A stretch of DNA of 64,000 bases from an uncultured Holophagaceae bacterium (GTDB lineage Bacteria; Acidobacteriota; Holophagae; Holophagales; Holophagaceae), in contig CAISFO010000047.1 of assembly GCA_903884655.1 (NCBI GenBank), positions 1 through 64,000 on the forward strand, read 5' to 3'. Both the position numbers and the translations under genes were made by a program. Numbering within the stretch: position 1 is the stretch's first letter; the number at the start of each line of letters is the position of its first letter. The notes beneath the pieces were generated by a model. It had not been told where the DNA came from. It worked only from the letters and a program-made list of their open reading frames with translations, and did no database searches. This document shows, in pieces, positions 1 through 64,000 of this stretch.

Positions 1-237
1 ACGGGTCCAGCCGCGTGATCCAGCAAGGCAGTGGCCGCAGGGCGATGTGGTGCATCGTTCAAGGCCGCTAACGCAGCTGGGCGCGCGGCTGGCCTCGTCC
101 CGGAGGGCAAGGGGCGGCGCCCGGCGCGATACTGCGTCAAGTTCCTCGCCGATAGTGCCGCTATCGCCTTCGTCGCTTTCCTTGTCTCGCTTGGGCGGCG
201 CCCCTTGCGCGGCCACACCCCACTTTGAAAACAGACC
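1..237. other. Non-coding stretch, possible dispersed repeat
   Basis: No convincing gene. The short open frames here have no recognisable protein sequence. There is a small inverted repeat CGATAG-tgccg-CTATCG near 150-166. The stretch may be intergenic repeat DNA or the edge of a feature outside the window. Confidence 0.3.
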
Positions 238-807
238 CTAGGCTTCCCGGCTCGAGGCGATGTCCACGAGCCGCAGGAGTTCGGTGACCACTTGGCGGCG
301 GGCGGCGTCCTGTTCGTAGCACACCGAGACCTTCTTCCGGGCCGCGGCCACGTCTCCGCAGGCTTTCCCCCGGGCGATGAGGTCCCGGCAGCATTCGGGC
401 ATGGGACCCCAGTTGCCGCATTCCACGAACTGGTCGTTCAGGAAGATGAACTTGGGGATGGCCTCGCCGCCATTGGTAAGGAAGCGGATGAAGACATCGG
501 GGTGCTGGAGCCGGCTGACGTAACGAACCTTCAGCTGGGGGCCGGCCTCGGCCATGCGTTGCAGCACGGGCGCGTGGCGCACCACATCACCACACCAGTC
601 CTCGGCGATGGCGATGACAGGCACGGGTCGGGGCAGGGCTGCGAGGTGCCCCGCGACGGCGGGTTCCAGGGCCAAGGTCTGATGCTGGGCTGCCAGCTTG
701 TCCCGCTGTTCGGAAGACTCGGCCCTCGCGAGCCAGGAGGCGTAGTCCAGGCCCGAATCGAACACGGCCTTCCAATCCAGGATGGGCAGGGTGGCGGGGC
801 GGGGCAT
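238..807 (-). CDS. Thioredoxin family protein
   Basis: This 189-residue protein has a thioredoxin-like fold signature: a hydrophobic strand followed by AEDWCGDVVRHAPVL near residues 68-82, then an IPKFIFL strand with the cis-Pro typical of thioredoxins. The usual CxxC is reduced to one cysteine (WCGDV), so it belongs to the single-Cys thioredoxin-like group and is unlikely to be an ordinary dithiol reductase. The start at 807 was chosen because AAGGAGA lies just upstream; the open frame extends to 867 without a better ribosome site. It is divergent from the alcohol dehydrogenase at 926. No signal peptide is visible, so it is probably cytoplasmic. The exact substrate is unknown. Confidence 0.8.
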   Translation of the reverse strand: MPRPATLPILDWKAVFDSGLDYASWLARAESSEQRDKLAAQHQTLALEPAVAGHLAALPRPVPVIAIAEDWCGDVVRHAPVLQRMAEAGPQLKVRYVSRLQHPDVFIRFLTNGGEAIPKFIFLNDQFVECGNWGPMPECCRDLIARGKACGDVAAARKKVSVCYEQDAARRQVVTELLRLVDIASSREA

Positions 808-925
808 GGGATCTCCTTGGCAGGCTTCGCATCGTACACCCGACGGAATCTCTTTGGCGCCACGCACTTCGAGGTGCCCACTAGCCTCCCGGGCTAGAGT
901 GGAGGTCCAGCTTCAAGGAGCCACC

Positions 926-1969
926 ATGACCCTCGCCAAAGCCTACGCCGCCTTTTCCGCCACCGCCCCCCTCGGACCCCACCAGATCGAGCGCCGGGCC
1001 GTGGGGCCGCACGATGTCCAGATCGAGATCGCCTTCTGCGGCATCTGCCACTCCGACCTCCATCAGGTGCGGAACGAGTGGGGTGGTTCCAGCTACCCCA
1101 TGGTGCCGGGCCACGAGATCGTCGGCAAAGTCACCGCCGTTGGGACCCATGTGAAGGGGTTCAAGGCAGGCGATCTGGTGGGCGTAGGCTGCATGGTGGA
1201 CAGCTGCCGAACCTGCCCCAGCTGCCAGCGGGAACTGGAACAGTTCTGCGAGAAAGGTGCCGCCTTCACCTACAACGGCACCGAGATGGACCGGAAGACA
1301 CCCACCTTTGGCGGCTACTCCTCCAGTGTCGTGGTGGACGAGGCTTTCACGTTGAAGATCTCTCCGAAGCTCGACCTCGCCGCAGCGGCACCCCTCCTCT
1401 GCGCGGGCATCACCACCTACTCGCCCCTGCGCCACTGGAAGACCAAGAAGGGTGACAAGGTCGGTGTCGTGGGCCTGGGCGGCCTGGGTCACATGGCCGT
1501 GAAGATTGCCGCCGCCATGGGCGCCGAGGTGACCATGCTGAGCACATCGAAGGCCAAGGAGGTCGATGCCCGCAAGCTGGGCGCCCAGAACTTCGGGCTC
1601 ACGTCTGATGACGCCACCTTCAAGCGCCTGGCGGGCCATTTCGACCTCATCATCGACACCATCTCCGCGCCCCACGACTACAACAAGTATCTGGGCCTGC
1701 TCCGTGTGGAAGGCGTCATGGTCCTGCTGGGCGTGCCTCCGGAGCCCACCTCGGTGGCCGCCACCTCGCTCATCTTCGGCCGGCGCACCCTCAGCGGCTC
1801 GCTCATCGGCGGCATCCAGGAGACCCAGGAGATGCTCGATTTCTGTGCCGAGCACGGCATCGTCTCGGACATTGAGCTCATCCCCGTCCAGCAGGTCAAC
1901 GTGGCCTATGAGCGGATGCTGAAGAACGATGTGCGCTACCGCTTCGTACTGGACATGAAGACGCTCTGA
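926..1969 (+). CDS. Zinc-dependent NAD(P) alcohol dehydrogenase (YahK/cinnamyl type)
   Basis: Medium-chain dehydrogenase of 347 residues, expected to interconvert aldehydes and primary alcohols using NADPH. Visible motifs are the catalytic zinc segment FCGICHSDLH near residues 35-44, GHE around residue 60, the structural zinc cysteines in CRTCPSCQRELEQFC, and a Rossmann glycine motif GLGGLGHMAVK near 180. Length and motifs match the YahK/AdhC group of broad-range aldehyde reductases. The start ATG at 926 has AAGGAG six bases upstream; the longer open frame from 782 crosses the neighbour's promoter. It stands alone, divergent from the thioredoxin-like gene. Substrate range cannot be read from the sequence. 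Confidence 0.92.
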   Translation: MTLAKAYAAFSATAPLGPHQIERRAVGPHDVQIEIAFCGICHSDLHQVRNEWGGSSYPMVPGHEIVGKVTAVGTHVKGFKAGDLVGVGCMVDSCRTCPSCQRELEQFCEKGAAFTYNGTEMDRKTPTFGGYSSSVVVDEAFTLKISPKLDLAAAAPLLCAGITTYSPLRHWKTKKGDKVGVVGLGGLGHMAVKIAAAMGAEVTMLSTSKAKEVDARKLGAQNFGLTSDDATFKRLAGHFDLIIDTISAPHDYNKYLGLLRVEGVMVLLGVPPEPTSVAATSLIFGRRTLSGSLIGGIQETQEMLDFCAEHGIVSDIELIPVQQVNVAYERMLKNDVRYRFVLDMKTL

Positions 1970-2062
1970 CCTGGGGAGATCTGCAAAGGTCATCCCGGAA
2001 CCTTGTCGGAACAGGCTTTTGGCCTTACCCTCTGCCCATCAGGCCGAGGGATGGGAGCCAGC

Positions 2063-2605
2063 ATGAGTCAGGAAACCCGCTTCACCACTCCGACGGCCGC
2101 CGTCCTGGCCCTCGCAGCCCTGGCGGCTCAGGCTCCGCTGCTGGGTGCCAAAGCCGTGCCAGTGGCCCTGACTGTCCCCAGCGATCAGGTGCTGGCCTTC
2201 GAGCTTCAGGCCACCGGGGTCCAGATCTACGAATGCCGGGCCACCAAGGAGGATCCGACCCGGTTCGAATGGGTCTTCAAGGCACCCGAAGCCGATCTGT
2301 TCGATGCTTCGGGCAGGCCCGCGGGCAGGCACTATGGCGGGCCGACCTGGGAGGGGCTGGATGGCAGCAAGGTGGTGGGCAGCGTGCTGGCCAAGGACAG
2401 CAGCCTCTCCAGTGGCTCCATTCCCTGGCTGCTCCTGAGTGCCAAATCCACCTCCGGCCAAGGCCTGTTCAGCGCTGTGACAAGCCTCCAGCGCATCAAT
2501 ACTTCAGGTGGCGTGGCACCACCGAATCCCAGCCAGGCGCAGGCTGGACAGGAAGCCCGGGTGTCCTACACAGCCACCTATGCCTTCTACGTGGCTAAAC
2601 CCTGA
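2063..2605 (+). CDS. DUF3455 secreted protein
   Basis: A 180-residue protein with an N-terminal signal peptide (about residues 1-28, hydrophobic run rich in Ala and Leu). The mature part carries the DUF3455 pattern: VPSDQVLAFELQATGVQIYEC, then HYGGPTWEGLDGSKVVG and a PWLLLSA segment. The family is widespread in bacteria and fungi and has no known function. A start at 2063 is preferred because GGGA lies about six bases upstream; an in-frame ATG at 2051 is the alternative. It converges on the NTF2-like gene, with only 20 bases between their ends. Confidence 0.8.
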   Translation: MSQETRFTTPTAAVLALAALAAQAPLLGAKAVPVALTVPSDQVLAFELQATGVQIYECRATKEDPTRFEWVFKAPEADLFDASGRPAGRHYGGPTWEGLDGSKVVGSVLAKDSSLSSGSIPWLLLSAKSTSGQGLFSAVTSLQRINTSGGVAPPNPSQAQAGQEARVSYTATYAFYVAKP

Positions 2606-2625
2606 AGGAATGGCAGGATCGGGCC

Positions 2626-2994
2626 TCAGTCCCGCGGGATGGGCAGCCCGTGCTGGCGCAGGAAGCTGAGCTTGTCCCAGTAGCCGCGCTGGAACACGAT
2701 CCGGCCCTCCACCACGTGGAAGAAGCCGCAGCCCCACAGTCCCAGCGGATCCCGCCACTCGAGGATGGCCCACTCGCCATCCTCGAAGAGGTTCTCAACG
2801 ATGCACACCATCTCGGCCGCCGCGAAGCCGGCCCGGAACATGGACTCGATGGCCTCCCGACCCTGCACCGGGTGCTCCGCCACCTGGTGGTTCACCGCAT
2901 CTTCCGCGTACAGGGCGGTGAGCGCAGTGACGTCCCTGCGGTTGAACGCGTCCACCCAGTCGGTGACCAGGGATCTGGGAGAGAGGTCGGCCAT
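2626..2994 (-). CDS. NTF2-like / SnoaL-type protein
   Basis: A 122-residue single-domain protein of the NTF2-like fold. The N-terminal pattern (DWVDAFNRRDVTALTALYAEDAV) and the C-terminal strand segment with GLWGCGFFHVVEGRIVFQRGYWD are typical of SnoaL-like polyketide-cyclase or ketosteroid-isomerase relatives. It is the last gene of a minus-strand run that includes an SDR, a thioesterase and an O-methyltransferase. The start at 2994 has GAGGTG upstream; a longer frame reaches 3225 but that part overlaps the methyltransferase and looks non-coding. Function unknown. Confidence 0.75.
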   Translation of the reverse strand: MADLSPRSLVTDWVDAFNRRDVTALTALYAEDAVNHQVAEHPVQGREAIESMFRAGFAAAEMVCIVENLFEDGEWAILEWRDPLGLWGCGFFHVVEGRIVFQRGYWDKLSFLRQHGLPIPRD

Positions 2995-3047
2995 GGAGCA
3001 CCTCGCAGGCTGCCAGGATCGCATGACGCCCGGGACCAGATCACCCT

Positions 3048-3707
3048 TCAGTCGACCCCCTTCACCGCCATGAATTCCCCGTTGCCCACGGTGGCCAGGC
3101 AGGTGGTGAAGGCGGGGTCGGCGTTCACCAGGTCCATGAAGGGCGCCAGCTGCTCCGGATGGGAGGTGGCATTGTCCACCACCAGCAGGTCTCCGGGACG
3201 GACCACCCGGCGGAGATGGGGCCACCAGGCGGGGTACTCGGGCCGTTCGGAATCCAGGAATACAAGATCGAAGGCACTGTCCCCGCAGAGCTCCAGGACC
3301 CGACCGGCATCGTCATGGACCTGGTGGATGTGCTTCGACAATCCTGAACGATGGAAGGTCTCAGCAGCTCTCTGGATTTTCGAGTCGGCAATTTCCACGG
3401 TGGTGACCCGGCCGCCGATGGCCTGGGCGGCTTCCGCCAGCCAGAGCGTCGAGTAGCCGTTGGACGTCCCGATCTCCAGGACCCGCAGGGCGTGGGCCGC
3501 CCGCACCAGGACCGACAGGAACTCGCCAGTGTCCCGGGTGATGTTCAGCATGCGGAGGGCGCGTTCCGGTTGGGCCTCATCGTTCCTCTGGCCGAAGCGC
3601 TCCAACTCTGCCTTCAACTCGTCCAGGGGTAGGGGCATGGCCTGCTCCATGAGAGATTTCGGGACGGTGGAATCAGGGACGGGTCGTGCCGGCGTCGGCT
3701 CTGCCAT
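3048..3707 (-). CDS. O-methyltransferase (family 3, SAM-dependent)
   Basis: A 219-residue class I SAM methyltransferase of the caffeoyl-CoA/catechol type (Methyltransf_3). The SAM-binding motif VLEIGTSNGYSTLWLA is followed by VTTVEIADSK (acidic residue for the ribose), then FDLVFLDSERPEY and LLVVDNATSHPE, where the Asp residues normally bind the metal and the catechol. The start at 3707 has GAGGTG about ten bases upstream. Its 5' end overlaps the stop of the small membrane protein gene, so the two are probably co-translated. The substrate is not known. Confidence 0.87.
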   Translation of the reverse strand: MAEPTPARPVPDSTVPKSLMEQAMPLPLDELKAELERFGQRNDEAQPERALRMLNITRDTGEFLSVLVRAAHALRVLEIGTSNGYSTLWLAEAAQAIGGRVTTVEIADSKIQRAAETFHRSGLSKHIHQVHDDAGRVLELCGDSAFDLVFLDSERPEYPAWWPHLRRVVRPGDLLVVDNATSHPEQLAPFMDLVNADPAFTTCLATVGNGEFMAVKGVD

Positions 3708-3876
3708 GGCTGAGCACCTCACGGAATAGGATGATCAAGGCCAGGGAAGTCATCAGAGCCCCCACCAGGGCCAGGATCCGCAGGTAGCTGGTACTGCCTG
3801 TCTGGACTCCGATCACCATGAACAGGGGGCCGAAGCTGGCCAGGGTCGGAAACAGCACTCGACTGACGGTTTTCAC
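3673..3876 (-). CDS. Small two-helix membrane protein
   Basis: A 67-residue protein starting at a GTG (3876) with GGAGGA about five bases upstream. Two hydrophobic helices are visible (LFPTLASFGPLFMVIGV and YLRILALVGALMTSLALIILF), followed by a short charged tail. The GTG overlaps the upstream TGA in a GTGA arrangement, so it is translationally coupled to the 136-residue protein, and its end overlaps the methyltransferase start by 35 bases. I do not recognise the family. Confidence 0.65.
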   Translation of the reverse strand: MKTVSRVLFPTLASFGPLFMVIGVQTGSTSYLRILALVGALMTSLALIILFREVLSHGRADAGTTRP

Positions 3877-4283
3877 CGGGATCCTCCAGGTTCTGCGCGT
3901 TCCAGCACGATGCCGGGCGCGGGCGATTCGGGCTTGTAGTAGGCCAGGCGGCCTGGAAGGCAGGAGAGGATGGCGCCGGCCCGGTGCAGGCACACCTGCA
4001 TCAGCGCATCGTGCAGGGGCAGCTCCCGGCCATCGGCCTTCAGGCCATCCACGATCAGATAACAGGTTGGGCCCGCCCCCTTGGCGCGAAGCAGCTTCTC
4101 CAGGGGATCTGGGTAGTCCTGCTCGCTTGGCACGGCGGTCGCGAAGTCCACCAGGTAGGGCAGGTGGCGGTTCAACTGGCTGAGCATCTCCTTCCGCCGC
4201 CTGGGCTGCGCGAGAAGCTGGATGAACCGCGCCCGCTTCTCGGAGGGCAGGAAGGCTTTGGCAAAGGCTTCTTCGTGGTTCAC
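3873..4283 (-). CDS. Conserved hypothetical protein (136 aa)
   Basis: Soluble protein of 136 residues beginning at a GTG (4283) with GGAG nine bases upstream. The N-terminal half is Arg/Lys-rich and probably helical (AFAKAFLPSEKRARFIQLL). The C-terminal half contains a hydrophobic strand, CYLIVDGLKADGRELPLHDAL, and ends AYYKPESPAPGIVLERA. No catalytic motif is recognised. It couples to the following small membrane protein by a four-base overlap, which suggests the two work together. Confidence 0.65.
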   Translation of the reverse strand: MNHEEAFAKAFLPSEKRARFIQLLAQPRRRKEMLSQLNRHLPYLVDFATAVPSEQDYPDPLEKLLRAKGAGPTCYLIVDGLKADGRELPLHDALMQVCLHRAGAILSCLPGRLAYYKPESPAPGIVLERAEPGGSR

Positions 4284-4338
4284 CAAGGGTGGCTCCCGGC
4301 CATCAATCCGGTCACGCCTGGGACGGCCCAACCTAGGC

Positions 4339-4752
4339 TCATCCTACCCGTGAAGGGGGGATGGCGTAGGTGCCCACCGCATGAGCCACCGGCTCGGACC
4401 CGCCGTCAGAGAAGAGGGACACTTCTCCCACCACCAGGGTCTTCCCGACTTTCAGGAGCCGGGCGACGCCGATGATGTCCTTGTCGGGGGACGGCTTCCT
4501 GAGAAAATTGATGTTGAGGCTGGTGGTGACAGCCAGGGGAACGATGCCGATCTCCCCGAGGATGGCGGCGTACAGCGCCACGTCCACCACGGCCATCAAC
4601 ACCGGACCTGACACGGTGCCGCCGGGGCGCAGCTCACCGGGACCGACCTGGTGCCTGACCGTGGCCGAACCCTGACCGACCGCCACCACGGCGCATTTGC
4701 TCTGGGGAAACTCGGCGGCCATGAAGGCGACGATCTGTTCCAGGGAAACCAA
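4339..4752 (-). CDS. PaaI-family hotdog thioesterase
   Basis: A hotdog-fold acyl-CoA thioesterase of about 137 residues. The diagnostic stretch is GGTVSGPVLMAVVDVALYAA around residues 44-63, followed by a TTSLNINFLRKP strand and ARLLKVGKTLVVGEV, as in PaaI/YbgC-type thioesterases acting on aryl- or acyl-CoA. There is no upstream ATG in frame. The best start is a TTG at 4752 with GTGGAG six bases upstream, which gives the normal family length; a GTG at 4764 is possible. It sits downstream of the SDR gene on the same strand. Confidence 0.8.
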   Translation of the reverse strand: MVSLEQIVAFMAAEFPQSKCAVVAVGQGSATVRHQVGPGELRPGGTVSGPVLMAVVDVALYAAILGEIGIVPLAVTTSLNINFLRKPSPDKDIIGVARLLKVGKTLVVGEVSLFSDGGSEPVAHAVGTYAIPPSRVG

Positions 4753-4813
4753 GGTGTTCTCCACAGGATGAATGGAAAGGACGACCTCATGGGGATCAGA
4801 GCCCGCCCTCGGT

Positions 4814-5587
4814 TCACAGGGTTCTGGTCTGGCCCCCGTCCACGTCCAGGATCGCCCCCTGGCAGTAGCTGGCCATGGGGGAGGCCAGGAAGGCCACCGC
4901 TGCGGCGATTTCCGCCGGTTCGCCGAAACGGGGGATGCCGTAGCCCTGGGTGAGCTTCCAGGCCGCTTCCTCGCGGGTGGTCTGGTGTTCCTCGGCGAAA
5001 TGATCAAGGCGGGCGTTCAGCCGGTCCGTGACGATGTAGCCCGGGTTGATGGCGTTGACCCGCACGCCTTCCTTCATGCCGCGATCCGCCAGGACCTTGG
5101 TGAGGTTGAGGATCGCCGCATTGACGGATCCGCCGATGGCGAATTCCGCGCTGCCCGTGCGGCCGCCGATGCCGACGATGTTCACGATCGTTCCCCGGGA
5201 TCGCACAAGATGCGGCCAGGCGGCGCGGGAACAGCGGACCGTGCTGAAGAACTTGAGGGCGAAACCGTCCTGCCAGTCCTCTTCGGTGAGCTGCAGGAAA
5301 TCCCCGCGCTTGGTGGCGCCGGCGTTGTTCACGAGGAGGTCGATGGCACCGAACCGCTGGACCGCAAAGTCGATCAACTGCCGAGGCGAAGGCTCCATGC
5401 GCAAATCTGCGGGGAAGGCCTGAACCTCGGTGCTGCAGGAGGCGGCGACCTCTTCAAGAAGCTCCCTGGACCTCGCGGCCAGGACCAGGCGCATGCCTTC
5501 CCTCGACAGCTGTTCGGCGATGGCCCTACCGATCCCCCGGCTGGCGCCGGTGATGATGGCCACCTTGTGTCTCAAATCCAGGTTCAC
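4814..5587 (-). CDS. Short-chain dehydrogenase/reductase (SDR)
   Basis: A classical SDR of 257 residues. The Rossmann motif TGASRGIG is near residues 14-21, NNAG near 90, and the C-terminal part has NAINPGYIVTDR and the dimer-interface ending GAILDVDGGQT. At the usual active-site position the sequence reads IVNIVGIGGR... and then lacks the normal YxxxK: the stretch is FAIGGSVNAAILNLTK, so the catalytic Tyr appears replaced while a Lys is retained later. That suggests an altered activity. The start is a GTG at 5587 with GGGAGA upstream; the longer frame to 5638 lacks a site. It heads a run with the thioesterase. Confidence 0.85.
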   Translation of the reverse strand: MNLDLRHKVAIITGASRGIGRAIAEQLSREGMRLVLAARSRELLEEVAASCSTEVQAFPADLRMEPSPRQLIDFAVQRFGAIDLLVNNAGATKRGDFLQLTEEDWQDGFALKFFSTVRCSRAAWPHLVRSRGTIVNIVGIGGRTGSAEFAIGGSVNAAILNLTKVLADRGMKEGVRVNAINPGYIVTDRLNARLDHFAEEHQTTREEAAWKLTQGYGIPRFGEPAEIAAAVAFLASPMASYCQGAILDVDGGQTRTL

Positions 5588-5685
5588 GAAGATCTCCCTG
5601 CGGCCGGTTCGTCCGAAAGGAGACGTGCCGTGGCCCACACTGTGACAGGCTGGCGCGCCCTCCGGAAGGATCGGAAGCTCTCCTC

Positions 5686-6072
5686 CTAGGGTCTGGCTTG
5701 CATCATGGCGGCCATCTTCTGGTGGATGAGGTTGATGGCCTTGAGCGGTCGGATCATCACCTTGAAATCCACAATCTTCCCCTCCTCATTCCACTCGATC
5801 ATGTCCACGCCATTCACGCTGATGCCTTCGATCTCCACCTGGAACTCCAGCACGGCATGGCGGGGGCCCCGGACCTCTCGGACGTACCGGAAAGACTCAT
5901 TGAAGAAGACCCGGAAAGCGGCGCCAAGGTACTGGGAAGTGATGGCCTTGCCCCGCTGGGGTGTATGGACGACGGGGGAATGGAACACCACGTCCTCCGC
6001 AAGCAGGGGCCCCAGTCCTTCCAGGTTCCTAGTACTCACGAGTTCGTGCCAGCTCTGGATCGTATCCAACAT
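5686..6072 (-). CDS. NTF2-like / SnoaL-like protein
   Basis: A 128-residue single-domain NTF2-fold protein. The N-terminal helix (SWHELVSTRNLEGLGPLLAEDVVFHSPVV) and the later strands (HAVLEFQVEIEGISVNGVDMIEWNEEGKIVDFKVMIRPLKAINLIHQKM) match the SnoaL-like group often described as nuclear transport factor 2 family. The start ATG at 6072 has GGAGAACC upstream. It lies upstream of the SDR gene on the same strand with a gap of about 100 bases, so it may be the first gene of that run. Function unknown. Confidence 0.78.
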   Translation of the reverse strand: MLDTIQSWHELVSTRNLEGLGPLLAEDVVFHSPVVHTPQRGKAITSQYLGAAFRVFFNESFRYVREVRGPRHAVLEFQVEIEGISVNGVDMIEWNEEGKIVDFKVMIRPLKAINLIHQKMAAMMQARP

Positions 6073-6163
6073 CAGGTTCTCCGTGGCTTCAGGGCGAGGC
6101 ATACACCCAGCGCTGCGCTCCCGAGGGTCTTCCAGAACTGGGTGCGCTGGTACATCGACATGG

Positions 6164-7558
6164 TCAGTAGTCCACACCCTTCAAGAAGTCCTGGGTCGAA
6201 AGGATTTTATAGCGATTGGGATCGGCTCTGACCAGTGCATCCGCAGAAGGGTTCGATAAGGTACCCCGGGCGTGGAGTCCGCTGTCCTGGACTTGCGAGC
6301 GGTCCAGCAGGTAGTTCTGGAAGCTTTTACTGTGGCGGTCGATATCGTCCATATGAGCGTCGAAAGCCCGGTTGTGGGCCTCATTGGCGGCGCTCTGGGC
6401 CTGGGCCCGGGCCTGGGCGGCCCGGCCGATGGCCCGGATGTTGTCGATGACGGCCTTGGTTTCACCGGCGATCACCTTGGCATCCTGGCTGTAGCTGCGG
6501 ATCATGGCCAGGATGGTGGGATTTTCGGCCTCGGCCACCGCCACGGGGGCGTTGGAGCCACTCACGGTCATGGCCCAGGTGGGCAGGCCTCGGGTCGCCA
6601 TGGCACCGACACGGACACTGCCCTTCCGTTGTCCTTTCCCGTCGTGGAGGTCAACCTCGTACATGGCCTGGATGACTCGCTGCTCAAACTGAGTAGGGGG
6701 CAGGTTCTGAGAGCTGGTGAGCCGGAAGGTGGCGGCGGGCAGGTGCCGGTTCTGCCGGACCTGGTTGGTGAGATCGACGTAGGAGCTGAAGAGATCCCCG
6801 CCATAGGCGCAAACGAGGGGACGGGTTCCGCCCCGTGGGCTCGCCATCCATGGGTTCCGTCGAGCCCGGGGGTCCTGGATCTGCTGGTACATGAGGCCAA
6901 GGTGGATCGCTTCTCCGTTCGGTCCGGAGGCGACCAGCTGTCCGCCGATGACTGAGGTCAGCTGCCAGCCAGGAGGCAGGCCGATGGAGGCGCTGCGATC
7001 ACCGGCTGTGGCCATGCGCAGGGGCTCAGCGGTCGTTTGCCTTGCAGTGGGCGTGGCGGCGGGGCCCCTGGACATGGAGGCGGCTTTGCGGGCCGCACTC
7101 TGCCAAGCCTCGTTGAGCTTCAGCAGCATGGACGGCCCGGACCTGGGGAAGCGGGCCGCCTCGTCGTAGAGGACGGCAGCGGCGGGCTGGCTGCCCTGGG
7201 GCATCGAAACGATGACGAGTCCTGCGATGGGTTTCCCGCCCTGATTCTTGGCGGTAAGGGTGAAGAAGGCGGCCACGGAATCACTGCCGCGGGCCTGGAA
7301 AAACTTCCCCACTTGCGGTCGGTCGCCGAAGTGCCCGTGCACGCTTTTCAACATGGTGGCCAGGCCCCCACCGAAGGAGGATTCGCCGGGGAGTGTGCCG
7401 TAGACGATTTGTCCCCCGCCGGGGTTGTCGATGACGGTGAGTGCGTCCGCCGAGCTGGCCTTGGCCTGGGTCCTGCCGCAGGCTGGGCCGAGTACCCCGA
7501 GGACAAGAAGGAGGGCGACGGCAGGGATTGTACTGGAGGAGGGTCGAAGGTGGTTCAT
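6164..7558 (-). CDS. Exported hypothetical protein, probable lipoprotein
   Basis: A 464-residue protein with an N-terminal signal (hydrophobic run ending LGVLGPACG), which could be cleaved by signal peptidase II although the lipobox (GPAC) is poor. The N-terminal third holds IVYGTLPGESSFGGGLATML and a segment on managing large matrices of charged residues; the middle includes a GLPPGWQLTSVIGGQLVASGPNGEAIHLG domain. The C-terminal 120 residues are Ala/Gln/Arg-rich and probably coiled (RAIGRAAQARAQAQSAANEAHNRAF). I do not recognise the family. Similar two-part proteins occur as uncharacterised secreted proteins in other bacteria. The start at 7558 was chosen because the signal peptide begins there; AGGAG lies upstream. 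Confidence 0.65.
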   Translation of the reverse strand: MNHLRPSSSTIPAVALLLVLGVLGPACGRTQAKASSADALTVIDNPGGGQIVYGTLPGESSFGGGLATMLKSVHGHFGDRPQVGKFFQARGSDSVAAFFTLTAKNQGGKPIAGLVIVSMPQGSQPAAAVLYDEAARFPRSGPSMLLKLNEAWQSAARKAASMSRGPAATPTARQTTAEPLRMATAGDRSASIGLPPGWQLTSVIGGQLVASGPNGEAIHLGLMYQQIQDPRARRNPWMASPRGGTRPLVCAYGGDLFSSYVDLTNQVRQNRHLPAATFRLTSSQNLPPTQFEQRVIQAMYEVDLHDGKGQRKGSVRVGAMATRGLPTWAMTVSGSNAPVAVAEAENPTILAMIRSYSQDAKVIAGETKAVIDNIRAIGRAAQARAQAQSAANEAHNRAFDAHMDDIDRHSKSFQNYLLDRSQVQDSGLHARGTLSNPSADALVRADPNRYKILSTQDFLKGVDY

Positions 7559-7616
7559 GTCGCACTCCTTCTGGGCCCACCAACGCTCAGGTCGCAGGGG
7601 CCCTGGATAGTGACTG

Positions 7617-7934
7617 TTAGGAAGCCGAGTCCGCCCCCGACCGAAGGGCAGGATCGGACTCCAGCCGCTGCACCAAGGCTGTGAGGAAGGCCCGGACCTG
7701 GTCTTCCGTCGGCTGGGACTCGAGGCGCTCGATGCAGGCGGCCTGCAGCAGAGGCTGGGCAAGCTCGGCCCTCACAGCCCGGATGACCTCGAGCACCTTG
7801 TCCCCGGGGTAGAAACTGAATAGATCACTGACGCGGCCAACCTCGAGCGAGAGTTCTGGAGAAAAAAGGACTGGGTAAAGCAGGAATCGGATCGCCGTTG
7901 TCCGGTTCTGGCGTTCGGTATCCAAGTCTTCCAT
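7617..7934 (-). CDS. Hypothetical protein (105 aa)
   Basis: A small soluble protein with an ATG at 7934 and AGGGG about six bases upstream. It looks mostly helical: residues 12-60 contain AIRFLLYPVLFSPELSLEVG and KVLEVIRAVRAELAQPLLQAACIERL, and the tail is acidic and Ser-rich. It is immediately upstream of the lipoprotein gene on the same strand. The family is not recognised. Confidence 0.5.
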   Translation of the reverse strand: MEDLDTERQNRTTAIRFLLYPVLFSPELSLEVGRVSDLFSFYPGDKVLEVIRAVRAELAQPLLQAACIERLESQPTEDQVRAFLTALVQRLESDPALRSGADSAS

Positions 7935-8107
7935 GCGGTGCCCCTGATGGATGACGGTCTCCCAGAAGAGCCTTCCAGGCGCATAAACAGCCCCATCCTA
8001 ACCGGGAACTCCGCGCCCATGGATTCTTCCTGAAGCAGGCCTCCTGGGAAAGGGACAAGCCTGTGAGTCGGTGGCATGCACGGTGAGGCCGAGACGCCTG
8101 GCCTCGT

Positions 8108-8205
8108 GGGGGGGGGAAGACCTCGAAGGGCCCCGGGAGCTCGATCTGGTCGAGTCCCTCGAAAAGGATGGATCCGATCTGAAGATGGATCTCGGGAGGC
8201 ATCAC
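8108..8205 (-). pseudogene. DJ-1/PfpI (GATase-1-like) gene remnant
   Basis: Reading from 8205, the first 30 residues (IHLQIGSILFEGLDQIELPG followed by PFEVF) match the start of DJ-1/PfpI-family proteins such as isonitrile hydratase, where a strand, LFxGxxxxDLxGPxEV, begins the Rossmann-like fold. The match stops at a run of nine C on this strand (nine G at 8108-8116). No frame after that point continues the family: the cysteine nucleophile elbow and the rest are absent before the next gene at 7934. I read this as a truncated relic. The rest of 7935-8107 shows nothing recognisable. Confidence 0.55.
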
Positions 8206-8228
8206 TGGGTCGGTGGTTTCGGGGGGAT

Positions 8229-8630
8229 TCAGCGCATGAAGGTCCGAACAGAGCCGCAGACGGAAAGGAGCTGCGGCCCGTCCATGCGCCCGATGATGTT
8301 GCGGATGACCGAGCCCATGACCTGTCTGGCGCCGGCCAGACCCAGGCTGGCGGATTGCTGGCTGATGAACCCGGCCTTGGCGAGCTTCAGCGGTTCCAGG
8401 AAGTAGGCGTCAAGGCCGCTGTTGGTCAAGGTCCCGACCAGGTCCGCGAGGGCATCGCGATACTCCGCGGGATCCTCGGCCTGCTCGAGGGTGTCGAGCA
8501 CGGAGAGGGTTTGCTGATACAGCTCCGGCGAGAGCTGGAAGCGGAGGGACGGCTGGGCCGACGATCGGGTGGCTGGCTTGCCAGGCTGCTTCCCCGGCAG
8601 AGGTGGCTTGGGCTTCGTGGGGCTGACCAT
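8229..8630 (-). CDS. Hypothetical protein (133 aa)
   Basis: A 133-residue protein with a basic, Pro-rich N-terminus (about residues 1-25) and then a helical domain (FQLSPELYQQTLSVLDTLEQ, YRDALADLVGTL, ASLGLAGARQVMGSVIRNIIGRMDG). ATG at 8630 has GATGGGG upstream. There is no signal peptide and no recognised motif. It lies next to the DJ-1 relic in a stretch of lineage-specific small genes. Confidence 0.5.
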   Translation of the reverse strand: MVSPTKPKPPLPGKQPGKPATRSSAQPSLRFQLSPELYQQTLSVLDTLEQAEDPAEYRDALADLVGTLTNSGLDAYFLEPLKLAKAGFISQQSASLGLAGARQVMGSVIRNIIGRMDGPQLLSVCGSVRTFMR

Positions 8631-8726
8631 GCCCCATCATACGCAGCCAGTGCACCCTGGAGCTGGGTCCATGTGGATGATTCAGCCTGGGAAGGGTGTC
8701 CCGCCCCAGGAGGGAAGCGGCATCCG

Positions 8727-8939
8727 TCAGCCTCGCGTTCCGGACCACAGGGACCGGACGGCCCACTTGAAGAAAGACGCCAGGCTCTTTCCGCGTCGTT
8801 CCTGGTGCCTGCGTTCAAGGATATTGGGAAGGCTCTGCAGTCTCCGGTCCACGGCTCGCTGCTCCTCCTTGCGGATGGAGTAGAACAGTAGCCCGAAGAA
8901 GGCTAGGACCAGGAGAATGAGGAGGGTGTTGATTCTCAA
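8727..8939 (-). CDS. Small single-pass membrane protein
   Basis: A 70-residue protein with one N-terminal transmembrane helix (NTLLILLVLAFFGLLFYSI) followed by a very basic cytoplasmic tail (RKEEQRAVDRRLQSLPNILERRHQERRGK). It resembles many short anchored proteins of unknown role. It lies between pyrC and the 133-residue gene on the same strand. Confidence 0.5.
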   Translation of the reverse strand: MRINTLLILLVLAFFGLLFYSIRKEEQRAVDRRLQSLPNILERRHQERRGKSLASFFKWAVRSLWSGTRG

Positions 8940-9043
8940 GGATTCCTGCTGGAGGGAAGGGCCTGAGGATAGTGGCTAGGCGGGCAGAGAACGGTCACTC
9001 CGGATAGTGTGCACCATGTCCCAGGGAGTAGGTGTAAACCGGA

Positions 9044-10336
9044 TCAGTTCCAGACCCGCTTGCCACCCACCCAGGTGCCGAGCACCTTGCCGGGCAGGCT
9101 CCAGCCTTTGAAGGGGGTGTTGTAGGACTTGGACTGGATGAAGGCCCGGTCCACCTGCACCTTCTCGTGGGGATCGAAGAGGACGAAATCCGCGGGCGCT
9201 CCGGGCTTGAGGCTCCCGAGGCCCTGGCGGTCCAGTTGGAAGACCTGGGCGGGTCCTCCGGCCAGCAGGGCGATGGCTCTGGACAGACTGATGACCTGGC
9301 GGTTCACCAGCAGCTCCAGAGTGAGGGGCAGGGCGGTTTCCAGACCGATGACGCCGAAGGCGGCGATGGGCAGCTCCACTTCCTTGTCATCCCAGCCATG
9401 GGGCGCATGGTCCGTGGCGATGGCATCCACGGTGCCGTCCGCGAGGGCTTCCAGCACGGCCTGGATGTCGGCCTCGCTGCGCAGGGGCGGATTCATCTTG
9501 TAGTCACTGTCGAACCGCATCAGCTCCTTGTCCGACAGCGCGAAGTGGTGAGGCGTCACCTCGCAGGTGACATGGAGTCCCCGAGCCTTGGCCTCGCGCA
9601 CCAGGCGCAGGGAGCCCTTGGTGCTGAGGTGGGCCAGATGCAGGTGGCCACCGGTGTGCTCTGCCAGCACGATGTCCCGGGCCACCATGGCCTCCTCCGC
9701 CGCGGCGGGGATGCCCAGGCAGCCGAGCGAAGCGCTCACGGCTCCTTCGTGCATGTAGCCCTTGCCCGCCAGGTCCTTGTCCTCCTCATGGGCCACCACC
9801 GGCACGTCCAGCCAGCGGGTGTATTCCAGAGCCCGGCGCATGAGGGAAGAACTCGAGATGGGCAGGCCGTCATCCGAGAAGGCTATGCAGCCGGCAGCCT
9901 TGAGGGTGCCCATGTCGGACAGTTCCTCGCCCTTCATGTCGCGGCTCACGGTCCCAATGGGGAAGAAGCGGCAGAGGTCGGCCTTGGCCGCCCGGCTGAG
10001 CATCATTTCCGTGATGGCCACGCTGTCGTTCACGGGCTTGGTGTTGGCCATGGCGCAGACCGACGTGAAGCCACCGGCCACTGCCGCCCGGCTGCCGGTC
10101 TCGATGCTCTCCTTGCGAGTCTGGCCCGGCTCCCGGAAGTGCACGTGCAGATCCACGAAACCTGGTGCCAGCACGGCGCCGCCACCATCCAGGACCTCGG
10201 CCCCCGCTGCCTGGGGATGAGTGGCAGCGGCTGCACCGATTGCAAGCACCTTCCCGTCCACCACCAGCAGCGCCCCCGGCCCGTCCAGGCCCTGCACCGG
10301 ATCGACCAGACGGACATTCTTCACGAGGAGGGACAT
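9044..10336 (-). CDS. pyrC: Dihydroorotase (class I, PyrC)
   Basis: A 430-residue amidohydrolase that closes N-carbamoyl-aspartate to dihydroorotate in pyrimidine synthesis. It has the first metal motif DLHVHFREPGQTRKE near residues 58-72, the N-terminal strand LVKNVRLVDP, a HLAHLSTKGS segment, EVTPHHFALSD, and ATDHAPH, the metal Asp motif, near residue 305. Length and motifs fit class I (long) dihydroorotase. The start at 10336 has GGAG upstream. It lies downstream of guaB on the same strand, with the GxxExxY element inserted between them, so purine and pyrimidine genes are neighbours here. Confidence 0.95.
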   Translation of the reverse strand: MSLLVKNVRLVDPVQGLDGPGALLVVDGKVLAIGAAAATHPQAAGAEVLDGGGAVLAPGFVDLHVHFREPGQTRKESIETGSRAAVAGGFTSVCAMANTKPVNDSVAITEMMLSRAAKADLCRFFPIGTVSRDMKGEELSDMGTLKAAGCIAFSDDGLPISSSSLMRRALEYTRWLDVPVVAHEEDKDLAGKGYMHEGAVSASLGCLGIPAAAEEAMVARDIVLAEHTGGHLHLAHLSTKGSLRLVREAKARGLHVTCEVTPHHFALSDKELMRFDSDYKMNPPLRSEADIQAVLEALADGTVDAIATDHAPHGWDDKEVELPIAAFGVIGLETALPLTLELLVNRQVISLSRAIALLAGGPAQVFQLDRQGLGSLKPGAPADFVLFDPHEKVQVDRAFIQSKSYNTPFKGWSLPGKVLGTWVGGKRVWN

Positions 10337-10384
10337 GGGGACTCCGGAATCGGGTCTTGAGCAAGGCACCAAGGCTTAAAGATT

Positions 10385-10431
10385 AAAGAAGAACACCGAT
10401 GAACACCGATAAAAGCTGATGAACACCGAAA
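10385..10431 (+). repeat. Left arm of inverted repeat around the GxxExxY gene
   Basis: About 47 bases built from 10-base units: GAACACCGAT at 10391-10400 and 10401-10410, a variant AAAAGCTGAT at 10411-10420, and GAACACCGAA at 10421-10430, preceded by AAAGAA. Its reverse complement recurs with very few differences at 10826-10874, on the other side of the GxxExxY gene. Confidence 0.9.
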
Positions 10432-10444
10432 AATGCATAGAGGC

Positions 10445-10843
10445 CTAGCGGGAGAGGCGCTTGATCTGGGGTTTGAGGGAGCCGAAGTTGATAAGGAGAC
10501 AGGTGGGCAGGCCCATGGCCTTCAGGTAGTGGAGGCCCTGAGCCGTGTGGGCGTCTTCTAAGGCCCTGCTGGCTTTCAGTTCGATGAGCAGTCTCCCCTC
10601 GACGGCCAAGTCGGAAATGCAGCTGCCCACCACCTGATTCTGATAGGACACGGTGATCGGAACCTGCTGCTCGAAGGCCAGTCCGGCTCCCTGAAGTTCA
10701 ATGGCCAGCGCGTTCTCGTACACCTTCTCCAGGAATCCCGACCCCAGCGAGTTCGCCACCTTGAACACTAGTCCGATCACGACTTCGGTCAACGGATCAT
10801 GATCCGACTGCAGCACCTTGTCTTGATCGGTGTTCATCAGCAT
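10445..10843 (-). CDS. GxxExxY protein (PD-(D/E)XK nuclease-like)
   Basis: A 132-residue protein of the GxxExxY family. The name motif is visible as GFLEKVY near residues 36-42. The later core has an Asp (CISDLAV) followed by LLIELKAS, giving D-x(9)-ExK, as expected for a PD-(D/E)XK nuclease fold, and the C-terminus has HYLKAMGLPTCLLINFG. Its ATG (10843, or a second at 10837) lies inside the right inverted repeat, so residues MNTD are encoded by a repeat unit. There is no Shine-Dalgarno sequence at the usual distance. The biological role of the family is not established. The gene sits between guaB and pyrC, where it interrupts the block. Confidence 0.88.
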   Translation of the reverse strand: MLMNTDQDKVLQSDHDPLTEVVIGLVFKVANSLGSGFLEKVYENALAIELQGAGLAFEQQVPITVSYQNQVVGSCISDLAVEGRLLIELKASRALEDAHTAQGLHYLKAMGLPTCLLINFGSLKPQIKRLSR

Positions 10844-10874
10844 TTATCGGTGTTCATCGGTGTTCCTTCTTTTC
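10826..10874 (-). repeat. Right arm of inverted repeat around the GxxExxY gene
   Basis: On the minus strand this reads AAGAAGGAACACCGATGAAC and onward, with perfect GAACACCGAT units at 10856-10865, 10846-10855 and 10826-10835, and ATAAATGCTG between the second and third. It matches the left arm almost base for base in inverted orientation. It holds the ATG of the GxxExxY gene and ends four bases from the guaB stop codon. Confidence 0.9.
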
Positions 10875-10878
10875 TTCC

Positions 10879-12339
10879 CTACTCCATCCGGTAGTTCGGC
10901 GCTTCCTTGGTGATCATGACGTCATGGGCGTGGCTTTCCCGGAGGCCGGAGCCGCTGATCTCGACGAAGGTGGCCTTCTGCTGGAAGTCGGCGATGCTCT
11001 GGCCGCCGCTGAGGCCCATGCCCGCCCGCAACCCGCCCATGAGCTGGGTGACCAGGTCGCCCATCTTCCCCTTGTAGGGCACCTGGCCCTCGATACCCTC
11101 GGGCACCAGCTTGGTGTCGTCCTTACCTTCCTGGAAATAGCGATCCTTGCTACCCTGCTTCATGGCGCCCAGGCTGCCCATGCCGCGGTAGGCCTTGAAG
11201 GTGCGCCCGCCGTAGAAGATGGTCTCGCCCGGGGCCTCGTCCGTGCCCGCGAAGAGGCTGCCGATCATGACGGCGCTGGCTCCGGCCGCGATGGCCTTGG
11301 CCACATCGCCGCTGAACTTGATGCCGCCATCGGCAATGCAGGGCACACCCGCCTCGCGACAGGCCCGGCTGGCCTCGGCCACGGCGGTGATCTGGGGCAT
11401 GCCCGCGCCGGTGACGATGCGGGTGGTGCAGATGGAGCCAGGCCCGATGCCGATCTTCACGGCGTCCGCCCCGGCCTCGCAGAGGTCCTTCGCGCCCCTG
11501 TAGGTGGCCACGTTGCCGGCGATGAGGGAGACGGAAGGATGGGCCCGCTTCAGGGCCCGCACGGCGTCCAGCACGCCCTGGCTGTGGCCGTGGGAGCTGT
11601 CCAGGCAGAGCACATCCGCCTGGGCTTCCACCAGCGCTGCGGCGCGATCCAGCAGGTCCTTGCCCACGCCCAGGGCGGCGCCCACCCGCAGGCGGCCGAA
11701 ACTGTCCTTGCAGGCATTGGGATATTCGATGGATTTCTCGATGTCCTTGACGGTGATGAGCCCCTTGAGCTGGCCCTGGCCATCCACCACCAGCAGCTTC
11801 TCGATGCGGTGCCGCTGCAGGATGGCCCTGGCCTCCTGGAGGGTGGTGCCCACGGGCACGGTGACCAGGTTGTCCTTGGTCATGGCCTCGCGCACGGGGA
11901 TGTCCCAGCGGGTCTCGAAGCGCAGGTCGCGGTTGGTGAGGATGCCCACCAGCCGGTGGCCTTCTACCACGGGCACGCCGCTGATGCGGAACTTGGCCAT
12001 CAGGGCCTCGGCGTCGCGGATGGGGGCGTCGGGCTCGATGGTGATGGGATCGGTGATCATGCCCGACTCGCTGCGTTTCACTTTGTCCACTTCCTCCGCC
12101 TGCCGCTCGGGGCTCAGGTTTTTGTGGACGATGCCGAGGCCGCCCAGCTGGGCCAGGGCGATGGCCATGCGGCTTTCCGTCACCGTGTCCATGGCGGCTG
12201 AGATCAAGGGGATGCGCAGGCCGATGGTCTTCGTTAACTGCGTGTTCAGGTCCACTTGGTTGGGATGGAGTTCCGAAAAGCCAGGGACGAGCAGAACATC
12301 ATCAAACGTGAGGGCACGCAGCAGGGGCAAGGTCAGCAT
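10879..12339 (-). CDS. guaB: IMP dehydrogenase
   Basis: A 486-residue enzyme that oxidises IMP to XMP with NAD, the first committed step to GMP. It has the N-terminal [11 protein letters not shown], a pair of CBS domains (about residues 90-205, including [11 protein letters not shown] and [13 protein letters not shown]), and the catalytic loop [11 protein letters not shown] near residue 300 with the nucleophile Cys. [11 protein letters not shown] and the flap region follow, ending [13 protein letters not shown]. Length is normal for bacteria. The start ATG at 12339 has AGG upstream. It is on the same strand as pyrC. Confidence 0.97.
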
Positions 12340-12390
12340 GAGAAGCCTTTTTTCTGGACCCGCACACGCGGGACCTTGCAGCCCATGGTC

Positions 12391-13332
12391 TCATGGCGCG
12401 GGCAGGGGTTCCAGCGGGTGGAAACACCGCAGGCCCTCGCTCGTCGTTCCCCTCCAGGGCACTTCACGGACGCACCGGTCTTGTGTGCGAGGACAACGGG
12501 GACGGAAGGCGCACCCACCCGCGGGCCGGTCCTGGGGCGCCGGAAGGTAGCTGGAATCCTGGGAGTCCTGGTGCCTGGCCGCCGCCAGCAACCGGGCGGT
12601 GTAGGGGTGGCCTGGTTTCGTGAGCAGTCGGGTGGCTGGACCGGCCTCCAGGAGCTGGCCGCCATACAGCACCAGGAGCCGATCACAGGCCAGGGCCGCC
12701 AGGGCCAGGTCATGGGTGATCCAGAGAACGCCGAGACCACGCTCGCGGTGGAGCTGCAGCACCAGATCCAGAAAACCCCTCTGGGCCAGGGGATCCAGGG
12801 CGGTGGTGGGCTCGTCCAGCACCAGCAGCTCTGGATCGCAGGAGAGGGCCATGGCCAGGCCGAGGCGCTGGCACTGGCCACCGCTTAGCTGATGAGGAAA
12901 GCGCTCCAGGAAGTCCGTCTGGGTCGGCAGGCCCAACTGCGTGAGGAGAGGCCCCAGGCGGTCCAGAGACTGTTGCGAGGATTCCCGGAAGTGGACGCCT
13001 GGGAGCAGAGCCAAGTGCTCTTCCACTGTGAGCAGGGGGCTCAGGGCCTGGAGGGGATCCTGGGGCACCCAGGCCAGCCGACGGCCACGGAGGGTGTCCC
13101 GGCCCCGGCCCGGGCGATTCATGGGGATTCCGAAGGCTGAGATCGATCCAGCCCTTTGGCGCACGCCCTGAGGCAGCACCCCGAACAAGGCTTGCACCAG
13201 CAGGCTTTTCCCCGAGCCGCTTTCCCCCACCAGTCCCAGCCGTTCTCCACGGGCGAGGGACAGGGTCAACGGCCCCAGAAGGCTCACGCCATCCGCCCGC
13301 TGCAGGTTGAGAGCCTCGACAATCAGGGACAT
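12391..13332 (-). CDS. Oligopeptide/dipeptide-type ABC transporter ATP-binding protein
   Basis: A 313-residue ABC ATPase. Walker A is GESGSGKS near residues 37-44, the signature is LSGGQCQRLGLAMAL, Walker B is ELLVLDEPTTALDP, and the switch His is in WITHDLA. The C-terminal extension AFRPRCPRTQDRCVREVP with its cysteine pattern is the oligopeptide/dipeptide transporter C-terminal region of the DppD/OppD/OppF group. No permease or binding-protein gene is adjacent, so it is an orphan here or works with subunits encoded elsewhere. Start at 13332 is the ATG that begins the conserved sequence; an upstream TTG at 13377 is open but not conserved. Confidence 0.85.
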   Translation of the reverse strand: MSLIVEALNLQRADGVSLLGPLTLSLARGERLGLVGESGSGKSLLVQALFGVLPQGVRQRAGSISAFGIPMNRPGRGRDTLRGRRLAWVPQDPLQALSPLLTVEEHLALLPGVHFRESSQQSLDRLGPLLTQLGLPTQTDFLERFPHQLSGGQCQRLGLAMALSCDPELLVLDEPTTALDPLAQRGFLDLVLQLHRERGLGVLWITHDLALAALACDRLLVLYGGQLLEAGPATRLLTKPGHPYTARLLAAARHQDSQDSSYLPAPQDRPAGGCAFRPRCPRTQDRCVREVPWRGTTSEGLRCFHPLEPLPAP

Positions 13333-13481
13333 GCCGGAATGATGGTATGGAAGTGTTGCGTTGTAAGTAAGTTCCAAACGAGCGTGGATTTGGTCTTGAC
13401 GCCTTCTTGGGTGGTCCTAACCTTGGGCCACCCAATCACCCTGCGGGATTCGAACCAGTCCCGCCATGGCATGGAGGAATC

Positions 13482-13715
13482 ATGGATTTTTTGCGCCCAG
13501 ACATTCAGGAGCGCCTGATGAAAGAACACTTTGAATTCCGCAAGCTCATGGAAGAGCACAAATCCGCAGATACGCGGCTGGGTGATCTCCAGAAAAAGCC
13601 CAGTCTTTCCGCCAGGGAGACACTGGAAGAAGTGGAACTGAAAAAGATCAAATTGCGGGCAAAGGAAAGGATCTATCACATCGTGCAGGAGGTCTCAAGG
13701 CGAGCCGAACAGTAG
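13482..13715 (+). CDS. DUF465 / YdcH-family small protein
   Basis: A 77-residue protein, almost all helix and highly charged, matching the DUF465 (YdcH) pattern: EFRKLMEEHKSADTRLGDLQ followed by LEEVELKKIKLRAKERIYHIV. Members form helical hairpins of unknown role. The start at 13482 has GGAGGA four bases upstream; the open frame extends upstream to 13407 but without family sequence. A strong terminator follows at 13737, so it is probably a single-gene transcript. Confidence 0.85.
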   Translation: MDFLRPDIQERLMKEHFEFRKLMEEHKSADTRLGDLQKKPSLSARETLEEVELKKIKLRAKERIYHIVQEVSRRAEQ

Positions 13716-13736
13716 ACCCCCGCACTCGCAGGAGAA

Positions 13737-13766
13737 GCCCCGGGAATTGGCCCGGGGCTTCGTTTT
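13737..13766 (+). terminator. Rho-independent terminator after the DUF465 gene
   Basis: Perfect eight-base stem GCCCCGGG (13737-13744), a six-base loop AATTGG, and CCCGGGGC (13751-13758), followed by TTCGTTTTAT. Confidence 0.88.
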
Positions 13767-13858
13767 ATGTTAACATCAATTAATATTAAATTTGCGATGT
13801 ACCGTGGTAGGAATGTGGATTCCCACAATGAATCAGCTTTCCTCCCACAGGAGCTGTC

Positions 13859-14428
13859 GTGCCAGATGTCTTCCAGGAACGAAGGCAACAGCGGCCCTTC
13901 CGCATCATTTACATTCCCCTGGATGCTTTTGTCGAGCGGTTCATCCTGCAGAGAAAGGGAGCCGAGGCGGCATCCCCGGCGGAGGAGCCCCTCAGTCCTC
14001 CTCCTTCACTCAGCGAAAAGGCCGCCCCCTGGAAGTGCGGTGTGCCGCAGTTGGACGAGCAGTACGAGGCAGTATTCAAGGCGATCCGGCAGTTCCAGGC
14101 CGCCTTCAAGTCCGGGCCAGAGCCCGCGGTCATGAAGCGGAGACTGGAGTACCTGGTGCGCTGTGTGGAAGGGCATCTTGCCCTGGAGGAAGCGTACCTC
14201 GAGCACCTCGGCTTTCCAGGCCGGAATGAGCACCTGCTGGGCCACCGGGCCTTTCGGCACCAGCTCCAGGCCCTTAGCTCCCGCCTCATGGATGGGGACC
14301 CCGGGGCCGGCATGGAGCTCTCCCATCTGCTGTTCACCTGGTTGAAGCGACATGTCATGCGTGAGGATGCGGCCTGGGTCGATTACGCCAAGGTGCCCCA
14401 TGATCCTCCGGGGCAGATCCACGCCTAG
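13859..14428 (+). CDS. Hemerythrin-like protein with one iron ligand replaced
   Basis: A 189-residue protein starting at a GTG (13859) with AGGAG six bases upstream. Residues 55-180 match bacteriohemerythrin, a four-helix O2-binding di-iron protein. Six of the seven ligands are present with exact family spacing: H106, E110, H125, H129, H165 and D170. The seventh, the first His in the DEQH motif, is replaced by Tyr69 (LDEQYEAV). The first 50 residues (FRIIYIPLDAFVERFILQ and a Pro/Ser-rich linker) are not part of the hemerythrin fold. The site may bind only one iron, or a different metal pair, or work as a sensor. Confidence 0.85.
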   Translation: MPDVFQERRQQRPFRIIYIPLDAFVERFILQRKGAEAASPAEEPLSPPPSLSEKAAPWKCGVPQLDEQYEAVFKAIRQFQAAFKSGPEPAVMKRRLEYLVRCVEGHLALEEAYLEHLGFPGRNEHLLGHRAFRHQLQALSSRLMDGDPGAGMELSHLLFTWLKRHVMREDAAWVDYAKVPHDPPGQIHA

Positions 14429-14533
14429 GCGGAATCAGGCTGGGAGGAACCTCGGCCGATAGGGTTCACCCACCCTCCGCGCTTGGGCGGAATCAGGTTG
14501 GGAGGAACCTCGGCCGATAGGGTTCACCCACCC
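14428..14533 (+). repeat. 48-base direct repeat at the hutI 3' end
   Basis: The 48 bases 14428-14475 recur at 14486-14533 with one mismatch (period 58). The second copy carries the last 13 codons and stop of hutI (minus strand); the first copy lies just past the stop. It looks like a recent tandem duplication of the gene's end. Confidence 0.92.
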
Positions 14534-15701
14534 AGTACACCAACTCCAACAGGTCGTCGACATCCCACAGCAGCAGTTCCGCCCGGCCGCCGGGATGCAG
14601 ATGACCCAGGTCGCCCCTGCGCAGGCTGCCTGCAGCGTGGAGGGTCATGGCCGTGAAACTTTCCTCGAAGGTCAGGCGCAGCTGCAGGCAGCCCAGACGC
14701 AGGATGGAGAGCGGATCCACGCAGGGGCACGATCCTGGATTGAAGTCCGTGGCCAAGGCCACGCGACAACCCGCCTCGATCATCCTCCGGGCCGGCGCCC
14801 AGTCGCGCATGCCCAGGAACAGGGTGGTTCCAGGCAGCAGTACCGGCGTGACCTCCGCAGCGGCCATGGCCTTCATGCCCGCATCGCTGCAGAACATGAG
14901 GTGGTCGGCGCTGGCCGCGCCCAGCTCTGCAGCTAGCTCAGCACCGCCGGTCCACGTCAGCTCATCGGCGTGCACCCGCGGGACAAGGCCCAGGCGCTTT
15001 CCGGCCGCGAAGATGCGCCGACCCTGCGCCACGCTGAACACCCCTGTCTCCACGAACACATCGCAGAACCGCGCCACGCCGGGATGGCGGCGCACCAGTT
15101 CCGGAAGCCAGTCTTCGGCCACGGCGCGGGCATTGGCCTCGGCATCGCCCTTGAATTCAGGCGCCAGGTCATGGGCGGGCAAAAGCGTCACATCCAGGCT
15201 CCAGCCCCGCCGCTTCAGCTCCGCATAGGCGGCCGTGAGGCGCGCTTCCGCCTCCAGTTCCAGGCCGTAGCCCGTCTTGCACTCCAGATGGACGACCCCG
15301 CGTTCGCGGAAGGCGCGCAGCCGTGACTCGCCCGCCGCCACCAGATCATCGACCGTGGCCCCACGGGTGGCGCGCATCGTCTCCCGGATGCCGCCGCCCT
15401 CAGCGGCGAGCTGCTGGTAACTTACCCCATGGAGCCGCCTGTTGAACTCGCCGCTGCGGTTGCCGCCGAAGAGCAGGTGCGTGTGCGGATCCACAAAGCC
15501 CGGCGTGGCCCAGGCGCCACCACCGTCCACCCGGGGGACATCGGCCCAGGCCGCCGGCAGATCCACCGCCCGGCCCAGCCAGGCCACCCGGCCCCCTTCC
15601 ATCGCCAGCACCGCGTCCGGTATGCGATCCACCGCCCAGGCCCGGGCGGGATCAGGGGTCAGCAGCCCCCGGAGGTTCACAAGCACGCGGCGATCCGGCA
15701 T
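14493..15701 (-). CDS. hutI: Imidazolonepropionase
   Basis: A 402-residue amidohydrolase of histidine breakdown that opens 4-imidazolone-5-propionate to N-formimino-glutamate. The metal motif PGFVDPHTHLLFGGNRSGEF near residues 68-87 matches HutI, followed by GGGIRETMRATR, ECKTGYGLELEAE, DVTLLPAHDLAPEFKG and VHADELTWTGGAEL, and ATDFNPGSCPC near residue 315. The start ATG at 15701 begins the conserved sequence, with a poor ribosome site. No hutH, hutU or hutG is in the window, so it is isolated. Its 3' end is duplicated downstream. Confidence 0.93.
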   Translation of the reverse strand: MPDRRVLVNLRGLLTPDPARAWAVDRIPDAVLAMEGGRVAWLGRAVDLPAAWADVPRVDGGGAWATPGFVDPHTHLLFGGNRSGEFNRRLHGVSYQQLAAEGGGIRETMRATRGATVDDLVAAGESRLRAFRERGVVHLECKTGYGLELEAEARLTAAYAELKRRGWSLDVTLLPAHDLAPEFKGDAEANARAVAEDWLPELVRRHPGVARFCDVFVETGVFSVAQGRRIFAAGKRLGLVPRVHADELTWTGGAELAAELGAASADHLMFCSDAGMKAMAAAEVTPVLLPGTTLFLGMRDWAPARRMIEAGCRVALATDFNPGSCPCVDPLSILRLGCLQLRLTFEESFTAMTLHAAGSLRRGDLGHLHPGGRAELLLWDVDDLLELVYWVGEPYRPRFLPT

Positions 15702-15925
15702 GGGACCAGTCTGCCAGGGATGCGAAGGGAGATCGCCAGCAGTCCGATGGAGATGTTGAGTGCACGATTCCAGGAGCCGTTCCCCGCACCAGGATCCTTC
15801 TTTCGGAGGTGGGCTGCCCCTTTTCGCTGGCCCCAATCTGGGGCCCTGGTCAGAATGAGGCACCCGCCCTTCTCACCCGAACATCGGGCCCTTTTTTTTC
15901 AGCCACTCTCCACGGGTACCCGCCG

Positions 15926-17755
15926 ATGCCTTGGTCTTTGACACGAAGGCAATTGATCCTGGCCATCGGCCTGACTGGGCTTGCGCTGGGAACAGGGGCA
16001 TACCTGAAGGTCCGCCGCGATGTAGGCCGCGCCCTGGAAGGACCGCTGCGGAACTCGGCGCCGCTGCAATTCGTTCCCCTGACCCGCGTCGACCATCCGC
16101 TCATCCGCTGGGGTGGGGCAGACGTGGAGGGCGTGGCACTCACATCAGCCTCGCTGATCACCGCCGGTGCCTTCGGCGTGGCCGACGAACAGGGCGACCT
16201 GGGCCGCAGCCTGCCCACCCTCCGGGTCAAAGCCCTCGCCGCCTGGCGGGATCATGCGGTTGTGGGCCTCGAGTCCGGTGGTCTGTTCCTCTTCCGTGAA
16301 GGCCAGTGGGAGGAACTGCGTACGGGGTTCGGCACTCTGCACATCCGTGCGCTGTCCGAGGGGCCGGGCGGAGAACTATGGATCGGTGCCCGCGAAGGCC
16401 TCTACCGGGGCGCCTGGGGTGCCAGCACCCTGGACCGTGTGGACCCTGCGCCGGTCAAGGCTCTCGCCATCGGTGCAGGGGGCGCTGTGTTCGCGGGCGG
16501 AGAGGAGGGACTACGCCGGGTCGAAGGATTCAGATCGACGATCGTGGCCACACCGGATCCCTGGATCGAGTGGGTGAGTGTTGCTGGGCGGGAACTGGCA
16601 GTGGTCACGCCCCTGGGACTTGCCCGGGGGCCGGTGGACGGCGTGCTCTCGGCCCTGTCAGGTGCCGAGGATGCCAGCGACGCGGCAGTCCACGGCACCC
16701 AGCTGTTCGCCGTGGCACAGGGCCGGCTGCTGCGGTTCGAACCCAGCGGTCAGGTCTCGGAGGAACGGTTGCCCGCCCCCGTCCGCCGCGTCTTCACCAG
16801 CCAAAACGTGCTCTTCGCAGACACCACCCGGGGGCTCTTCCGTCGCGCCGGCGCCGGTTGGATGCTGGCCCGTCCGCGCCCGGAATCCTTCCCCCCGGGA
16901 CCCAGCCATGTAAACGCCCTCGCCATGCTGGAATCGCGGCTGGTGGTGGGCCTCTTCAACGGCGGCCTGGTACTGGGTGAATCGGCCGGGCAGGACAAGA
17001 CCCCATCCTTCAGGTGGTCCTCCGTTCCCGGCAGCGCCGCCTGGGGCGTGAATGCGCTGCTGAATGGCGGGGGCAGCCTCTACGTGGCGAGCCTGCGCGG
17101 GGCCTCCCACTTCGACGGTCACAACCTGCGGCCAGTAGAAGGTGGCGAGTCCGGTGCGGCCTTCTCCCTGGCGCCCACCTTGGGTGGTGTCGCCGTGGGT
17201 TTTGGCCAGGGCGTCATGCTGCCGGGTGGGCGATTCCTTTCCGCTTTCCATGGCCTGCCAGGCAACCAGGCTCTGGCCCTGGCGGGGGGTGAGCAACTGT
17301 TCGTGGGCACCCCTACGGGCCTGGGCGCCATCACGGGCAACCGCGTGGCCTGGCGGGTCCTGGCGGGCGAGGGCAAGCTGCCCCATCCCTGGATCACGGC
17401 CCTCCACCTGCGCGGCGAGGAACTCTTCATCGGCACCTACGGCGGCGGTGTGGTCCGCCGCATGGCGGCCAAGGCGAATCCCAGTGGCCCGGGCCAGTTC
17501 GAATCCTTCCCAGAGACGGAAGGCTTCAAGATCAATACGGGCTGTCTGGTGGAAGCTGGCGGCCGCCTCTACCTGGGCACCGACGGCAAGGGGCTCTACC
17601 GACTCAGCACCGACGGCCACCGTTTCCTGCCCGTGCGCCTGCCCTTGCCCTCTCCCCGCATCACCGCGATCCTGCCTGGCAAAGATGTGCTCTACGTCGG
17701 TACCGACGAAGGGCTCGCCCGCATCAATCTTCCCCTTTCGGATGAAGGTGCCTGA
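15926..17755 (+). CDS. Beta-propeller-like exported protein
   Basis: A 609-residue protein. Residues 1-25 contain TRRQLILAIGLTGLALGTG, a hydrophobic export signal with a twin Arg that could use Tat. The rest is repeated 35-50-residue blades such as ELWIGAREGLYRG, RLVVGLFNGGLVLG, GGSLYVASLRGASHFDG, EELFIGTYGGGVVRR, GRLYLGTDGKGLYRLS and VLYVGTDEGLARI, typical of the two-component-regulator propeller. It carries no receiver, kinase or DNA-binding domain. It opens the envelope gene cluster and ends two bases before the VIT/VWA gene. The start ATG at 15926 has a weak ribosome site; a hairpin and a run of eight T precede it. Confidence 0.75.
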   Translation: MPWSLTRRQLILAIGLTGLALGTGAYLKVRRDVGRALEGPLRNSAPLQFVPLTRVDHPLIRWGGADVEGVALTSASLITAGAFGVADEQGDLGRSLPTLRVKALAAWRDHAVVGLESGGLFLFREGQWEELRTGFGTLHIRALSEGPGGELWIGAREGLYRGAWGASTLDRVDPAPVKALAIGAGGAVFAGGEEGLRRVEGFRSTIVATPDPWIEWVSVAGRELAVVTPLGLARGPVDGVLSALSGAEDASDAAVHGTQLFAVAQGRLLRFEPSGQVSEERLPAPVRRVFTSQNVLFADTTRGLFRRAGAGWMLARPRPESFPPGPSHVNALAMLESRLVVGLFNGGLVLGESAGQDKTPSFRWSSVPGSAAWGVNALLNGGGSLYVASLRGASHFDGHNLRPVEGGESGAAFSLAPTLGGVAVGFGQGVMLPGGRFLSAFHGLPGNQALALAGGEQLFVGTPTGLGAITGNRVAWRVLAGEGKLPHPWITALHLRGEELFIGTYGGGVVRRMAAKANPSGPGQFESFPETEGFKINTGCLVEAGGRLYLGTDGKGLYRLSTDGHRFLPVRLPLPSPRITAILPGKDVLYVGTDEGLARINLPLSDEGA

Positions 17756-17757
17756 TC

Positions 17758-20115
17758 ATGCGTCCACTTCTGGGGTCCCTCCTATGTCTTGTTGCCGCCG
17801 CCCTGTCGCCCCTGCGGGCCCAGGCGGGTCTGCTCGTGCCCACCAGCACCGGGCGGCCCGATGCGAAGGTGCTATCGCTCCGCGAAATGAACATCGATAT
17901 CGGCATCGCCAGGGGCTACGCCCGCGTGAATGTGCGACAGGTGTTCGAGAACCACACCTCCGCCATCCAGGAGGGCACCTATCGCTTCGCCCTGCCGGCC
18001 TCGGCGGCCGTGGGTGATTTCGCCATCTGGGATGGCCTCCAGCGTATTCCCGGCGTGATCCTGGAAAAGAAGCGGGCCCGCTCCATCTACCAGGAACTCA
18101 CCCGTCAGCGCATCGATCCCGGCCTGCTCCAGCAGGGGGAAGAGGACGATGGCACGCCCGGTGACGGCCGCTCCACGCGGCCTTCCGGCGGAGCATTGTT
18201 TTCGGTGACGGTGGCACCCATCCCCGCCCATGCCACCAAGCGCCTGGAACTGCAGTTCCAGGAGGAAGTGCCCTTCATCGGCGGCATTGGCGAGTTCCGG
18301 CTGGTGCTGCGTCCCCCCGATGGTGAGGCCCCGGTGGCCCGCCACCTCACGGTGAAGATCACCCTGACGGATGGCAGCTTCGAACCCGTGGCGACGGGGC
18401 TGGCCCTGGCGTCCAGCGACGGCGGCGCCGCCTTCACGGGCGAGAACGTCCATCTCGATCGCGATCTGGTCCTGCGGATCCGCCCCAAGGGTGGAGACGC
18501 TCTGCGCCTCACGGCCTTTCGCAACCCGGAGGGCATCCTGCCCGAAGGCCTGGCCCTGGCACCCTGGGAACGGCCGTCGGAGATTCCGCCGGAGAAGGAT
18601 GGCTTCTTCCTGCTGGAGGCCCTGCCACCGCCAGGGGTGAAACCCGGGATCGGGGCCAAGGCGGGACCAGCTGAACCCAAGCGCCCTTCCCAGTCCCTGG
18701 CCATTCTCTTTGACACCTCGCTGAGCCATCGCTGGGCCGGACTCGAAACCGCCTATGGTCACCTCGTGCGGGTGCTGCAGTCCATGAACAGTGGCGACCG
18801 GTTCGCCCTCATCCCCTACGACCGCACCCCGGCCGAGGGTGTGCGTCTCCGGCCCGCCACCGCCCAGGATATCGAAGCCGAGCTCACGGCTCTGCGGGCC
18901 CGGGCTCTGGGCCCCGGGGCCAACCTCAGTGCCGCCGTTTCCTCGGCCCGCAGGCTGGTGGGCGATCAGGGCCGCATCCTGCTGCTCACCAGCGGACAGG
19001 GCAGTCCGGGCTCCAAGGCCCTGCGCGGCTTCCTGGGGGTCACGGCCCTCTTCACGGCCGTGACCGCGGGCGAAGCGGGCGAGTCCCTCCGCGCCGCCTC
19101 GGTCCAGGTGCTGTCCAACACTGCCACGGAGATCGAGGAAGACCTCTTCTTCAAGCGCCTGCTGGCCCCCGCGGAAGCCGCCGAAGCCGCCCCGAAGAAG
19201 CCGGACGGCGGCCCCGTTCCTTTCACCGTCACCGGCGGCGACGCCAAACTGCGGCACATCTACCCCGTTCTCGTGCAGCCCCTGGAGCCCGGCAGCCTGT
19301 CGGCCTGGGTGGGCCGTTACGCGGTGCCCCAGCCGAAGGTGCGGGTGGAACTGGCCTCTGCGCTTTTCCAGGGCGGTAGGCAGGGAATCGATACCGCCTT
19401 CCCCGAAAAAGCCCTGGAGGCCCGGGATCTGCCCCGCCGCTGGGCCCGCGCCCGGGTGGACGACCTGCTGGCCCGCATCGAGGCCGAGGGCGAGCGCCGG
19501 GAATGGGTGGACGAGATCATCGCGCTCTCCAAGCGCTACAAGTTCATCACGCCCTACACGGCCTTCCTGGCCGCGCCCCGCTCACTGCTGCGTCCCCGCC
19601 GCATCCAGCCCGGTGATCCAGTGCTCCGCGTGGAGTGCGATGACGGCACCACCGCCGTCACGGCGCTCTTCCCCTTCGGCCTGAAGCTGGATCTGGTGCA
19701 CCGACCCGGATCGAACCTGTGGGAAGGGCGCTTCCTGGTGCCCGAGGGCCTGAAGGATGGCCGCTATCCGGTGCGCATCCTGCTGCGGGACCGCAGCGGC
19801 GCCCGCCTCAGCGAAACCAAACACTACGTGCTCGATGGCAAGGCCCCGGAGATCCAGCCCCTGCTGCCGGCTTCCGTGCAAGCCGGCGACGTGCTCCGGG
19901 TGGAGGCCCGCACCGATGAGGATGTGGTGTTCCTCACGGCCCGCCTGGGAGACGGCCCGCCGGTGCCGCTGCGCTGGGACCCGGTCTCGAAACGCAGCGT
20001 GGGGCTCCTGCGCATCCCCGCCGAAACCCGCGGGGGCCAGGAGGTCTTCTTCGAAGCCGTGGACGCCGCCAAGAACCGCGGCTTCGCCCGCACCACCGTG
20101 GAGGTGAAGCCATGA
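17758..20115 (+). CDS. VIT and von Willebrand factor A domain protein
   Basis: A 785-residue secreted protein. Residues 1-23 are a signal peptide (MRPLLGSLLCLVAAALSPLR). Residues 40-170 are a VIT domain (INIDIGIARGYARVNVRQVF-like opening, then GVILEKKRARSIYQELTRQRIDPG, as in inter-alpha-trypsin inhibitor proteins). A VWA domain follows at about 310-450, with an intact MIDAS start DTSLS at D319, expected to bind a divalent metal and a protein ligand. The C-terminal third (about 590-785) has beta-rich repeats. It ends with ATGA over the giant gene, so the two are coupled. It lies in an operon with a PBP-SpoIID fusion, which suggests a role in envelope or peptidoglycan processes. Confidence 0.85.
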   Translation: MRPLLGSLLCLVAAALSPLRAQAGLLVPTSTGRPDAKVLSLREMNIDIGIARGYARVNVRQVFENHTSAIQEGTYRFALPASAAVGDFAIWDGLQRIPGVILEKKRARSIYQELTRQRIDPGLLQQGEEDDGTPGDGRSTRPSGGALFSVTVAPIPAHATKRLELQFQEEVPFIGGIGEFRLVLRPPDGEAPVARHLTVKITLTDGSFEPVATGLALASSDGGAAFTGENVHLDRDLVLRIRPKGGDALRLTAFRNPEGILPEGLALAPWERPSEIPPEKDGFFLLEALPPPGVKPGIGAKAGPAEPKRPSQSLAILFDTSLSHRWAGLETAYGHLVRVLQSMNSGDRFALIPYDRTPAEGVRLRPATAQDIEAELTALRARALGPGANLSAAVSSARRLVGDQGRILLLTSGQGSPGSKALRGFLGVTALFTAVTAGEAGESLRAASVQVLSNTATEIEEDLFFKRLLAPAEAAEAAPKKPDGGPVPFTVTGGDAKLRHIYPVLVQPLEPGSLSAWVGRYAVPQPKVRVELASALFQGGRQGIDTAFPEKALEARDLPRRWARARVDDLLARIEAEGERREWVDEIIALSKRYKFITPYTAFLAAPRSLLRPRRIQPGDPVLRVECDDGTTAVTALFPFGLKLDLVHRPGSNLWEGRFLVPEGLKDGRYPVRILLRDRSGARLSETKHYVLDGKAPEIQPLLPASVQAGDVLRVEARTDEDVVFLTARLGDGPPVPLRWDPVSKRSVGLLRIPAETRGGQEVFFEAVDAAKNRGFARTTVEVKP

Positions 20116-23100
20116 GCCTCGATCGGACGATCGCGATGGCCCACCGCTGGATGGGCCGCGCCAAGGCCTTCAAATCCCTCCACGCCGCCGCCGTGGTGGG
20201 CTTGGCCGTTGCGGGAATCGCCGCCACCCAGGTGCCCTGGACCGAGCTCACCGAGGCCGACTGGATCTACGCCCTGGCCACGCGGTACTCCCTGGTGGAA
20301 GGCCACCGGGTGCACTACCCCACGCCCACAGCCGAGCTGGCCAGACTCCTGGAAGGGCGCTCAGAAACAGCCGCCCTGCGCCACCTGGCCGATGCCCGCC
20401 TGAACCTGGGTGACCGCCAGGGGGCGCTGGCCGCCATGGAGAAGTGGGCCTCCGCCGAAGGGCCCCAGGCCTGGGACGAGACGGCTCGCTGGGCCGCCGG
20501 TCACCGGGAGATGGCCGCGGCCTTCCGGGCCGCCGACAAGGCCCTGCTGGGCCTGCCCACAGAAGCCCGGCATGCCCTCGCCGACCAGCGCATCCAGTGG
20601 GCGGACCTCCATCCGGAAGCCGCCGATGCCCTCGCCCTGCGCAAGGCCCGGGTGGCCCTCTTCCCCCAGGATGCGCAGGCGCTGGAGGACTATGTCCGCG
20701 CCCTGGAGAAGGCCAACCGTCTGCCTGAAGCCGATCAGGTCCTGGCCGGTGGTCAGGCCCTGGCCCCGGAACGGCGTCTGCTGCTGCGGGCTGATCTGCT
20801 CACGGCCCACGGGGATCACCGAGGCGCCTTCCAGGTGCTGGATGCGGCGGTTGCCGAGCCCTGGAGCATGGATTTCCGCCGGGCCTTCGTGGTCCGGGTG
20901 GACAAGGGTGCGCCCACCGCGCCCGCCGCCTGGCGCGCCGCCCTAGAGGCCCGCTTTGATGCCGGGGCCCTCGTGCGCCTTGCGACCTACTTCGAGGGGC
21001 AGGGCCGCGGCGATGCTCAGGCGGACCTGCTGCGCCAGGTGGACCGCCGCTATGGCAAGGACCTGGGTCGCAAGGAACAGCTGCTGATGGCACGCCTCCA
21101 TGGCGAGATCGACGCCATTCCGGAGGCCTTCCGGGCCCGCCTGGCGGCGGCCAACCAGGCTACGGCCGAGGAGCAGACCCGGGACCTCGCGGCGCTCGCG
21201 CACCTCGCCCTCAAGGCGGGGGGACGACCCCTGGCCTGGGGCACCTACAACGACGAGTCCTACAAGTGGGTGGCGAACCTCGACCGCACCCCCGGCTTCT
21301 GGACCGGTGGGATCTCACTGCTCCTCACCGGGGAGGACTGGAAGGCGGTTCTGGAGCGCCTGGAGAACGAAAGCCTGCCGGATCGCACCTTCACTGCGGC
21401 GCGCCTCCTTTCTGATGAACTGGTGCGCCGCGCGTCTCGACATGCGGAGCTGCCGGCCCTGCGGGTGGCCCTCATGAACAAGCACCTGGAACGGGGCGAA
21501 GGCTCGGCGGCCCTGGCCCTCCTGCCCCTGGTGGAATCCGCCGCGCCTGCCGTGGCCGACGAGGCCCGCCGGCTGGCCCTGCTGGCCGCCCGGCAGGTGC
21601 GGGTTCCGCTGACGGAGGAACTCCGCCTTTTCAGGGCGCGCCTGAAGTACCTGGCACCTGACGGTTCTCGGCCCATGGGGGCAGGGCCAGGGTCCCAGTT
21701 CAGCACCGCCGGGGATGCGCAGGAAGACGAAGAGGTCCCGGGTGAAGAGGGCGGTGAGGCCCGCCCCTGGGTTCACCAGCCCCGCAAATCCCAGGGCCAG
21801 AACTATCCCTACCTGCTGGAGGAGGGGCTTGCCCGCCTGGACCACCTGAACCCGGATCACCGGGCCTCCCTCGACCTGATCCTCGGCGAGCTGGACCGCC
21901 TGCCCGACGATGAGAACCTCTGGCTCCACCTGGCCGCTCGCCTCAGCACCTGGAACCTGGATGACGAGCTGGGCCCCCGTTTCGACCGTGCCCTCAAGCG
22001 GTTCCAGGGCCCCGGCATCTGGGACATGGCCGCCCGCTGGTACGCCCGCCGGGACCAGCAGCAGAACCTCCGCGCCCTAGCCCAGTCCGTGGCGGACCGC
22101 TTCCGGGGCGCCGCGATCTTCAGCAAGCTCAGCGGCTCCGGAAATGTGCGGGTGGCCGTGCCCGACCAGCCTGCCGTGGGTGGCCGCGTGCGGCTGGTGC
22201 TCTGGGCGGACTGGGTGCGCCTCAAGGCCCTGGAGCGGTTCCCCCACAGTCCCACGGTGGTGCGCGAGGCCCAGCGCCTGGTGGCCATGAGCTCCTGGGA
22301 GAGGCGGTTCGATCCCGGGAAGGAAGCCAAGAAGGACTACACCGTCACCATCGCTCCCGACGCCCTGCTGGAGGAGCGCCACTGGGCCATCCTCTTCGTG
22401 GACGCCGGCCAGCGCGAGGCCTTCTTCGTCGAGGCCATGCGGCAGGGCCATCTGGAGGCGCGGCTCCTGGAGCTCGAGGCCAGGAAGGATCGCACCCCCG
22501 TGGAGGACCAGGTCCTGTTCGAAGGGTGGTCGCGGCTCTCCCGCTTCGAGCGGGCCATGGCCCCGGGCGATCGCCTGGCGGCCAGCTATCCCGGCGACGG
22601 GGACCTCGCCCACCGGGTGCTGTCCCTGCACCGTTCCCTCAACGGCCTGGAAACCTCTCATGCGGGGCCCGCCCTGGCCCTCGTGGCCCGCACGGCCCCG
22701 GCATTGGAAGACCCCAGCGCGCTCTGGACGGAGCTGGGCGAGCTGGAAGAGGATCGCGGCCGTCCCGACGCGGCCATGGACATCTGGAAACACCTCGCCG
22801 ATGGCGAAGCCCGCAATCCCCGGCGCGTCGCTGAATGGGCCACGCTGCTCTGGGACTACCACCACGACAAGGAGGCCCTCGCAGTCGTGGAGGAGGGCCG
22901 CCAGCGCCTCAACCGGCCGAAGTTCTTCGCCTTCGAAACCGGCGTGTTGCGGGAGAACCTGAAGGACCTGGATGGCGCCGTGCGGGAATACCTCAGCGCC
23001 CTCCGGCCCGAGGAGGCCAGCGGCTTCGACTGGTTCGAGCAGGATCAGCGCTCCCTGCGCCGCCTGGCGCAGCTGCTGGCCCGGGAGCAAGTCTTCCGGA

Positions 23101-26100
23101 TTGTCGAAGCCCGCATCAAGGGTCTGCGGCCCGGCGTGGCCGAAGACGAGCGGGCCCTCGCCGGCTACTACCCCCTGGCGGGCATTGAACCGCCGGCCCC
23201 CGGCTTCGATTGGGATGCAGACACCTGGATCGACAACATGGACCTGCCCAACGATCCGGTGGGCCGCGCCCAGCGCGAGGACCGCAAGGTGGCCGAGCGG
23301 CCCAGGGAATACGACGCCGTCAAGCGCATCGGCGATCTCCTCCTGGAAAAGACGCGGGAGATGGCCCCGAAGGCCACCGTGGTTGAATTCGTGAATGCCG
23401 CCGAGACCTGGAGCCACCGGCTCGCCCAGGCCCGTTGGACCCCGGACCAGGTGGTGACATTCCAGGGCAGCCTCATGGCCCGCCGGGCTGCGCTGGCGAC
23501 TTCGGAGGAGGACCGCATCCAGAAGGACATGGCCCGTGCCGATTTCCTCGCCGGGAAGGGCCGCGCGGCCGAGGCCGATGCGGTGTGGGCTTCCCTGGAT
23601 GCGCGCATCGGGGCGCTGCCCGAAGGCACCGTCCGTCTGAAGGCCGAGGCCGGTCGCGCGGCCTACATCGAGCGGGCCAAAGGTGCGGATGCCGCGGCCC
23701 AGGACTGGCGGCGCATCACCACCCGGTATCCCTGGAGCCTGGGGCTCCTGGAGGATCGCCTGGCCTTCCTGCAGCGCGTGAACAGGGGTGATGAGGCCCG
23801 GGCCACCCTGGAGGGCGTGCTGCCCAGGGCCGCCACCGGCCACCGGGAACCACTGCTGGAGCGGCTAACCCAGGACTGCCTGACGGCCAATGATCTGCCC
23901 CGGGCCCGCCGGGCGGTGCTGCTGCTGCTGGGCACCGAAGGCCTGTCCGAGGCCCGTCGGCTCGGAGCCATCCACCTCCTGGCCCGGCTGTCCCTCAAGG
24001 AGAACCCGGCCTGGGATCCCTATGCCCTGGCCAAGGTCGAGGCCGCCAGGCTGAAACCCGAATTCCATGCGGAGCTCTACCACAGCCTCGCGCGCGCGGT
24101 GGATCTGGAAGGAGGCACGGGCCCCGTCCCGGGGCTCTGGATCGAGGCCCTCAACCGACGTACAGAGCGGTCCTGGGTGGAGGCCGCCTCTCGTTCCGCC
24201 CGCCGCGCCGGCAAGGGCCCGGAGTTTCTCGCCTTCTTCGAGAAGCAGCTGCAGCGCAGCCCCCGGGACATGCGCTGGGCTGTGGCGGTGCGGGATATCC
24301 GGACCGCCTACCACGATGTGGACGGCGCCCTGGCGGCGGCCAGGGCCGCCGTGGCCGTGCGCCCCGAGAAGGAGATCCTCTGGCGTGAGGCTGTGGATCT
24401 GCTGGTGCGGGCCGATCGTCCCGCCGAGGCCGCCGACTTCCTCGATGGCTGGAACCGTCCCCGCCTCGCCGATGAAGGCGTGGCCCGCTGGCGCAGCCAG
24501 CTCTATGCCCAGGCCGGGGACGGCGCCAGGGCCTTGGCCATTGAACAGGCGGCGCTCGCCGCCTTCTCCCGTGGCACCGAGGGGAGCGCCGATGAATTCC
24601 AGAGCCGCCGGAGCCGGGCTGCGGAACGCCTGCTGGACCTTGGTTACCCCGATCTCGCCCTGCGGCTGCTCTCTGCGAAGAACGACGCCAAGGACCTGGT
24701 GACCAGCCGCCTGTCGGCGGACCGCCAGGCCCAGATCGCCCTGCTCAACAACCAGTTCCTGCGCCTTCTGGTCAGTACTGGCGATGCAAGCCAGCGGACG
24801 AACCTTGCCCGGGCCCTGTCCCGGTACGGACGCGGGGAGCAGCGCGAGGAGGTGTTGAACCAGCTTCTGCGGCTCATCTGGCCCCGCGAGGGCAAGCCCT
24901 CCGACAAGATCCTGACCAGCTGGTGGCCCTTCGTCCAGAATGCTGACCTGGAGGAGCCACTCCGCATGGTCCTGGCCCAGCGGCTGGTGGCCACCCGGCC
25001 CGGTCCCTGGCAGGCGGCGCCTACTGTGGCCTTCGTCCAGTCGGTCAGTGCCTCCGTGGTGGTCAGCAAGGTCCTGAACAACAACCGCTGGTGGGAGTTG
25101 CAGACGCCGGATGTGGAGGGGCTCTGGGTTCGGGAGTTGGCCCGCCGGGACCGGGGCGAAGAGCTGCTGGCCTTTGTGGAGCCCTATTGGCGCGCCATGA
25201 TGAGCCAAGTGAAGGACCCGCTTGGAAAAGGGATTTCGGCCGACACGCCTCGCTGGTCCTGGTCCCTGTGGCTGGATGATCCCCGGGTCCTCGCGGTCTG
25301 GGCCCGGACCGCTGCGCTTCATCCCGACAAGGTGAAAGACCTTTCAGACGTCATGAGCAACCGCGTCCTCTGGGACCGGTTCTGGGTGCTGGCCGCCCGC
25401 CGGTGGAAGCCGGAGCCGCTGCTGGCGATGCTTGCCCAGGACACACGCCTAGCCTGGTTCCGCTTCTGGGAACCCGCGCTGCAGGCCCAGGATCCTGTGC
25501 TGGTCGCCCGGCACCGGGTCATCGAACAGGTGACCACGGCCCTGGGGCGCCTCGTGCAGGGTGCGCCCGACGCCGTGAAGGATCCCCTCATCGCCCGCCT
25601 GCGGGGGCCCCAGACCGTGGGCGAAGTGCTGGGCAAGGACAGCCAGTGGGTGTGGCCCGAGTTCACCCCCCGCCGCGACAACCGGGGTAAGCTCCGCGAA
25701 GATGGCGACGATCGCATCATCGGTCAGGGCGTGGACCAGGGCCGCGTCCCCGGCGCGCTGTGGGGTGATCGGCCCGGCGAGGCCTGGTATGTGCTGGAGG
25801 CCCTGGCCCGGCACCGCCAGGGGGACTCCACAGCGCCCTACCTGCCCCTGGACGCCCCTCAGCGGGGCGGCGAAACGAACCGCACTCTGTTGGCCATGCG
25901 CATGGCACGAGCGGAGCAGAACCTGCCCCTCGCCGTGGAGATCATGGGCCGTCGGCCCGGAGCTGCCAACGACCGCACCTGGCTGGAGGGCAAGGTGACC
26001 CTCCTCGTGGCCGCCCACCAGCGGGACCAGGCCGCCGAAGCCTTCAGCGCCTACGTAGTGGCCGCCCAGGCCAGGCTCAGCGTGGACGACTTCCGCAACC

Positions 26101-27809
26101 TGTCGGCCATGGCCGAGGATGCCGGTCTTCCGGGTCCTCTGGAGGTGATGGACGCCGGTCGACCCGTGAGTCCCGCCTTCCTGGCCTTCCTGCGGGACCT
26201 CCGGCCCGCCGAGGCAGCGCGGTTCAGCACCCTGGATCCCAGCGGCTACCGGGCGGCCCTCGCCCACCGCTGGCGGGAGCGGGAGCCCCAGCTGACTGCC
26301 GAGCAGATCCGGTACTGGCTCCGGGAGCTCTGGGCCCAGGACAGCGCCCCCCTGCCGCGTCGCGGCCTCGCGAAGCTGGGTGGGCCCTGGCCCCATGCCG
26401 TGACCTGGCTGGAGCAGCAGCCCCTTTCGGAGCGGTTGTCCGTGGTGAAGGCCATGGAAGAAGCTCTGAAAGCCTCTGTGTCCAGTCCAGTTCTGTTCGA
26501 CCGTCTCGGCCACAGCGCCAGCGACGATGTGGCCGACCTCCTGGCCGTGCGTGTGCGCCTGGCCCGGGGCGAGGCCAGCGCGGCCCTCGGCCTCGCCGAC
26601 GGGATGCTCACCGAGCTGCGTAGGGGAGAGGCCTTGTCTTTCGCGGCCCCCGCGCAGCTTATGGAAGGCGCCGAAGGCAGTGAAGAAGGCGAGGTGGCCC
26701 CTCCGCCCGAACGGATCAGCGCCGGTGACCCCATGGTGGATCGCCTGCGGACCTGGCTTCTGCCCTTCCGCGAGGCCAAGGCTGCTGCGCCCCTGGAGGC
26801 CCGGCTCCTGACCTTCCTGAAGGCAAAGCGCCAGGAAGGAACCACGGCTCTGCCGGCCTGGAAGCTGGCCTTCGAACTCAGCGGTGCGGCCGAGGCTTCC
26901 AGTCTCGGCCAGGAGCTGGAGGAGGCCTGGTTCCGTGGCGAAGTGCAGGCCGAGGAGCTGGGGCCCCTCACAGAGACCCTGGCCCGAAGTCTGCCCGCCG
27001 AAGCTCCCCGCTGGCTGGCCCGGTGGCCCCGTCACCATGCCTTCACCGGTGCCGCGCAGCGCGCCGCCATCTTCGTGGCCCTCAAGCGACCCGCCGAAGG
27101 CGCCAGGGCCCTCTTCGAGGGGCGTCGCAGGAGCCCCTGGGAAGCCCGCGAGGAGGTGCAGGCCTTCGACCTCTGGCGCCGCTTGGGAGCGCCCGTTCCC
27201 GCCGACACGAAGGCCCCTGCCGCCTGGGCCGAAGCCCTCCCAGCCTGGCTGGCCAAGGCCGAAGCCGCGGTCGGTCCCCTGGGGATCCGATTGAAGGCCC
27301 ATCCTCTGGACCTGCTTTCGGCCCGGGCCGCCCTGCGCAGTCCTTCGGCCGCCGATGAGGATGCTCTCCTCCGGGCTGGTCTCGCCCTGGGCCACGCCAG
27401 CCGAGGCGAGGCAGAAGGCGACCGCCTCCTTCTCCGCATCCGCGCGGCCCGCGGGCTGCTGCCCCGGTCCGCCGAGGCCGCCCGCTGGGCCCTCGAAGGC
27501 AGCTCGCCCGACGGCATGACGCGCCTGCTGGTCCAGCGTCGCTTCCGCACGGTGGACATCAACGGGGCTCTGGCCGATGCGGCCCGCATCGCCCGCCAGG
27601 TGGGCGATGACCGCGGCCTGAAAGAAGCCCTCAGCCTCCTTGCTGATCGCAGCGCCCCCGGTGTGCAGGCCCTGCGAGCGGAGCTGGCGGTGCCTGAGGC
27701 GCCGCCCAGCATCTACCACCTGGTGTATGGCCGCCCGGCGCCCCTCCGGCCCCGGGATCTCACTTGGGCACTCCTGTCCAACATCCTCAAGGCGGAGGGC
27801 GTCCGATGA
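20112..27809 (+). CDS. Giant 2565-residue repeat protein, envelope cluster
   Basis: One of the largest genes of the window. The first 40 residues contain one hydrophobic segment (LHAAAVVGLAVAGIAAT), probably an anchor or signal, with an N-terminal basic stretch. The rest is an Ala/Leu/Arg-rich helical repeat with the spacing of TPR-like arrays (for example AELARLLEGRSETAALRHLADARLNLGDRQGALAAMEKW near residues 77-115). An acidic linker lies near residues 525-555 (AQEDEEVPGEEGGEA). I see no enzyme motif and no thioester motif of alpha-2-macroglobulins. The start overlaps the VIT/VWA stop (ATGA) and its own stop overlaps the next ATG, so it is tightly coupled. It is probably a periplasmic scaffold. 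Function not known. Confidence 0.8.
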   Translation: MSLDRTIAMAHRWMGRAKAFKSLHAAAVVGLAVAGIAATQVPWTELTEADWIYALATRYSLVEGHRVHYPTPTAELARLLEGRSETAALRHLADARLNLGDRQGALAAMEKWASAEGPQAWDETARWAAGHREMAAAFRAADKALLGLPTEARHALADQRIQWADLHPEAADALALRKARVALFPQDAQALEDYVRALEKANRLPEADQVLAGGQALAPERRLLLRADLLTAHGDHRGAFQVLDAAVAEPWSMDFRRAFVVRVDKGAPTAPAAWRAALEARFDAGALVRLATYFEGQGRGDAQADLLRQVDRRYGKDLGRKEQLLMARLHGEIDAIPEAFRARLAAANQATAEEQTRDLAALAHLALKAGGRPLAWGTYNDESYKWVANLDRTPGFWTGGISLLLTGEDWKAVLERLENESLPDRTFTAARLLSDELVRRASRHAELPALRVALMNKHLERGEGSAALALLPLVESAAPAVADEARRLALLAARQVRVPLTEELRLFRARLKYLAPDGSRPMGAGPGSQFSTAGDAQEDEEVPGEEGGEARPWVHQPRKSQGQNYPYLLEEGLARLDHLNPDHRASLDLILGELDRLPDDENLWLHLAARLSTWNLDDELGPRFDRALKRFQGPGIWDMAARWYARRDQQQNLRALAQSVADRFRGAAIFSKLSGSGNVRVAVPDQPAVGGRVRLVLWADWVRLKALERFPHSPTVVREAQRLVAMSSWERRFDPGKEAKKDYTVTIAPDALLEERHWAILFVDAGQREAFFVEAMRQGHLEARLLELEARKDRTPVEDQVLFEGWSRLSRFERAMAPGDRLAASYPGDGDLAHRVLSLHRSLNGLETSHAGPALALVARTAPALEDPSALWTELGELEEDRGRPDAAMDIWKHLADGEARNPRRVAEWATLLWDYHHDKEALAVVEEGRQRLNRPKFFAFETGVLRENLKDLDGAVREYLSALRPEEASGFDWFEQDQRSLRRLAQLLAREQVFRIVEARIKGLRPGVAEDERALAGYYPLAGIEPPAPGFDWDADTWIDNMDLPNDPVGRAQREDRKVAERPREYDAVKRIGDLLLEKTREMAPKATVVEFVNAAETWSHRLAQARWTPDQVVTFQGSLMARRAALATSEEDRIQKDMARADFLAGKGRAAEADAVWASLDARIGALPEGTVRLKAEAGRAAYIERAKGADAAAQDWRRITTRYPWSLGLLEDRLAFLQRVNRGDEARATLEGVLPRAATGHREPLLERLTQDCLTANDLPRARRAVLLLLGTEGLSEARRLGAIHLLARLSLKENPAWDPYALAKVEAARLKPEFHAELYHSLARAVDLEGGTGPVPGLWIEALNRRTERSWVEAASRSARRAGKGPEFLAFFEKQLQRSPRDMRWAVAVRDIRTAYHDVDGALAAARAAVAVRPEKEILWREAVDLLVRADRPAEAADFLDGWNRPRLADEGVARWRSQLYAQAGDGARALAIEQAALAAFSRGTEGSADEFQSRRSRAAERLLDLGYPDLALRLLSAKNDAKDLVTSRLSADRQAQIALLNNQFLRLLVSTGDASQRTNLARALSRYGRGEQREEVLNQLLRLIWPREGKPSDKILTSWWPFVQNADLEEPLRMVLAQRLVATRPGPWQAAPTVAFVQSVSASVVVSKVLNNNRWWELQTPDVEGLWVRELARRDRGEELLAFVEPYWRAMMSQVKDPLGKGISADTPRWSWSLWLDDPRVLAVWARTAALHPDKVKDLSDVMSNRVLWDRFWVLAARRWKPEPLLAMLAQDTRLAWFRFWEPALQAQDPVLVARHRVIEQVTTALGRLVQGAPDAVKDPLIARLRGPQTVGEVLGKDSQWVWPEFTPRRDNRGKLREDGDDRIIGQGVDQGRVPGALWGDRPGEAWYVLEALARHRQGDSTAPYLPLDAPQRGGETNRTLLAMRMARAEQNLPLAVEIMGRRPGAANDRTWLEGKVTLLVAAHQRDQAAEAFSAYVVAAQARLSVDDFRNLSAMAEDAGLPGPLEVMDAGRPVSPAFLAFLRDLRPAEAARFSTLDPSGYRAALAHRWREREPQLTAEQIRYWLRELWAQDSAPLPRRGLAKLGGPWPHAVTWLEQQPLSERLSVVKAMEEALKASVSSPVLFDRLGHSASDDVADLLAVRVRLARGEASAALGLADGMLTELRRGEALSFAAPAQLMEGAEGSEEGEVAPPPERISAGDPMVDRLRTWLLPFREAKAAAPLEARLLTFLKAKRQEGTTALPAWKLAFELSGAAEASSLGQELEEAWFRGEVQAEELGPLTETLARSLPAEAPRWLARWPRHHAFTGAAQRAAIFVALKRPAEGARALFEGRRRSPWEAREEVQAFDLWRRLGAPVPADTKAPAAWAEALPAWLAKAEAAVGPLGIRLKAHPLDLLSARAALRSPSAADEDALLRAGLALGHASRGEAEGDRLLLRIRAARGLLPRSAEAARWALEGSSPDGMTRLLVQRRFRTVDINGALADAARIARQVGDDRGLKEALSLLADRSAPGVQALRAELAVPEAPPSIYHLVYGRPAPLRPRDLTWALLSNILKAEGVR

Positions 27810-29329
27810 TCCGCTGCATCCTGTATGCGACCCTGGTCCTGTTCACCCTGCAGGCCCAGGCCCCCATGCCCCTGCCGGAGGGCCCTGTGCGTCTGGTCAT
27901 CCCGGATGCCTCGGCCTTCGACGCTGCCCTCACGGGTGGCTACCGTTCCGTCCTCAAGGGGGAACCGCGCGAGGACGATCCCCTCGTGGCGGCTTGGCGC
28001 CGGACCCAGGTGGGCACCAAGCTCGAGGACCAGTGGGGCCGCCTCTCCGGAGACCTGCCCTGGACCTGGGACACGATCCGGAAGCTGCAGCCGAAAGCCG
28101 TGGCCCTCGCCATCCTGGATGTGGGCCACCTGGAGGCGGTGCTCATCATCGAAACACCTCTGGCGCAGCTGCCCATCAGCCCGCCCAAGGGACAGGCCCG
28201 CACCCATGGTGGTGTGGCCTACGCCCTGGTGGCACCGGGCGCCGCCGATGGCAGCGAGGACAAGGACCGCCGCATGGGTCTGGCCTGGGCGCGCCTGGGG
28301 GGCCGCCTGATCCTCGCCACCAGCGAGCGGGCCCTGAAGCGCTCCCTGGACGAGGCGCTGGCGGGCCGCGGCTTCAAGGCCCCGCTGCCCGGGCTGGTGG
28401 CCATGGAGCTGGATCTCGACGCGCTGCGCCGGGACCGCTATTTCCGCCGCGAGTTCCCCTTCCCGGAAGGCCCGGAGAAAGGGCGCGTCCATGCGTCGCT
28501 CCGAATGGAGAATGGCCGGCTGGTGGAGGTCCGCGAAGGATCGAACGAGCCGCGAAAGGGCGTCTTCAGCTTCCCTGGTGCGGGCTTCGCCGCAGCAGGC
28601 TGGCAGGCCGAAGGCGAGGCCTTCTGGCCCACCTTCCGGCGGGCCTGTCTGGAGCCCATCCCCGCCCTGGCGGAGGACCCCGTCGCCGCCCTGAGTACCT
28701 TGCCCATGGCGAGACCCCAGGCCGGTGAAGACCGCTACGCCGTGGACTTCACTAAGCCCAGGCTGACGGCGGGCGCCGCGAAAGCGGAAGAAGGGGACCT
28801 GGCTCCCTGGAAGGCTCTGCTGGCCCGCCAGCCAGTGACCAGCTGGGGCTACGTCCTGACCTCCGACGGGGTCCGCCGACTGGTCTTCCCCTGGCCCGCC
28901 AATCTGGATGCCGAGTTCCTCGAAGCCTGCCGCGCCACGGTGGTGCGCCGGGCCGGCCGGGCCACCGTGCAGAAACTCGGGGACGTGCAGGAACTCCAGG
29001 TGGGGCCGGGGCTGCCGACCCTGGCCCTGCGCCGAACGGGGGGGCTGCTCTGGGTGGGCGCGTCCGCCCGGGACCTGAAGGACATGCCCGAGCCCCGGGC
29101 CGAAGCGGACCTCATCCGCTGGGGCCAGGTGAACCTGGACACCGTGCGGGCCGAGTCCACCCGGTGGGCCAAGGTGGAAGGGCCTGCGCGCCCGGAGCTG
29201 GTGCGGCCCATGTCGGACCGCGTGCTGGGCCTGCTGGGCTGGATGCCCAGCACCCGCGCCCTGCGGGTGGAGCGCCGCCGCACCGCAAAGGGCTGGCTGG
29301 AAACCGCCACCTTCGGCGGAGGCCAGTGA
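27806..29329 (+). CDS. Secreted protein of envelope cluster, unrecognised
   Basis: A 507-residue protein starting at the ATG (27806) that overlaps the giant gene's TGA. The first 19 residues (MIRCILYATLVLFTLQAQA) are a signal peptide. The mature part opens PLPEGPVRLVIPDASAFDAALT; the stretch DPLVAAWRRTQVGTKLEDQW and its helical neighbours, and then hydrophobic strands (AVLIIETPLAQLPI, ALVAPGAADGSED), are mixed alpha/beta. Its place between a scaffold and a DUF2300/PBP-like gene recalls DUF2138 (YfaA) of the E. coli yfa operon, but I cannot confirm this by sequence. It overlaps the next gene by GTGA. Confidence 0.6.
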   Translation: MIRCILYATLVLFTLQAQAPMPLPEGPVRLVIPDASAFDAALTGGYRSVLKGEPREDDPLVAAWRRTQVGTKLEDQWGRLSGDLPWTWDTIRKLQPKAVALAILDVGHLEAVLIIETPLAQLPISPPKGQARTHGGVAYALVAPGAADGSEDKDRRMGLAWARLGGRLILATSERALKRSLDEALAGRGFKAPLPGLVAMELDLDALRRDRYFRREFPFPEGPEKGRVHASLRMENGRLVEVREGSNEPRKGVFSFPGAGFAAAGWQAEGEAFWPTFRRACLEPIPALAEDPVAALSTLPMARPQAGEDRYAVDFTKPRLTAGAAKAEEGDLAPWKALLARQPVTSWGYVLTSDGVRRLVFPWPANLDAEFLEACRATVVRRAGRATVQKLGDVQELQVGPGLPTLALRRTGGLLWVGASARDLKDMPEPRAEADLIRWGQVNLDTVRAESTRWAKVEGPARPELVRPMSDRVLGLLGWMPSTRALRVERRRTAKGWLETATFGGGQ

Positions 29330-31020
29330 TCTTCCCTCGAGGCCGCGCCATCGCCGCGATCCTCACCTGGATCGTGGCGATGGCGGCCTCGGGCCAGGAG
29401 CCCGTCCTGCACACCTGGCGCCTAGTCCAGGGCCGGCTTGAAACCTCGGAAGGCGTCTCCGACGCGCCCCTGGCCGTGGGCTCCCTGCAGAAGCCCTTCG
29501 TGGTCCGGGCCTGGGCCCAGGCCCATCCGGACCGGCCTTCGCCCCGCTTCACCTGCAGGGGCGGTGGTGCCTGCTGGTTGAAGAAGGGCCATGGCGAGCT
29601 GGGCCTGGCCACGGCTCTGGCCCGCTCCTGCAACGCCTACTTCCGGCAGCTGGCCGAAACCACGCCCGGGGACCAGCTGACCGACAGCCTGGGTCGCGCA
29701 GGCTTTGCGCCGGCCCCCTTGAATGCAGATCAGGCCATCGGTCTCGCGGTGCCGGACCTGCTTCGGATCCGTCCCTCGCAACTGCTGGAAGCCTACCGGG
29801 GCCTGCTGCTGGAGCCCTGGCCCCTGGGCGAGGCCCTGCGCCGGGAGGTGCTCCGGGGCCTGCACGAGGGCGCCCGCAGCGGCACCGCGGGGGGCCTGGG
29901 CGCCTGGGGTCTCTGGGCCAAGACGGGCACCGTGCCGCTGGACGCCCAGCACACCGAGGGCTTCGCCCTGGTCCTGGACGAGGGCGAACTGGCCATCCTG
30001 GCCCGCCTGCGGCCCGGCACCGGGGCCCAGGCCGCCACGGCCCTGGCCGCACCCCTGGCGGCCCAGCGGCCGGGTACTGCGGTGCCCACCCATGGGGGCG
30101 ACCAGGTCCACGTGCGCCTCTTCGACCTGCTGCCCGCCACCGGATTCAGCGTGCAGAATGCAGGGCCAGCCCCCATCCCGGATGGACGTGGCTTCCTGGG
30201 CCCAGGGGCCAGCCATCCGCTCAGGCCCGGGGACCGGGTGGGACCCGGGCAGCTTGAACTCCGCGCAGAAACGCGGGGTATCCGCCGCCGCTTCCAGGGC
30301 CGTCTACAGGTCAGCGACGGGCACCTCCTGGCTACGCTCACCCGGCGCGCCTACGTCGAAGGTGTGCTCGCCGCGGAGCTGCCCTGCGGAGATCCCGAAC
30401 TGCGGCTGGACCTGGGTGCGGCGGTGCTGCGCTTTCTGGCCCGGGGCCGCCGGCATGTGGACGCGGACGTCTGCGACAGCACCCACTGCGCCTGGTTCGT
30501 GGGGCAGGGACCCCTGCTGGACTGGACGGACCCCGCCCGGGCCCGGGTGCTGCCTGCCCAGGCGGAGCCCCGCTCCCTGGACGAGGCCGACTGGGCACGC
30601 ATCCAAGGCCGCTCCCGCCTCCCCGGTCCTGCACTCTGGACCGCCCATTGCGGGGGCAGCCCCCTTTCGACCCGGCGGGTCTGGGGCTTTGGCGAAGGGG
30701 CCGCCGCGCCCTGTCCTCGGCATCCAGGTGTCACCGCCGGGTGGACCCGGATCTGGCGCCGGGGGGATCTGGAGAGGGCTTTCGGCCCGGGCATCGACGC
30801 CGTAGTAATGGAGCCGCCCCCGGGGGTCTGGCGCCTCACGTTCTCGCGGAAGGGCCGCAAGGAGACCTATGGATTTGACGAGGCCCACCGGCGCATGGCC
30901 ACAGTGCTGGGCTGGGACGCCCTGCCGAGTCCGGCGGACCGCATTGAGCTGAACCCAGAGGGCCTGCGGCTCGAGGGCACGGGGCAGGGGCACCGCGTGG
31001 GACTCTGTCTGGGGAAGTGA
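29326..31020 (+). CDS. PBP-like transpeptidase fused to SpoIID domain
   Basis: A 564-residue exported protein starting at a GTG that overlaps the previous stop (GTGA). An N-terminal hydrophobic segment is followed by a penicilloyl-serine-transferase domain with all three active-site motifs: SxxK as S53LQK, SxN as S101CN, and KTG as K199TG. A spacer leads to a SpoIID/LytB-like domain (about 295-540): RAYVEGVLAAELPCG near residue 340 with a Glu at the position of the catalytic Glu of SpoIID lytic transglycosylases, then CDSTHCAWFVGQG near 382. One protein could therefore cut peptide cross-links and glycan strands. DUF2300 proteins (YfaQ) have a related N-terminal part. Likely periplasmic. Confidence 0.78.
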   Translation: MIFPRGRAIAAILTWIVAMAASGQEPVLHTWRLVQGRLETSEGVSDAPLAVGSLQKPFVVRAWAQAHPDRPSPRFTCRGGGACWLKKGHGELGLATALARSCNAYFRQLAETTPGDQLTDSLGRAGFAPAPLNADQAIGLAVPDLLRIRPSQLLEAYRGLLLEPWPLGEALRREVLRGLHEGARSGTAGGLGAWGLWAKTGTVPLDAQHTEGFALVLDEGELAILARLRPGTGAQAATALAAPLAAQRPGTAVPTHGGDQVHVRLFDLLPATGFSVQNAGPAPIPDGRGFLGPGASHPLRPGDRVGPGQLELRAETRGIRRRFQGRLQVSDGHLLATLTRRAYVEGVLAAELPCGDPELRLDLGAAVLRFLARGRRHVDADVCDSTHCAWFVGQGPLLDWTDPARARVLPAQAEPRSLDEADWARIQGRSRLPGPALWTAHCGGSPLSTRRVWGFGEGAAAPCPRHPGVTAGWTRIWRRGDLERAFGPGIDAVVMEPPPGVWRLTFSRKGRKETYGFDEAHRRMATVLGWDALPSPADRIELNPEGLRLEGTGQGHRVGLCLGK

Positions 31021-31050
31021 GGGACGATGCAGTTTATGGAAGGAGCGTCA

Positions 31051-31857
31051 ATGTGGAATCCAAGGATGGTCCTGGCGAGCCTTTCCGCTGCGTTCTTGAT
31101 GGCGGCCCAGCCCGTGGACACCTTGCCTAAGGCACTGGTCCTCAGGCCGGGGGAAGGCCTGGCCATCACCATGGGCGATGGCGAGGTGCACGCCTATGGT
31201 GATGCCCGGAGGGAAGCTCCCATGGGCAGCCTGGCGAAGCTGGCGTGGATGCGCCTCGAAGGCACAGACTGGTCGGCCGAGAGCGTGCGCTTCGTTTGCA
31301 CCGGAACATTAGGGCCCTTCACCTGTGGGAACCCCAAAGGCCACGGCCGGGTGGATCTGGGGAGGGCGCTGAGGGCTGATTGCAATCTGGCATTCCTCTC
31401 CTGGATTGCAGGTTCTCAGAGCGGCTGGAAGGACTTCTACGGAGAAGCGGCGGCCCGAGCCAGGATGGAAGAGGTCTTTTCTTCCTTCCTTGGACACCGT
31501 CTGCCGCCGGGAGACACGCTTCCGCCCCTGACGGCCGCCTGGGTGGGAGTGGGGGACCTGCTGCGCACCAGCCCCGAGGCCTTTCTTCGCTGGCTGATGG
31601 AGCCGGAACAGGCCCAGGTGGCGACGTTCGGAAAGCGCTATCTGGCGGGTGGGTGGGTCGAAGTGAAGGATCTCCTCGGCAAGGAGGACTGGTGGTTCAT
31701 CACAGGGACTGTCCCCGTGGTTGGTGAACCCGCGGCTACCAGCGCCTGGGTCGCCGGGGGACGGGGACTGGCCATGGTGGTGCTGTTCATTCCTCGAGGC
31801 ACTGGCATGCTGGAAGGCATGGCCCGCATCCGGGTAATCCTTGGGCTGAAGGGCTGA
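31051..31857 (+). CDS. PBP/beta-lactamase-like protein, degenerate active site
   Basis: A 268-residue exported protein starting at 31051, with GGAAGGAG upstream and a signal peptide (about residues 1-23). It is a paralogue of the N-terminal domain of the preceding fusion: FVCTGTLGPFTCGNPKGHGRVDLG with the downstream AL..DCNLAFL parallels F..CRGGGACWLKKGHG and AL..SCNAYF. The SxxK motif is kept (S60LAK63), but SxN is D110CN and KTG has become I217TGT. It is thus unlikely to work as a normal transpeptidase and may be a partner or sensor. It ends one base into the next gene (TGATG). Confidence 0.7.
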   Translation: MWNPRMVLASLSAAFLMAAQPVDTLPKALVLRPGEGLAITMGDGEVHAYGDARREAPMGSLAKLAWMRLEGTDWSAESVRFVCTGTLGPFTCGNPKGHGRVDLGRALRADCNLAFLSWIAGSQSGWKDFYGEAAARARMEEVFSSFLGHRLPPGDTLPPLTAAWVGVGDLLRTSPEAFLRWLMEPEQAQVATFGKRYLAGGWVEVKDLLGKEDWWFITGTVPVVGEPAATSAWVAGGRGLAMVVLFIPRGTGMLEGMARIRVILGLKG

Positions 31858-32099
31858 TGACCTGGTCGGTCTACCTCCTTCGCTGCGGGGACGGAACCCT
31901 CTACTGCGGCATCGCGCTGGAGGTGGCGGCGCGGCTCGAACAGCACCGGGCGGGGAAGGGCGCCAAGTACACCCGGGGCCGGGGGCCGCTGAAGCTGGTC
32001 TACAGCGAGGCCTGCGGGACGAGGGCCGTGGCGCTCCGACGGGAGCGGGCCATCAAGCGGCTGCGGCGGGAGGCCAAGCTTAGGCTCTGCGGCCCTTGA
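31857..32099 (+). CDS. GIY-YIG nuclease domain protein (UPF0213)
   Basis: An 80-residue single-domain protein. The conserved opening VYLLRCGDGTLYCGIAL corresponds to GIY-YIG (here V-Y-L and L-Y-C-G), followed by LEQHRAGKGAKYTRGRGPLKLVY and the Glu-containing helix ALRRERAIKRLRREAK. This is the YhbQ/UPF0213 group, which includes members that act on branched or damaged DNA. Its ATG overlaps the previous stop by one base, and its last 20 bases overlap the end of rpe on the other strand. Confidence 0.87.
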   Translation: MTWSVYLLRCGDGTLYCGIALEVAARLEQHRAGKGAKYTRGRGPLKLVYSEACGTRAVALRRERAIKRLRREAKLRLCGP

Positions 32100-32766
32100 A
32101 CATCTCCTGAAGCAGACCAGCGGCGGCGGCCTTAGGGTCCTCGGCCTTGAATATGGCGTTGCCGGCCACGAGGCAGTCAGCGCCAGCGCGGATGAGATCA
32201 CCGGCGTTCTTCAGGCTGACGCCGCCATCCACCTGGATGAAGAAGGGCAGTCCGCGTTCGGTGCGCAGGGTGTCCAGGCGCTTGACTTTGTCCAGCACCC
32301 GGGGGATGAAGCTCTGGCCGCCGAAGCCGGGGTTGACGCTCATCAGCAGCACGAAATCGAAGTCACCCACCAGGTCCACCAGGGTTTCTACGGGTGTGCC
32401 TGGGTTCAGCACCACACCGGCCTTACCGCCCGCCTGGCGGATGGCGGCCAGGGTCCGGTGCACATGGGGGTCCGCTTCCTGGTGGATGCTTACCCAGTCG
32501 GCGCCAGCCTTCACGAACTCGGCCGCGTAGCGCAGGGGCTCCACGATCATCAGGTGGCAGTCCAGGGGCAGGGTGGTGGCCTTACGCAGGCTTTCGACCA
32601 CCGGCAGACCGATGGTGATGTTGGGCACGAAGCGGCCATCCATGACGTCCACATGCACCACCTGGGCCCCCGAGGCCTCGATCATGCGGAGTTCCTCGCC
32701 CAGCCGGCTGAAGTCGGCAGACAGGAGGGACGGGGCCAGGAGGGGGGTATCGGGGCGCAGGCTCAT
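32080..32766 (-). CDS. rpe: Ribulose-phosphate 3-epimerase
   Basis: A 228-residue TIM-barrel enzyme that interconverts ribulose-5-phosphate and xylulose-5-phosphate. Visible are APSLLSADFSRLGEEL near residue 10, HVDVMDGRFVPNITIG (metal His and Asp), DCHLMIVEPLRYA, HQEAD, VLLMSVNPGFGGQSFIP and IQVDGGV, ending in the phosphate-binding DCLVAGNAIF. Length is normal. The start ATG at 32766 is just after AGGAG with short spacing. Its 3' end overlaps the GIY-YIG gene's end. Confidence 0.95.
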   Translation of the reverse strand: MSLRPDTPLLAPSLLSADFSRLGEELRMIEASGAQVVHVDVMDGRFVPNITIGLPVVESLRKATTLPLDCHLMIVEPLRYAAEFVKAGADWVSIHQEADPHVHRTLAAIRQAGGKAGVVLNPGTPVETLVDLVGDFDFVLLMSVNPGFGGQSFIPRVLDKVKRLDTLRTERGLPFFIQVDGGVSLKNAGDLIRAGADCLVAGNAIFKAEDPKAAAAGLLQEMFKGRRA

Positions 32767-32770
32767 GCTC

Positions 32771-34417
32771 CTAGTGTGCCAGGGACGCTTCCACTCCATT
32801 CACCCAGAGCCTTCCGGGCCTCACTTTCCGCAGGGCCTCGGGGCTGATGTCCGCGAGGGGCACCTGTACCCAAAGCAGATCGGCCACGGCACCTTTCTGG
32901 ATCACGCCAAGTTCCCGGGACCGGCCCAGGGCCGTGGCGTTCCCCGAGGTATAGGCGCGGATCGCTTCCGTGCGGGAAAGGCGCTGGTCGGGCAGGAAAC
33001 CGCCCGGGGGATCGCCCTGGGCGTCCTGGCGAGTCTCGGCCGCGGCGAGGCCAAGAAAGGGATTGGCGTCCTCCACGGGCGCGTCACTGCCGAAGGCCAG
33101 CACGGCGCCGCCATTGACGAACCTGCGCCAGGGGAAGGCCTCGTCCAGGCGCGCAGGCCCAAGCCGCTCAGGCGTCCAGCTGTGGTCAGAGGTGCAGTGG
33201 ATGGGCTGCACGCTGGCCACCACACCCTGCTTGCCGAACCGCGCCGCATCTTCGGCGGTGACGATCTGGGCGTGCTCGATGCGGGGCGGCAGGGCGCTCT
33301 TGCCCTTTTTCATCGCTTCGGCCAGCAGGTCGAGGGCGGCGTGATTGGCCGCGTCACCGATGGCGTGGATGGCGGGCTGGTAGCCGGAGCGAAGGGTGAT
33401 GGCGGCGTCCAGGGCGATCCTGGCGGGGTCCGCGACCCACAGGCCCAGGGTGCCAGGCTCATCCGAATAGGGGGCCAGCAGCCGTGCCCCGCGGCTGCCC
33501 AGGGCGCCATCCAGGAAGAACTTCACGCCCTGCACCTGGAGGAAGGACAGCCGCTTGGGCCGGGCCCGTTTCAGTTCCTTGAGCATGAGGTCGTGGTCGT
33601 GGGCCAGGTAGGCGAAGACCCTGATGGGCAGGGTCCCCGCGCTGGCCAGGCGGCGGTAGGCGGCGAGCGCCCGCCCGTCCACTCCCATATCGGCCACGGT
33701 GGTGAAGCCCTCAGCCCGCAGGGAGCGCAGACCCGCCTCGATCCTGGATTCCAGCTCGGCATCCGTGTCCGGGGGGAGGTGCGAGGTTACCAGGTCCATG
33801 GCGGCATCGAGCAGGATGCCGGTGGGGCGGCCATGGGCATCCTTGAGGATGCGGCCGCCCTCAGGATCCGGCGTCTGGGGGCCTATGCCGGCGATGGCCA
33901 GCGCGGCGGTGTTCACCCAGGCGGCATGGCCATCCACCCGTTTCAGAAGGGCAGGTCTCGTTCCGGTCAGGGCGTCCAGATCCAGGGCCCGGGGAAAGGT
34001 CTTGGCAGGCCAGAGGTTCTGGTCCCAGCCTCGGCCCCGCAGCCAGCCCTCGGGGTGGGCTTCGGACCAGCCTCGAATCTGTCCAAGCACCTCTGGCAGG
34101 CTCTCCAACCCAGCCAGGTCCACCTGTCCCGATCTCGCCCCGAGGCTGGCCACATGGGCATGCCCTTCGATGAAGCCAGGCAGCAGGGAGCCGCCTGGGA
34201 GGTCCACCCGCTGGGCCCGGGGATGGGTCCTGGCCAGGGACTCGACGGGGCCAACGGCTCGGATCTGCCCCTTCTCGATCACCACGGCCTGGCCCTGGCG
34301 GAACCCCTGGGAAGTCCAGAGGTCCGCCCCGGCAAGGAGGAGGATGGCGGGCGGCGGCGGGGGCGGCAAAGGCATGGGCAGCTCGGGGGGGATGGCCAGT
34401 GTAGCGTCCACCCCCAT
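32771..34417 (-). CDS. Amidohydrolase (YtcJ-like)
   Basis: A 548-residue metal-dependent hydrolase of the amidohydrolase superfamily, YtcJ/AmiF type. The metal motif PGFIEGHAHVASLG lies near residue 80, RPALLKRVDGHAAWVNTAAL near 155, GVKFFLDGALGSRGA (with the carboxylated or bridging region), then AIHAIGDAANHAALDLL, RIEHAQIV and LAFGSDAPVEDANPFLG near residue 448. The N-terminus is Pro-rich (residues 13-24). The start at 34417 is an ATG without clear ribosome site; ATG at 34375 is an alternative. It sits upstream of rpe, 4 bases from its start. The substrate is unknown. Confidence 0.9.
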   Translation of the reverse strand: MGVDATLAIPPELPMPLPPPPPPAILLLAGADLWTSQGFRQGQAVVIEKGQIRAVGPVESLARTHPRAQRVDLPGGSLLPGFIEGHAHVASLGARSGQVDLAGLESLPEVLGQIRGWSEAHPEGWLRGRGWDQNLWPAKTFPRALDLDALTGTRPALLKRVDGHAAWVNTAALAIAGIGPQTPDPEGGRILKDAHGRPTGILLDAAMDLVTSHLPPDTDAELESRIEAGLRSLRAEGFTTVADMGVDGRALAAYRRLASAGTLPIRVFAYLAHDHDLMLKELKRARPKRLSFLQVQGVKFFLDGALGSRGARLLAPYSDEPGTLGLWVADPARIALDAAITLRSGYQPAIHAIGDAANHAALDLLAEAMKKGKSALPPRIEHAQIVTAEDAARFGKQGVVASVQPIHCTSDHSWTPERLGPARLDEAFPWRRFVNGGAVLAFGSDAPVEDANPFLGLAAAETRQDAQGDPPGGFLPDQRLSRTEAIRAYTSGNATALGRSRELGVIQKGAVADLLWVQVPLADISPEALRKVRPGRLWVNGVEASLAH

Positions 34418-34449
34418 TGGGACGATAAGGTGATCCTTTGGGAGGCCCC

Positions 34450-36105
34450 ATGTACCAGAAGGATTTCCTGGAGCAGGTGCGCACGCAGCTCTCGGTAAAG
34501 GAGGATCCCTCGAAGCTGCGGGAGCGCGCCTTCGAGACCAGCTCGGGCATCCCCTTGAAGAACAGCTACACGCCAGCGGATCTGGCGAATCATGATCCGC
34601 TGCGGGACTTGGGCGCGCCCGGGAAGTATCCCTTCACGCGCCATGTGCAGCCTTCGGGCTACCGGGGCCGCCTCTGGACCATGCGCCAGTACGCGGGTTT
34701 CGCGACGGCGGAGGAGAGCAATGCCCGCTACCGGTACCTGCTGGAGCAGGGCACCACGGGGCTGTCCGTGGCCTTCGATCTGCCCACGCAGATCGGCATG
34801 GATCCGGATCACTCCATGGCCCTGGGTGAGGTGGGAAAGGTGGGCGTGAGCATCAGCTCCATCCACGACATGCGGGCCCTGTTCAAGGACATCCCCCTCG
34901 ACAAGGTCAGCACCAGCATGACCATCAACGCACCCGCCTCGGTGCTGCTGGCGCTCTATCTCGCGGTGGCGGAAGAGCAGGGCGTGTCCTGGAACCAGGT
35001 GAGCGGCACCATCCAGAATGACATTCTCAAGGAATACATGGCCCGCGGCACCTACATCTTCCCGCCGCGCCAGAGCCTGCGCCTCATCACCGACATCTTC
35101 GCCTTCTGTGCGGAAAAGGTACCTAACTGGAACACTATCTCCATTTCCGGCTACCACATCCGGGAGGCGGGCTGCACTGCGGCCCAGGAAATCGCCTTCA
35201 CCCTGGGTGATGGCATCGCCTACGTGCAGGCGGCCCTGGACGCGGGGCTGAAGCTGGAAGCCTTCGCGCCGCGCCTCAGCTTCTTCTTCAACGCCCACAA
35301 CCAGTTCTTCGAGGAAGTGGCCAAGTTCCGCGCCGCCCGCCGGCTCTGGGCCCGGATCATGAAGGAACGTTTCAAGACCGACGATGCAAAAAGCCAGATG
35401 TTGCGTTTCCACACGCAGACCGCCGGTAGCACCCTCACGGCCCAGCAGCCTGACAACAACATCGTGCGCACCACTGTCCAGGCCATGGCCGCCGTGTGCG
35501 GCGGCACCCAGAGCCTGCACACCAACAGCCGGGACGAGGCCCTGGCCCTGCCGACCGAGGTGAGCGCGCGCATCGCCTTGAGGACGCAGCAGATCCTGGC
35601 CTACGAATCGCGGGTGGCGGACGTGGTGGATCCCTTCGCGGGCAGCTACTTCGTGGAATCGCTCACAGACGAACTGGAGGCCCGCGCCCTGGCGCTGCTG
35701 ACCAAGGTGGATGACCTCGGCGGCATGGTGAGCGCCATCGAAAAGGGTTTCCCCCAGCGGGAGATTCAGAACGCGGCCTACGCCTATCAGAAGGCCGTGG
35801 AGAAGGGCGAGCAGGTGGTGGTGGGCGTGAACCGCTTCACGGTGACGGGAGAACCCAAGCCGGACCTGCTGCGGGTGGACGAGGCCCTGGGCGCCCAGCG
35901 CCGTGCCGTCATCGCCAAGGTGCGGGCAGGCCGCGACCAGGGTCTGGTGGATGGGCGACTGGCTGCTTTGCGAACCGCTGCCGTTGGCACCGAGAATTTG
36001 ATGCCGCATATCCTGAATGCAGTCAAAGCCGAGGCGACCGTAGGAGAAATCTGCGATGCCATGAGGACGGTGTTCGGGGAGTACCAGGAGCAGATGGTGC
36101 TTTGA
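34450..36105 (+). CDS. Methylmalonyl-CoA mutase family large subunit (no B12 domain)
   Basis: A 551-residue catalytic chain of the acyl-CoA mutase family. The barrel carries the substrate-binding motifs [24 protein letters not shown] near residue 60, [21 protein letters not shown] near 105, [31 protein letters not shown] near residue 190, and [19 protein letters not shown] with [17 protein letters not shown]. The C-terminal cobalamin-binding domain of full-length MUT is absent; in this short class it is a separate protein, so the partner must be elsewhere. It could be methylmalonyl-CoA mutase or an isobutyryl/ethylmalonyl-type mutase. The start at 34450 has GGGAGG upstream. Confidence 0.9.
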
Positions 36106-36178
36106 AAAATCAAAACCTCTCAAAGTCTTGTAAGTTGGAGCGGCCCAGGTACTCTTATTGCAATCTCCCACTCAGTCA

Positions 36179-36195
36179 GTCCCGCCGAGCGGGAC
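36179..36195 (+). promoter_or_regulatory. Leader hairpin before small cytochrome gene
   Basis: A perfect seven-base stem GTCCCGC-cga-GCGGGAC, 20 bases upstream of the start of the first small cytochrome, followed directly by CCTCCcGGAGG that contains its ribosome site. The arrangement could affect translation or mRNA stability. No U-run follows, so it is unlikely to be a terminator. Confidence 0.4.
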
Positions 36196-36214
36196 CGTTC
36201 CTCCCGGAGGCACC

Positions 36215-36469
36215 ATGCGCACCACCACCCTCATCGCCGCCGTCGCCCTGCTGCTTGCCATTCCCGCCCAGGCCAAGATGCCTTGGGTCAAGAAGGCCCA
36301 GGAGGCCGGCTTCGCCGACGTCAAGAGCTGCCAGTCCTGCCACGCCGACAAGATGCCCAAGAAGGGTGGCGAATTGGCCGAGCGCGGCAAGTTTCTCGTG
36401 GACATGAAGGCCAAGAAGAAGGCCGCAGAAGTGGATCTGGCTTGGCTCAAGGACTACAAGGGCAAGTAA
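36215..36469 (+). CDS. Small monohaem cytochrome c (periplasmic)
   Basis: An 84-residue precursor. A signal peptide (MRTTTLIAAVALLLAIPAQA) is followed by a short mature domain with one haem motif CQSCH near residue 39, then KMPKKGGELAERGKFLVDM and a Lys-rich tail. It probably shuttles electrons in the periplasm. The start at 36215 has GGAGG upstream. It is followed 71 bases later by its paralogue at 36541. Confidence 0.85.
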   Translation: MRTTTLIAAVALLLAIPAQAKMPWVKKAQEAGFADVKSCQSCHADKMPKKGGELAERGKFLVDMKAKKKAAEVDLAWLKDYKGK

Positions 36470-36540
36470 TCCGCTGCTATCATAAGCTTTGACAAACGCT
36501 CACCAATTCGATTCCCGGTAACCCACACCTAGGAGGCGCC

Positions 36541-36795
36541 ATGCGCACCGCTACCCTCATCGCCGCCGCGATGATCCTCTCTGTTTCCGCCCAGGCCAAG
36601 CTGCCCTTCGTCAAGCAGGCCAAGGAACTGGGCTTCACTGAGATCACCAGCTGCAAGTCCTGCCACGTCGATGCCATGCCCAAGAAGGGCGCCTCCACCG
36701 CCAACGAGCGCGGCAAGTTCCTGCTCAAGATGAAGGCCGACAAGAAGGCCGCCGAAGTCGATCTGAACTGGCTGAAGGAATACAAGGGGAAGTGA
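36541..36795 (+). CDS. Small monohaem cytochrome c, paralogue
   Basis: An 84-residue precursor with signal peptide (MRTATLIAAAMILSVSAQA) and one haem motif CKSCH near residue 39. It matches the upstream cytochrome along its whole length: KxxFLxxMKAxKKAAEVDLxWLKxYKGK at the C-terminus is nearly identical. The two therefore arose by tandem duplication. The ribosome site GGAGG is at 36532-36536. A strong terminator follows at 36821. Confidence 0.87.
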   Translation: MRTATLIAAAMILSVSAQAKLPFVKQAKELGFTEITSCKSCHVDAMPKKGASTANERGKFLLKMKADKKAAEVDLNWLKEYKGK

Positions 36796-36820
36796 ACCCG
36801 CAAGACCACTCGAGAAAATC

Positions 36821-36851
36821 AAGCGCCGGGGGCCTATCCTCCGGCGCTTTT
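36821..36851 (+). terminator. Rho-independent terminator of small cytochrome pair
   Basis: AAGCGCCGG (36821-36829), a loop of 11 bases, then CCGGCGCTTTT (36841-36851). It closes the small cytochrome genes before the large cytochrome gene. Confidence 0.85.
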
Positions 36852-36988
36852 CTGTATGTCTGCATGTGTATCCATTGCGCGGCGGCTGGGGCTAACCTGT
36901 TTCACGTTTGAGGATGTCTGGATCATTTATATTGTATGAGTCAATAAAACAGAAGATAGAACGGTAGGCAGAGACCCATACCCGACAA

Positions 36989-37002
36989 GTGACTTAGATC
37001 AC
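36989..37002 (+). promoter_or_regulatory. CRP-family type operator (GTGA-N6-TCAC)
   Basis: Perfect GTGA-CTTAGA-TCAC, 60 bases before the 11-haem cytochrome gene. This is the CRP/FNR-family palindrome with the usual six-base centre. The same 12-base core GTGACTTAGATC recurs upstream of the second large cytochrome. The spacing to a weak -10-like element about 30 bases downstream fits activation from about -41. Confidence 0.55.
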
Positions 37003-37061
37003 CAGCGTCTAGCAAGTCCCGGGAATATCCGGCTAGGGTATAGAGGACTGATGAGGTGGTT

Positions 37062-38951
37062 ATGCGGTTTCTCTTCGCTGGATTACTTTCCATGGTGCTC
37101 GCCGCAGCACCTCCGAGCGCGAAGGACTGCAGTTCCTGCCACGATGTGAATGTCATCACGTTCGAGGCTTCCAAGCATGGCAGCCTGGGCTGCGTCGGGT
37201 GCCACACCGACATCACCCGCCTTCCGCATGCGGAGAAACATGCCCCGGTCAAGTGCGCCACGTGCCACGACGATCAGGTGAAGGCCTACGCGAAGAGCGT
37301 CCACGGTGTGTCCAAGAAGAACGGCATGTCGGATGCCGCCACCTGCGCCTCCTGCCACGGTTCGCCCCACTCGATCCTGGGCGCCAGCGAGGCGGGCTCG
37401 AAGGTGGCCAAGAAGAACCTCCCGGACACGTGTGGCGCCTGTCACTCCAATCCCGAGTTCCTGTCCAAGCACAACATCCCCTTCGCGAAGCCGGTTGAGG
37501 CCTACCGCCTGAGCCTGCACGGCCGCGAAGTCGCCAAGGGCAACACGGCCGCAGCCTCCTGCTCCGACTGCCACGGCAGCCATGACATCCTGGCCTCCCA
37601 GGACCCCAAGGCCCACGTGAACCGGGCCCGGGTGGCCGAGACCTGTGGCGTCTGCCATCCCGATGTGCAGGCGGTCTACGCGGACAGTGTCCACGGCCTC
37701 GCCGTGCAGCGTGGCTCCAAGGATTCGCCCACCTGCACCGGGTGCCACGGCGAGCACAACATCCTGGCCCCCAAGGATCCCGGCTCCATGGTCAATGCCG
37801 CCCGGGTGTCCACGGTCACCTGCGGCCGCTGCCACGGCGATGAACGCCTCGATTCCCGCTACGGCTTCGGGGACAAGGTGCCTGCCTTCCAGGACAGCTT
37901 CCATGGCCTCGCCATCCGTGGTGGGCAGAAGACTGCCGCCAACTGTGCGTCCTGCCATGGCGTGCACAACATCCTCCCCTCGCAGGATGTCCGGTCCACC
38001 ATCAATCCCGCCAACCTGAAGAAGACCTGCGGCCAATGCCATCCGGGCGTGGGCGACAAGATCACCCAGGGGCGGGTGCACGTGCGCACCGCCGGCGGCA
38101 TCGAGCACATCTCCGTCAAGTGGATCCGGCTGACCTACTACCTGCTGATCCCCATGACCATCGGCTTCATGCTCTTCCACAACGGCCTGGATTGGCTGGC
38201 CAAGCTGCGCCGCCACAAGCCCCACCACGGCACGGGCGAGCAGCTGCCCCGCATGAACCTGCTGTTCCGCATCTCCCACGGGATGGTGATGGTCAGCTTC
38301 ATCGTGCTCGTCATCACCGGCTTCGCCCTGAAGTTCCCCGAGGCCGGGTGGGTCCAGGCCATGGGGCTCCACGGAGCTGGGGTCGCGCGCGGCATCCTGC
38401 ACCGCATCGCCGCCGTGGTGATCTCCGCCGCCACCGTGTTCCACTTCATCCACCTAGCCCTGGTGAAGAAGGACCGGGTGATGCTCTGGGAGCTCCTGCC
38501 CAACTGGCAGGATGCCAAGGACATCGCCAACATGCTGCGCTACAACCTCGGTCTGATCGACATGCGGCCCACGTTCGGGATGTTCGGCTACGCCGAGAAG
38601 ATGGAGTACTGGGCCTTCATGTGGGGCACCGTAGTGATGGCTGTGACGGGCATGCTGCTGTGGTTCAAGGACCTCAGCCTGCGTTTCTTCCCCGTCTGGG
38701 TGATGGACGCCAGCACGGCCGCCCACTGGTATGAAGCGATTCTGGCCACCCTCTCGATCCTCGTCTGGCACTGGTACCTGGTGATCTTCGATCCCGATGT
38801 CTACCCCATGGACCTGGCCTGGCTGACCGGCAAGGCCTCCGCCGACCACATGCGCGAGACCCGGCCCGAGTACTACCGTCAGCTCATGGAGAAGGAAGCC
38901 CAGAAGGCGCAGGCCGACACCACCAGCCCCGAGGATGGAACGGGCCACTGA
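37062..38951 (+). CDS. Eleven-haem c-type cytochrome with b-type membrane domain (CbcL-like)
   Basis: A 629-residue protein: signal peptide (residues 1-18), then about 330 residues with 11 CxxCH haem motifs, then a C-terminal membrane domain with five helices (LTYYLLIPMTIGFML, GMVMVSFIVLVITGFAL, AAVVISAATVFHFIHLALV, YWAFMWGTVVMAVTGML, AILATLSILVWHWYLVIF) bearing His residues for b-type haems. This is the architecture of Geobacter CbcL, a quinol oxidase joining a multihaem c-domain to a HydC/FdnI-like diheme b-domain that feeds extracellular reduction. The start at 37062 has GAGG upstream. A CRP-type site lies before it; the second large gene is similar in plan. Confidence 0.88.
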   Translation: MRFLFAGLLSMVLAAAPPSAKDCSSCHDVNVITFEASKHGSLGCVGCHTDITRLPHAEKHAPVKCATCHDDQVKAYAKSVHGVSKKNGMSDAATCASCHGSPHSILGASEAGSKVAKKNLPDTCGACHSNPEFLSKHNIPFAKPVEAYRLSLHGREVAKGNTAAASCSDCHGSHDILASQDPKAHVNRARVAETCGVCHPDVQAVYADSVHGLAVQRGSKDSPTCTGCHGEHNILAPKDPGSMVNAARVSTVTCGRCHGDERLDSRYGFGDKVPAFQDSFHGLAIRGGQKTAANCASCHGVHNILPSQDVRSTINPANLKKTCGQCHPGVGDKITQGRVHVRTAGGIEHISVKWIRLTYYLLIPMTIGFMLFHNGLDWLAKLRRHKPHHGTGEQLPRMNLLFRISHGMVMVSFIVLVITGFALKFPEAGWVQAMGLHGAGVARGILHRIAAVVISAATVFHFIHLALVKKDRVMLWELLPNWQDAKDIANMLRYNLGLIDMRPTFGMFGYAEKMEYWAFMWGTVVMAVTGMLLWFKDLSLRFFPVWVMDASTAAHWYEAILATLSILVWHWYLVIFDPDVYPMDLAWLTGKASADHMRETRPEYYRQLMEKEAQKAQADTTSPEDGTGH

Positions 38952-38963
38952 TTCCACACAATT

Positions 38964-38977
38964 GTGACTTAGATCCG
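38964..38977 (+). promoter_or_regulatory. Degenerate CRP-type operator half
   Basis: GTGACTTAGATCCG: the first 12 bases equal those of the site at 36989, but the second half-site is TCCG and not TCAC. It is 98 bases before the second large cytochrome gene. Confidence 0.35.
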
Positions 38978-39007
38978 CTTTTTCAAACTACCCAAGAGTG
39001 GACAATA

Positions 39008-39038
39008 AATCGGAACCCCTTCCTTCGGGGTTCCGATT
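39008..39038 (+). terminator. Hairpin between the two large cytochrome genes
   Basis: AATCGGAACCCC (39008-39019), a seven-base loop, then GGGGTTCCGATT (39027-39038), a 12-base perfect stem. The following bases CTTGTGTT are a poor U-run. It may end transcripts of the upstream gene or attenuate the downstream one. Confidence 0.5.
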
Positions 39039-39074
39039 CTTGTGTTCTGGTCCTGCAATCAAGGAGAACGCCTC

Positions 39075-41261
39075 ATGGTTCCGGATGTCCGATCCAATAG
39101 AAGCACGGCCCAGGAAAGCGGCCCTACCAGGTTCCGCTTGCGAGGGTTCCTTCCGGTCCTGCTTTTGGTGGGAGGTCTCCTGATTGGCACGCCGGTTCGC
39201 GGGGCCGGCGCCAAGGCCGTGAAGGAGTCCTGCTACGACTGCCACAGCGACCAAAGCATGACCAAGGAGGGGCCGAACGGGGCCACCCTGTCGCTGTTCG
39301 TGGACGAGGCCCGGTTTGGCAAGGCCGTGCATGCCTCGATGGCCTGCAAGGACTGCCACTCGGCCATCCATAAGGACCATCCCGGCGACGGCAACCCCGT
39401 CCCGAAGGTGAACTGCGGGACCTGCCATACCGAAGAGGACAAGATCTACCAGGGCAGCATTCACGGCATGAGCAAGTCCATGGGCGCCTCGGCCGCGGCC
39501 AACTGCACCGACTGCCACGGCAACCACTACATCGTGCCGGCGAAGCAGACTGACTCACCGGTCTACAAAATGAACCTCCCCAAGACCTGCGCCAGGTGCC
39601 ACGCCAACAAGAACGTCACTGACGAATACAAGATGAAATACCCGTCCGTGGGCTCGCAATACCAGGAGAGCATCCATGGCATGGCCCTGCTGCAGAAGGG
39701 GCTCATCGTGGCCCCCAGCTGCAACGACTGCCACGGCGTGCATGACATCAAGCGCAGCGTGGACCGCAGCTCCCCCATCAACCACGCCAACGTCGCCAAA
39801 ACCTGCGGCAAATGCCACGTCACCGTCGAAGAAATCTACAACAAGAGCATCCATGGGCAGTTGCTGGCCAAGGGCGATCCCCGGGGTCCTGTCTGCATCC
39901 AGTGTCACTCCGCGCACCAGATCGAGACGCCCCAGGGCGGGCATTTCAAGGCGGGCAGCGACATGATCTGTGGCAAGTGCCACGCCGACCGGCTCGAGCA
40001 CTACCGGGACACCTACCACGGCAAGGCCATGGCCCTGGGCAAGGCGAACACCGCCAATGCCGTGGCCGCCTGCTACGACTGCCATGGCCACCACGACGTG
40101 CTGCGGGTGGCGGATCCCAATTCCCACCTGTCCCCGGGAAACATCGTCAACACCTGCAAGCAGTGCCACCCCAAGGCCAGCGTCAGCTTCACCAAGTACG
40201 CGCCCCATGCCAATCCCATGGATCGCAAGAACTACCCGGTGTTGAACTACGTCTTCATCATCATGACGACCCTGCTGGTGGTCACCTTCTCGCTCTTCGG
40301 CGGCCATACGCTGCTCTGGCTGTTCCGCTCCATCTGGCTCTACCGCCACGATTCCAAGCAGTTCCGCGAGGCCAAGATCAAGATCCAGGAAGACGATGAG
40401 CAGTTCACCCGCTTCCAGCCCTTCGAGCGCTTCCTCCACATCCTGGTGGTGACGAGCTTCCTGCTGTTGACCATCACCGGCATGCCGCTGAAGTTCTACT
40501 ACTCCGACTGGGCCAAGGCGATCTTCAGCTTCTTCGGCGGCGCCGAAGTGGCCCGCACCCTCCACCATTTCGGGGCCGTGGTCACCTTCGTCTACTTCGT
40601 GCTCCACGTGAGCACCACCCTGAGCCACCTCTGGAAGCACCGCGGCTACCTGAACAATCCGGAAACAGGTGCCTTCGAGGCCAAGCGCATCTTCAAGGCC
40701 ATGGCCCACCCGGATTCCATGATCCCCACCAAACAGGACGTGACGGACTTCGTGGATCACAACAAGTGGTTCTTCGGCAAGGGCCCACGGCCCGAATTCG
40801 ACCGCTGGACCTACTTCGAGAAGTTCGACTACCTGGCCGTGTTCTGGGGCGTGTTCGCCATCGGCGTCTCCGGCCTGATCATGTGGTTCCCGGAATTCTT
40901 CAGCAAGTTCATGCCGGGCTGGATGATCAACGTCTCCCTCATCATCCACTCGGACGAGGCCCTGCTGGCGGCCGGGTTCATCTTCACGGTCCACTTCTTC
41001 AACACTCACTTCCGTCTGGAGAAGTTCCCCATGGACACGGTCATCTTCTCGGGCCGCATCTCCAAGTCCGAGATGATCCACGAGCGGAAGCGCTGGTATG
41101 ACCGCCTGGTGGCCGAAGGCCGCCTGGACGAATACCGGGTGAAGGATGAATGGGAAGCCTGGAAGGGCATCGCCCGCAGCGCCGGCTACATCTTCTTCGG
41201 CGTGGGTCTGGTGCTCCTCGTCCTGATCATCTACGCCATGACCTCCCGCCTCGCCCACTGA
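39075..41261 (+). CDS. Eleven-haem c-type cytochrome with b-type membrane domain, paralogue
   Basis: A 728-residue protein. After a hydrophobic N-terminal signal (LPVLLLVGGLLIGTPV) there are 11 CxxCH motifs (including CYDCH twice and CGKCH twice). The membrane part has about six helices (YVFIIMTTLLVVTFSLF, FLHILVVTSFLLLTITGM, AVVTFVYFVLHVSTTL, DYLAVFWGVFAIGVSGLIMWF, EALLAAGFIFTVHFF, SAGYIFFGVGLVLLVLIIYAM). It has the same plan as the preceding gene but longer loops and C-terminal tail. Together they suggest two alternative quinol-to-periplasm routes. The start at 39075 has AAGGAG eight bases upstream. A strong terminator follows. Confidence 0.88.
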   Translation: MVPDVRSNRSTAQESGPTRFRLRGFLPVLLLVGGLLIGTPVRGAGAKAVKESCYDCHSDQSMTKEGPNGATLSLFVDEARFGKAVHASMACKDCHSAIHKDHPGDGNPVPKVNCGTCHTEEDKIYQGSIHGMSKSMGASAAANCTDCHGNHYIVPAKQTDSPVYKMNLPKTCARCHANKNVTDEYKMKYPSVGSQYQESIHGMALLQKGLIVAPSCNDCHGVHDIKRSVDRSSPINHANVAKTCGKCHVTVEEIYNKSIHGQLLAKGDPRGPVCIQCHSAHQIETPQGGHFKAGSDMICGKCHADRLEHYRDTYHGKAMALGKANTANAVAACYDCHGHHDVLRVADPNSHLSPGNIVNTCKQCHPKASVSFTKYAPHANPMDRKNYPVLNYVFIIMTTLLVVTFSLFGGHTLLWLFRSIWLYRHDSKQFREAKIKIQEDDEQFTRFQPFERFLHILVVTSFLLLTITGMPLKFYYSDWAKAIFSFFGGAEVARTLHHFGAVVTFVYFVLHVSTTLSHLWKHRGYLNNPETGAFEAKRIFKAMAHPDSMIPTKQDVTDFVDHNKWFFGKGPRPEFDRWTYFEKFDYLAVFWGVFAIGVSGLIMWFPEFFSKFMPGWMINVSLIIHSDEALLAAGFIFTVHFFNTHFRLEKFPMDTVIFSGRISKSEMIHERKRWYDRLVAEGRLDEYRVKDEWEAWKGIARSAGYIFFGVGLVLLVLIIYAMTSRLAH

Positions 41262-41277
41262 GGCCGGACGCACCATC

Positions 41278-41309
41278 AAGAGGCGCCGGACCCGTCCGGC
41301 GCCTCTTTT
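41278..41309 (+). terminator. Rho-independent terminator after second large cytochrome
   Basis: AAGAGGCGCCGGA (41278-41290), a four-base loop, then TCCGGCGCCTCTTTT (41295-41309), a 13-base perfect stem followed by four T. Confidence 0.92.
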
Positions 41310-41411
41310 GTCATGGCGTTGAACCCACTGCCTGGAACTCCCGGCAGATCGTGGTTCAAAGTGGACCATCTTCAATGGTTTGAGTCGGCCACAGGCATCC
41401 GTGACAAACCT

Positions 41412-41425
41412 GTGACTGCCATCAC
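41412..41425 (+). promoter_or_regulatory. CRP-family type operator (GTGA-N6-TCAC)
   Basis: Perfect GTGA-CTGCCA-TCAC, 91 bases before the diheme cytochrome gene at 41516. A -10-like CAAAAT lies about 30 bases downstream of its centre, the same geometry as at 36989. Confidence 0.55.
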
Positions 41426-41515
41426 TGACACGGTTCTTTGACTACCCCAAAATCCTTTTAACGAACCACTTGGCTCGGGTCGAATTCGAGTCAGCCACCC
41501 CCCACAGGAGTCACC

Positions 41516-41746
41516 ATGCGCCGCATCACCCTTCTTACTGCCGCCCTCATGCTGGCTCTGGCTCCTGCCGCCATGGCCAAGCCCACCACCGTCAAGGGTG
41601 CCAAGTGCACCATCTGCCACGAGGGTGCCCCCAAGGACAAGAAGTTCAACGCCGCCACCCAGAAGATGTTCCCCAAGTACAAGGAAGACAAGTGCAAGGA
41701 CTGCCACGGCATGGCTGATGGCAAGTTCACTTCCAAGAAGAAGTAG
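41516..41746 (+). CDS. Small diheme cytochrome c (periplasmic)
   Basis: A 76-residue precursor with a signal peptide ([21 protein letters not shown]) and two haem motifs CTICH and CKDCH, with a Lys-rich linker (KDKKFNAATQKMFPKYKEDK) between them. This fits a periplasmic electron shuttle for the membrane multihaem cytochromes next to it. The start at 41516 has CAGGAG upstream. A bidirectional terminator follows. Confidence 0.87.
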   Translation: MRRITLLTAALMLALAPAAMAKPTTVKGAKCTICHEGAPKDKKFNAATQKMFPKYKEDKCKDCHGMADGKFTSKKK

Positions 41747-41760
41747 ATTTCCTGTTCTTG

Positions 41761-41792
41761 AAAAAGCGGCGCCGGAAACGGCGCCGCTTTTT
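41761..41792. terminator. Bidirectional terminator between diheme cytochrome and mutase genes
   Basis: AAAAAGCGGCGCCG, loop GAAA, CGGCGCCGCTTTTTT: a ten-base GC stem with an A-run on one side and T-run on the other. It serves the convergent genes at 41516 and 41807. Confidence 0.92.
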
Positions 41793-41806
41793 TGTGTAAC
41801 TGGCGA

Positions 41807-43507
41807 TCAGAGACCGAGCAAGGTCCGGGCCTCGGCTTCCATGCGATCCAGCAGGGCCACCTCCGTGCGGCTCTGCAGATAGACCTTCAGCTTGGGTTCG
41901 GTGCCGCTGGGGCGGAAGGCGGCGAAGGCACCGCCTTCGAGGCGGAATTTCAGTACGTTGCTGCGGAGGATGGGCAGGGCCACGGCCCGGTTGTCCGGCC
42001 GGTCGAGGATGGTTTCGCTCCGGCCCCCGCCATGCCACAGACCACTCTGGAAGTCCTCCCAGCTGGTCACCTTTTCGCCGCCCAGGGAGGCCAGCCCCGC
42101 CGTGCGGATGCGCTCCATGGCCTCGGCGAAGCGCTTGGCCCCCCCGGGTCGGGGGTCCTCCAGGTTCACCAGGCGGTTGTGGAACGTGCCCACCCTTGCC
42201 ATCAGTGCGGCCACGGCCTCGTAGAGGGACATGCCCCTGGCCTTGTAATGGCCGGCCATCTCGGCCACCACCAGGGCGGCCGTCACGCCGTCCTTGTCCC
42301 GCAGGCTGGGGGGAATGAGCATGCCGTAACTCTCTTCGGCACTGAAGGCGTAGGCCTCGCCCAGCGCCTCCAGGCGATCCATGCAGACGGCGATATTCTT
42401 GAAGCCCGTGAGGGTCCACACCACGGGCAGCCCGTGCAGGCGCGCCACCTCCGCCATGAAATCGGACGTGACCACAGTGCTGACGACAGCCCCCTTGAGC
42501 CCCTTCTGGCTGCAGAGATAGTCCAGGGTGAGGCCGGCGATATCGTTGCCGGTCATGAGCTCCCAGACCCCTTTCCGCTTGGCCACCACGCCGATGCGGT
42601 CCGCGTCGGGATCATTGGAAAGGATGATTTCGGACCCCATGGCCTCGGCTTCCCGGATGGGCGCCGCGTAGGCGGCCAGCTCTTCGGGGTTGGGCCGGGG
42701 AGCAGTGGGGAAGGTTCCATCCTGGATGCCCTGGCTGGGGCTCACGGACAGGGGCAGGCCAGCCCGCTCGAACAAGGCCGGCACGAAGGCAATGCCCGTG
42801 CCGTGGAAGGGGGTGTACAGCACCTTGGCGGGCGTGAAGGGGTGCGGGTGCTGGAGCAGGCTGTGCCCCAAGGCGAGGTAGGCTTCCTCCACACGGAGTG
42901 GGATGGGGCTGATGCGACCCTCCGGCGCGATGGGTGGCACAGGGACTGCGGGGAGGGCCGCCATCGCGGCCTCGACCTCCACATCCCAGGGGTCCACCAC
43001 CTGGCCGCCGAGGTCGTTGTAGGCCTTGAAGCCGTTGTACTCCTTTGGATTGTGGCTGGCGGTGATGATCACTCCGCAACCCGATCCCAGGGCCTTCATG
43101 GCGAAGCAGAGGAAGGGCGTGGGCAGGGGCCGATTTCCCAGGAAGACCTGGTAGCCCGCCGCCGCCAGCACGGCGGCGCTTTCAGCGGCAAAGACCTGCG
43201 AGTTGATCCGAGTGTCGAAGCCGACCACGGCGATCTTCTTCCCCGGCGCATGGCGCTGCGCCACGGCCGCCAGGGCCATGGTCGTGCGGCGGACATTCGG
43301 CTGGTTCATGCGGCGCAGCCCCGCAGCCATGAAGCCCCGCAGGCCTCCGGTGCCAAAGGCGAGGGGCTCGAAGAACCGGTCCTCCACTTCCGCGATGGCC
43401 GCGGCATCGCCCGCTTCCGCGGCCTTCACCAGGGGTCCCAGCTCGGCCCGGAGCTCGGCTTCCAGGTGGGGGAAGGAGAGATACTGCTTGGCGGCGGCTA
43501 GGGACAT
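41807..43507 (-). CDS. Phosphoglucomutase/phosphomannomutase family
   Basis: A 566-residue alpha-D-phosphohexomutase. The phosphoserine loop GVIITASHNPKEYNGFK lies near residue 150, the metal-binding loop NDPDADRIGVV near 300, the sugar-binding loop SAEESYGMLIPP near 390 and the phosphate-binding loop RPSGTEPKLKVYLQ near 530. The N-terminal RFFEPLAFGTGGLRG is also typical of the long PgcA-type group (560-580 residues), which isomerises glucose-1- and glucose-6-phosphate. It has an ATG at 43507 with GGTCCCC upstream, and it runs from the TldE gene side on the same strand. Confidence 0.94.
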   Translation of the reverse strand: MSLAAAKQYLSFPHLEAELRAELGPLVKAAEAGDAAAIAEVEDRFFEPLAFGTGGLRGFMAAGLRRMNQPNVRRTTMALAAVAQRHAPGKKIAVVGFDTRINSQVFAAESAAVLAAAGYQVFLGNRPLPTPFLCFAMKALGSGCGVIITASHNPKEYNGFKAYNDLGGQVVDPWDVEVEAAMAALPAVPVPPIAPEGRISPIPLRVEEAYLALGHSLLQHPHPFTPAKVLYTPFHGTGIAFVPALFERAGLPLSVSPSQGIQDGTFPTAPRPNPEELAAYAAPIREAEAMGSEIILSNDPDADRIGVVAKRKGVWELMTGNDIAGLTLDYLCSQKGLKGAVVSTVVTSDFMAEVARLHGLPVVWTLTGFKNIAVCMDRLEALGEAYAFSAEESYGMLIPPSLRDKDGVTAALVVAEMAGHYKARGMSLYEAVAALMARVGTFHNRLVNLEDPRPGGAKRFAEAMERIRTAGLASLGGEKVTSWEDFQSGLWHGGGRSETILDRPDNRAVALPILRSNVLKFRLEGGAFAAFRPSGTEPKLKVYLQSRTEVALLDRMEAEARTLLGL

Positions 43508-43554
43508 GGGGACCTCACGGGAACGGGCCTAGGGCAAAGTGACAACAATAACAG

Positions 43555-44940
43555 TCACGCGCCGCCCAGGGCGATGTCCTCGAGGAGGATACTGAGGCCG
43601 GCGCTGCTGCCGTACCAGCGGAGGTCGTTGCCCAGGGCCGCAATGCGGGTGAGGAAGTCCCGCAGGTTGCCGGCAAAAGTGAGTTTGTCCACAGCTTCGC
43701 AGAGCACACCACCGCGGATGCGGATGCCGCTGGCCCCCACACTCAGGTCACCGCTGACGGGATCCACCGTATGGAGGCCCATGATCTCGGTGATGAGAAC
43801 GCCGTTGCCGGCCATTCTGTAGAGGGCCTCCGGCGTCTTGTCCCCGGGCAGCGGGAACAGGTTGAAGGTGGTGGCGCCCGGTTGGCTGCCGAAGCCCCGA
43901 CCTGCGCTGGCCGTGGGAGCCGTGCCCATCTCCGCCGCGGTCTTGAGGGTGTGCAGGTAGGTCTTCAAGACGCCGTCTTCGAGCAGGACATTGCGGCGAG
44001 TGGGCAAGCCTTCCGCATCCCAGGGCTCGGTGCCCAGGGCTGGACAACCTGGCGCTTCCGCCAGCCGCCCATCATCCACCAGGGTCAGGAGGGGTGAGGC
44101 GATGGGCTGGCCCAGCCTGCCTGCGAACAAGCTCCGCTGCTTGAGCACGGATTCCGCATCCAGCATGCCGGCCACGATGCCAAGCAGATCCACGGCCACT
44201 TCCGGATGCAGCACCACGGCATATTTCCCGGCGGGAAGCCGCTGCGGGTTCAGCTTCCGCTCGCCCTTGAGCGCGGCCTCGGCGCCGATGGCCGCCAAGT
44301 CGAGGCCTGGCCGGCGGGAGACATCCCAGTGCCAGGCAGCCTGTCGTTCTTCACCTTCTGCCACGGCCAGCTCGATGGAAGCGGAACAGCTCGACCAGAC
44401 GTCGGGGGTCCGCACGCCCTTCTGGGTGAGCAGCAGGCTGGCGCCGGAGCCATCGCCCCAGGTTGATTCCCGGATGGCTGCTACCTTCGCCGAGGCCCGC
44501 CGGGCCTGGGCTTCCAGCTCCATGGCCCAGGCGATGCGCTGCTCGGGCGTGATGGTGTCCACGTCGGCGCAGTACCGGCTGGGCAGATCATCGGCACCTG
44601 ATTGGTCGGCCTGCCGCAGCCAGGGATCCTCGTCGCCCAGGGCGCTGAGCTCCCAGGCCTGCGCGAAGAGGCCGCGGAAATCCGCGGCGGCGAGGTCCGT
44701 GGTCGTGGCCAGTCCGGTGCGGAAGCCCTTGCCGCCGGTCCGGATCACGCGCACCCCGAGGCCGCCCCGCTTGCTCACGCTGAGGTCCTCCAGATTGCCG
44801 TTCTGGACCTTGGCCTTGCGGCTTCGCGAAACCGAAATGAACGCCTCGGCCCCCTCCGCGCCCAGCGAAAGCGCATGCCGGATGCCGTCCTGGAGGCGGT
44901 CTTCCAGGGACTCGGGAATGGAGGTGGTGAAAGGATTCAT
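43555..44940 (-). CDS. TldE/PmbA family metallopeptidase subunit
   Basis: A 461-residue PmbA/TldE protein. In E. coli TldD and TldE form a heterodimeric protease that degrades unfolded peptides and matures microcin B17; TldE lacks the zinc site, and this protein indeed shows no HExxxH. Visible family segments are KAKVQNGNLEDLSVSKRGGLGVRV near residue 45, GKYAVVLHPEVAVDLLG near 245 and GLPTRRNVLLEDGVLKTYLH near 320, ending GASGIRIRGGVLCEAVDKLT. It lies just downstream of the tldD part of the fusion gene, with a repeat relic between. Confidence 0.9.
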   Translation of the reverse strand: MNPFTTSIPESLEDRLQDGIRHALSLGAEGAEAFISVSRSRKAKVQNGNLEDLSVSKRGGLGVRVIRTGGKGFRTGLATTTDLAAADFRGLFAQAWELSALGDEDPWLRQADQSGADDLPSRYCADVDTITPEQRIAWAMELEAQARRASAKVAAIRESTWGDGSGASLLLTQKGVRTPDVWSSCSASIELAVAEGEERQAAWHWDVSRRPGLDLAAIGAEAALKGERKLNPQRLPAGKYAVVLHPEVAVDLLGIVAGMLDAESVLKQRSLFAGRLGQPIASPLLTLVDDGRLAEAPGCPALGTEPWDAEGLPTRRNVLLEDGVLKTYLHTLKTAAEMGTAPTASAGRGFGSQPGATTFNLFPLPGDKTPEALYRMAGNGVLITEIMGLHTVDPVSGDLSVGASGIRIRGGVLCEAVDKLTFAGNLRDFLTRIAALGNDLRWYGSSAGLSILLEDIALGGA

Positions 44941-44958
44941 GGAATACCTTTAAGACCT

Positions 44959-45037
44959 AACCGCAGATAGGTGCAGATAAAAGAAGGAAGAATAATGGTT
45001 GGGGTTTCATCTGCGAAATCTGTGTCATCTGCGGTTT
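44959..45037. repeat. Solitary inverted-repeat relic between TldD and TldE genes
   Basis: Left arm AACCGCAGAT-AGGTGCAGAT (44959-44978) and, on the opposite strand, right arm AAACCGCAGATGACACAGAT and further CGCAGATGAA (45037 back to about 45007). The units resemble the decamers around the GxxExxY gene (CxxxGAT core), but only 30 bases separate the arms and no gene is inside. Confidence 0.7.
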
Positions 45038-45041
45038 CAGA

Positions 45042-47225
45042 CTAGATCACGCTGGGCAATGGCTCGGCGGTTCCGCCAACCACAAGGGCGGGGCAGAGGA
45101 TGGTGGGGAGGGCGTCGCTGACGGGGACGCCCTGGCCATCCTTGCCACAGGTGCCGATGTCGAAGTGGTGAAGGTCGTTGCCGATGCGGGTGAGCCCCTT
45201 CAGCACCTCGGGACCGCAGCCGCTGAGGGTGGCGTTCTTCACGGGGTATTTGGCTACGCCGTTCTCGACCCAGTAGCCCTCGGTCACCTGGAACACGAAG
45301 TTGCCGGTGACGGTGTCCACCTGGCCACCCCCCATGTGCTTCACCAGCAGGCCGCGGTCCAGGTCCCGGAGGATGGCTTCGGGCGCCTCGCCGCCAGGGG
45401 CCAGGAAAGTGTTGCGCATGCGGGGGATGGGGAGGTGGTGGTAGCTCTCCCGGCGCCCGTTGCCGGTGGGCTCGACGGCCATTTTTCGGGAAGTCTTCCG
45501 CGACTGCAGGTAGGCCTTCAGCACGCCGTTCTCGATGAGCACCACGCGGCTCACGGGGTTGCCCTCGTCGTCGATGGCCTGGCTGCCGCGCTTGTGGGGC
45601 AGGGTGCCGTCGTCGATGATGGTCACGCCCTCAGCAGCCACCTTCTGACCCAGCTTGCCCGCGAAGGAGCTCATGCCGGCCAGGGCCAGGTCGGCCTCAA
45701 GGCCGTGGCCGCAGGCCTCATGGATCATGGTGCCGCCCGCGCTGCTGCTGAGCACCACGGGGAAGGTGCCGGCGGGGGCCGGCTGGGCGTCCAGGGCCTG
45801 GAAGGCCAGGCGCACGGCCTCGTGCGCCATGTGGGTCACGGCCTCATCGGCAAAGAGCTCGAAGCCCCGCGACTCGCCCAGGGGCTGGTAGCCGGTCTGG
45901 AGCTGGGTGCCATCCCCGGCCGTGACATTGGTGCGGAGGACCACCTGGGTGCGGTGATCCTCAGTGAGCCACCCGGACCAGACTCCCGCCTTGAGTTCCG
46001 CCGCAGCAATCCACACCCGCTGGGTGCTGTCGCCATAGCCCACGGAGACCTGCTTGAGTGCGCCGGGGCGCAGGGCTTCGGCCTGAGTGCGCACCAGGGT
46101 CTCCGCCCGGCGCACCAGGGCCACTTTCTCGTTCAGCGGCACCTGGCCCGGATCCTGTTCCACCGGGCTGGGATTGGGGTGAATGGTGGGTTCCAGGTGG
46201 GGAACCAGGGCCGCCAAGCCAGTGCCGGGTGCGGCCAGGGTGCGGGCGGCCTCCATGAGTTCCTCCCAGGTCGGCGCGATGAGATCGGCGAAGCGGGTGG
46301 TGTCACCCTCCACCAGCCGCAGGCTGGCGCCGAAGGTCTCGGAGGCCAGCACGTCCTCCATGCGGCCGTCATCCATGCCCAGGGCGTGGGCCCGGCGGCG
46401 TTCCACGAAGACCTCGCCATAGTCGCCCCCCCGGCTGAGCAGGCTGGCCAGGACATCGCGCAGCTGCCCTGCGCTGAAGGGTGCGGTCATGGTCGGCCTC
46501 CAGGTCCGCGCGCGGCGGACCTTCCAGTCTGCCAGAAGGGCCGCTTCCGCCGCAGCGAGGATTCCGGACAGGTCCCTTCCGTCGTTGAGGAGCACCAGGT
46601 CCGCATGCAGGGCCCGTTCGGAGGGAGCGGCCTGGGCCCGCAGCCGCGCCAGGGCCGCCTCCCGGCCCAGTCCATCCCGTGCCATCAGGCGATCCAGCCG
46701 CAGGGTTTCAGGGGCATCCACGGTCCAGAAGGCGTCGAAGTGGTGGGCGCGCCCCCGCTCCACCCAGAGGGCCGCGTCGAGCACCGCGCCGCGGGTAGTG
46801 GCGGGCAGGGCCCGCAGTCGGTCATCCCCGAGCGCCTCGATGCGGGGATGGAGGATGGCATTGAGGCGGGCCCGGGCGCCTTCATCCGAAAACACCCGGG
46901 CGGCCACATAGGCGCGATCCAGGCTTCCATCGGGGCGGAGGCAAGCCGGACCAAAGACCGCCGCGATTTCCCTGAGGCCTTCGCTGGCGGGTGCCACGGC
47001 CTCCCGCGCCAGGGCGTCGGCATCGATGACCGCCCAGCCAAGTTGCTCCATCCGGGCCGCGACGAAACTCTTCCCCGCCGCAATGCCGCCGCTGAGGCCG
47101 AGCAGGGGGAAGGGTGTCGGAACCAGGAACCACCTCGCTTGGGAATTGTGCCCGATGGATTGAACCTCGGGGGGTGGAATGGCTCGGGCGGGGCTGCCTA
47201 CCTCGGGTCGGCCCGCCCTATCCAA
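45042..47225 (-). CDS. Dephospho-CoA kinase and TldD in one reading frame
   Basis: One frame of 727 codons without a stop holds two enzymes. Residues 40-245 are CoaE, which phosphorylates dephospho-CoA in the last step of CoA synthesis: P-loop GLSGGIAAGKS near residue 43, VIDADALAREAV near 67. Residues 246-727 are TldD, with the zinc motif HEACGH and GHGLEADLALAGMSSFAGKLGQ. The only standard start before the P-loop is TTG at 47225; a CTG at 47126 with GAGGTGG upstream is another option. An internal ATG at 46490 with GGAGG could start TldD alone. It is divergent from accA. Confidence 0.82.
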   Translation of the reverse strand: MDRAGRPEVGSPARAIPPPEVQSIGHNSQARWFLVPTPFPLLGLSGGIAAGKSFVAARMEQLGWAVIDADALAREAVAPASEGLREIAAVFGPACLRPDGSLDRAYVAARVFSDEGARARLNAILHPRIEALGDDRLRALPATTRGAVLDAALWVERGRAHHFDAFWTVDAPETLRLDRLMARDGLGREAALARLRAQAAPSERALHADLVLLNDGRDLSGILAAAEAALLADWKVRRARTWRPTMTAPFSAGQLRDVLASLLSRGGDYGEVFVERRRAHALGMDDGRMEDVLASETFGASLRLVEGDTTRFADLIAPTWEELMEAARTLAAPGTGLAALVPHLEPTIHPNPSPVEQDPGQVPLNEKVALVRRAETLVRTQAEALRPGALKQVSVGYGDSTQRVWIAAAELKAGVWSGWLTEDHRTQVVLRTNVTAGDGTQLQTGYQPLGESRGFELFADEAVTHMAHEAVRLAFQALDAQPAPAGTFPVVLSSSAGGTMIHEACGHGLEADLALAGMSSFAGKLGQKVAAEGVTIIDDGTLPHKRGSQAIDDEGNPVSRVVLIENGVLKAYLQSRKTSRKMAVEPTGNGRRESYHHLPIPRMRNTFLAPGGEAPEAILRDLDRGLLVKHMGGGQVDTVTGNFVFQVTEGYWVENGVAKYPVKNATLSGCGPEVLKGLTRIGNDLHHFDIGTCGKDGQGVPVSDALPTILCPALVVGGTAEPLPSVI
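46488..46506 (-). promoter_or_regulatory. Internal ribosome site and ATG for TldD alone
   Basis: On the minus strand GGAGG lies seven bases before an in-frame ATG at 46490, just where TldD homology starts (TAPFSAGQLRDVL). It lets TldD be made as a separate 482-residue protein as well as a fusion. Confidence 0.5.
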
Positions 47226-47277
47226 TCCTGCCCTGGCCCTCTACACTGAACCGTCGAACATCCCAGCCTGAGGCTTC

Positions 47278-48237
47278 ATGAAAGATGCGTCCCCCGAACA
47301 GACCATGGATCTGTCCCAGCTGGAAAAGCCGGTGCTGGAACTGGAGGCCCAGATCCGGGCCATGGAAATGGATCCCACCTCGGCCAAGGAGCGGGAGAAG
47401 CTGGGAAAGAAGCTCGACAAGCTGAAGGCAGACCTTTTCACCAACCTCACGGATTGGCAGCGCGCCCAGCTGGCCCGGCATCCCAAGCGGCCCTACACCC
47501 TGGACTACCTGGAGCGGATCTGCGAGCGCTTCGACGAACTCCACGGCGACCGGCGCTTTGGCGATGACGCGGCCATCGTGGCCGGCTTCGGCTGGATCGA
47601 AGGCAACCCCCTCATGGTGATCGGCCAGCAGAAGGGTCGGGATACCAAGCAGAAGATCCTGCGCAACTTCGGCATGCCCAAGCCCGAGGGCTACCGCAAG
47701 GCCCTGCGGCTCATGAAGCTGGCGGAGAAGTTCCAGCGGCCCATCCTCTGCCTCATCGACACGCCTGGCGCCTACCCCGGCGTCGACGCCGAGGAGCGCG
47801 GCCAGGCCGAGGCCATCGCCCGGAACCTGCTGGAGATGGCCAAGCTTGAGGTGCCCGTGGTGGCGGTCGTCATCGGCGAAGGCGGCAGCGGCGGGGCCCT
47901 GGCTCTGGGCGTGGCCGACCGCGTGCTCATGATGGAGAACGCCATCTACTCGGTGATCTCGCCCGAGGGTTGCGCCTCCATCCTGTGGAAGGATGCCAGC
48001 CAGGCCCCCAAGGCCGCCGCCGCTCTGAAGCTCACGGCCCCGCACCTGCTGGAGCTGGGCATCATTGACGGCATCGTGAAGGAGCCCCTGGGCGGCGCCC
48101 ATTCGGATTTCGATGCCGCGGCCACCGCCCTGAAGGATGCCATCGTGGAGGCCTTCTCCGAGCTTTCCGAGCTGTCTGCCGAGCAACTGGTGGAGGAGCG
48201 GTACCAGAAGTTCGCCCGCATGGGCAGCGTGGGCTGA
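47278..48237 (+). CDS. accA: Acetyl-CoA carboxylase carboxyltransferase alpha subunit
   Basis: A 319-residue protein that, with AccD, moves the carboxyl from biotin to acetyl-CoA to give malonyl-CoA for fatty acid synthesis. Visible are the N-terminal coiled segment (SQLEKPVLELEAQIRAMEMD), RPYTLDYLERICERFDELHGDR, GRDTKQKILRNFGMPKPEGYRKALRLMKLAEKF, LIDTPGAYPGVDAEERGQAEAIARNL and IGEGGSGGALALGVADRVLM, the conserved acyl-CoA oxyanion region. Start ATG at 47278 has GAGG upstream. RecJ begins one base after its stop, so they are co-transcribed. Confidence 0.97.
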   Translation: MKDASPEQTMDLSQLEKPVLELEAQIRAMEMDPTSAKEREKLGKKLDKLKADLFTNLTDWQRAQLARHPKRPYTLDYLERICERFDELHGDRRFGDDAAIVAGFGWIEGNPLMVIGQQKGRDTKQKILRNFGMPKPEGYRKALRLMKLAEKFQRPILCLIDTPGAYPGVDAEERGQAEAIARNLLEMAKLEVPVVAVVIGEGGSGGALALGVADRVLMMENAIYSVISPEGCASILWKDASQAPKAAAALKLTAPHLLELGIIDGIVKEPLGGAHSDFDAAATALKDAIVEAFSELSELSAEQLVEERYQKFARMGSVG

Positions 48238-48238
48238 C

Positions 48239-49906
48239 ATGACTTCGCTGCCTTGGCGCATCCGTCGGGAGATTCCGGCGGGGCGGGCGCCCTGGATGGC
48301 CCTGGCAGAGTCCTGGGGCCTGGCACCATCCCTGGCGCGGGTGGCCTGGCTGCGCGGCATGGATCGGCCCGAGTCCTTGGCCTGGCGGCTGGATCCCACC
48401 TGGGCCCGCAGCACGGATCCCCACCTGCTGCCTGGTGTGGACGAGGCGGTCACGCGCATCCGGACGGCCATCGAGCACCGCGAGCGGATGGTGGTCTACG
48501 GTGACTACGATGTGGACGGCGTCACCGCCACCGCCCTGCTGGTGCGCACCCTGGAAAAGCTTGGGGCCGAAGTTTCCTTCTTCATCCCCAACCGGTTTTC
48601 CGATGGTTATGGCCTGCACCTGGACTGCATCCAGGAACTGAAGGCCACCCGCGATCCCCGGCTGCTCATCTCCGTGGATTGCGGCGTGCGCAGTGTGGCG
48701 GAAGTCCACGCCAGTGCTCAGCTGGGCCTCGACTGGGTGATCACCGATCACCACGCCCTGGGCCCGGAGCTGCCCCCCGCCTGCGCCGTGGTCCATCCCC
48801 ACCTGGGCGATTACCCGAATCGTTTCCTGGCGGGTGTGGGTGTGGCCTTCAAGCTGGCGCAGGCGCTGATCGGTGCTGTGCCGCAGCCCACGGGCAGCGA
48901 CGCGGCCTTCCTGGATGGCCTGTTGAAGCTGGTGGCCATCGGCACCGTGGCGGACGTGATGCCAATGGTGGACGAGAACGCACTGCTGGTGCGCCGGGGA
49001 CTATCTTCTCTCGCGACCAAGAACGGTCCTGGACTCGCGGCTTTGCTGAGGGCCGCGAAAAAGGAAGGGGCCCTCGGCGCCCAGGACATCGCCTTCGGTG
49101 TGGCCCCCCGGCTGAACGCCGTGGGCCGCATGGGGGGTGCGGAGGACGCAGTCCGTCTGCTGCTGACGCGGGACGAAGCCGAAGCCGCGACCCTCATGGC
49201 CCGGGTGGAAACCCTCAACCTGGAGCGTCGTGCCATCCAGCAGGAACTCTCGCAACGGCTGCCGGCGACAGCTGGCGAGGCCTTCGATCTGGTCCTGGAT
49301 CCCACGGCCCACAAGGGGGTCATCGGCATCGTGGCGGGCCAACGCATGCGGGCCAGCGGCCGGCCTGCGGGGGTCTGCACGGTGATCGAAGGCGTGGCCC
49401 ACTGCAGCCTGCGGGCGCCGGAAGGCTACGATCTGGGCGAGCTGCTGGTCCTGGCCCAGCCCTTCATTCTGGGCGGGGGCGGTCATCGTGTGGCCGCTGG
49501 CCTGAGCTTCGAGGCCCCGCGTCTCGCCTTCGTCCGCCAGGCCCTGCAGCGGGGCGCAACCCAGCAGGCGCAGGGGCGGGAACGGCCGCCGCTGCTGCTG
49601 GACGGCGTCGCGAGCGAGCTGCCGGATGATTCGGATCTGGACCGGCTCGAGCCCTTCGGGCAGGGCTTCGCCCCGCCCCTGGCCCGCCTGGTGGGCCGAG
49701 TCCAGTCTTGTGCAGTGTTCGGGGCCGATCACTGGAAGCTGCGCATGACCGGTCTTCCCGACCCCCTCACGTGGTTCGCTGGGCCTTCCCGGCCGGCTCA
49801 GCCGCAGGTGGGCGATCCCCTGGATGTGTGCGCCACACCCCAGGGCAGCGTTCGCTGGGGCCGCTCCTGGCTCGTGGACACGGTGCTGGGGGAGGCGGCC
49901 CCGTGA
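48239..49906 (+). CDS. recJ: Single-stranded-DNA-specific exonuclease RecJ
   Basis: A 555-residue DHH-family 5'-3' exonuclease used in recombination and mismatch repair. The metal motifs are YGDYDVDGVTAT near residue 85, SVDCGV near 145 and ITDHHALGPELP near 167 (DHH motif), and the DHHA1 part has GGGGHRVAAGL near residue 415. The C-terminal OB-like region follows. Length is normal for RecJ. The ATG lies one base after the accA stop, and the end overlaps the LptC/A-like gene by GTGA. Confidence 0.95.
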   Translation: MTSLPWRIRREIPAGRAPWMALAESWGLAPSLARVAWLRGMDRPESLAWRLDPTWARSTDPHLLPGVDEAVTRIRTAIEHRERMVVYGDYDVDGVTATALLVRTLEKLGAEVSFFIPNRFSDGYGLHLDCIQELKATRDPRLLISVDCGVRSVAEVHASAQLGLDWVITDHHALGPELPPACAVVHPHLGDYPNRFLAGVGVAFKLAQALIGAVPQPTGSDAAFLDGLLKLVAIGTVADVMPMVDENALLVRRGLSSLATKNGPGLAALLRAAKKEGALGAQDIAFGVAPRLNAVGRMGGAEDAVRLLLTRDEAEAATLMARVETLNLERRAIQQELSQRLPATAGEAFDLVLDPTAHKGVIGIVAGQRMRASGRPAGVCTVIEGVAHCSLRAPEGYDLGELLVLAQPFILGGGGHRVAAGLSFEAPRLAFVRQALQRGATQQAQGRERPPLLLDGVASELPDDSDLDRLEPFGQGFAPPLARLVGRVQSCAVFGADHWKLRMTGLPDPLTWFAGPSRPAQPQVGDPLDVCATPQGSVRWGRSWLVDTVLGEAAP

Positions 49907-51648
49907 AGCTTGCGACCTTCCTCCAGGATGTTCCCCCGGCGCGGCATCCGCTCTGGCGGGGGCTGGGCTGGGCCATGGTGGCCGGTACCCTCGGCTTCAC
50001 GGCGCGCTTCCTGATGACGGGCAACGAGGGCATGCCGGGACGCACGGTGGGAGGCGACGTGCTCTTCGGCGAAGGCACCCGTGGCAGCGTGGGCACCCTC
50101 ACTGAACAACTGGGCCCCAACCGCATGGTGCTGGCCTACAAGACCATCTCGGGAACGGAACAGGATCTGACCCTGGACCAGGTGACGGGCCACCTCGACG
50201 AGCAGGCGGGGCGATGGCGGATGGTGTCGCCCCAGGCTCATCGGAAGCTCGGCATCTGGACCCTGCGAGGACCCATGGACCTCCAGGTGATGCAGCCCGG
50301 CGACACCACCCTCCTGGGCCGTGGACGGATTGAGGAAGATGGGCCCGCCATCCGCTGGACCGGAGGGGAATGGGAGGGTCTGGCCCCGTTGCGCTGGGAG
50401 GCCCTGGAAGGCTCTTCCCGGGGCATCTGGAACCTGCCGACGGGCTGGCGCCGGGAGGCTGACGGCCACCTGCGGGTGGAGCATGGGCCCGTGCGCTGGC
50501 AGGCCCCCACCGATGGCTCCCCCGCCACCCTCCAGTCCATGGACGCGGATCGCCTGTGGGCGACGCCGGGCTTCCTCACGGGTCACCTGGAGGGTGTGAA
50601 GGCGCACCTGACGGAAGGTTCTCTCCAAGCCTCCGTGGCGGATCTGTCGCCGGACATGATCACCTGGCCGGGCCCCCTGTCCTTCCAGCGGGCCGATGGC
50701 TGGCAGGGCGATGCCCAGGGTGGCATCGCCCCTAGACCTGCACCAGGAGGCAGCTTCCAGCAGGTGGAACTGAGGAACTTCCGCGCCCACCGGACCCTGG
50801 CAAACGGCGTGGAGCAGCTCACGACGGACGGGGCGCGGTGGACGCCTGCAGGCCTGCGGCTCGAAGGCAACGTCGTCTGGGACCAGCCCGAAGATGGCCA
50901 GAAGCTCACCTTGAAGGCCCCGCGGGTGCTCATGCGGGAGGCTCCCGGGCGGGATCTTCCGGACACCCTGGCCATCGGCCAAGCCGTGGCGGAAGGCCAG
51001 GCCCTGCTCACCTGGGGCCGCCGGAGCCTGTCCTCTCCGCGCATCCTGGTGGAACGGAGCACCCGGAAATGGAAGCTCCAAAGCCCGGTGATGGGCCGCG
51101 GGGAGGATGGCACCTTCATCGGTGGGGCAGGGCAGGGCGATCCCCACGCCTGGACCATCGAGGGGCCCGTCCAGGTGAACCTCTTCATGGGCGGCACCCT
51201 CAGGGGCGCCCGGCTGATCTGGGAGCAGGCCCTGTGGACGCTCACTGGGCGGCCGGCGACCTGGAACCGCCTGCGGGAGCAGCTGTCCGGAACACGCATT
51301 GTGCGCTCCGGCGGGGTCATCGGGTTTCCGGAAGGACTGAGCGGCACCCTCGCCTCCCCGGATGGCGATCTCTTTGTCCGGGCCGATCAGGGCCAGAGCG
51401 AAGGCCAGCGCATCACCCTCCGGGGAAATGTGGAATGCCAAGGCCAGGGCTGGCGCCTGGCGGCGGACACACTCACCATCAGCCTTGGCTCTGACCGGTC
51501 GGTGACACTGGTCCAGGCTCAGGGCGCCGTGCTGCTGCGCGGGCGGCTGGGCGAAGGACAGGGTGAGTCCCTGGAACTGGAACCTGGCCCCCAGACTGTG
51601 CGGTGGCAGGGCCGGGTGCGCGGCAAGGGATCGGGCACTGGCTGGTGA
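49903..51648 (+). CDS. LptC/LptA-like lipopolysaccharide transport protein
   Basis: A 581-residue protein starting at a GTG that overlaps the recJ stop. A hydrophobic anchor (GWAMVAGTLGFTARFLM) near residue 25 is followed by an LptC-like N-terminal beta domain (TEQLGPNRMVLAYKTISGTEQDLTLDQVTGHLDE) and, in the C-terminal quarter, an OstA/LptA-like strand (GQRITLRGNVECQGQGWRLAADTLTISLG). In most Gram-negatives LptC (about 190 residues) and LptA (about 185) are separate. This single long gene, in a cluster with lptB, seems to carry both, with a long repetitive middle. It would bridge the inner membrane and the outer membrane for LPS. Confidence 0.72.
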   Translation: MKLATFLQDVPPARHPLWRGLGWAMVAGTLGFTARFLMTGNEGMPGRTVGGDVLFGEGTRGSVGTLTEQLGPNRMVLAYKTISGTEQDLTLDQVTGHLDEQAGRWRMVSPQAHRKLGIWTLRGPMDLQVMQPGDTTLLGRGRIEEDGPAIRWTGGEWEGLAPLRWEALEGSSRGIWNLPTGWRREADGHLRVEHGPVRWQAPTDGSPATLQSMDADRLWATPGFLTGHLEGVKAHLTEGSLQASVADLSPDMITWPGPLSFQRADGWQGDAQGGIAPRPAPGGSFQQVELRNFRAHRTLANGVEQLTTDGARWTPAGLRLEGNVVWDQPEDGQKLTLKAPRVLMREAPGRDLPDTLAIGQAVAEGQALLTWGRRSLSSPRILVERSTRKWKLQSPVMGRGEDGTFIGGAGQGDPHAWTIEGPVQVNLFMGGTLRGARLIWEQALWTLTGRPATWNRLREQLSGTRIVRSGGVIGFPEGLSGTLASPDGDLFVRADQGQSEGQRITLRGNVECQGQGWRLAADTLTISLGSDRSVTLVQAQGAVLLRGRLGEGQGESLELEPGPQTVRWQGRVRGKGSGTGW

Positions 51649-51699
51649 GGCTCTGGACATCTCGGGCATGATGGGGGACCCCTCGTAACAGGAGGCACC

Positions 51700-54600
51700 A
51701 TGCCCAGCTTTCTTGCTCCCCCTTTCTTGGCCTTCCTTCTGGCAGCGACCCCCTTCCTGGCCGCAGCAGCCAATGCCAAAGAGGAAGCTGCGACCGCCAA
51801 GGAGTCGCCCCTGGCTGCGCTGCCCTTCCGCAGCCTGGGCCCGGCCGTGACCTCAGGCCGGGTGGGGGATATCGCGGTTGATTTGGGCAGGCCAGCCACC
51901 TGGTATGTGGCGGCGGCGTCCGGCGGCGTGTGGAAAACTGTGAATGGCGGTACCACCTGGACGCCCATCTTCGACAAAGAGGGCTCGTTCTCCATCGGCT
52001 GCGTCACGCTCGACCCCCGGAACGCCAACACCGTCTGGGTGGGCACGGGCGAGAACAATTCCCAGCGTTCCGTGGCCTATGGCGACGGTGTCTACCGGAG
52101 CCTGGATGGCGGAAAGAACTGGGAGAACCTGGGCCTGAAGGCCAGCGAGCACATTGCCAAGATCCTGGTGGATCCCCGGAGCAGCCAGGTGGTGTTCGTG
52201 GCCGCCCAGGGCCCGCTCTGGAAGGAAGGCGGCGACCGCGGGCTCTACAAGTCCACGGATGGCGGCAAGAGCTGGAAGGCCGTGCTCACGGTGGACGCGC
52301 ACACCGGCGTGACGGATGTGGTCATGGACCCCCGCAATCCCGATGTCCTGATCGCCGCGACCTACCAGCGCCGCCGCCACGTGTGGGGCATGCTGGATGG
52401 CGGCCCCGGCAGCGGCATCCACAAAAGCACCGATGGCGGTCTTACCTGGACTCCCTTGAAGGAAGGCCTACCGAAAGAGCACCTGGGGCGCATCGGCCTG
52501 GCCATTCCTTTGGGCGAACCCGATACGGTCTACGCCACCATCGAGGCCGCCAACAAGGCGGGCGGCTTCTTCCGCAGTCTGGATGGTGGCCAGACCTGGG
52601 AGCGGCGCAGCGAGCAGGTGTCCGGGGCGGCCCAGTACTACCAGGAGCTCTTCTGCGATCCGAACGACCCCAAACGCGTCTACAGCATGGATACCTGGAT
52701 GCAGGTGACCGAGGACGGTGGCAAGACCTGGCGCAAGGTGGGGGAGGCCTTCAAGCACGTGGACAACCACGCGCTGTGGATCGACCCGGCCCAAACCGAC
52801 CACCTGGTCTCCGGCTGCGATGGTGGGGTCTATGAAAGCCGCGACCGGGGCGCCACCTGGGAGTTCAAGGCCAACCTGCCCATCATCCAGTACTACCGGG
52901 TAGCCGTGGATAACGCGCAGCCCTTCTACAACATCTATGGCGGCACTCAGGACAACTACTCCATGGGTGGCCCCAGCCGCACTCGGAACCTGCATGGCTC
53001 CACCGGTTTCGACTGGTACGTGACCCAGGGTGGGGATGGCTTCTACAGCCAGGTGGATCCCGACGATCCCAACACGGTGTATTCCGAAAGCCAGTACGGC
53101 GGACTGGCGCGGTTCGACCGTCGCACCGGCGAAGGGGTGGACATCCAGCCCAAACCGGCTCCGGGCGGGGAGCCCTTGAAGTGGAACTGGGATTCGCCTC
53201 TGATGATCAGTCCACACCATGGCCAGCGGCTCTATTTCGCCGCGCAGGAACTCTTCCGCAGCGACGACCGGGGCAACAGCTGGACGGCGGTGAGTCCGGA
53301 TCTGACGCGGAAGATCGATCGCAGCCGTCTGAAGATCATGGACAAGGTCTGGAGCGTGGATGCGGTGGCCCGCAACATGTCCACCAGCTTCTTCGGGAAC
53401 ATCGTCGCCTTCCATGAAAGCCCCAAGATCGAAGGACTGCTTTACGTGGGCACGGATGACGGTCTCATCCAGATCAGCGAGGATGGCGGCAAGGCCTGGC
53501 GCAAGGTGGACCGCTTCCCGGGCGTGCCGGACCTCGCCTATGTCTCGTGCCTGCAGGCCAGCCCCCACCAGGCCGACACGGTGTACGCGGCCTTCGACAA
53601 CCACAAGACCGGCGATTTCCGGCCCCTCCTGCTGCGCTCCCGCGACCGGGGCCGGAGCTGGGCATCCATCTCCGGAAACTTGCCGGAGCGGGGCAGCGTC
53701 TACACCCTGCGGGAGGATCCGGCGCGGGAAGGCCTGCTCTACTGCGGCACCGAATTCGGCCTCTTCTTCAGCCTGGACGCGGGGAAGGTCTGGTCGAAGT
53801 TCAAGGAGCTGCCCACCATCGCCATCAAGGACCTGGCCATCCAGGCCCGGGAAGGCGATCTGGTGGCGGGCACCTTCGGCCGCGGGTTCTATATCCTCGA
53901 TGACCTCACGCCCCTGCGGGAAGCCCGGGCGGAGCTGCTGGAGCGGGAGGCCCACCTCTTCGGCCTCAGGCCCGCCCTGGCCTACGTGCCGGCAGTGCCA
54001 TTGGGCGGTCCCGGGAAATCCTTCCAGGGCGATGCGCTGTTCCTGTCGCCGAACCCGCCCTTCGGCGCGGTGTTCACCTATCACGTGAAGACTGAGCCCA
54101 AGACCCTGAAGAAGCAGCGGCAGGACAAGGAGCAGGAGGCCATCAAGGCCGCCCAGGATCCAGCCGTGCCTGCCTGGGAGGCCCTGAGAGCCGAGGACCG
54201 CGAGCTGCCGCCCAGCGTGGTGCTCACCATCAGCGCACCCGATGGCCAGGTGGTGCGGCGCCTCACCGACAAGCCCGGGAAGGGGCTCCATCGGATCGCC
54301 TGGGATCTGCGTCTCCAGGATCCTGCCCCCATCAAGCTGAAGGAACCCACTGAGCGCGATCCCTGGGACTCCGGCCCTCGCGGCGCCCTGGCTGTGCCGG
54401 GCCGCTACCAGGCCAGTCTGGCTTGGCAGGTGGACGGTGTGTTGAGGCCCGTGGCAGGACCGGTCGCCTTCGATGTGAAGCCGCTGGATGCGGATCGGCT
54501 CAGCCCCGCCCAGTGGTCCGAATTCAGTGCGTTCTGCGTCCGCATGGGCGAAGATCAGCGCCGGGCCATGGCCGCTTCCGAGCGCCTGAAGGAGATCCAG

Positions 54601-54972
54601 GAGCGGCTGGATCACGTCATGAAGGCCCTGCTGGAAACCCCCACCCTGGATGGCGCCCGGCTGGCTCAGGGACGGAAGCTCCATGGTGAGCTCAAGGACC
54701 TGCGCGACCAGCTGAGTGGCGATGCCACTGTGGCCGCCCGTCAGGAGCCGACCCTGCCTGGCATCCTCGATCGCATCGAGGCAGTCACGGGCAGCGTGTG
54801 GGGCACCACCCAGTTGCCTACCGCCACCCAGCGGCAGAATCTGGCCTGGGCCGAGGAGGGCCTGAAGGCTGTGGATGCCAGGTTCGAGCAAGCCCTGACT
54901 GGGCTGAGGGCCCTGGAGGATGCCCTCGACGCAGCCAAAGCGCCCCATACCCCCGGCCGTGCCACGCATTAA
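51700..54972 (+). CDS. VPS10/sortilin-type beta-propeller exported protein
   Basis: A 1090-residue secreted protein. A signal peptide (about residues 1-25) is followed by a large propeller with repeats of the BNR/Asp-box type: S/T-x-D-G-G-x-x-W (VWKTVNGGTTWTP, VYRSLDGGKNWEN, LYKSTDGGKSWKA, IHKSTDGGLTWTP, FFRSLDGGQTWER, LFRSDDRGNSWTA, LIQISEDGGKAWRK and others). This matches the VPS10/sortilin-related glycosidase-like proteins of unknown substrate, common in Acidobacteria and Bacteroidetes. The C-terminal 250 residues include a FlgD-type VVLTISAPDGQVVRRL and a helical tail. It sits between the LptC/A-like gene and lptB. Confidence 0.85.
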   Translation: MPSFLAPPFLAFLLAATPFLAAAANAKEEAATAKESPLAALPFRSLGPAVTSGRVGDIAVDLGRPATWYVAAASGGVWKTVNGGTTWTPIFDKEGSFSIGCVTLDPRNANTVWVGTGENNSQRSVAYGDGVYRSLDGGKNWENLGLKASEHIAKILVDPRSSQVVFVAAQGPLWKEGGDRGLYKSTDGGKSWKAVLTVDAHTGVTDVVMDPRNPDVLIAATYQRRRHVWGMLDGGPGSGIHKSTDGGLTWTPLKEGLPKEHLGRIGLAIPLGEPDTVYATIEAANKAGGFFRSLDGGQTWERRSEQVSGAAQYYQELFCDPNDPKRVYSMDTWMQVTEDGGKTWRKVGEAFKHVDNHALWIDPAQTDHLVSGCDGGVYESRDRGATWEFKANLPIIQYYRVAVDNAQPFYNIYGGTQDNYSMGGPSRTRNLHGSTGFDWYVTQGGDGFYSQVDPDDPNTVYSESQYGGLARFDRRTGEGVDIQPKPAPGGEPLKWNWDSPLMISPHHGQRLYFAAQELFRSDDRGNSWTAVSPDLTRKIDRSRLKIMDKVWSVDAVARNMSTSFFGNIVAFHESPKIEGLLYVGTDDGLIQISEDGGKAWRKVDRFPGVPDLAYVSCLQASPHQADTVYAAFDNHKTGDFRPLLLRSRDRGRSWASISGNLPERGSVYTLREDPAREGLLYCGTEFGLFFSLDAGKVWSKFKELPTIAIKDLAIQAREGDLVAGTFGRGFYILDDLTPLREARAELLEREAHLFGLRPALAYVPAVPLGGPGKSFQGDALFLSPNPPFGAVFTYHVKTEPKTLKKQRQDKEQEAIKAAQDPAVPAWEALRAEDRELPPSVVLTISAPDGQVVRRLTDKPGKGLHRIAWDLRLQDPAPIKLKEPTERDPWDSGPRGALAVPGRYQASLAWQVDGVLRPVAGPVAFDVKPLDADRLSPAQWSEFSAFCVRMGEDQRRAMAASERLKEIQERLDHVMKALLETPTLDGARLAQGRKLHGELKDLRDQLSGDATVAARQEPTLPGILDRIEAVTGSVWGTTQLPTATQRQNLAWAEEGLKAVDARFEQALTGLRALEDALDAAKAPHTPGRATH

Positions 54973-55050
54973 AAGGCTTTTCTCCCGCGCGGCGGTCACG
55001 GCGCGCGCGACCCGGCGCGATCATGCAGTCAAGTATGTTCTGATAGAACC

Positions 55051-55788
55051 ATGACTGAGCAAGCCCCGTGCCTTGAGGCCGTGAACCTCCAGAAACGCTA
55101 TGGCGACCGCACCGTGGTGCGGGATGTGAGCCTGTCTGTGGGCACGGGTGAAGTGGTGGGCCTGCTGGGACCCAACGGGGCCGGGAAGACCACCACGTTC
55201 TACATGGTCGTGGGGGTGGAGGCGCCTGACCAGGGCAGCATTCGCTGGCTGGGCCGGGATGTGACGGCCCTGCCCATGCACCGCCGGGCCCGGCTAGGCA
55301 TCGGCTACCTGGCCCAGGAATCGAGCGTATTCCGAGGCCTGACGGTCTGGGAGAACCTGCTGGCCCTGGGGGAGCTCCAGCCCATCCCGAAGGCCCAGCA
55401 GAATGAGCGATGCGAGCACCTCCTGGCGGATTTCCATCTGGAGAAAGTTCGCGACACCCTCGGCATGAGCCTTTCCGGTGGGGAGCGGCGGCGCTGCGAG
55501 TTGGCCCGGGCCCTGGTGACCGAGCCGCGCATCATGCTGCTGGATGAGCCCTTTGCGGGTGTCGACCCCAAGTCCGTGCTGGAGATCCAGGGGCTTATCG
55601 GTGACCTCAAGAAGCGGGGCATCGGCGTACTGATCACCGACCACAATGTTCGGGAGACCTTGCAGATCGCCGACCGCGCCTATATCTTGGCGGACGGGAT
55701 GATCATGAAAAACGGCTTGCCCCATGAGATCGCAGAGGATCCGGATATCCGCCGGGTCTACTTGGGCGACCGGTTCAGGCTCGACTGA
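55051..55788 (+). CDS. lptB: LPS export ABC transporter ATP-binding protein LptB
   Basis: A 245-residue ABC ATPase that powers LPS extraction by LptFG. Walker A is GPNGAGKTTTFYMV near residue 38, the Q-loop is YLAQESSVFRGLTVWENLLALGE, the signature LSGGERRRCELARAL, Walker B IMLLDEPFAGVDP and the switch His TDHNVRETL. These phrases are strongly conserved in LptB. The rpoN ATG overlaps its TGA (TGATG), the classic lptB-rpoN arrangement. Confidence 0.95.
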   Translation: MTEQAPCLEAVNLQKRYGDRTVVRDVSLSVGTGEVVGLLGPNGAGKTTTFYMVVGVEAPDQGSIRWLGRDVTALPMHRRARLGIGYLAQESSVFRGLTVWENLLALGELQPIPKAQQNERCEHLLADFHLEKVRDTLGMSLSGGERRRCELARALVTEPRIMLLDEPFAGVDPKSVLEIQGLIGDLKKRGIGVLITDHNVRETLQIADRAYILADGMIMKNGLPHEIAEDPDIRRVYLGDRFRLD

Positions 55789-57356
55789 TGGCGGCCGGAC
55801 CTTTCCTCTCGCATCGCCTGGCCCAGAGCCAGACGCTGGCACTCACGCCGGCCATGCAGCTGAAGCTCAAGCTGTGGCAGATGAACCTCCAGGAACTGTC
55901 CCAGACCATCGAGCGGGAGCTGGAGGACAATCCGCTGCTGGAGCTGGCCGAAGACAGTGACGAGGTGCCGACCCTCGAGGCCATCGAGGAGGGCCGGGAT
56001 TCCGATGTCACTGAAGGTTCTGCCGAGCAGATGTCCGATGCCGGTGAACTGCCCGAGGGGGTGGACACCGTGGATCTTGGACCCATCCTGGATGCGGCGG
56101 GCGAGATGAACCCGGAAGGCGACTTGGAGAAATTCACGGAAGAGGGCGTGGCCCAAGTACAGGAAACCGAGCTGGGTGCAGAGAACAGCTGGGATCAGGA
56201 TCTGCCCCGGACCAGCAATCTCCCCGAGGAAGACCGGTTGTCCTGGGAGGACCGGTTGAGCGCCGTGGAATCCCTCCAGGACCACCTGCTGGGGCAGCTG
56301 TACGAAACCCTGGAGCACGAAGATCCCCGGGCACCCCTGGTGGAACGGCTTATCGACCGGATGGACCCCAAGGGGTTCCTGCGGATGGATCCGGACCAGC
56401 CCTCCCTGGAGGCGACCCCAGCCAAGCTGGCCGCCGACCTGGGGGTGACCGAGGAGGCCCTTCGCGCAGCCCTGGATGTGCTGCAGGAATTCGACCCCTC
56501 CGGGGTCGGCTGCTTCACCGTGCAGGAATGCCTGCTGCTGCAGCTGCGCCATGCCGGGGCCGAACCCGACGACTTGGCCGTGCGCATCATCCAGGACTTC
56601 ACGGAGCTGCTCTCCCAGCGGGACAGTGGCAGGCTGCGGCGGGCGCTGGCCTGTTCCGACGAAGAGCTCGCCCTGGCCATGGAGCAGCTCAAGCACCTCA
56701 ACCCATCCCCCGGCCGGGCTTTCGATCCCGATGGCGAGCGCGTGGTGAAGCCGGATGTGGTGGTGCTCAAGGGTGAGGACGGCCACTGGAAGGTCTACCT
56801 CAATGACGAGGGCCTGCCGCGCCTTCGCGTGAACGGGGAATACCCGCGCTTCATGGCCTCCAGCGAAGCCAAGTGTGACAAGGACTTCATCCGGGAGCGC
56901 TTCCGCAGCGCCCGGGACTTCATCCGCGGCGTCGAGGACCGGAATCGCACGGTACTGCGGGTCTCGGCCCAGATCGTGGAACTCCAGAAGGAATTCATCG
57001 AGCACGGCATCGAAAGCCTGCGCCCCATGGTGCTTCGGGATGTAGCCGAAGCCACCGGGTTCCATGAAAGCACCATCAGCCGGGTGGTGAAGGCCAAGAC
57101 GATCCACACGCCCCAGGGCCTCTTCGACCTGAACTACTTCTTCTCGGCCCGTCCAAAGGATTCCGATGTCTCCGCCACCGTGGTGAAACACCGCATCAAG
57201 GCCTTCGTGCAGGCCGAGGATATCGCCAAGCCGCTCTCCGACGAAGCCATCGCCAGCCTATTGGAACGGGATGGCATCAAAGTGGCTCGGCGGACAGTGA
57301 ACAAGTACCGGGAGGAGTTGAAGATTCCTCCAGCTTCCCAGCGCCGACGCCGATAA
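55788..57356 (+). CDS. rpoN: RNA polymerase sigma-54 factor
   Basis: A 522-residue sigma-54. The N-terminal activator-interacting region (FLSHRLAQSQTLALTPAMQLKLKLWQMNLQEL) is Gln/Leu-rich as usual, an acidic spacer follows, and the core-binding part has DPKGFLRMD and LQEFDPSGVG. The C-terminal helix-turn-helix HESTISRVVKAKTIHTPQGLF and the RpoN box ARRTVNKYREEL near residue 505 recognise -24/-12 promoters. A sigma-54 promoter before gabD and an enhancer-binding protein gene are found in this window. One base overlaps lptB; hpf follows 53 bases later. Confidence 0.97.
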   Translation: MAAGPFLSHRLAQSQTLALTPAMQLKLKLWQMNLQELSQTIERELEDNPLLELAEDSDEVPTLEAIEEGRDSDVTEGSAEQMSDAGELPEGVDTVDLGPILDAAGEMNPEGDLEKFTEEGVAQVQETELGAENSWDQDLPRTSNLPEEDRLSWEDRLSAVESLQDHLLGQLYETLEHEDPRAPLVERLIDRMDPKGFLRMDPDQPSLEATPAKLAADLGVTEEALRAALDVLQEFDPSGVGCFTVQECLLLQLRHAGAEPDDLAVRIIQDFTELLSQRDSGRLRRALACSDEELALAMEQLKHLNPSPGRAFDPDGERVVKPDVVVLKGEDGHWKVYLNDEGLPRLRVNGEYPRFMASSEAKCDKDFIRERFRSARDFIRGVEDRNRTVLRVSAQIVELQKEFIEHGIESLRPMVLRDVAEATGFHESTISRVVKAKTIHTPQGLFDLNYFFSARPKDSDVSATVVKHRIKAFVQAEDIAKPLSDEAIASLLERDGIKVARRTVNKYREELKIPPASQRRRR

Positions 57357-57409
57357 ACGGGTCGGACTCACATGTTCCGGGCCACCCGGCCCTTTCCAGG
57401 AGTGTTCCC

Positions 57410-57736
57410 ATGAAGGTCAACTACACCGGCCGCCACATGGAGCTCACCGAGCCCCTGAAGCAGTACACCAAGGAGCGGCTGGACAAGATGGCCACCTATC
57501 TGGATGACATCATCGATGTGCACGTGATCCTGAGCGTGGAGAAGCATCGGCACGCGGCCGAGATCACACTCAAGACCCGGGCCAGCGCCTTCGTGGCCTC
57601 CGCCACCACCGACGACATGTACACCAGCATCAACCAGGCGGTCGAGAAACTGGATGCCCAGGCGCACAAGCAGCAGGGCAAGCGCCACACCCGTCCCCAC
57701 GAGAGCCTGAAGGCCGGTGTTGTCGAAGAACCGTGA
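57410..57736 (+). CDS. hpf: Ribosome hibernation-promoting factor (short form)
   Basis: A 108-residue protein that binds the 30S subunit and silences ribosomes in stationary phase. The sequence opens MKVNYTGRHMELTEPLKQYTKERLDKMATYLDDIIDVHVIL and continues with VEKHRHAAEITLKTRASAFVASATTDDMYTSINQAVEKLDAQ, diagnostic of the short HPF/YfiA form. It is the usual follower of rpoN. The ribosome site CAGGAG is upstream of the ATG at 57410. Confidence 0.95.
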   Translation: MKVNYTGRHMELTEPLKQYTKERLDKMATYLDDIIDVHVILSVEKHRHAAEITLKTRASAFVASATTDDMYTSINQAVEKLDAQAHKQQGKRHTRPHESLKAGVVEEP

Positions 57737-57750
57737 TTTCTACTTTCCCA

Positions 57751-57779
57751 GCAGAGGCGGCCCTTTCGGGCCGCCTCTG
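57751..57779 (+). terminator. GC hairpin after hpf
   Basis: CAGAGGCGGCCC-tttc-GGGCCGCCTCTG: a 12-base stem. It is not followed by a U-run, so it may stabilise the 3' end or act as a weak terminator. Confidence 0.5.
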
Positions 57780-57842
57780 GCATTGAACGGCAGGGGTGGG
57801 AACCCCTGCCAAACGCGCTATCCTAGAGGTTCGGAGACCGTC

Positions 57843-58007
57843 ATGCCCGATCCCACGCATCTCTATGCCCCCAAGACCTGCACCGATCCCACTCAGATCT
57901 GCGAGAAGTGCCGCTGCGCCTACACTCTGGAGCACTTCCAGCATGGCGTCGATGGCCAGGAGTGCGTCTGCCGGCGCTGCCTCCAGGTGATGGGGTACAA
58001 GGTCTAG
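57843..58007 (+). CDS. Small Cys-rich (zinc-ribbon-like) protein
   Basis: A 54-residue protein with four main cysteines in two pairs: CEKC near residues 20-23 and CVCRRC near 41-46, plus one more at residue 13. This could bind zinc as a ribbon. The ATG at 57843 has GGAG upstream, and its stop precedes the mqnC ATG by two bases, so they are co-translated. The family is not recognised. Confidence 0.6.
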   Translation: MPDPTHLYAPKTCTDPTQICEKCRCAYTLEHFQHGVDGQECVCRRCLQVMGYKV

Positions 58008-58009
58008 GC

Positions 58010-59110
58010 ATGACCCCCATCCTTGCCACTGCCGAGGAGGTCCTCCATGGCGTGATCCAGGGACGGCGGATCTCCGCGGCGGAAGCGACTCTGCTCCTGG
58101 AGCAGGCGGAGCTGCCGGATTTGGCCGTGGCCGCCACGGCTGTCCGGGACCGCCACAACGATTCCCGCCGGGCCAGCTACGTGATCGACCGCAACGTCAA
58201 CTACACGGACGTCTGCAACGTCTACTGCACGTTTTGCGCCTTCTACCACAAGCCTGGCGACAGCCGGGGCTACGTGCTCACGCGGGAGCAGCTCAAGCAG
58301 AAGGCGGAGGAGACCCGTGCCCTCGGCGGCACCGGCTTCCTGCTCCAGGGCGGCGTGAATCCGGACCTGCCCTGGGACTACTACCTGGATCTTGTGAGGT
58401 ATCTGAACCAGGACCTGGGCATCTGGGTCCACGGGTTCTCGCCGGTGGAAATCCAGATGATGGCGAAATTGAGCGGCCAGACGCTCCGCAAGACCATTGC
58501 GGACCTGCGCGAGGCCGGGCTCGGTTCCATCCCTGGTGGTGGCGCGGAGATCCTGGTGGACCGCATCCGGAAGAAGATCGCGCCCCTGAAGGGAGGCCGC
58601 GAGAAGTGGCTGGAGGTCATGGAAGCCGCCCACGAGGAGGGCTTGAAGACCACGGGCACCATGATGTTCGGCATCACCGAGACCCTGGCCGAGCGCATCG
58701 AGCACCTGGAGGCCTTGCGAGACCAGCAGGACCAGGCGCTGGTCCGGGCAAACGGCGGCGGCTACACGGCCTTTGCCGCCTGGCCCTTCCAGAGCGGCCA
58801 CACGCCCTGGGAAGGCAAGGTGCCCAAACCCACAGACGTTGAGTACCTGCGTGCCATCGCCGTGGCCCGCATCTTCCTGGACAACTTCCAGCACATCCAG
58901 AGTTCCTGGGTCACCATGGGCCGCAAGACCGGCCAGCTGGCCCTGCACTACGGCTGCGACGACATGGGCAGTCTCATGCTGGAAGAGAACGTCGTCAGCG
59001 CCGCGGGCACCTGCTACAGCGTCAACAAGGACGAGATGGACCGCATGATCCGCGCTGCGGGCTATGAGCCATGGCAGCGGGACAACATCTACGGGGAAAT
59101 CGGGATCTGA
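58010..59110 (+). CDS. mqnC: Cyclic dehypoxanthinyl futalosine synthase
   Basis: A 366-residue radical SAM enzyme that cyclises dehypoxanthine futalosine in the futalosine route to menaquinone. The iron-sulfur motif is CNVYCTFCAFY near residues 66-76; family phrases are GTGFLLQGGVNPDLPWDYYLDLVRYL, GLGSIPGGGAEIL, KTTGTMMFGI and the C-terminal CDDMGSLMLEENVVSAAG. It would supply the menaquinone used by the quinol-oxidising cytochromes upstream. The other mqn genes are not in this window. Start ATG at 58010 lies two bases after the small Cys-rich gene. Confidence 0.95.
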   Translation: MTPILATAEEVLHGVIQGRRISAAEATLLLEQAELPDLAVAATAVRDRHNDSRRASYVIDRNVNYTDVCNVYCTFCAFYHKPGDSRGYVLTREQLKQKAEETRALGGTGFLLQGGVNPDLPWDYYLDLVRYLNQDLGIWVHGFSPVEIQMMAKLSGQTLRKTIADLREAGLGSIPGGGAEILVDRIRKKIAPLKGGREKWLEVMEAAHEEGLKTTGTMMFGITETLAERIEHLEALRDQQDQALVRANGGGYTAFAAWPFQSGHTPWEGKVPKPTDVEYLRAIAVARIFLDNFQHIQSSWVTMGRKTGQLALHYGCDDMGSLMLEENVVSAAGTCYSVNKDEMDRMIRAAGYEPWQRDNIYGEIGI

Positions 59111-59160
59111 GCCACAGCGCACCTCGAACTTGATCCGAACCCTGGCCACAAATTCCAAAT

Positions 59161-59186
59161 TGCATCAGTGATGCATTGATGCATAA
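59161..59186 (+). promoter_or_regulatory. Palindromes before the sigma-54 regulator gene
   Basis: TGCATCA-g-TGATGCA (59161-59175), a perfect 7-1-7 palindrome, overlapped by TTGATGCATAA. It lies about 110 bases before the regulator start and shares the TGCAT/ATGCA core with sites upstream of gabD, so it may be the regulator's own binding site. Confidence 0.45.
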
Positions 59187-59287
59187 TTAGACAACCTTGG
59201 TTTCCCTACGCCTCCCTGTCGGCCAGAGCCTCTGAGCTCTTGGCTGACCTTGGTATAAGCGCAAGCCTTGATCCGGTGGAGTTTGTC

Positions 59288-61063
59288 ATGTCGACGAAGG
59301 CCAAGCCAGCCTCTCCCAAGGGACCCACATCCCCCTTCGGCCCCCCGTCCATTGACCGTTTTACCCAGGCCCTGGTGAACGCCATGGGGGTGGGGTTCCT
59401 GGCGGTGGACACCATTGGTCTCACCATCCTCTCCAATGCCATTGCCCATGACAGCTTCGGAGCCGATCCCGGCAGCGATTTGAAGGAGACCTTCCCGGCC
59501 CTCTGGCCGAAGGTTCAGCAGGTCCTCAAGGGACGCCACCTGAACAGTGAATTTTCCCTGAGGCGCAAGAAAACGAATTACTTGATCAAGGTCAATCCCA
59601 TCGTGTTCGATGCGGAGAAGATCGGCGCCATCTGCGTGTTCGTGGAAAGCTCGGGGTTGGAAGAAATGGCCATGCAGATGAGTTTCTTCCAGGAAATCAT
59701 CGGGGAATTGGAGGCGGTGATCAATTCTTCCTCCGAGGGGCTGTGGATCTGTGACGCGGAGGCCAATGTCCTTCGAATGAACCCAGCCTCGGAGCGGATC
59801 CATGAGATCAAGGCTGAGGATGTCATCGGTCGCAACATGGAGGACCTGGTGGCCGAAGGCTTCATCGACAAGTCGGCCACCCTCGAGGTGATCAAGGCGA
59901 GACAGAAGGTGAGCCTGCTGCAGCACCGGAAGGGACGGAAGCTGGTCATCACCGGCACCCCCGTCTTCGATCCCGAGGGAAGGCTCATCCGTGTCGTCTC
60001 CAGCGTCCGGGACATCACCGAGATCGAGTCCCTGCAAAGGGAGCTGGAGGAGCAGGAAGCCCTGAAAGACCAGTTTAGAAATCACATGTTAGAACTGCAA
60101 CACATGGAGTTCGAATCAAAACGTGTCATTGCCAAGAGCCCCTGCATGGTGAAGGCCCTGCGTCAGGCCATCAAGGTGGGCTCGGCGGATTCCTCGGTGC
60201 TGCTGCTGGGGGAATCCGGGGTAGGCAAAGGGTTGATCGCCGAAATCATCCACAAGAACTCGCCCCGCGCTGAAAAACCGCTCATCCGGATCAATTGCGG
60301 CTCGATTCCCGATTCCCTCATTGAATCCGAGCTGTTCGGCTATGAAAAAGGAGCCTTCACGGGTGCCAATGCGGGTGGCAAGCCCGGGTATCTCGAACTG
60401 GCCGACAGCGGGACGTTGTTCCTGGATGAGGTCGCGGAGTTGCCCCCACCGTCGCAGGTGAAACTCCTCCGCTTCCTGGAGGATGGCCGCATCACACGAT
60501 TGGGCGGCACCACAAGCCGCACGGTCGATGTGCGCATTCTGGCTGCCACCCACAGAAACCTGGACGAGATGATCAACCAGGGCACCTTCAGGCTCGACCT
60601 CTACTACCGCTTGAAGGTGGTTCCCATCCAGGTCCCCGCCGTCCGGGAGCGCAAGGATTGCATCCTTCCGCTCATCCACCACTACATCGATTTTTTCGGC
60701 AAAAAGAGCGGCATTCAGAAACGGCTGACACGCGCAGCCTCGGATGCCCTGCTGTGGTACTCCTACCCGGGGAATGTGCGCGAGTTGATGAACATCTGTG
60801 AGCGTCTGGTGGTCATGACAGAAACGAATCTAATTGATTTGAAAGATCTTCCGAACGATATCGTCCCACGCTACCAGGAATCGATGATTCAGACGGCCGA
60901 GTGGAACAGTTCGATGACCCTGCAGCAGGCTCTCGACGGGGTCGAGCGAAACATCCTCATCCAATCCATGCGCAGCCACGACAACCAGCGGGGGATGGCC
61001 CTGGCCCTTGGGGTCAATCAATCCACCATCGCCCGCAAGCTCGAAAAGCATGGCCTGGGTTGA
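59288..61063 (+). CDS. Sigma-54-dependent transcriptional regulator (PAS, AAA+, Fis)
   Basis: A 591-residue enhancer-binding protein. The N-terminal region (about 30-130) is a sensor part, and a PAS domain follows at about 140-250 (LEAVINSSSEGLWICDAEANVLRMN). The AAA+ domain has Walker A GESGVGKG near residue 308, GYEKGAFTGAN near 355 (the sigma-54 contact loop) and LFLDEVAELPPPSQVKLLRFLE. The C-terminal Fis-type helix-turn-helix is GMALALGVNQSTIARKLEKHG. It probably activates the gabD-type and ABC genes downstream from the promoter at 61251. The start at 59288 has GGTGGAG upstream. Confidence 0.92.
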   Translation: MSTKAKPASPKGPTSPFGPPSIDRFTQALVNAMGVGFLAVDTIGLTILSNAIAHDSFGADPGSDLKETFPALWPKVQQVLKGRHLNSEFSLRRKKTNYLIKVNPIVFDAEKIGAICVFVESSGLEEMAMQMSFFQEIIGELEAVINSSSEGLWICDAEANVLRMNPASERIHEIKAEDVIGRNMEDLVAEGFIDKSATLEVIKARQKVSLLQHRKGRKLVITGTPVFDPEGRLIRVVSSVRDITEIESLQRELEEQEALKDQFRNHMLELQHMEFESKRVIAKSPCMVKALRQAIKVGSADSSVLLLGESGVGKGLIAEIIHKNSPRAEKPLIRINCGSIPDSLIESELFGYEKGAFTGANAGGKPGYLELADSGTLFLDEVAELPPPSQVKLLRFLEDGRITRLGGTTSRTVDVRILAATHRNLDEMINQGTFRLDLYYRLKVVPIQVPAVRERKDCILPLIHHYIDFFGKKSGIQKRLTRAASDALLWYSYPGNVRELMNICERLVVMTETNLIDLKDLPNDIVPRYQESMIQTAEWNSSMTLQQALDGVERNILIQSMRSHDNQRGMALALGVNQSTIARKLEKHGLG

Positions 61064-61250
61064 GGGCTCAATAAATTTCAAAATCGAAAATTGAACCAAA
61101 TGCACTTGCGCATCATATTGGATGTATATATCCACATTAAATGCGAGTATGTTTATTTTTATATTTATAAAATTCACACGAAGTGATTATTATATTGAAT
61201 TATTATTATAAATAGGTAAATATGCGCTGTGCATAGCCACTTTCGAGAGT
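61064..61250. promoter_or_regulatory. AT-rich control region with two ATGC palindromes
   Basis: An AT-rich stretch unlike the rest of the window. It holds ATGC-acttgc-GCAT (61100-61113) and TATGC-gctgt-GCATA (61221-61235). Spacing and position, up to 150 bases before a -24/-12 promoter, fit enhancer sites for the adjacent sigma-54 regulator. No gene is visible. Confidence 0.5.
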
Positions 61251-61266
61251 TGGCATGTTCAGTGCG
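61251..61266 (+). promoter_or_regulatory. Sigma-54 (-24/-12) promoter of gabD
   Basis: TTGGCATGTTCAGTGCG: the GG (61252-61253) and GC (61264-61265) are separated by exactly ten bases, matching TGGCAc-N5-tTGCa. It is 56 bases before the gabD ATG, downstream of an enhancer-binding protein gene. Confidence 0.72.
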
Positions 61267-61321
61267 ATGAAATTTTTAACAATCACCTTGTTCCAGTTCC
61301 ATAGCTCGGGGGACCCCTGCG

Positions 61322-62776
61322 ATGTTGACGCTCAAAGACCCTTCTCTGTTGAAGCAGCAGTGCTATCTGAACGGCCAATGGCTGGCGGCAGATGGCGGTG
61401 CCGAGATTGATGTGACCAATCCGGCCACTGGCGAGAAGCTGGGCACCATTCCACGGATGGGCACCGCCGAGACGCGCCGAGCCATCGAGGCAGCCAACCG
61501 TGCCCTCCCGGCCTGGCGCGCCAGGACCGCCAAGGAACGGTCGACGATCCTGCGCCGCTGGTTCGAGCTGATGATGGCCAACCAGGAGGATCTGGCCATT
61601 ATCATGACCGCCGAGCAGGGCAAGCCACTGGCGGAGTCCAAGGGGGAAATCTCCTATGCCGCCTCGTTCATCGAATGGTTTGCCGAAGAAGGGAAGCGGG
61701 TCTATGGCGACACCATCCCCGGCCACACGGCGGACAAGCGCATCGTGGTCATCAAGGAACCCATCGGTGTCTGTGCGGCGATCACGCCATGGAACTTTCC
61801 GGCAGCCATGATCACTCGCAAGGCCGGGCCCGCCCTGGCGGCCGGCTGCACCATGGTCGTGAAGCCAGCCACGGCTACGCCATTCTCGGCCCTGGCCCTG
61901 GCGGAGTTGGGCGAGCGGGCCGGCATCCCCGCGGGGGTCTTCAGTGTCATCACGGGCTCGGCCGCGGCCATCGGCAACGAGATGACCGCCAACCCCATCG
62001 TGCGCAAACTCACCTTCACCGGCTCCACGGAGATCGGCAAGCAGCTGATGGCCCAGTGCGCGGCCACGGTCAAGAAGGTATCCCTGGAGCTGGGCGGGAA
62101 CGCCCCCTTCATCGTCTTCGATGACGCCGATCTCGACGCTGCGGTGGAGGGAGCCATCGCTTCCAAGTACCGCAATACCGGCCAGACCTGCGTCTGCACC
62201 AACCGTCTCCTGGTCCAGGACGGCGTCTACGATGCATTCGTGGCCAAGCTGTCGGCCGCGGTGGCCAAGATGAAGGTGGGGGACGGGCTCACGGGTGAGT
62301 TCCAGCAGGGTCCGCTCATTGATATGGCGGCTGTGGACAAGGTGGAAGAGCACATCGCCGATGCGCTGGCCAAGGGGGCCCGTGTGGTCCTGGGCGGGAA
62401 GCGGCATGATCTGGGGGGCAGCTTCTTCCAGCCCACCATCCTCTGCGATGTCACGAGCCAGATGCTGGTGGCAAAGGAGGAGACCTTTGGTCCGCTGGCA
62501 CCGGTCTTCCGGTTCAGCACCGATGCCGAAGCCATCCAGATGGCCAACGACACCGAGTTCGGCCTGGCCTCCTACTTCTACACCCGGGACATCTGTCGGG
62601 TCTGGCGGGTGGCGGAGGCGCTGGAATACGGCATGGTCGGAATCAACACCGGACTCGTGTCCACGGAGGTGGCGCCCTTCGGCGGCATGAAGGAATCCGG
62701 GATCGGCCGTGAAGGATCCAAGTACGGCATCGAGGAGTTCATGGAAGTGAAATACCTGTGCATGGGAGGCATTTGA
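61322..62776 (+). CDS. gabD: NAD(P)-dependent succinate-semialdehyde dehydrogenase family
   Basis: A 484-residue aldehyde dehydrogenase. Catalytic Cys is in NTGQTCVCTNRLLVQ near residue 288, the general-base Glu in LELGGNAPFIVF near 255, and the NAD site in FTGSTEIGKQLMAQCAATVKK near 230. The N-terminal NGQWLAADGGAEIDVTNPATGEKLG and ITPWNFPAAMITRKAGPALAAGCTMVVKPA match GabD, which oxidises succinate semialdehyde to succinate. Related enzymes accept glutarate semialdehyde. It follows a sigma-54 promoter and precedes an ABC binding protein, so it probably takes part in use of an amino acid or amine. Confidence 0.88.
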   Translation: MLTLKDPSLLKQQCYLNGQWLAADGGAEIDVTNPATGEKLGTIPRMGTAETRRAIEAANRALPAWRARTAKERSTILRRWFELMMANQEDLAIIMTAEQGKPLAESKGEISYAASFIEWFAEEGKRVYGDTIPGHTADKRIVVIKEPIGVCAAITPWNFPAAMITRKAGPALAAGCTMVVKPATATPFSALALAELGERAGIPAGVFSVITGSAAAIGNEMTANPIVRKLTFTGSTEIGKQLMAQCAATVKKVSLELGGNAPFIVFDDADLDAAVEGAIASKYRNTGQTCVCTNRLLVQDGVYDAFVAKLSAAVAKMKVGDGLTGEFQQGPLIDMAAVDKVEEHIADALAKGARVVLGGKRHDLGGSFFQPTILCDVTSQMLVAKEETFGPLAPVFRFSTDAEAIQMANDTEFGLASYFYTRDICRVWRVAEALEYGMVGINTGLVSTEVAPFGGMKESGIGREGSKYGIEEFMEVKYLCMGGI

Positions 62777-62844
62777 ATCCACGGCCCGCAGGCAAAAGAA
62801 CATCCAATCAGATCCATTCAACCCCTTCCCTTGAGGTAAACGAC

Positions 62845-64000
62845 GTGAACCATAAGACTGCATCCCTTCTGTCCGCCCTGTTGGTGTGCTTCACCTCGGC
62901 GGTGAGCTTTGCCGGTGAGACCATCAAGATCGGCGCACTGTACCCGATGTCCGGGCGAGGCGGCCTGTACGGCCAGGATTCCGAGGCGGCCATCAAGATC
63001 GCGCTGCAGGAAGTGAATGCCAAGGGCCTGCCTGGCGGCAGGAAGCTGGATGTGATCGTGACCGATGACCAGAGCAAGCCGGCGCTCGCGGTGACCCTGG
63101 CCAAGCGGTACATCACCGAGGACAAGGTGAAGTTCTTGTATGGGGTGGTCTCCTCCTCGGCTGCCCTGGCCGTGACCGAAGTCAGCAAGGAGTACAAGAC
63201 CATCTTCGTGGGGACGGATCACGCGGCCACTGACCTTACTGCCAATGCCTTCCAGAAATACTATTTCCGGGTGAGCAACAACACCTTCCAGTCCATGGCG
63301 GCAGGTGCCATGTATCTGCAGGACATGAAGCTGGGCAAGAAGATCGCCTACATCGGGCCCGACTATGCCTACGGCCGGGACCAGATCGCAGAACTCAAGT
63401 ACTGCCTCGGCAAACTTGGGGCGAACTTCGAGATGGTGGGCGAATTCTGGCCCAAGCTGTACGAAGCGGACTACACCTCCTACATCACAGCGATCGTGAG
63501 GGCCAAGCCCGATGTCCTGGTTTGCGGGTTCTGGGGTGGCGATACCGTCGCCTTCATCAAGCAGGCCAAGGCCTACGGACTGTTCGACAAGATGAAGTAC
63601 TTCCATCCCGATGGCGGCGGGAACTACGAAGTGTTCTCCACGCTCGGCGCCGAATGCCCCGAAGGGCTGATCATGTCCGCGAGGCACCACAACAACTGGC
63701 CTGAGACGAAGGAAAACGCAGACTTCGTGCAGAAGTTCAAGAAGGCGACCGGCCGGTATCCCTCCTACGCCGCCGAAGGGGCCTACGTGGGAATCCTCGT
63801 GATCGCGGATGCCATCCGGAAGGTGGGCAACGCCGACGACACGGAGGCGCTGGTGAAGGCCCTGGAAGGCATGAAGATGAAATTCCCCGAGGATCCAGCA
63901 GGGTTCCAGTCCTACATCGATCCCAAGACCCACCAGATCGTCCAGGCCCAGGCCATCGGCGTCACCGTCAAGAATGACAAATTCCCGCCGGCCAAGTACA
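62845..64000 (+). CDS. Branched-chain amino acid / amide ABC transporter substrate-binding protein (partial)
   Basis: Starts at a GTG (62845) with GAGG eight bases upstream and runs off the window after 385 codons. A signal peptide (about residues 1-23, HKTASLLSALLVCFTSAVSFAG) is followed by a type I periplasmic binding-protein fold: IKIGALYPMSGRGGLYGQDSEAA, IVTDDQSKP, VSSSAALAVTEVSKEYKTIFVG, KIAYIGPDYAYGRDQ and GAYVGILVIADAI. These match the LivK/UrtA/AmiC-like family. It lies 68 bases after gabD and is likely in the same sigma-54 controlled unit, with permease genes beyond the edge. Confidence 0.85.
   Translation, partial: MNHKTASLLSALLVCFTSAVSFAGETIKIGALYPMSGRGGLYGQDSEAAIKIALQEVNAKGLPGGRKLDVIVTDDQSKPALAVTLAKRYITEDKVKFLYGVVSSSAALAVTEVSKEYKTIFVGTDHAATDLTANAFQKYYFRVSNNTFQSMAAGAMYLQDMKLGKKIAYIGPDYAYGRDQIAELKYCLGKLGANFEMVGEFWPKLYEADYTSYITAIVRAKPDVLVCGFWGGDTVAFIKQAKAYGLFDKMKYFHPDGGGNYEVFSTLGAECPEGLIMSARHHNNWPETKENADFVQKFKKATGRYPSYAAEGAYVGILVIADAIRKVGNADDTEALVKALEGMKMKFPEDPAGFQSYIDPKTHQIVQAQAIGVTVKNDKFPPAKY

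Follow-up and report, generated by a model that had tools for sequence, protein, structure and literature searches.

A GxxExxY gene flanked by inverted arrays of short units in the guaB-pyrC interval of a Holophagaceae bacterium belongs to a family of putative small mobile cassettes

The interval between guaB and pyrC in a Holophagaceae genome holds a cassette of about 500 nt, in which a gene of the GxxExxY family lies between inverted arrays of the unit GAACACCGAT. Similar arrays frame most GxxExxY genes inspected, their presence differs between close relatives, and gene-less copies are dispersed over the genomes. Taken together, the cassettes look like mobile elements of a hitherto undescribed class that is built around a nuclease, though working like a REPIN-RAYT pair.

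Results

Over 39 nt, the two arms of the cassette (10391-10429 and 10827-10865) show 97% complementarity, and a gapped alignment lengthened them to about 51 nt (10379-10429 versus 10826-10876). The near-perfect inverted repeats described around the gene in the initial annotation are thus real. Its count of three unit copies per arm holds for the right arm, which has three exact copies of GAACACCGAT; the left arm contains two exact copies, GAACACCGAa and the variant unit AAAAGCTGAT, and its third unit has to be corrected to GAACACCGAA. Within the window, i.e., the whole 64-kb stretch of DNA analyzed, GAACACCGAT occurs five times, always at the cassette, with 0.05 copies expected. As had been proposed, the right arm supplies the start of the gene, since the ATG and the MNTD codons fall inside it, and the location between guaB and pyrC was confirmed (Table 1). 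All three genes are co-directional. A target duplication was not visible at the window cassette, in line with the initial annotation. For the RNA of the cassette, a single long stem in which the termini pair was predicted (-220 kcal/mol, z -7.9); such a stem is expected from inverted repeats anyway and is hence no separate evidence. Rfam gave no match in 9900-11400. The second element of the window, which lacks a gene, has the same type of unit (flavor) as the arms of two GxxExxY genes at other loci (L042 and L046).

Table 1. Positions of the cassette, its neighbors and a second element in the window
Feature	Positions	Strand	Remarks
Left terminal array	10379..10429	+	GAACACCGAT, GAACACCGAT, AAAAGCTGAT, GAACACCGAa; outer end A/G-rich
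Right terminal array	10826..10876	-	Inverted copy of left array; contains the gene start (start codon and MNTD)
GxxExxY protein, 132 aa, predicted PD-(D/E)XK nuclease	10445..10843	-	TIGR04256, PF13366; structure pLDDT 91
Codons of putative catalytic core D78...E88xK90	10574..10612	-	Conservation in 81 sequences
guaB-pyrC intergenic space with cassette	10337..10878		Only 33-92 nt in several congeners
guaB (IMP dehydrogenase), upstream neighbor	10879..12339	-	TIGR01302, 633 bits
pyrC (dihydroorotase), downstream neighbor	9044..10336	-	ATG at 10336 by reading
Second, gene-less element, CGCAGAT units	44958..45037		AACCGCAGATAGGTGCAGATAAA ... TTTCATCTGCGAAATCTGTGTCATCTGCGGTT; between two long same-strand ORFs; found by pattern, then read

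The assignment of the gene product to the PD-(D/E)XK-like proteins was upheld by profile searches, in which it scored 123.8 bits with the GxxExxY profile TIGR04256 (cut-off 35) and 126.3 bits with PF13366 (cut-off 22); PDDEXK_3 was the sole Pfam match of the framed gene. Across 81 sequences, E39, Y42, D78, and K90 are invariant, G36 and E88 are conserved in at least 90%, and Q102 and Y106 are nearly invariant, both the G-x-x-E-x-x-Y motif and the D-ExK-QxxxY residues being kept. A sequence search found no relative of solved structure. An AlphaFold2 model based on 81 homologs (pLDDT 91, pTM 0.82) gave Cas4 SSO0001 (4ic1, E 4.9e-4) as top Foldseek match, followed by lambda exonuclease (3slp, 9.4e-4), and the VIA Z value was 10.6 for Cas4 and 8.4 for the next match. 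The model predicts a Cas4/lambda-exonuclease-like fold; nuclease activity has not been demonstrated. Between the genes of the window's genome (G000) and of its congener G036, dS was 1.17 and dN 0.13, and the dN/dS of about 0.11 shows that the protein is under purifying selection. In the same pair, 55 of 57 nt of the non-coding left arm are identical. Since the gene has a dS of 1.17, the arms outlast neutral decay. Membership in a known defense system was rejected, as the window protein had merely weak PADLOC matches (best E 0.03), and it had no PHROGs matches. In the open-access literature GxxExxY is mentioned in two papers, only incidentally and with neither function nor arrays given.

For the framing test, the 350 nt left of a gene were aligned with the reverse complement of the 350 nt to its right (SW score). 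Shifted placements within the same loci served as controls, some of whose matches are neighboring elements themselves. The test was applied to 80 named loci, which come from many phyla and include archaea and cyanobacteria. Here, 67 of 77 testable genes were framed with a score ≥ 30 compared to 21 of 1021 shifted controls, and 61 genes compared to seven controls reached a score ≥ 34. The GFLE[KR]VYE subclade is overrepresented among the named loci, the profile used for the named-genome scan having been too diverse. When all loci were pooled, inverted short-unit arrays were found around 127 of 144 distinct GxxExxY genes. In 54 of the 127 the upstream arm holds an in-frame ATG, so that a gene start formed by a dispersed repeat, one of the forms suggested for the window gene, recurs in the family. 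The unit types comprise GAACACCGAT, CACGGAG, CACCAAG, CACGAAG, CGCAGAT, CAGGATTAA, and others, often with a core C[A/G]C-NN-A[G/T] and a period of 8-10.

The similarity of the arms correlates with that of the proteins. For 58 framed Geothrix genes, rho was 0.41 (permutation maximum 0.084), and for pairs below 60% identity it was still 0.24 (permutation maximum 0.125); for pairs below 50% identity the correlation fades. The unit differs between GxxExxY subclades and tracks them. Part of this co-segregation is due to the linkage of arms and gene, which could by itself explain it; taken alone, the test does not distinguish recognition from linkage.

Insertion was supported by the comparison of guaB-pyrC junctions in the genus. 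Of 27 junctions read, four carry the cassette (G000, G036, G022, G029) and 23 lack the gene; they have short spacers, other inverted arrays (CACCAAG, CTGTCAG, GTCTGGAG), or a framed SRA-HNH gene. According to the initial annotation, insertion would have failed as a model if all relatives carried the gene here and the repeats were not found elsewhere; neither is the case. Its suggestion of a small mobile or homing cassette therefore stands with respect to insertion, but strict homing, i.e., cleavage of the empty site, was not shown. The site is repeatedly occupied by differing families. Arrays of the GTCTGGAG type and, in other species, of the CTGTCAG type were seen there at L066, L068, L073, L083, and L088.

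For six GxxExxY cassettes, clean empty sites were found in Geothrix strains with about 85-96% local identity (L274/L326, L280/L332, L286/L334, L288/L336, L289/L338, and L290/L340). Here, inserts of 427-565 nt stand in place of 0-51 nt of intergenic DNA. Because the cassette is absent in two relatives in most cases, these differences suggest gain. The six recent gains are of differing flavors, and duplication of a whole cassette within a genome was not seen among them. None of the six empty sites showed a visible target duplication, and a DDE element with target duplication was rejected on these grounds. The non-homologous stretch is often longer than the arms, which leaves the exact element ends undetermined. 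For several gene-less elements of the window's genome, the orthologous site in congeners is nearly empty, and at other sites a congener has another flavor; even strains that are ~95% identical hold different flavors at one site (L272/L322).

The search of the window's own genome called for in the initial annotation revealed that the repeat is dispersed: GAACACCGATGAACACCGAT with up to three mismatches gave 44 matches, the reversed control none. Most of these are gene-less inverted pairs in intergenic DNA with a spacing of tens to about 200 nt, a typical pair being AACCACCGATGAACACCGATGAACACCGATAAAAGC...GCTTTTATCGGTG..., and their interiors are unrelated. Interpretation of the interiors as gene remnants or a conserved MITE core was discarded, similarity being limited to self-hits and trivial matches. 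A degenerate triple-unit pattern was present in 43 of 47 congeners, with no match of the reversed control in any genome. Genomes with more GxxExxY genes also contain more arrays (rho 0.55, p 4e-4, 37 genomes). Five genomes have no GxxExxY gene; four of them contain 0-1 arrays and one contains nine (G012, in which no gene was found and whose genome is 86% complete).

In most genomes examined, the gene-less elements share the flavor of a resident gene. Those of G019 are CAC[AG]GAT, matching its gene L353, and nearly all of those in G022 are CACCGAT, matching L427. Exceptions are G016 and G003, where CACCGAT elements are present and no CACCGAT arms were seen among the genes read. In four species (G000, G022, G021, G069), an orthologous GxxExxY gene at one syntenic site is unframed; close to the 3′ side of this gene lies a CACCGAT pair with 3+3 units.

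Some further repeats were observed. At G003:C43:3094-3190 and G022:C26:6098-6174, CACCGAT arrays have grown to about 8-10 tandem units, an expansion that suggests slippage of unit number. A GC-rich, REP-like palindromic element CATGGGGGGCGCCAGGGCCGCGAGCCCCC occurs near some GxxExxY genes (L133, L287, L360, L372). At L277, several array elements of differing flavors are clustered; G025, a near relative, lacks the CGCGAAT one.

Framing is not confined to GxxExxY genes. S23-type four-helix-bundle genes (TIGR02436) were expected to go with 7-base arrays, and this was borne out when tested. In Geothrix, short-unit arrays, mostly 7-base, are present on both sides of all 12 testable TIGR02436 genes, ten of which score ≥ 30 and two 28. 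Outside the genus, in cyanobacteria, Geobacter relatives, and planctomycetes, 21 of 26 four-helix-bundle genes score ≥ 30, compared to 4 of 104 controls. The framed four-helix-bundle loci of Geothrix and these groups are L174-L191 and L382-L411. We found no description of a four-helix bundle combined with inverted repeats in the open-access literature. As these proteins are not nucleases and are framed likewise, a nuclease is unnecessary for the architecture. An SRA-HNH endonuclease gene is framed by CACCAAG arrays at guaB-pyrC in three congeners (G008, G032, G012; L077, L412-L414). It was not accepted as a general third cargo, as it is unframed at L415. An unbiased search of the analyzed loci for further framed ORFs yielded mainly GxxExxY and four-helix-bundle genes, which the choice of the DNA had led us to expect.

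Discussion

We lean, with modest confidence, toward the explanation that the nuclease recognizes its own arrays and drives their spread; the presence of a RAYT or another transposase was not examined, and there are no binding or cleavage data. The window unit would then be a single cassette out of a large family of small mobile elements. Its nuclease would bind arrays of its own flavor, one site per unit, and cut DNA at or near them, and the cassette, together with gene-less pairs of the same flavor in trans, would be copied or moved to intergenic DNA without target duplication. Some nuclease genes may become resident, with vertical inheritance and one array pair on their 3′ side, and may feed the gene-less pairs throughout the genome, as RAYT genes do for REPINs. 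Recognition of the arrays with DNA binding, the cutting, and the chemistry of movement are inferences.

Alternatively, the arrays could be the mobile entity and be moved by other machinery, such as a RAYT or IS200-type HUH enzyme, a transposase, a reverse transcriptase, or slippage and template switching, with the gene as a passenger that e.g., protects or processes the element. We regard this as unlikely, although a real chance remains for it, as three unrelated families (GxxExxY, four-helix bundle, and HNH) share the architecture, differing flavors or genes occupy one intergenic site among congeners, even in the ~95% identical strains of L272 and L322, and the interiors of gene-less elements have nothing in common. 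In contrast, the unit type tracks the GxxExxY subclade and array number tracks gene number, and the nuclease residues are under strong constraint, all of which fits less well with a pure passenger.

Quite improbable, in our judgment, is a role of the arms at the RNA level, in which the transcript stem would be removed by RNase III or another enzyme and the cassette would spread by homologous recombination of flanking genes rather than by transposition. The predicted long stem and the co-direction of the cassette with both guaB and pyrC would agree with it, as would the finding that 23S rRNA intervening sequences (IVS) carry S23 ORFs within stem-forming inverted repeats (PMC4990558), members of the S23 family being framed here as well. 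However, a stem follows from any inverted repeats, and allele exchange does not account for the gene-less copies, which lie by the dozen at non-homologous sites of one genome. Hardly any weight can be given to ordinary intergenic repeats, such as terminators or chance arrays, lying near the gene by accident: the arrays are intergenic and capable of forming hairpins, but the shifted-window and reversed-pattern (0) controls, the 0.05 copies expected, and the clean empty sites contradict this explanation.

A known system with close resemblance to the cassettes is REPIN-RAYT, which consists of intergenic inverted doublets with a variable spacer, in distinct flavors per genome and with a cognate enzyme gene adjacent; the RAYT gene is passed on vertically as one copy, and it is the gene-less doublets that multiply (PMC3116915, PMC8266576). 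The cassette family likewise has intergenic inverted doublets of distinct flavors with a variable spacer beside a cognate, flavor-matched gene. Here, too, the resident gene is a vertically inherited single copy next to multiplying gene-less doublets, and the unframed resident gene with its CACCGAT pair corresponds to the arrangement of a RAYT beside a REPIN (PMC3116915). It differs in that the enzyme is a predicted PD-(D/E)XK protein and not an HUH tyrosine (Y1) transposase, that the arms are tandem direct units of 8-10 nt whereas a REP is an imperfect palindrome, and that many GxxExxY genes lie between arrays themselves and were inserted recently. DDE insertion sequences and MITEs are distinguished by the lack of target duplication at the six empty sites, of a conserved interior, and of a transposase match of the framed gene. 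The 23S rRNA IVS, e.g., of Coxiella, have an S23 ORF bounded by stem-forming inverted repeats (PMC4990558) and resemble the cassette as a single-ORF element of ~430 nt between inverted repeats whose termini pair into a stem; moreover, intergenic genes of the S23/TIGR02436 family also lie between inverted arrays of 7-base units. The window cassette, however, lies between guaB and pyrC, outside rRNA, its ORF encodes a putative nuclease, its arms are tandem units, and gene-less copies are dispersed. The cassettes are set apart from REPIN-RAYT, IS, MITE, and IVS because the defining features of these were tested and not met. Cas4, RecB, and lambda exonuclease are the closest solved folds and share the D-ExK-QxxxY residues, but GxxExxY proteins are much shorter and array-framed, and the four-cysteine iron-sulfur cluster of Cas4 is missing, as the window protein has only two cysteines. 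None of six array sequences was found in the open-access literature; a prior description elsewhere is possible.

The STRRs of cyanobacteria are heptanucleotide intergenic direct repeats. Comparable TAACTGA heptanucleotide direct repeats occur in Beggiatoaceae, for which a repeat-binding protein was proposed as the mobile entity (PMC4679880). Both share with the arrays described here short tandem units, an intergenic location, a patchy distribution over distant phyla, and suspected mobility. In contrast to our inverted pairs, which frame genes or lie beside them, no gene is tied to these repeats and the sets are mostly direct. STRR-like heptanucleotide repeats may derive from four-helix-bundle genes. 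That the STRRs are the 7-base arrays of these genes is a suggestion without a direct test.

Whether bacteria and archaea in general harbor single-gene mobile cassettes with inverted 7-10-base arrays read by the encoded protein, in at least two unrelated families that evolved or took over this architecture, GxxExxY nucleases with 8-10-base units and four-helix-bundle proteins with 7-base units, and that both feed gene-less pairs and so account for many unexplained short intergenic repeats, can be answered only tentatively; we consider it possible, just short of probable. For the GxxExxY family, which is widespread and was named by NCBI only after a motif, the cassettes provide a first testable role, and they tie scattered, unexplained short intergenic repeats to defined genes. 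They also offer a natural series in which every putative nuclease is matched to a repeat unit of its own, and recognition rules could be derived from this series. The parallel between the framed S23-type genes and the IVS provides a possible explanation for the origin of rRNA intervening sequences.
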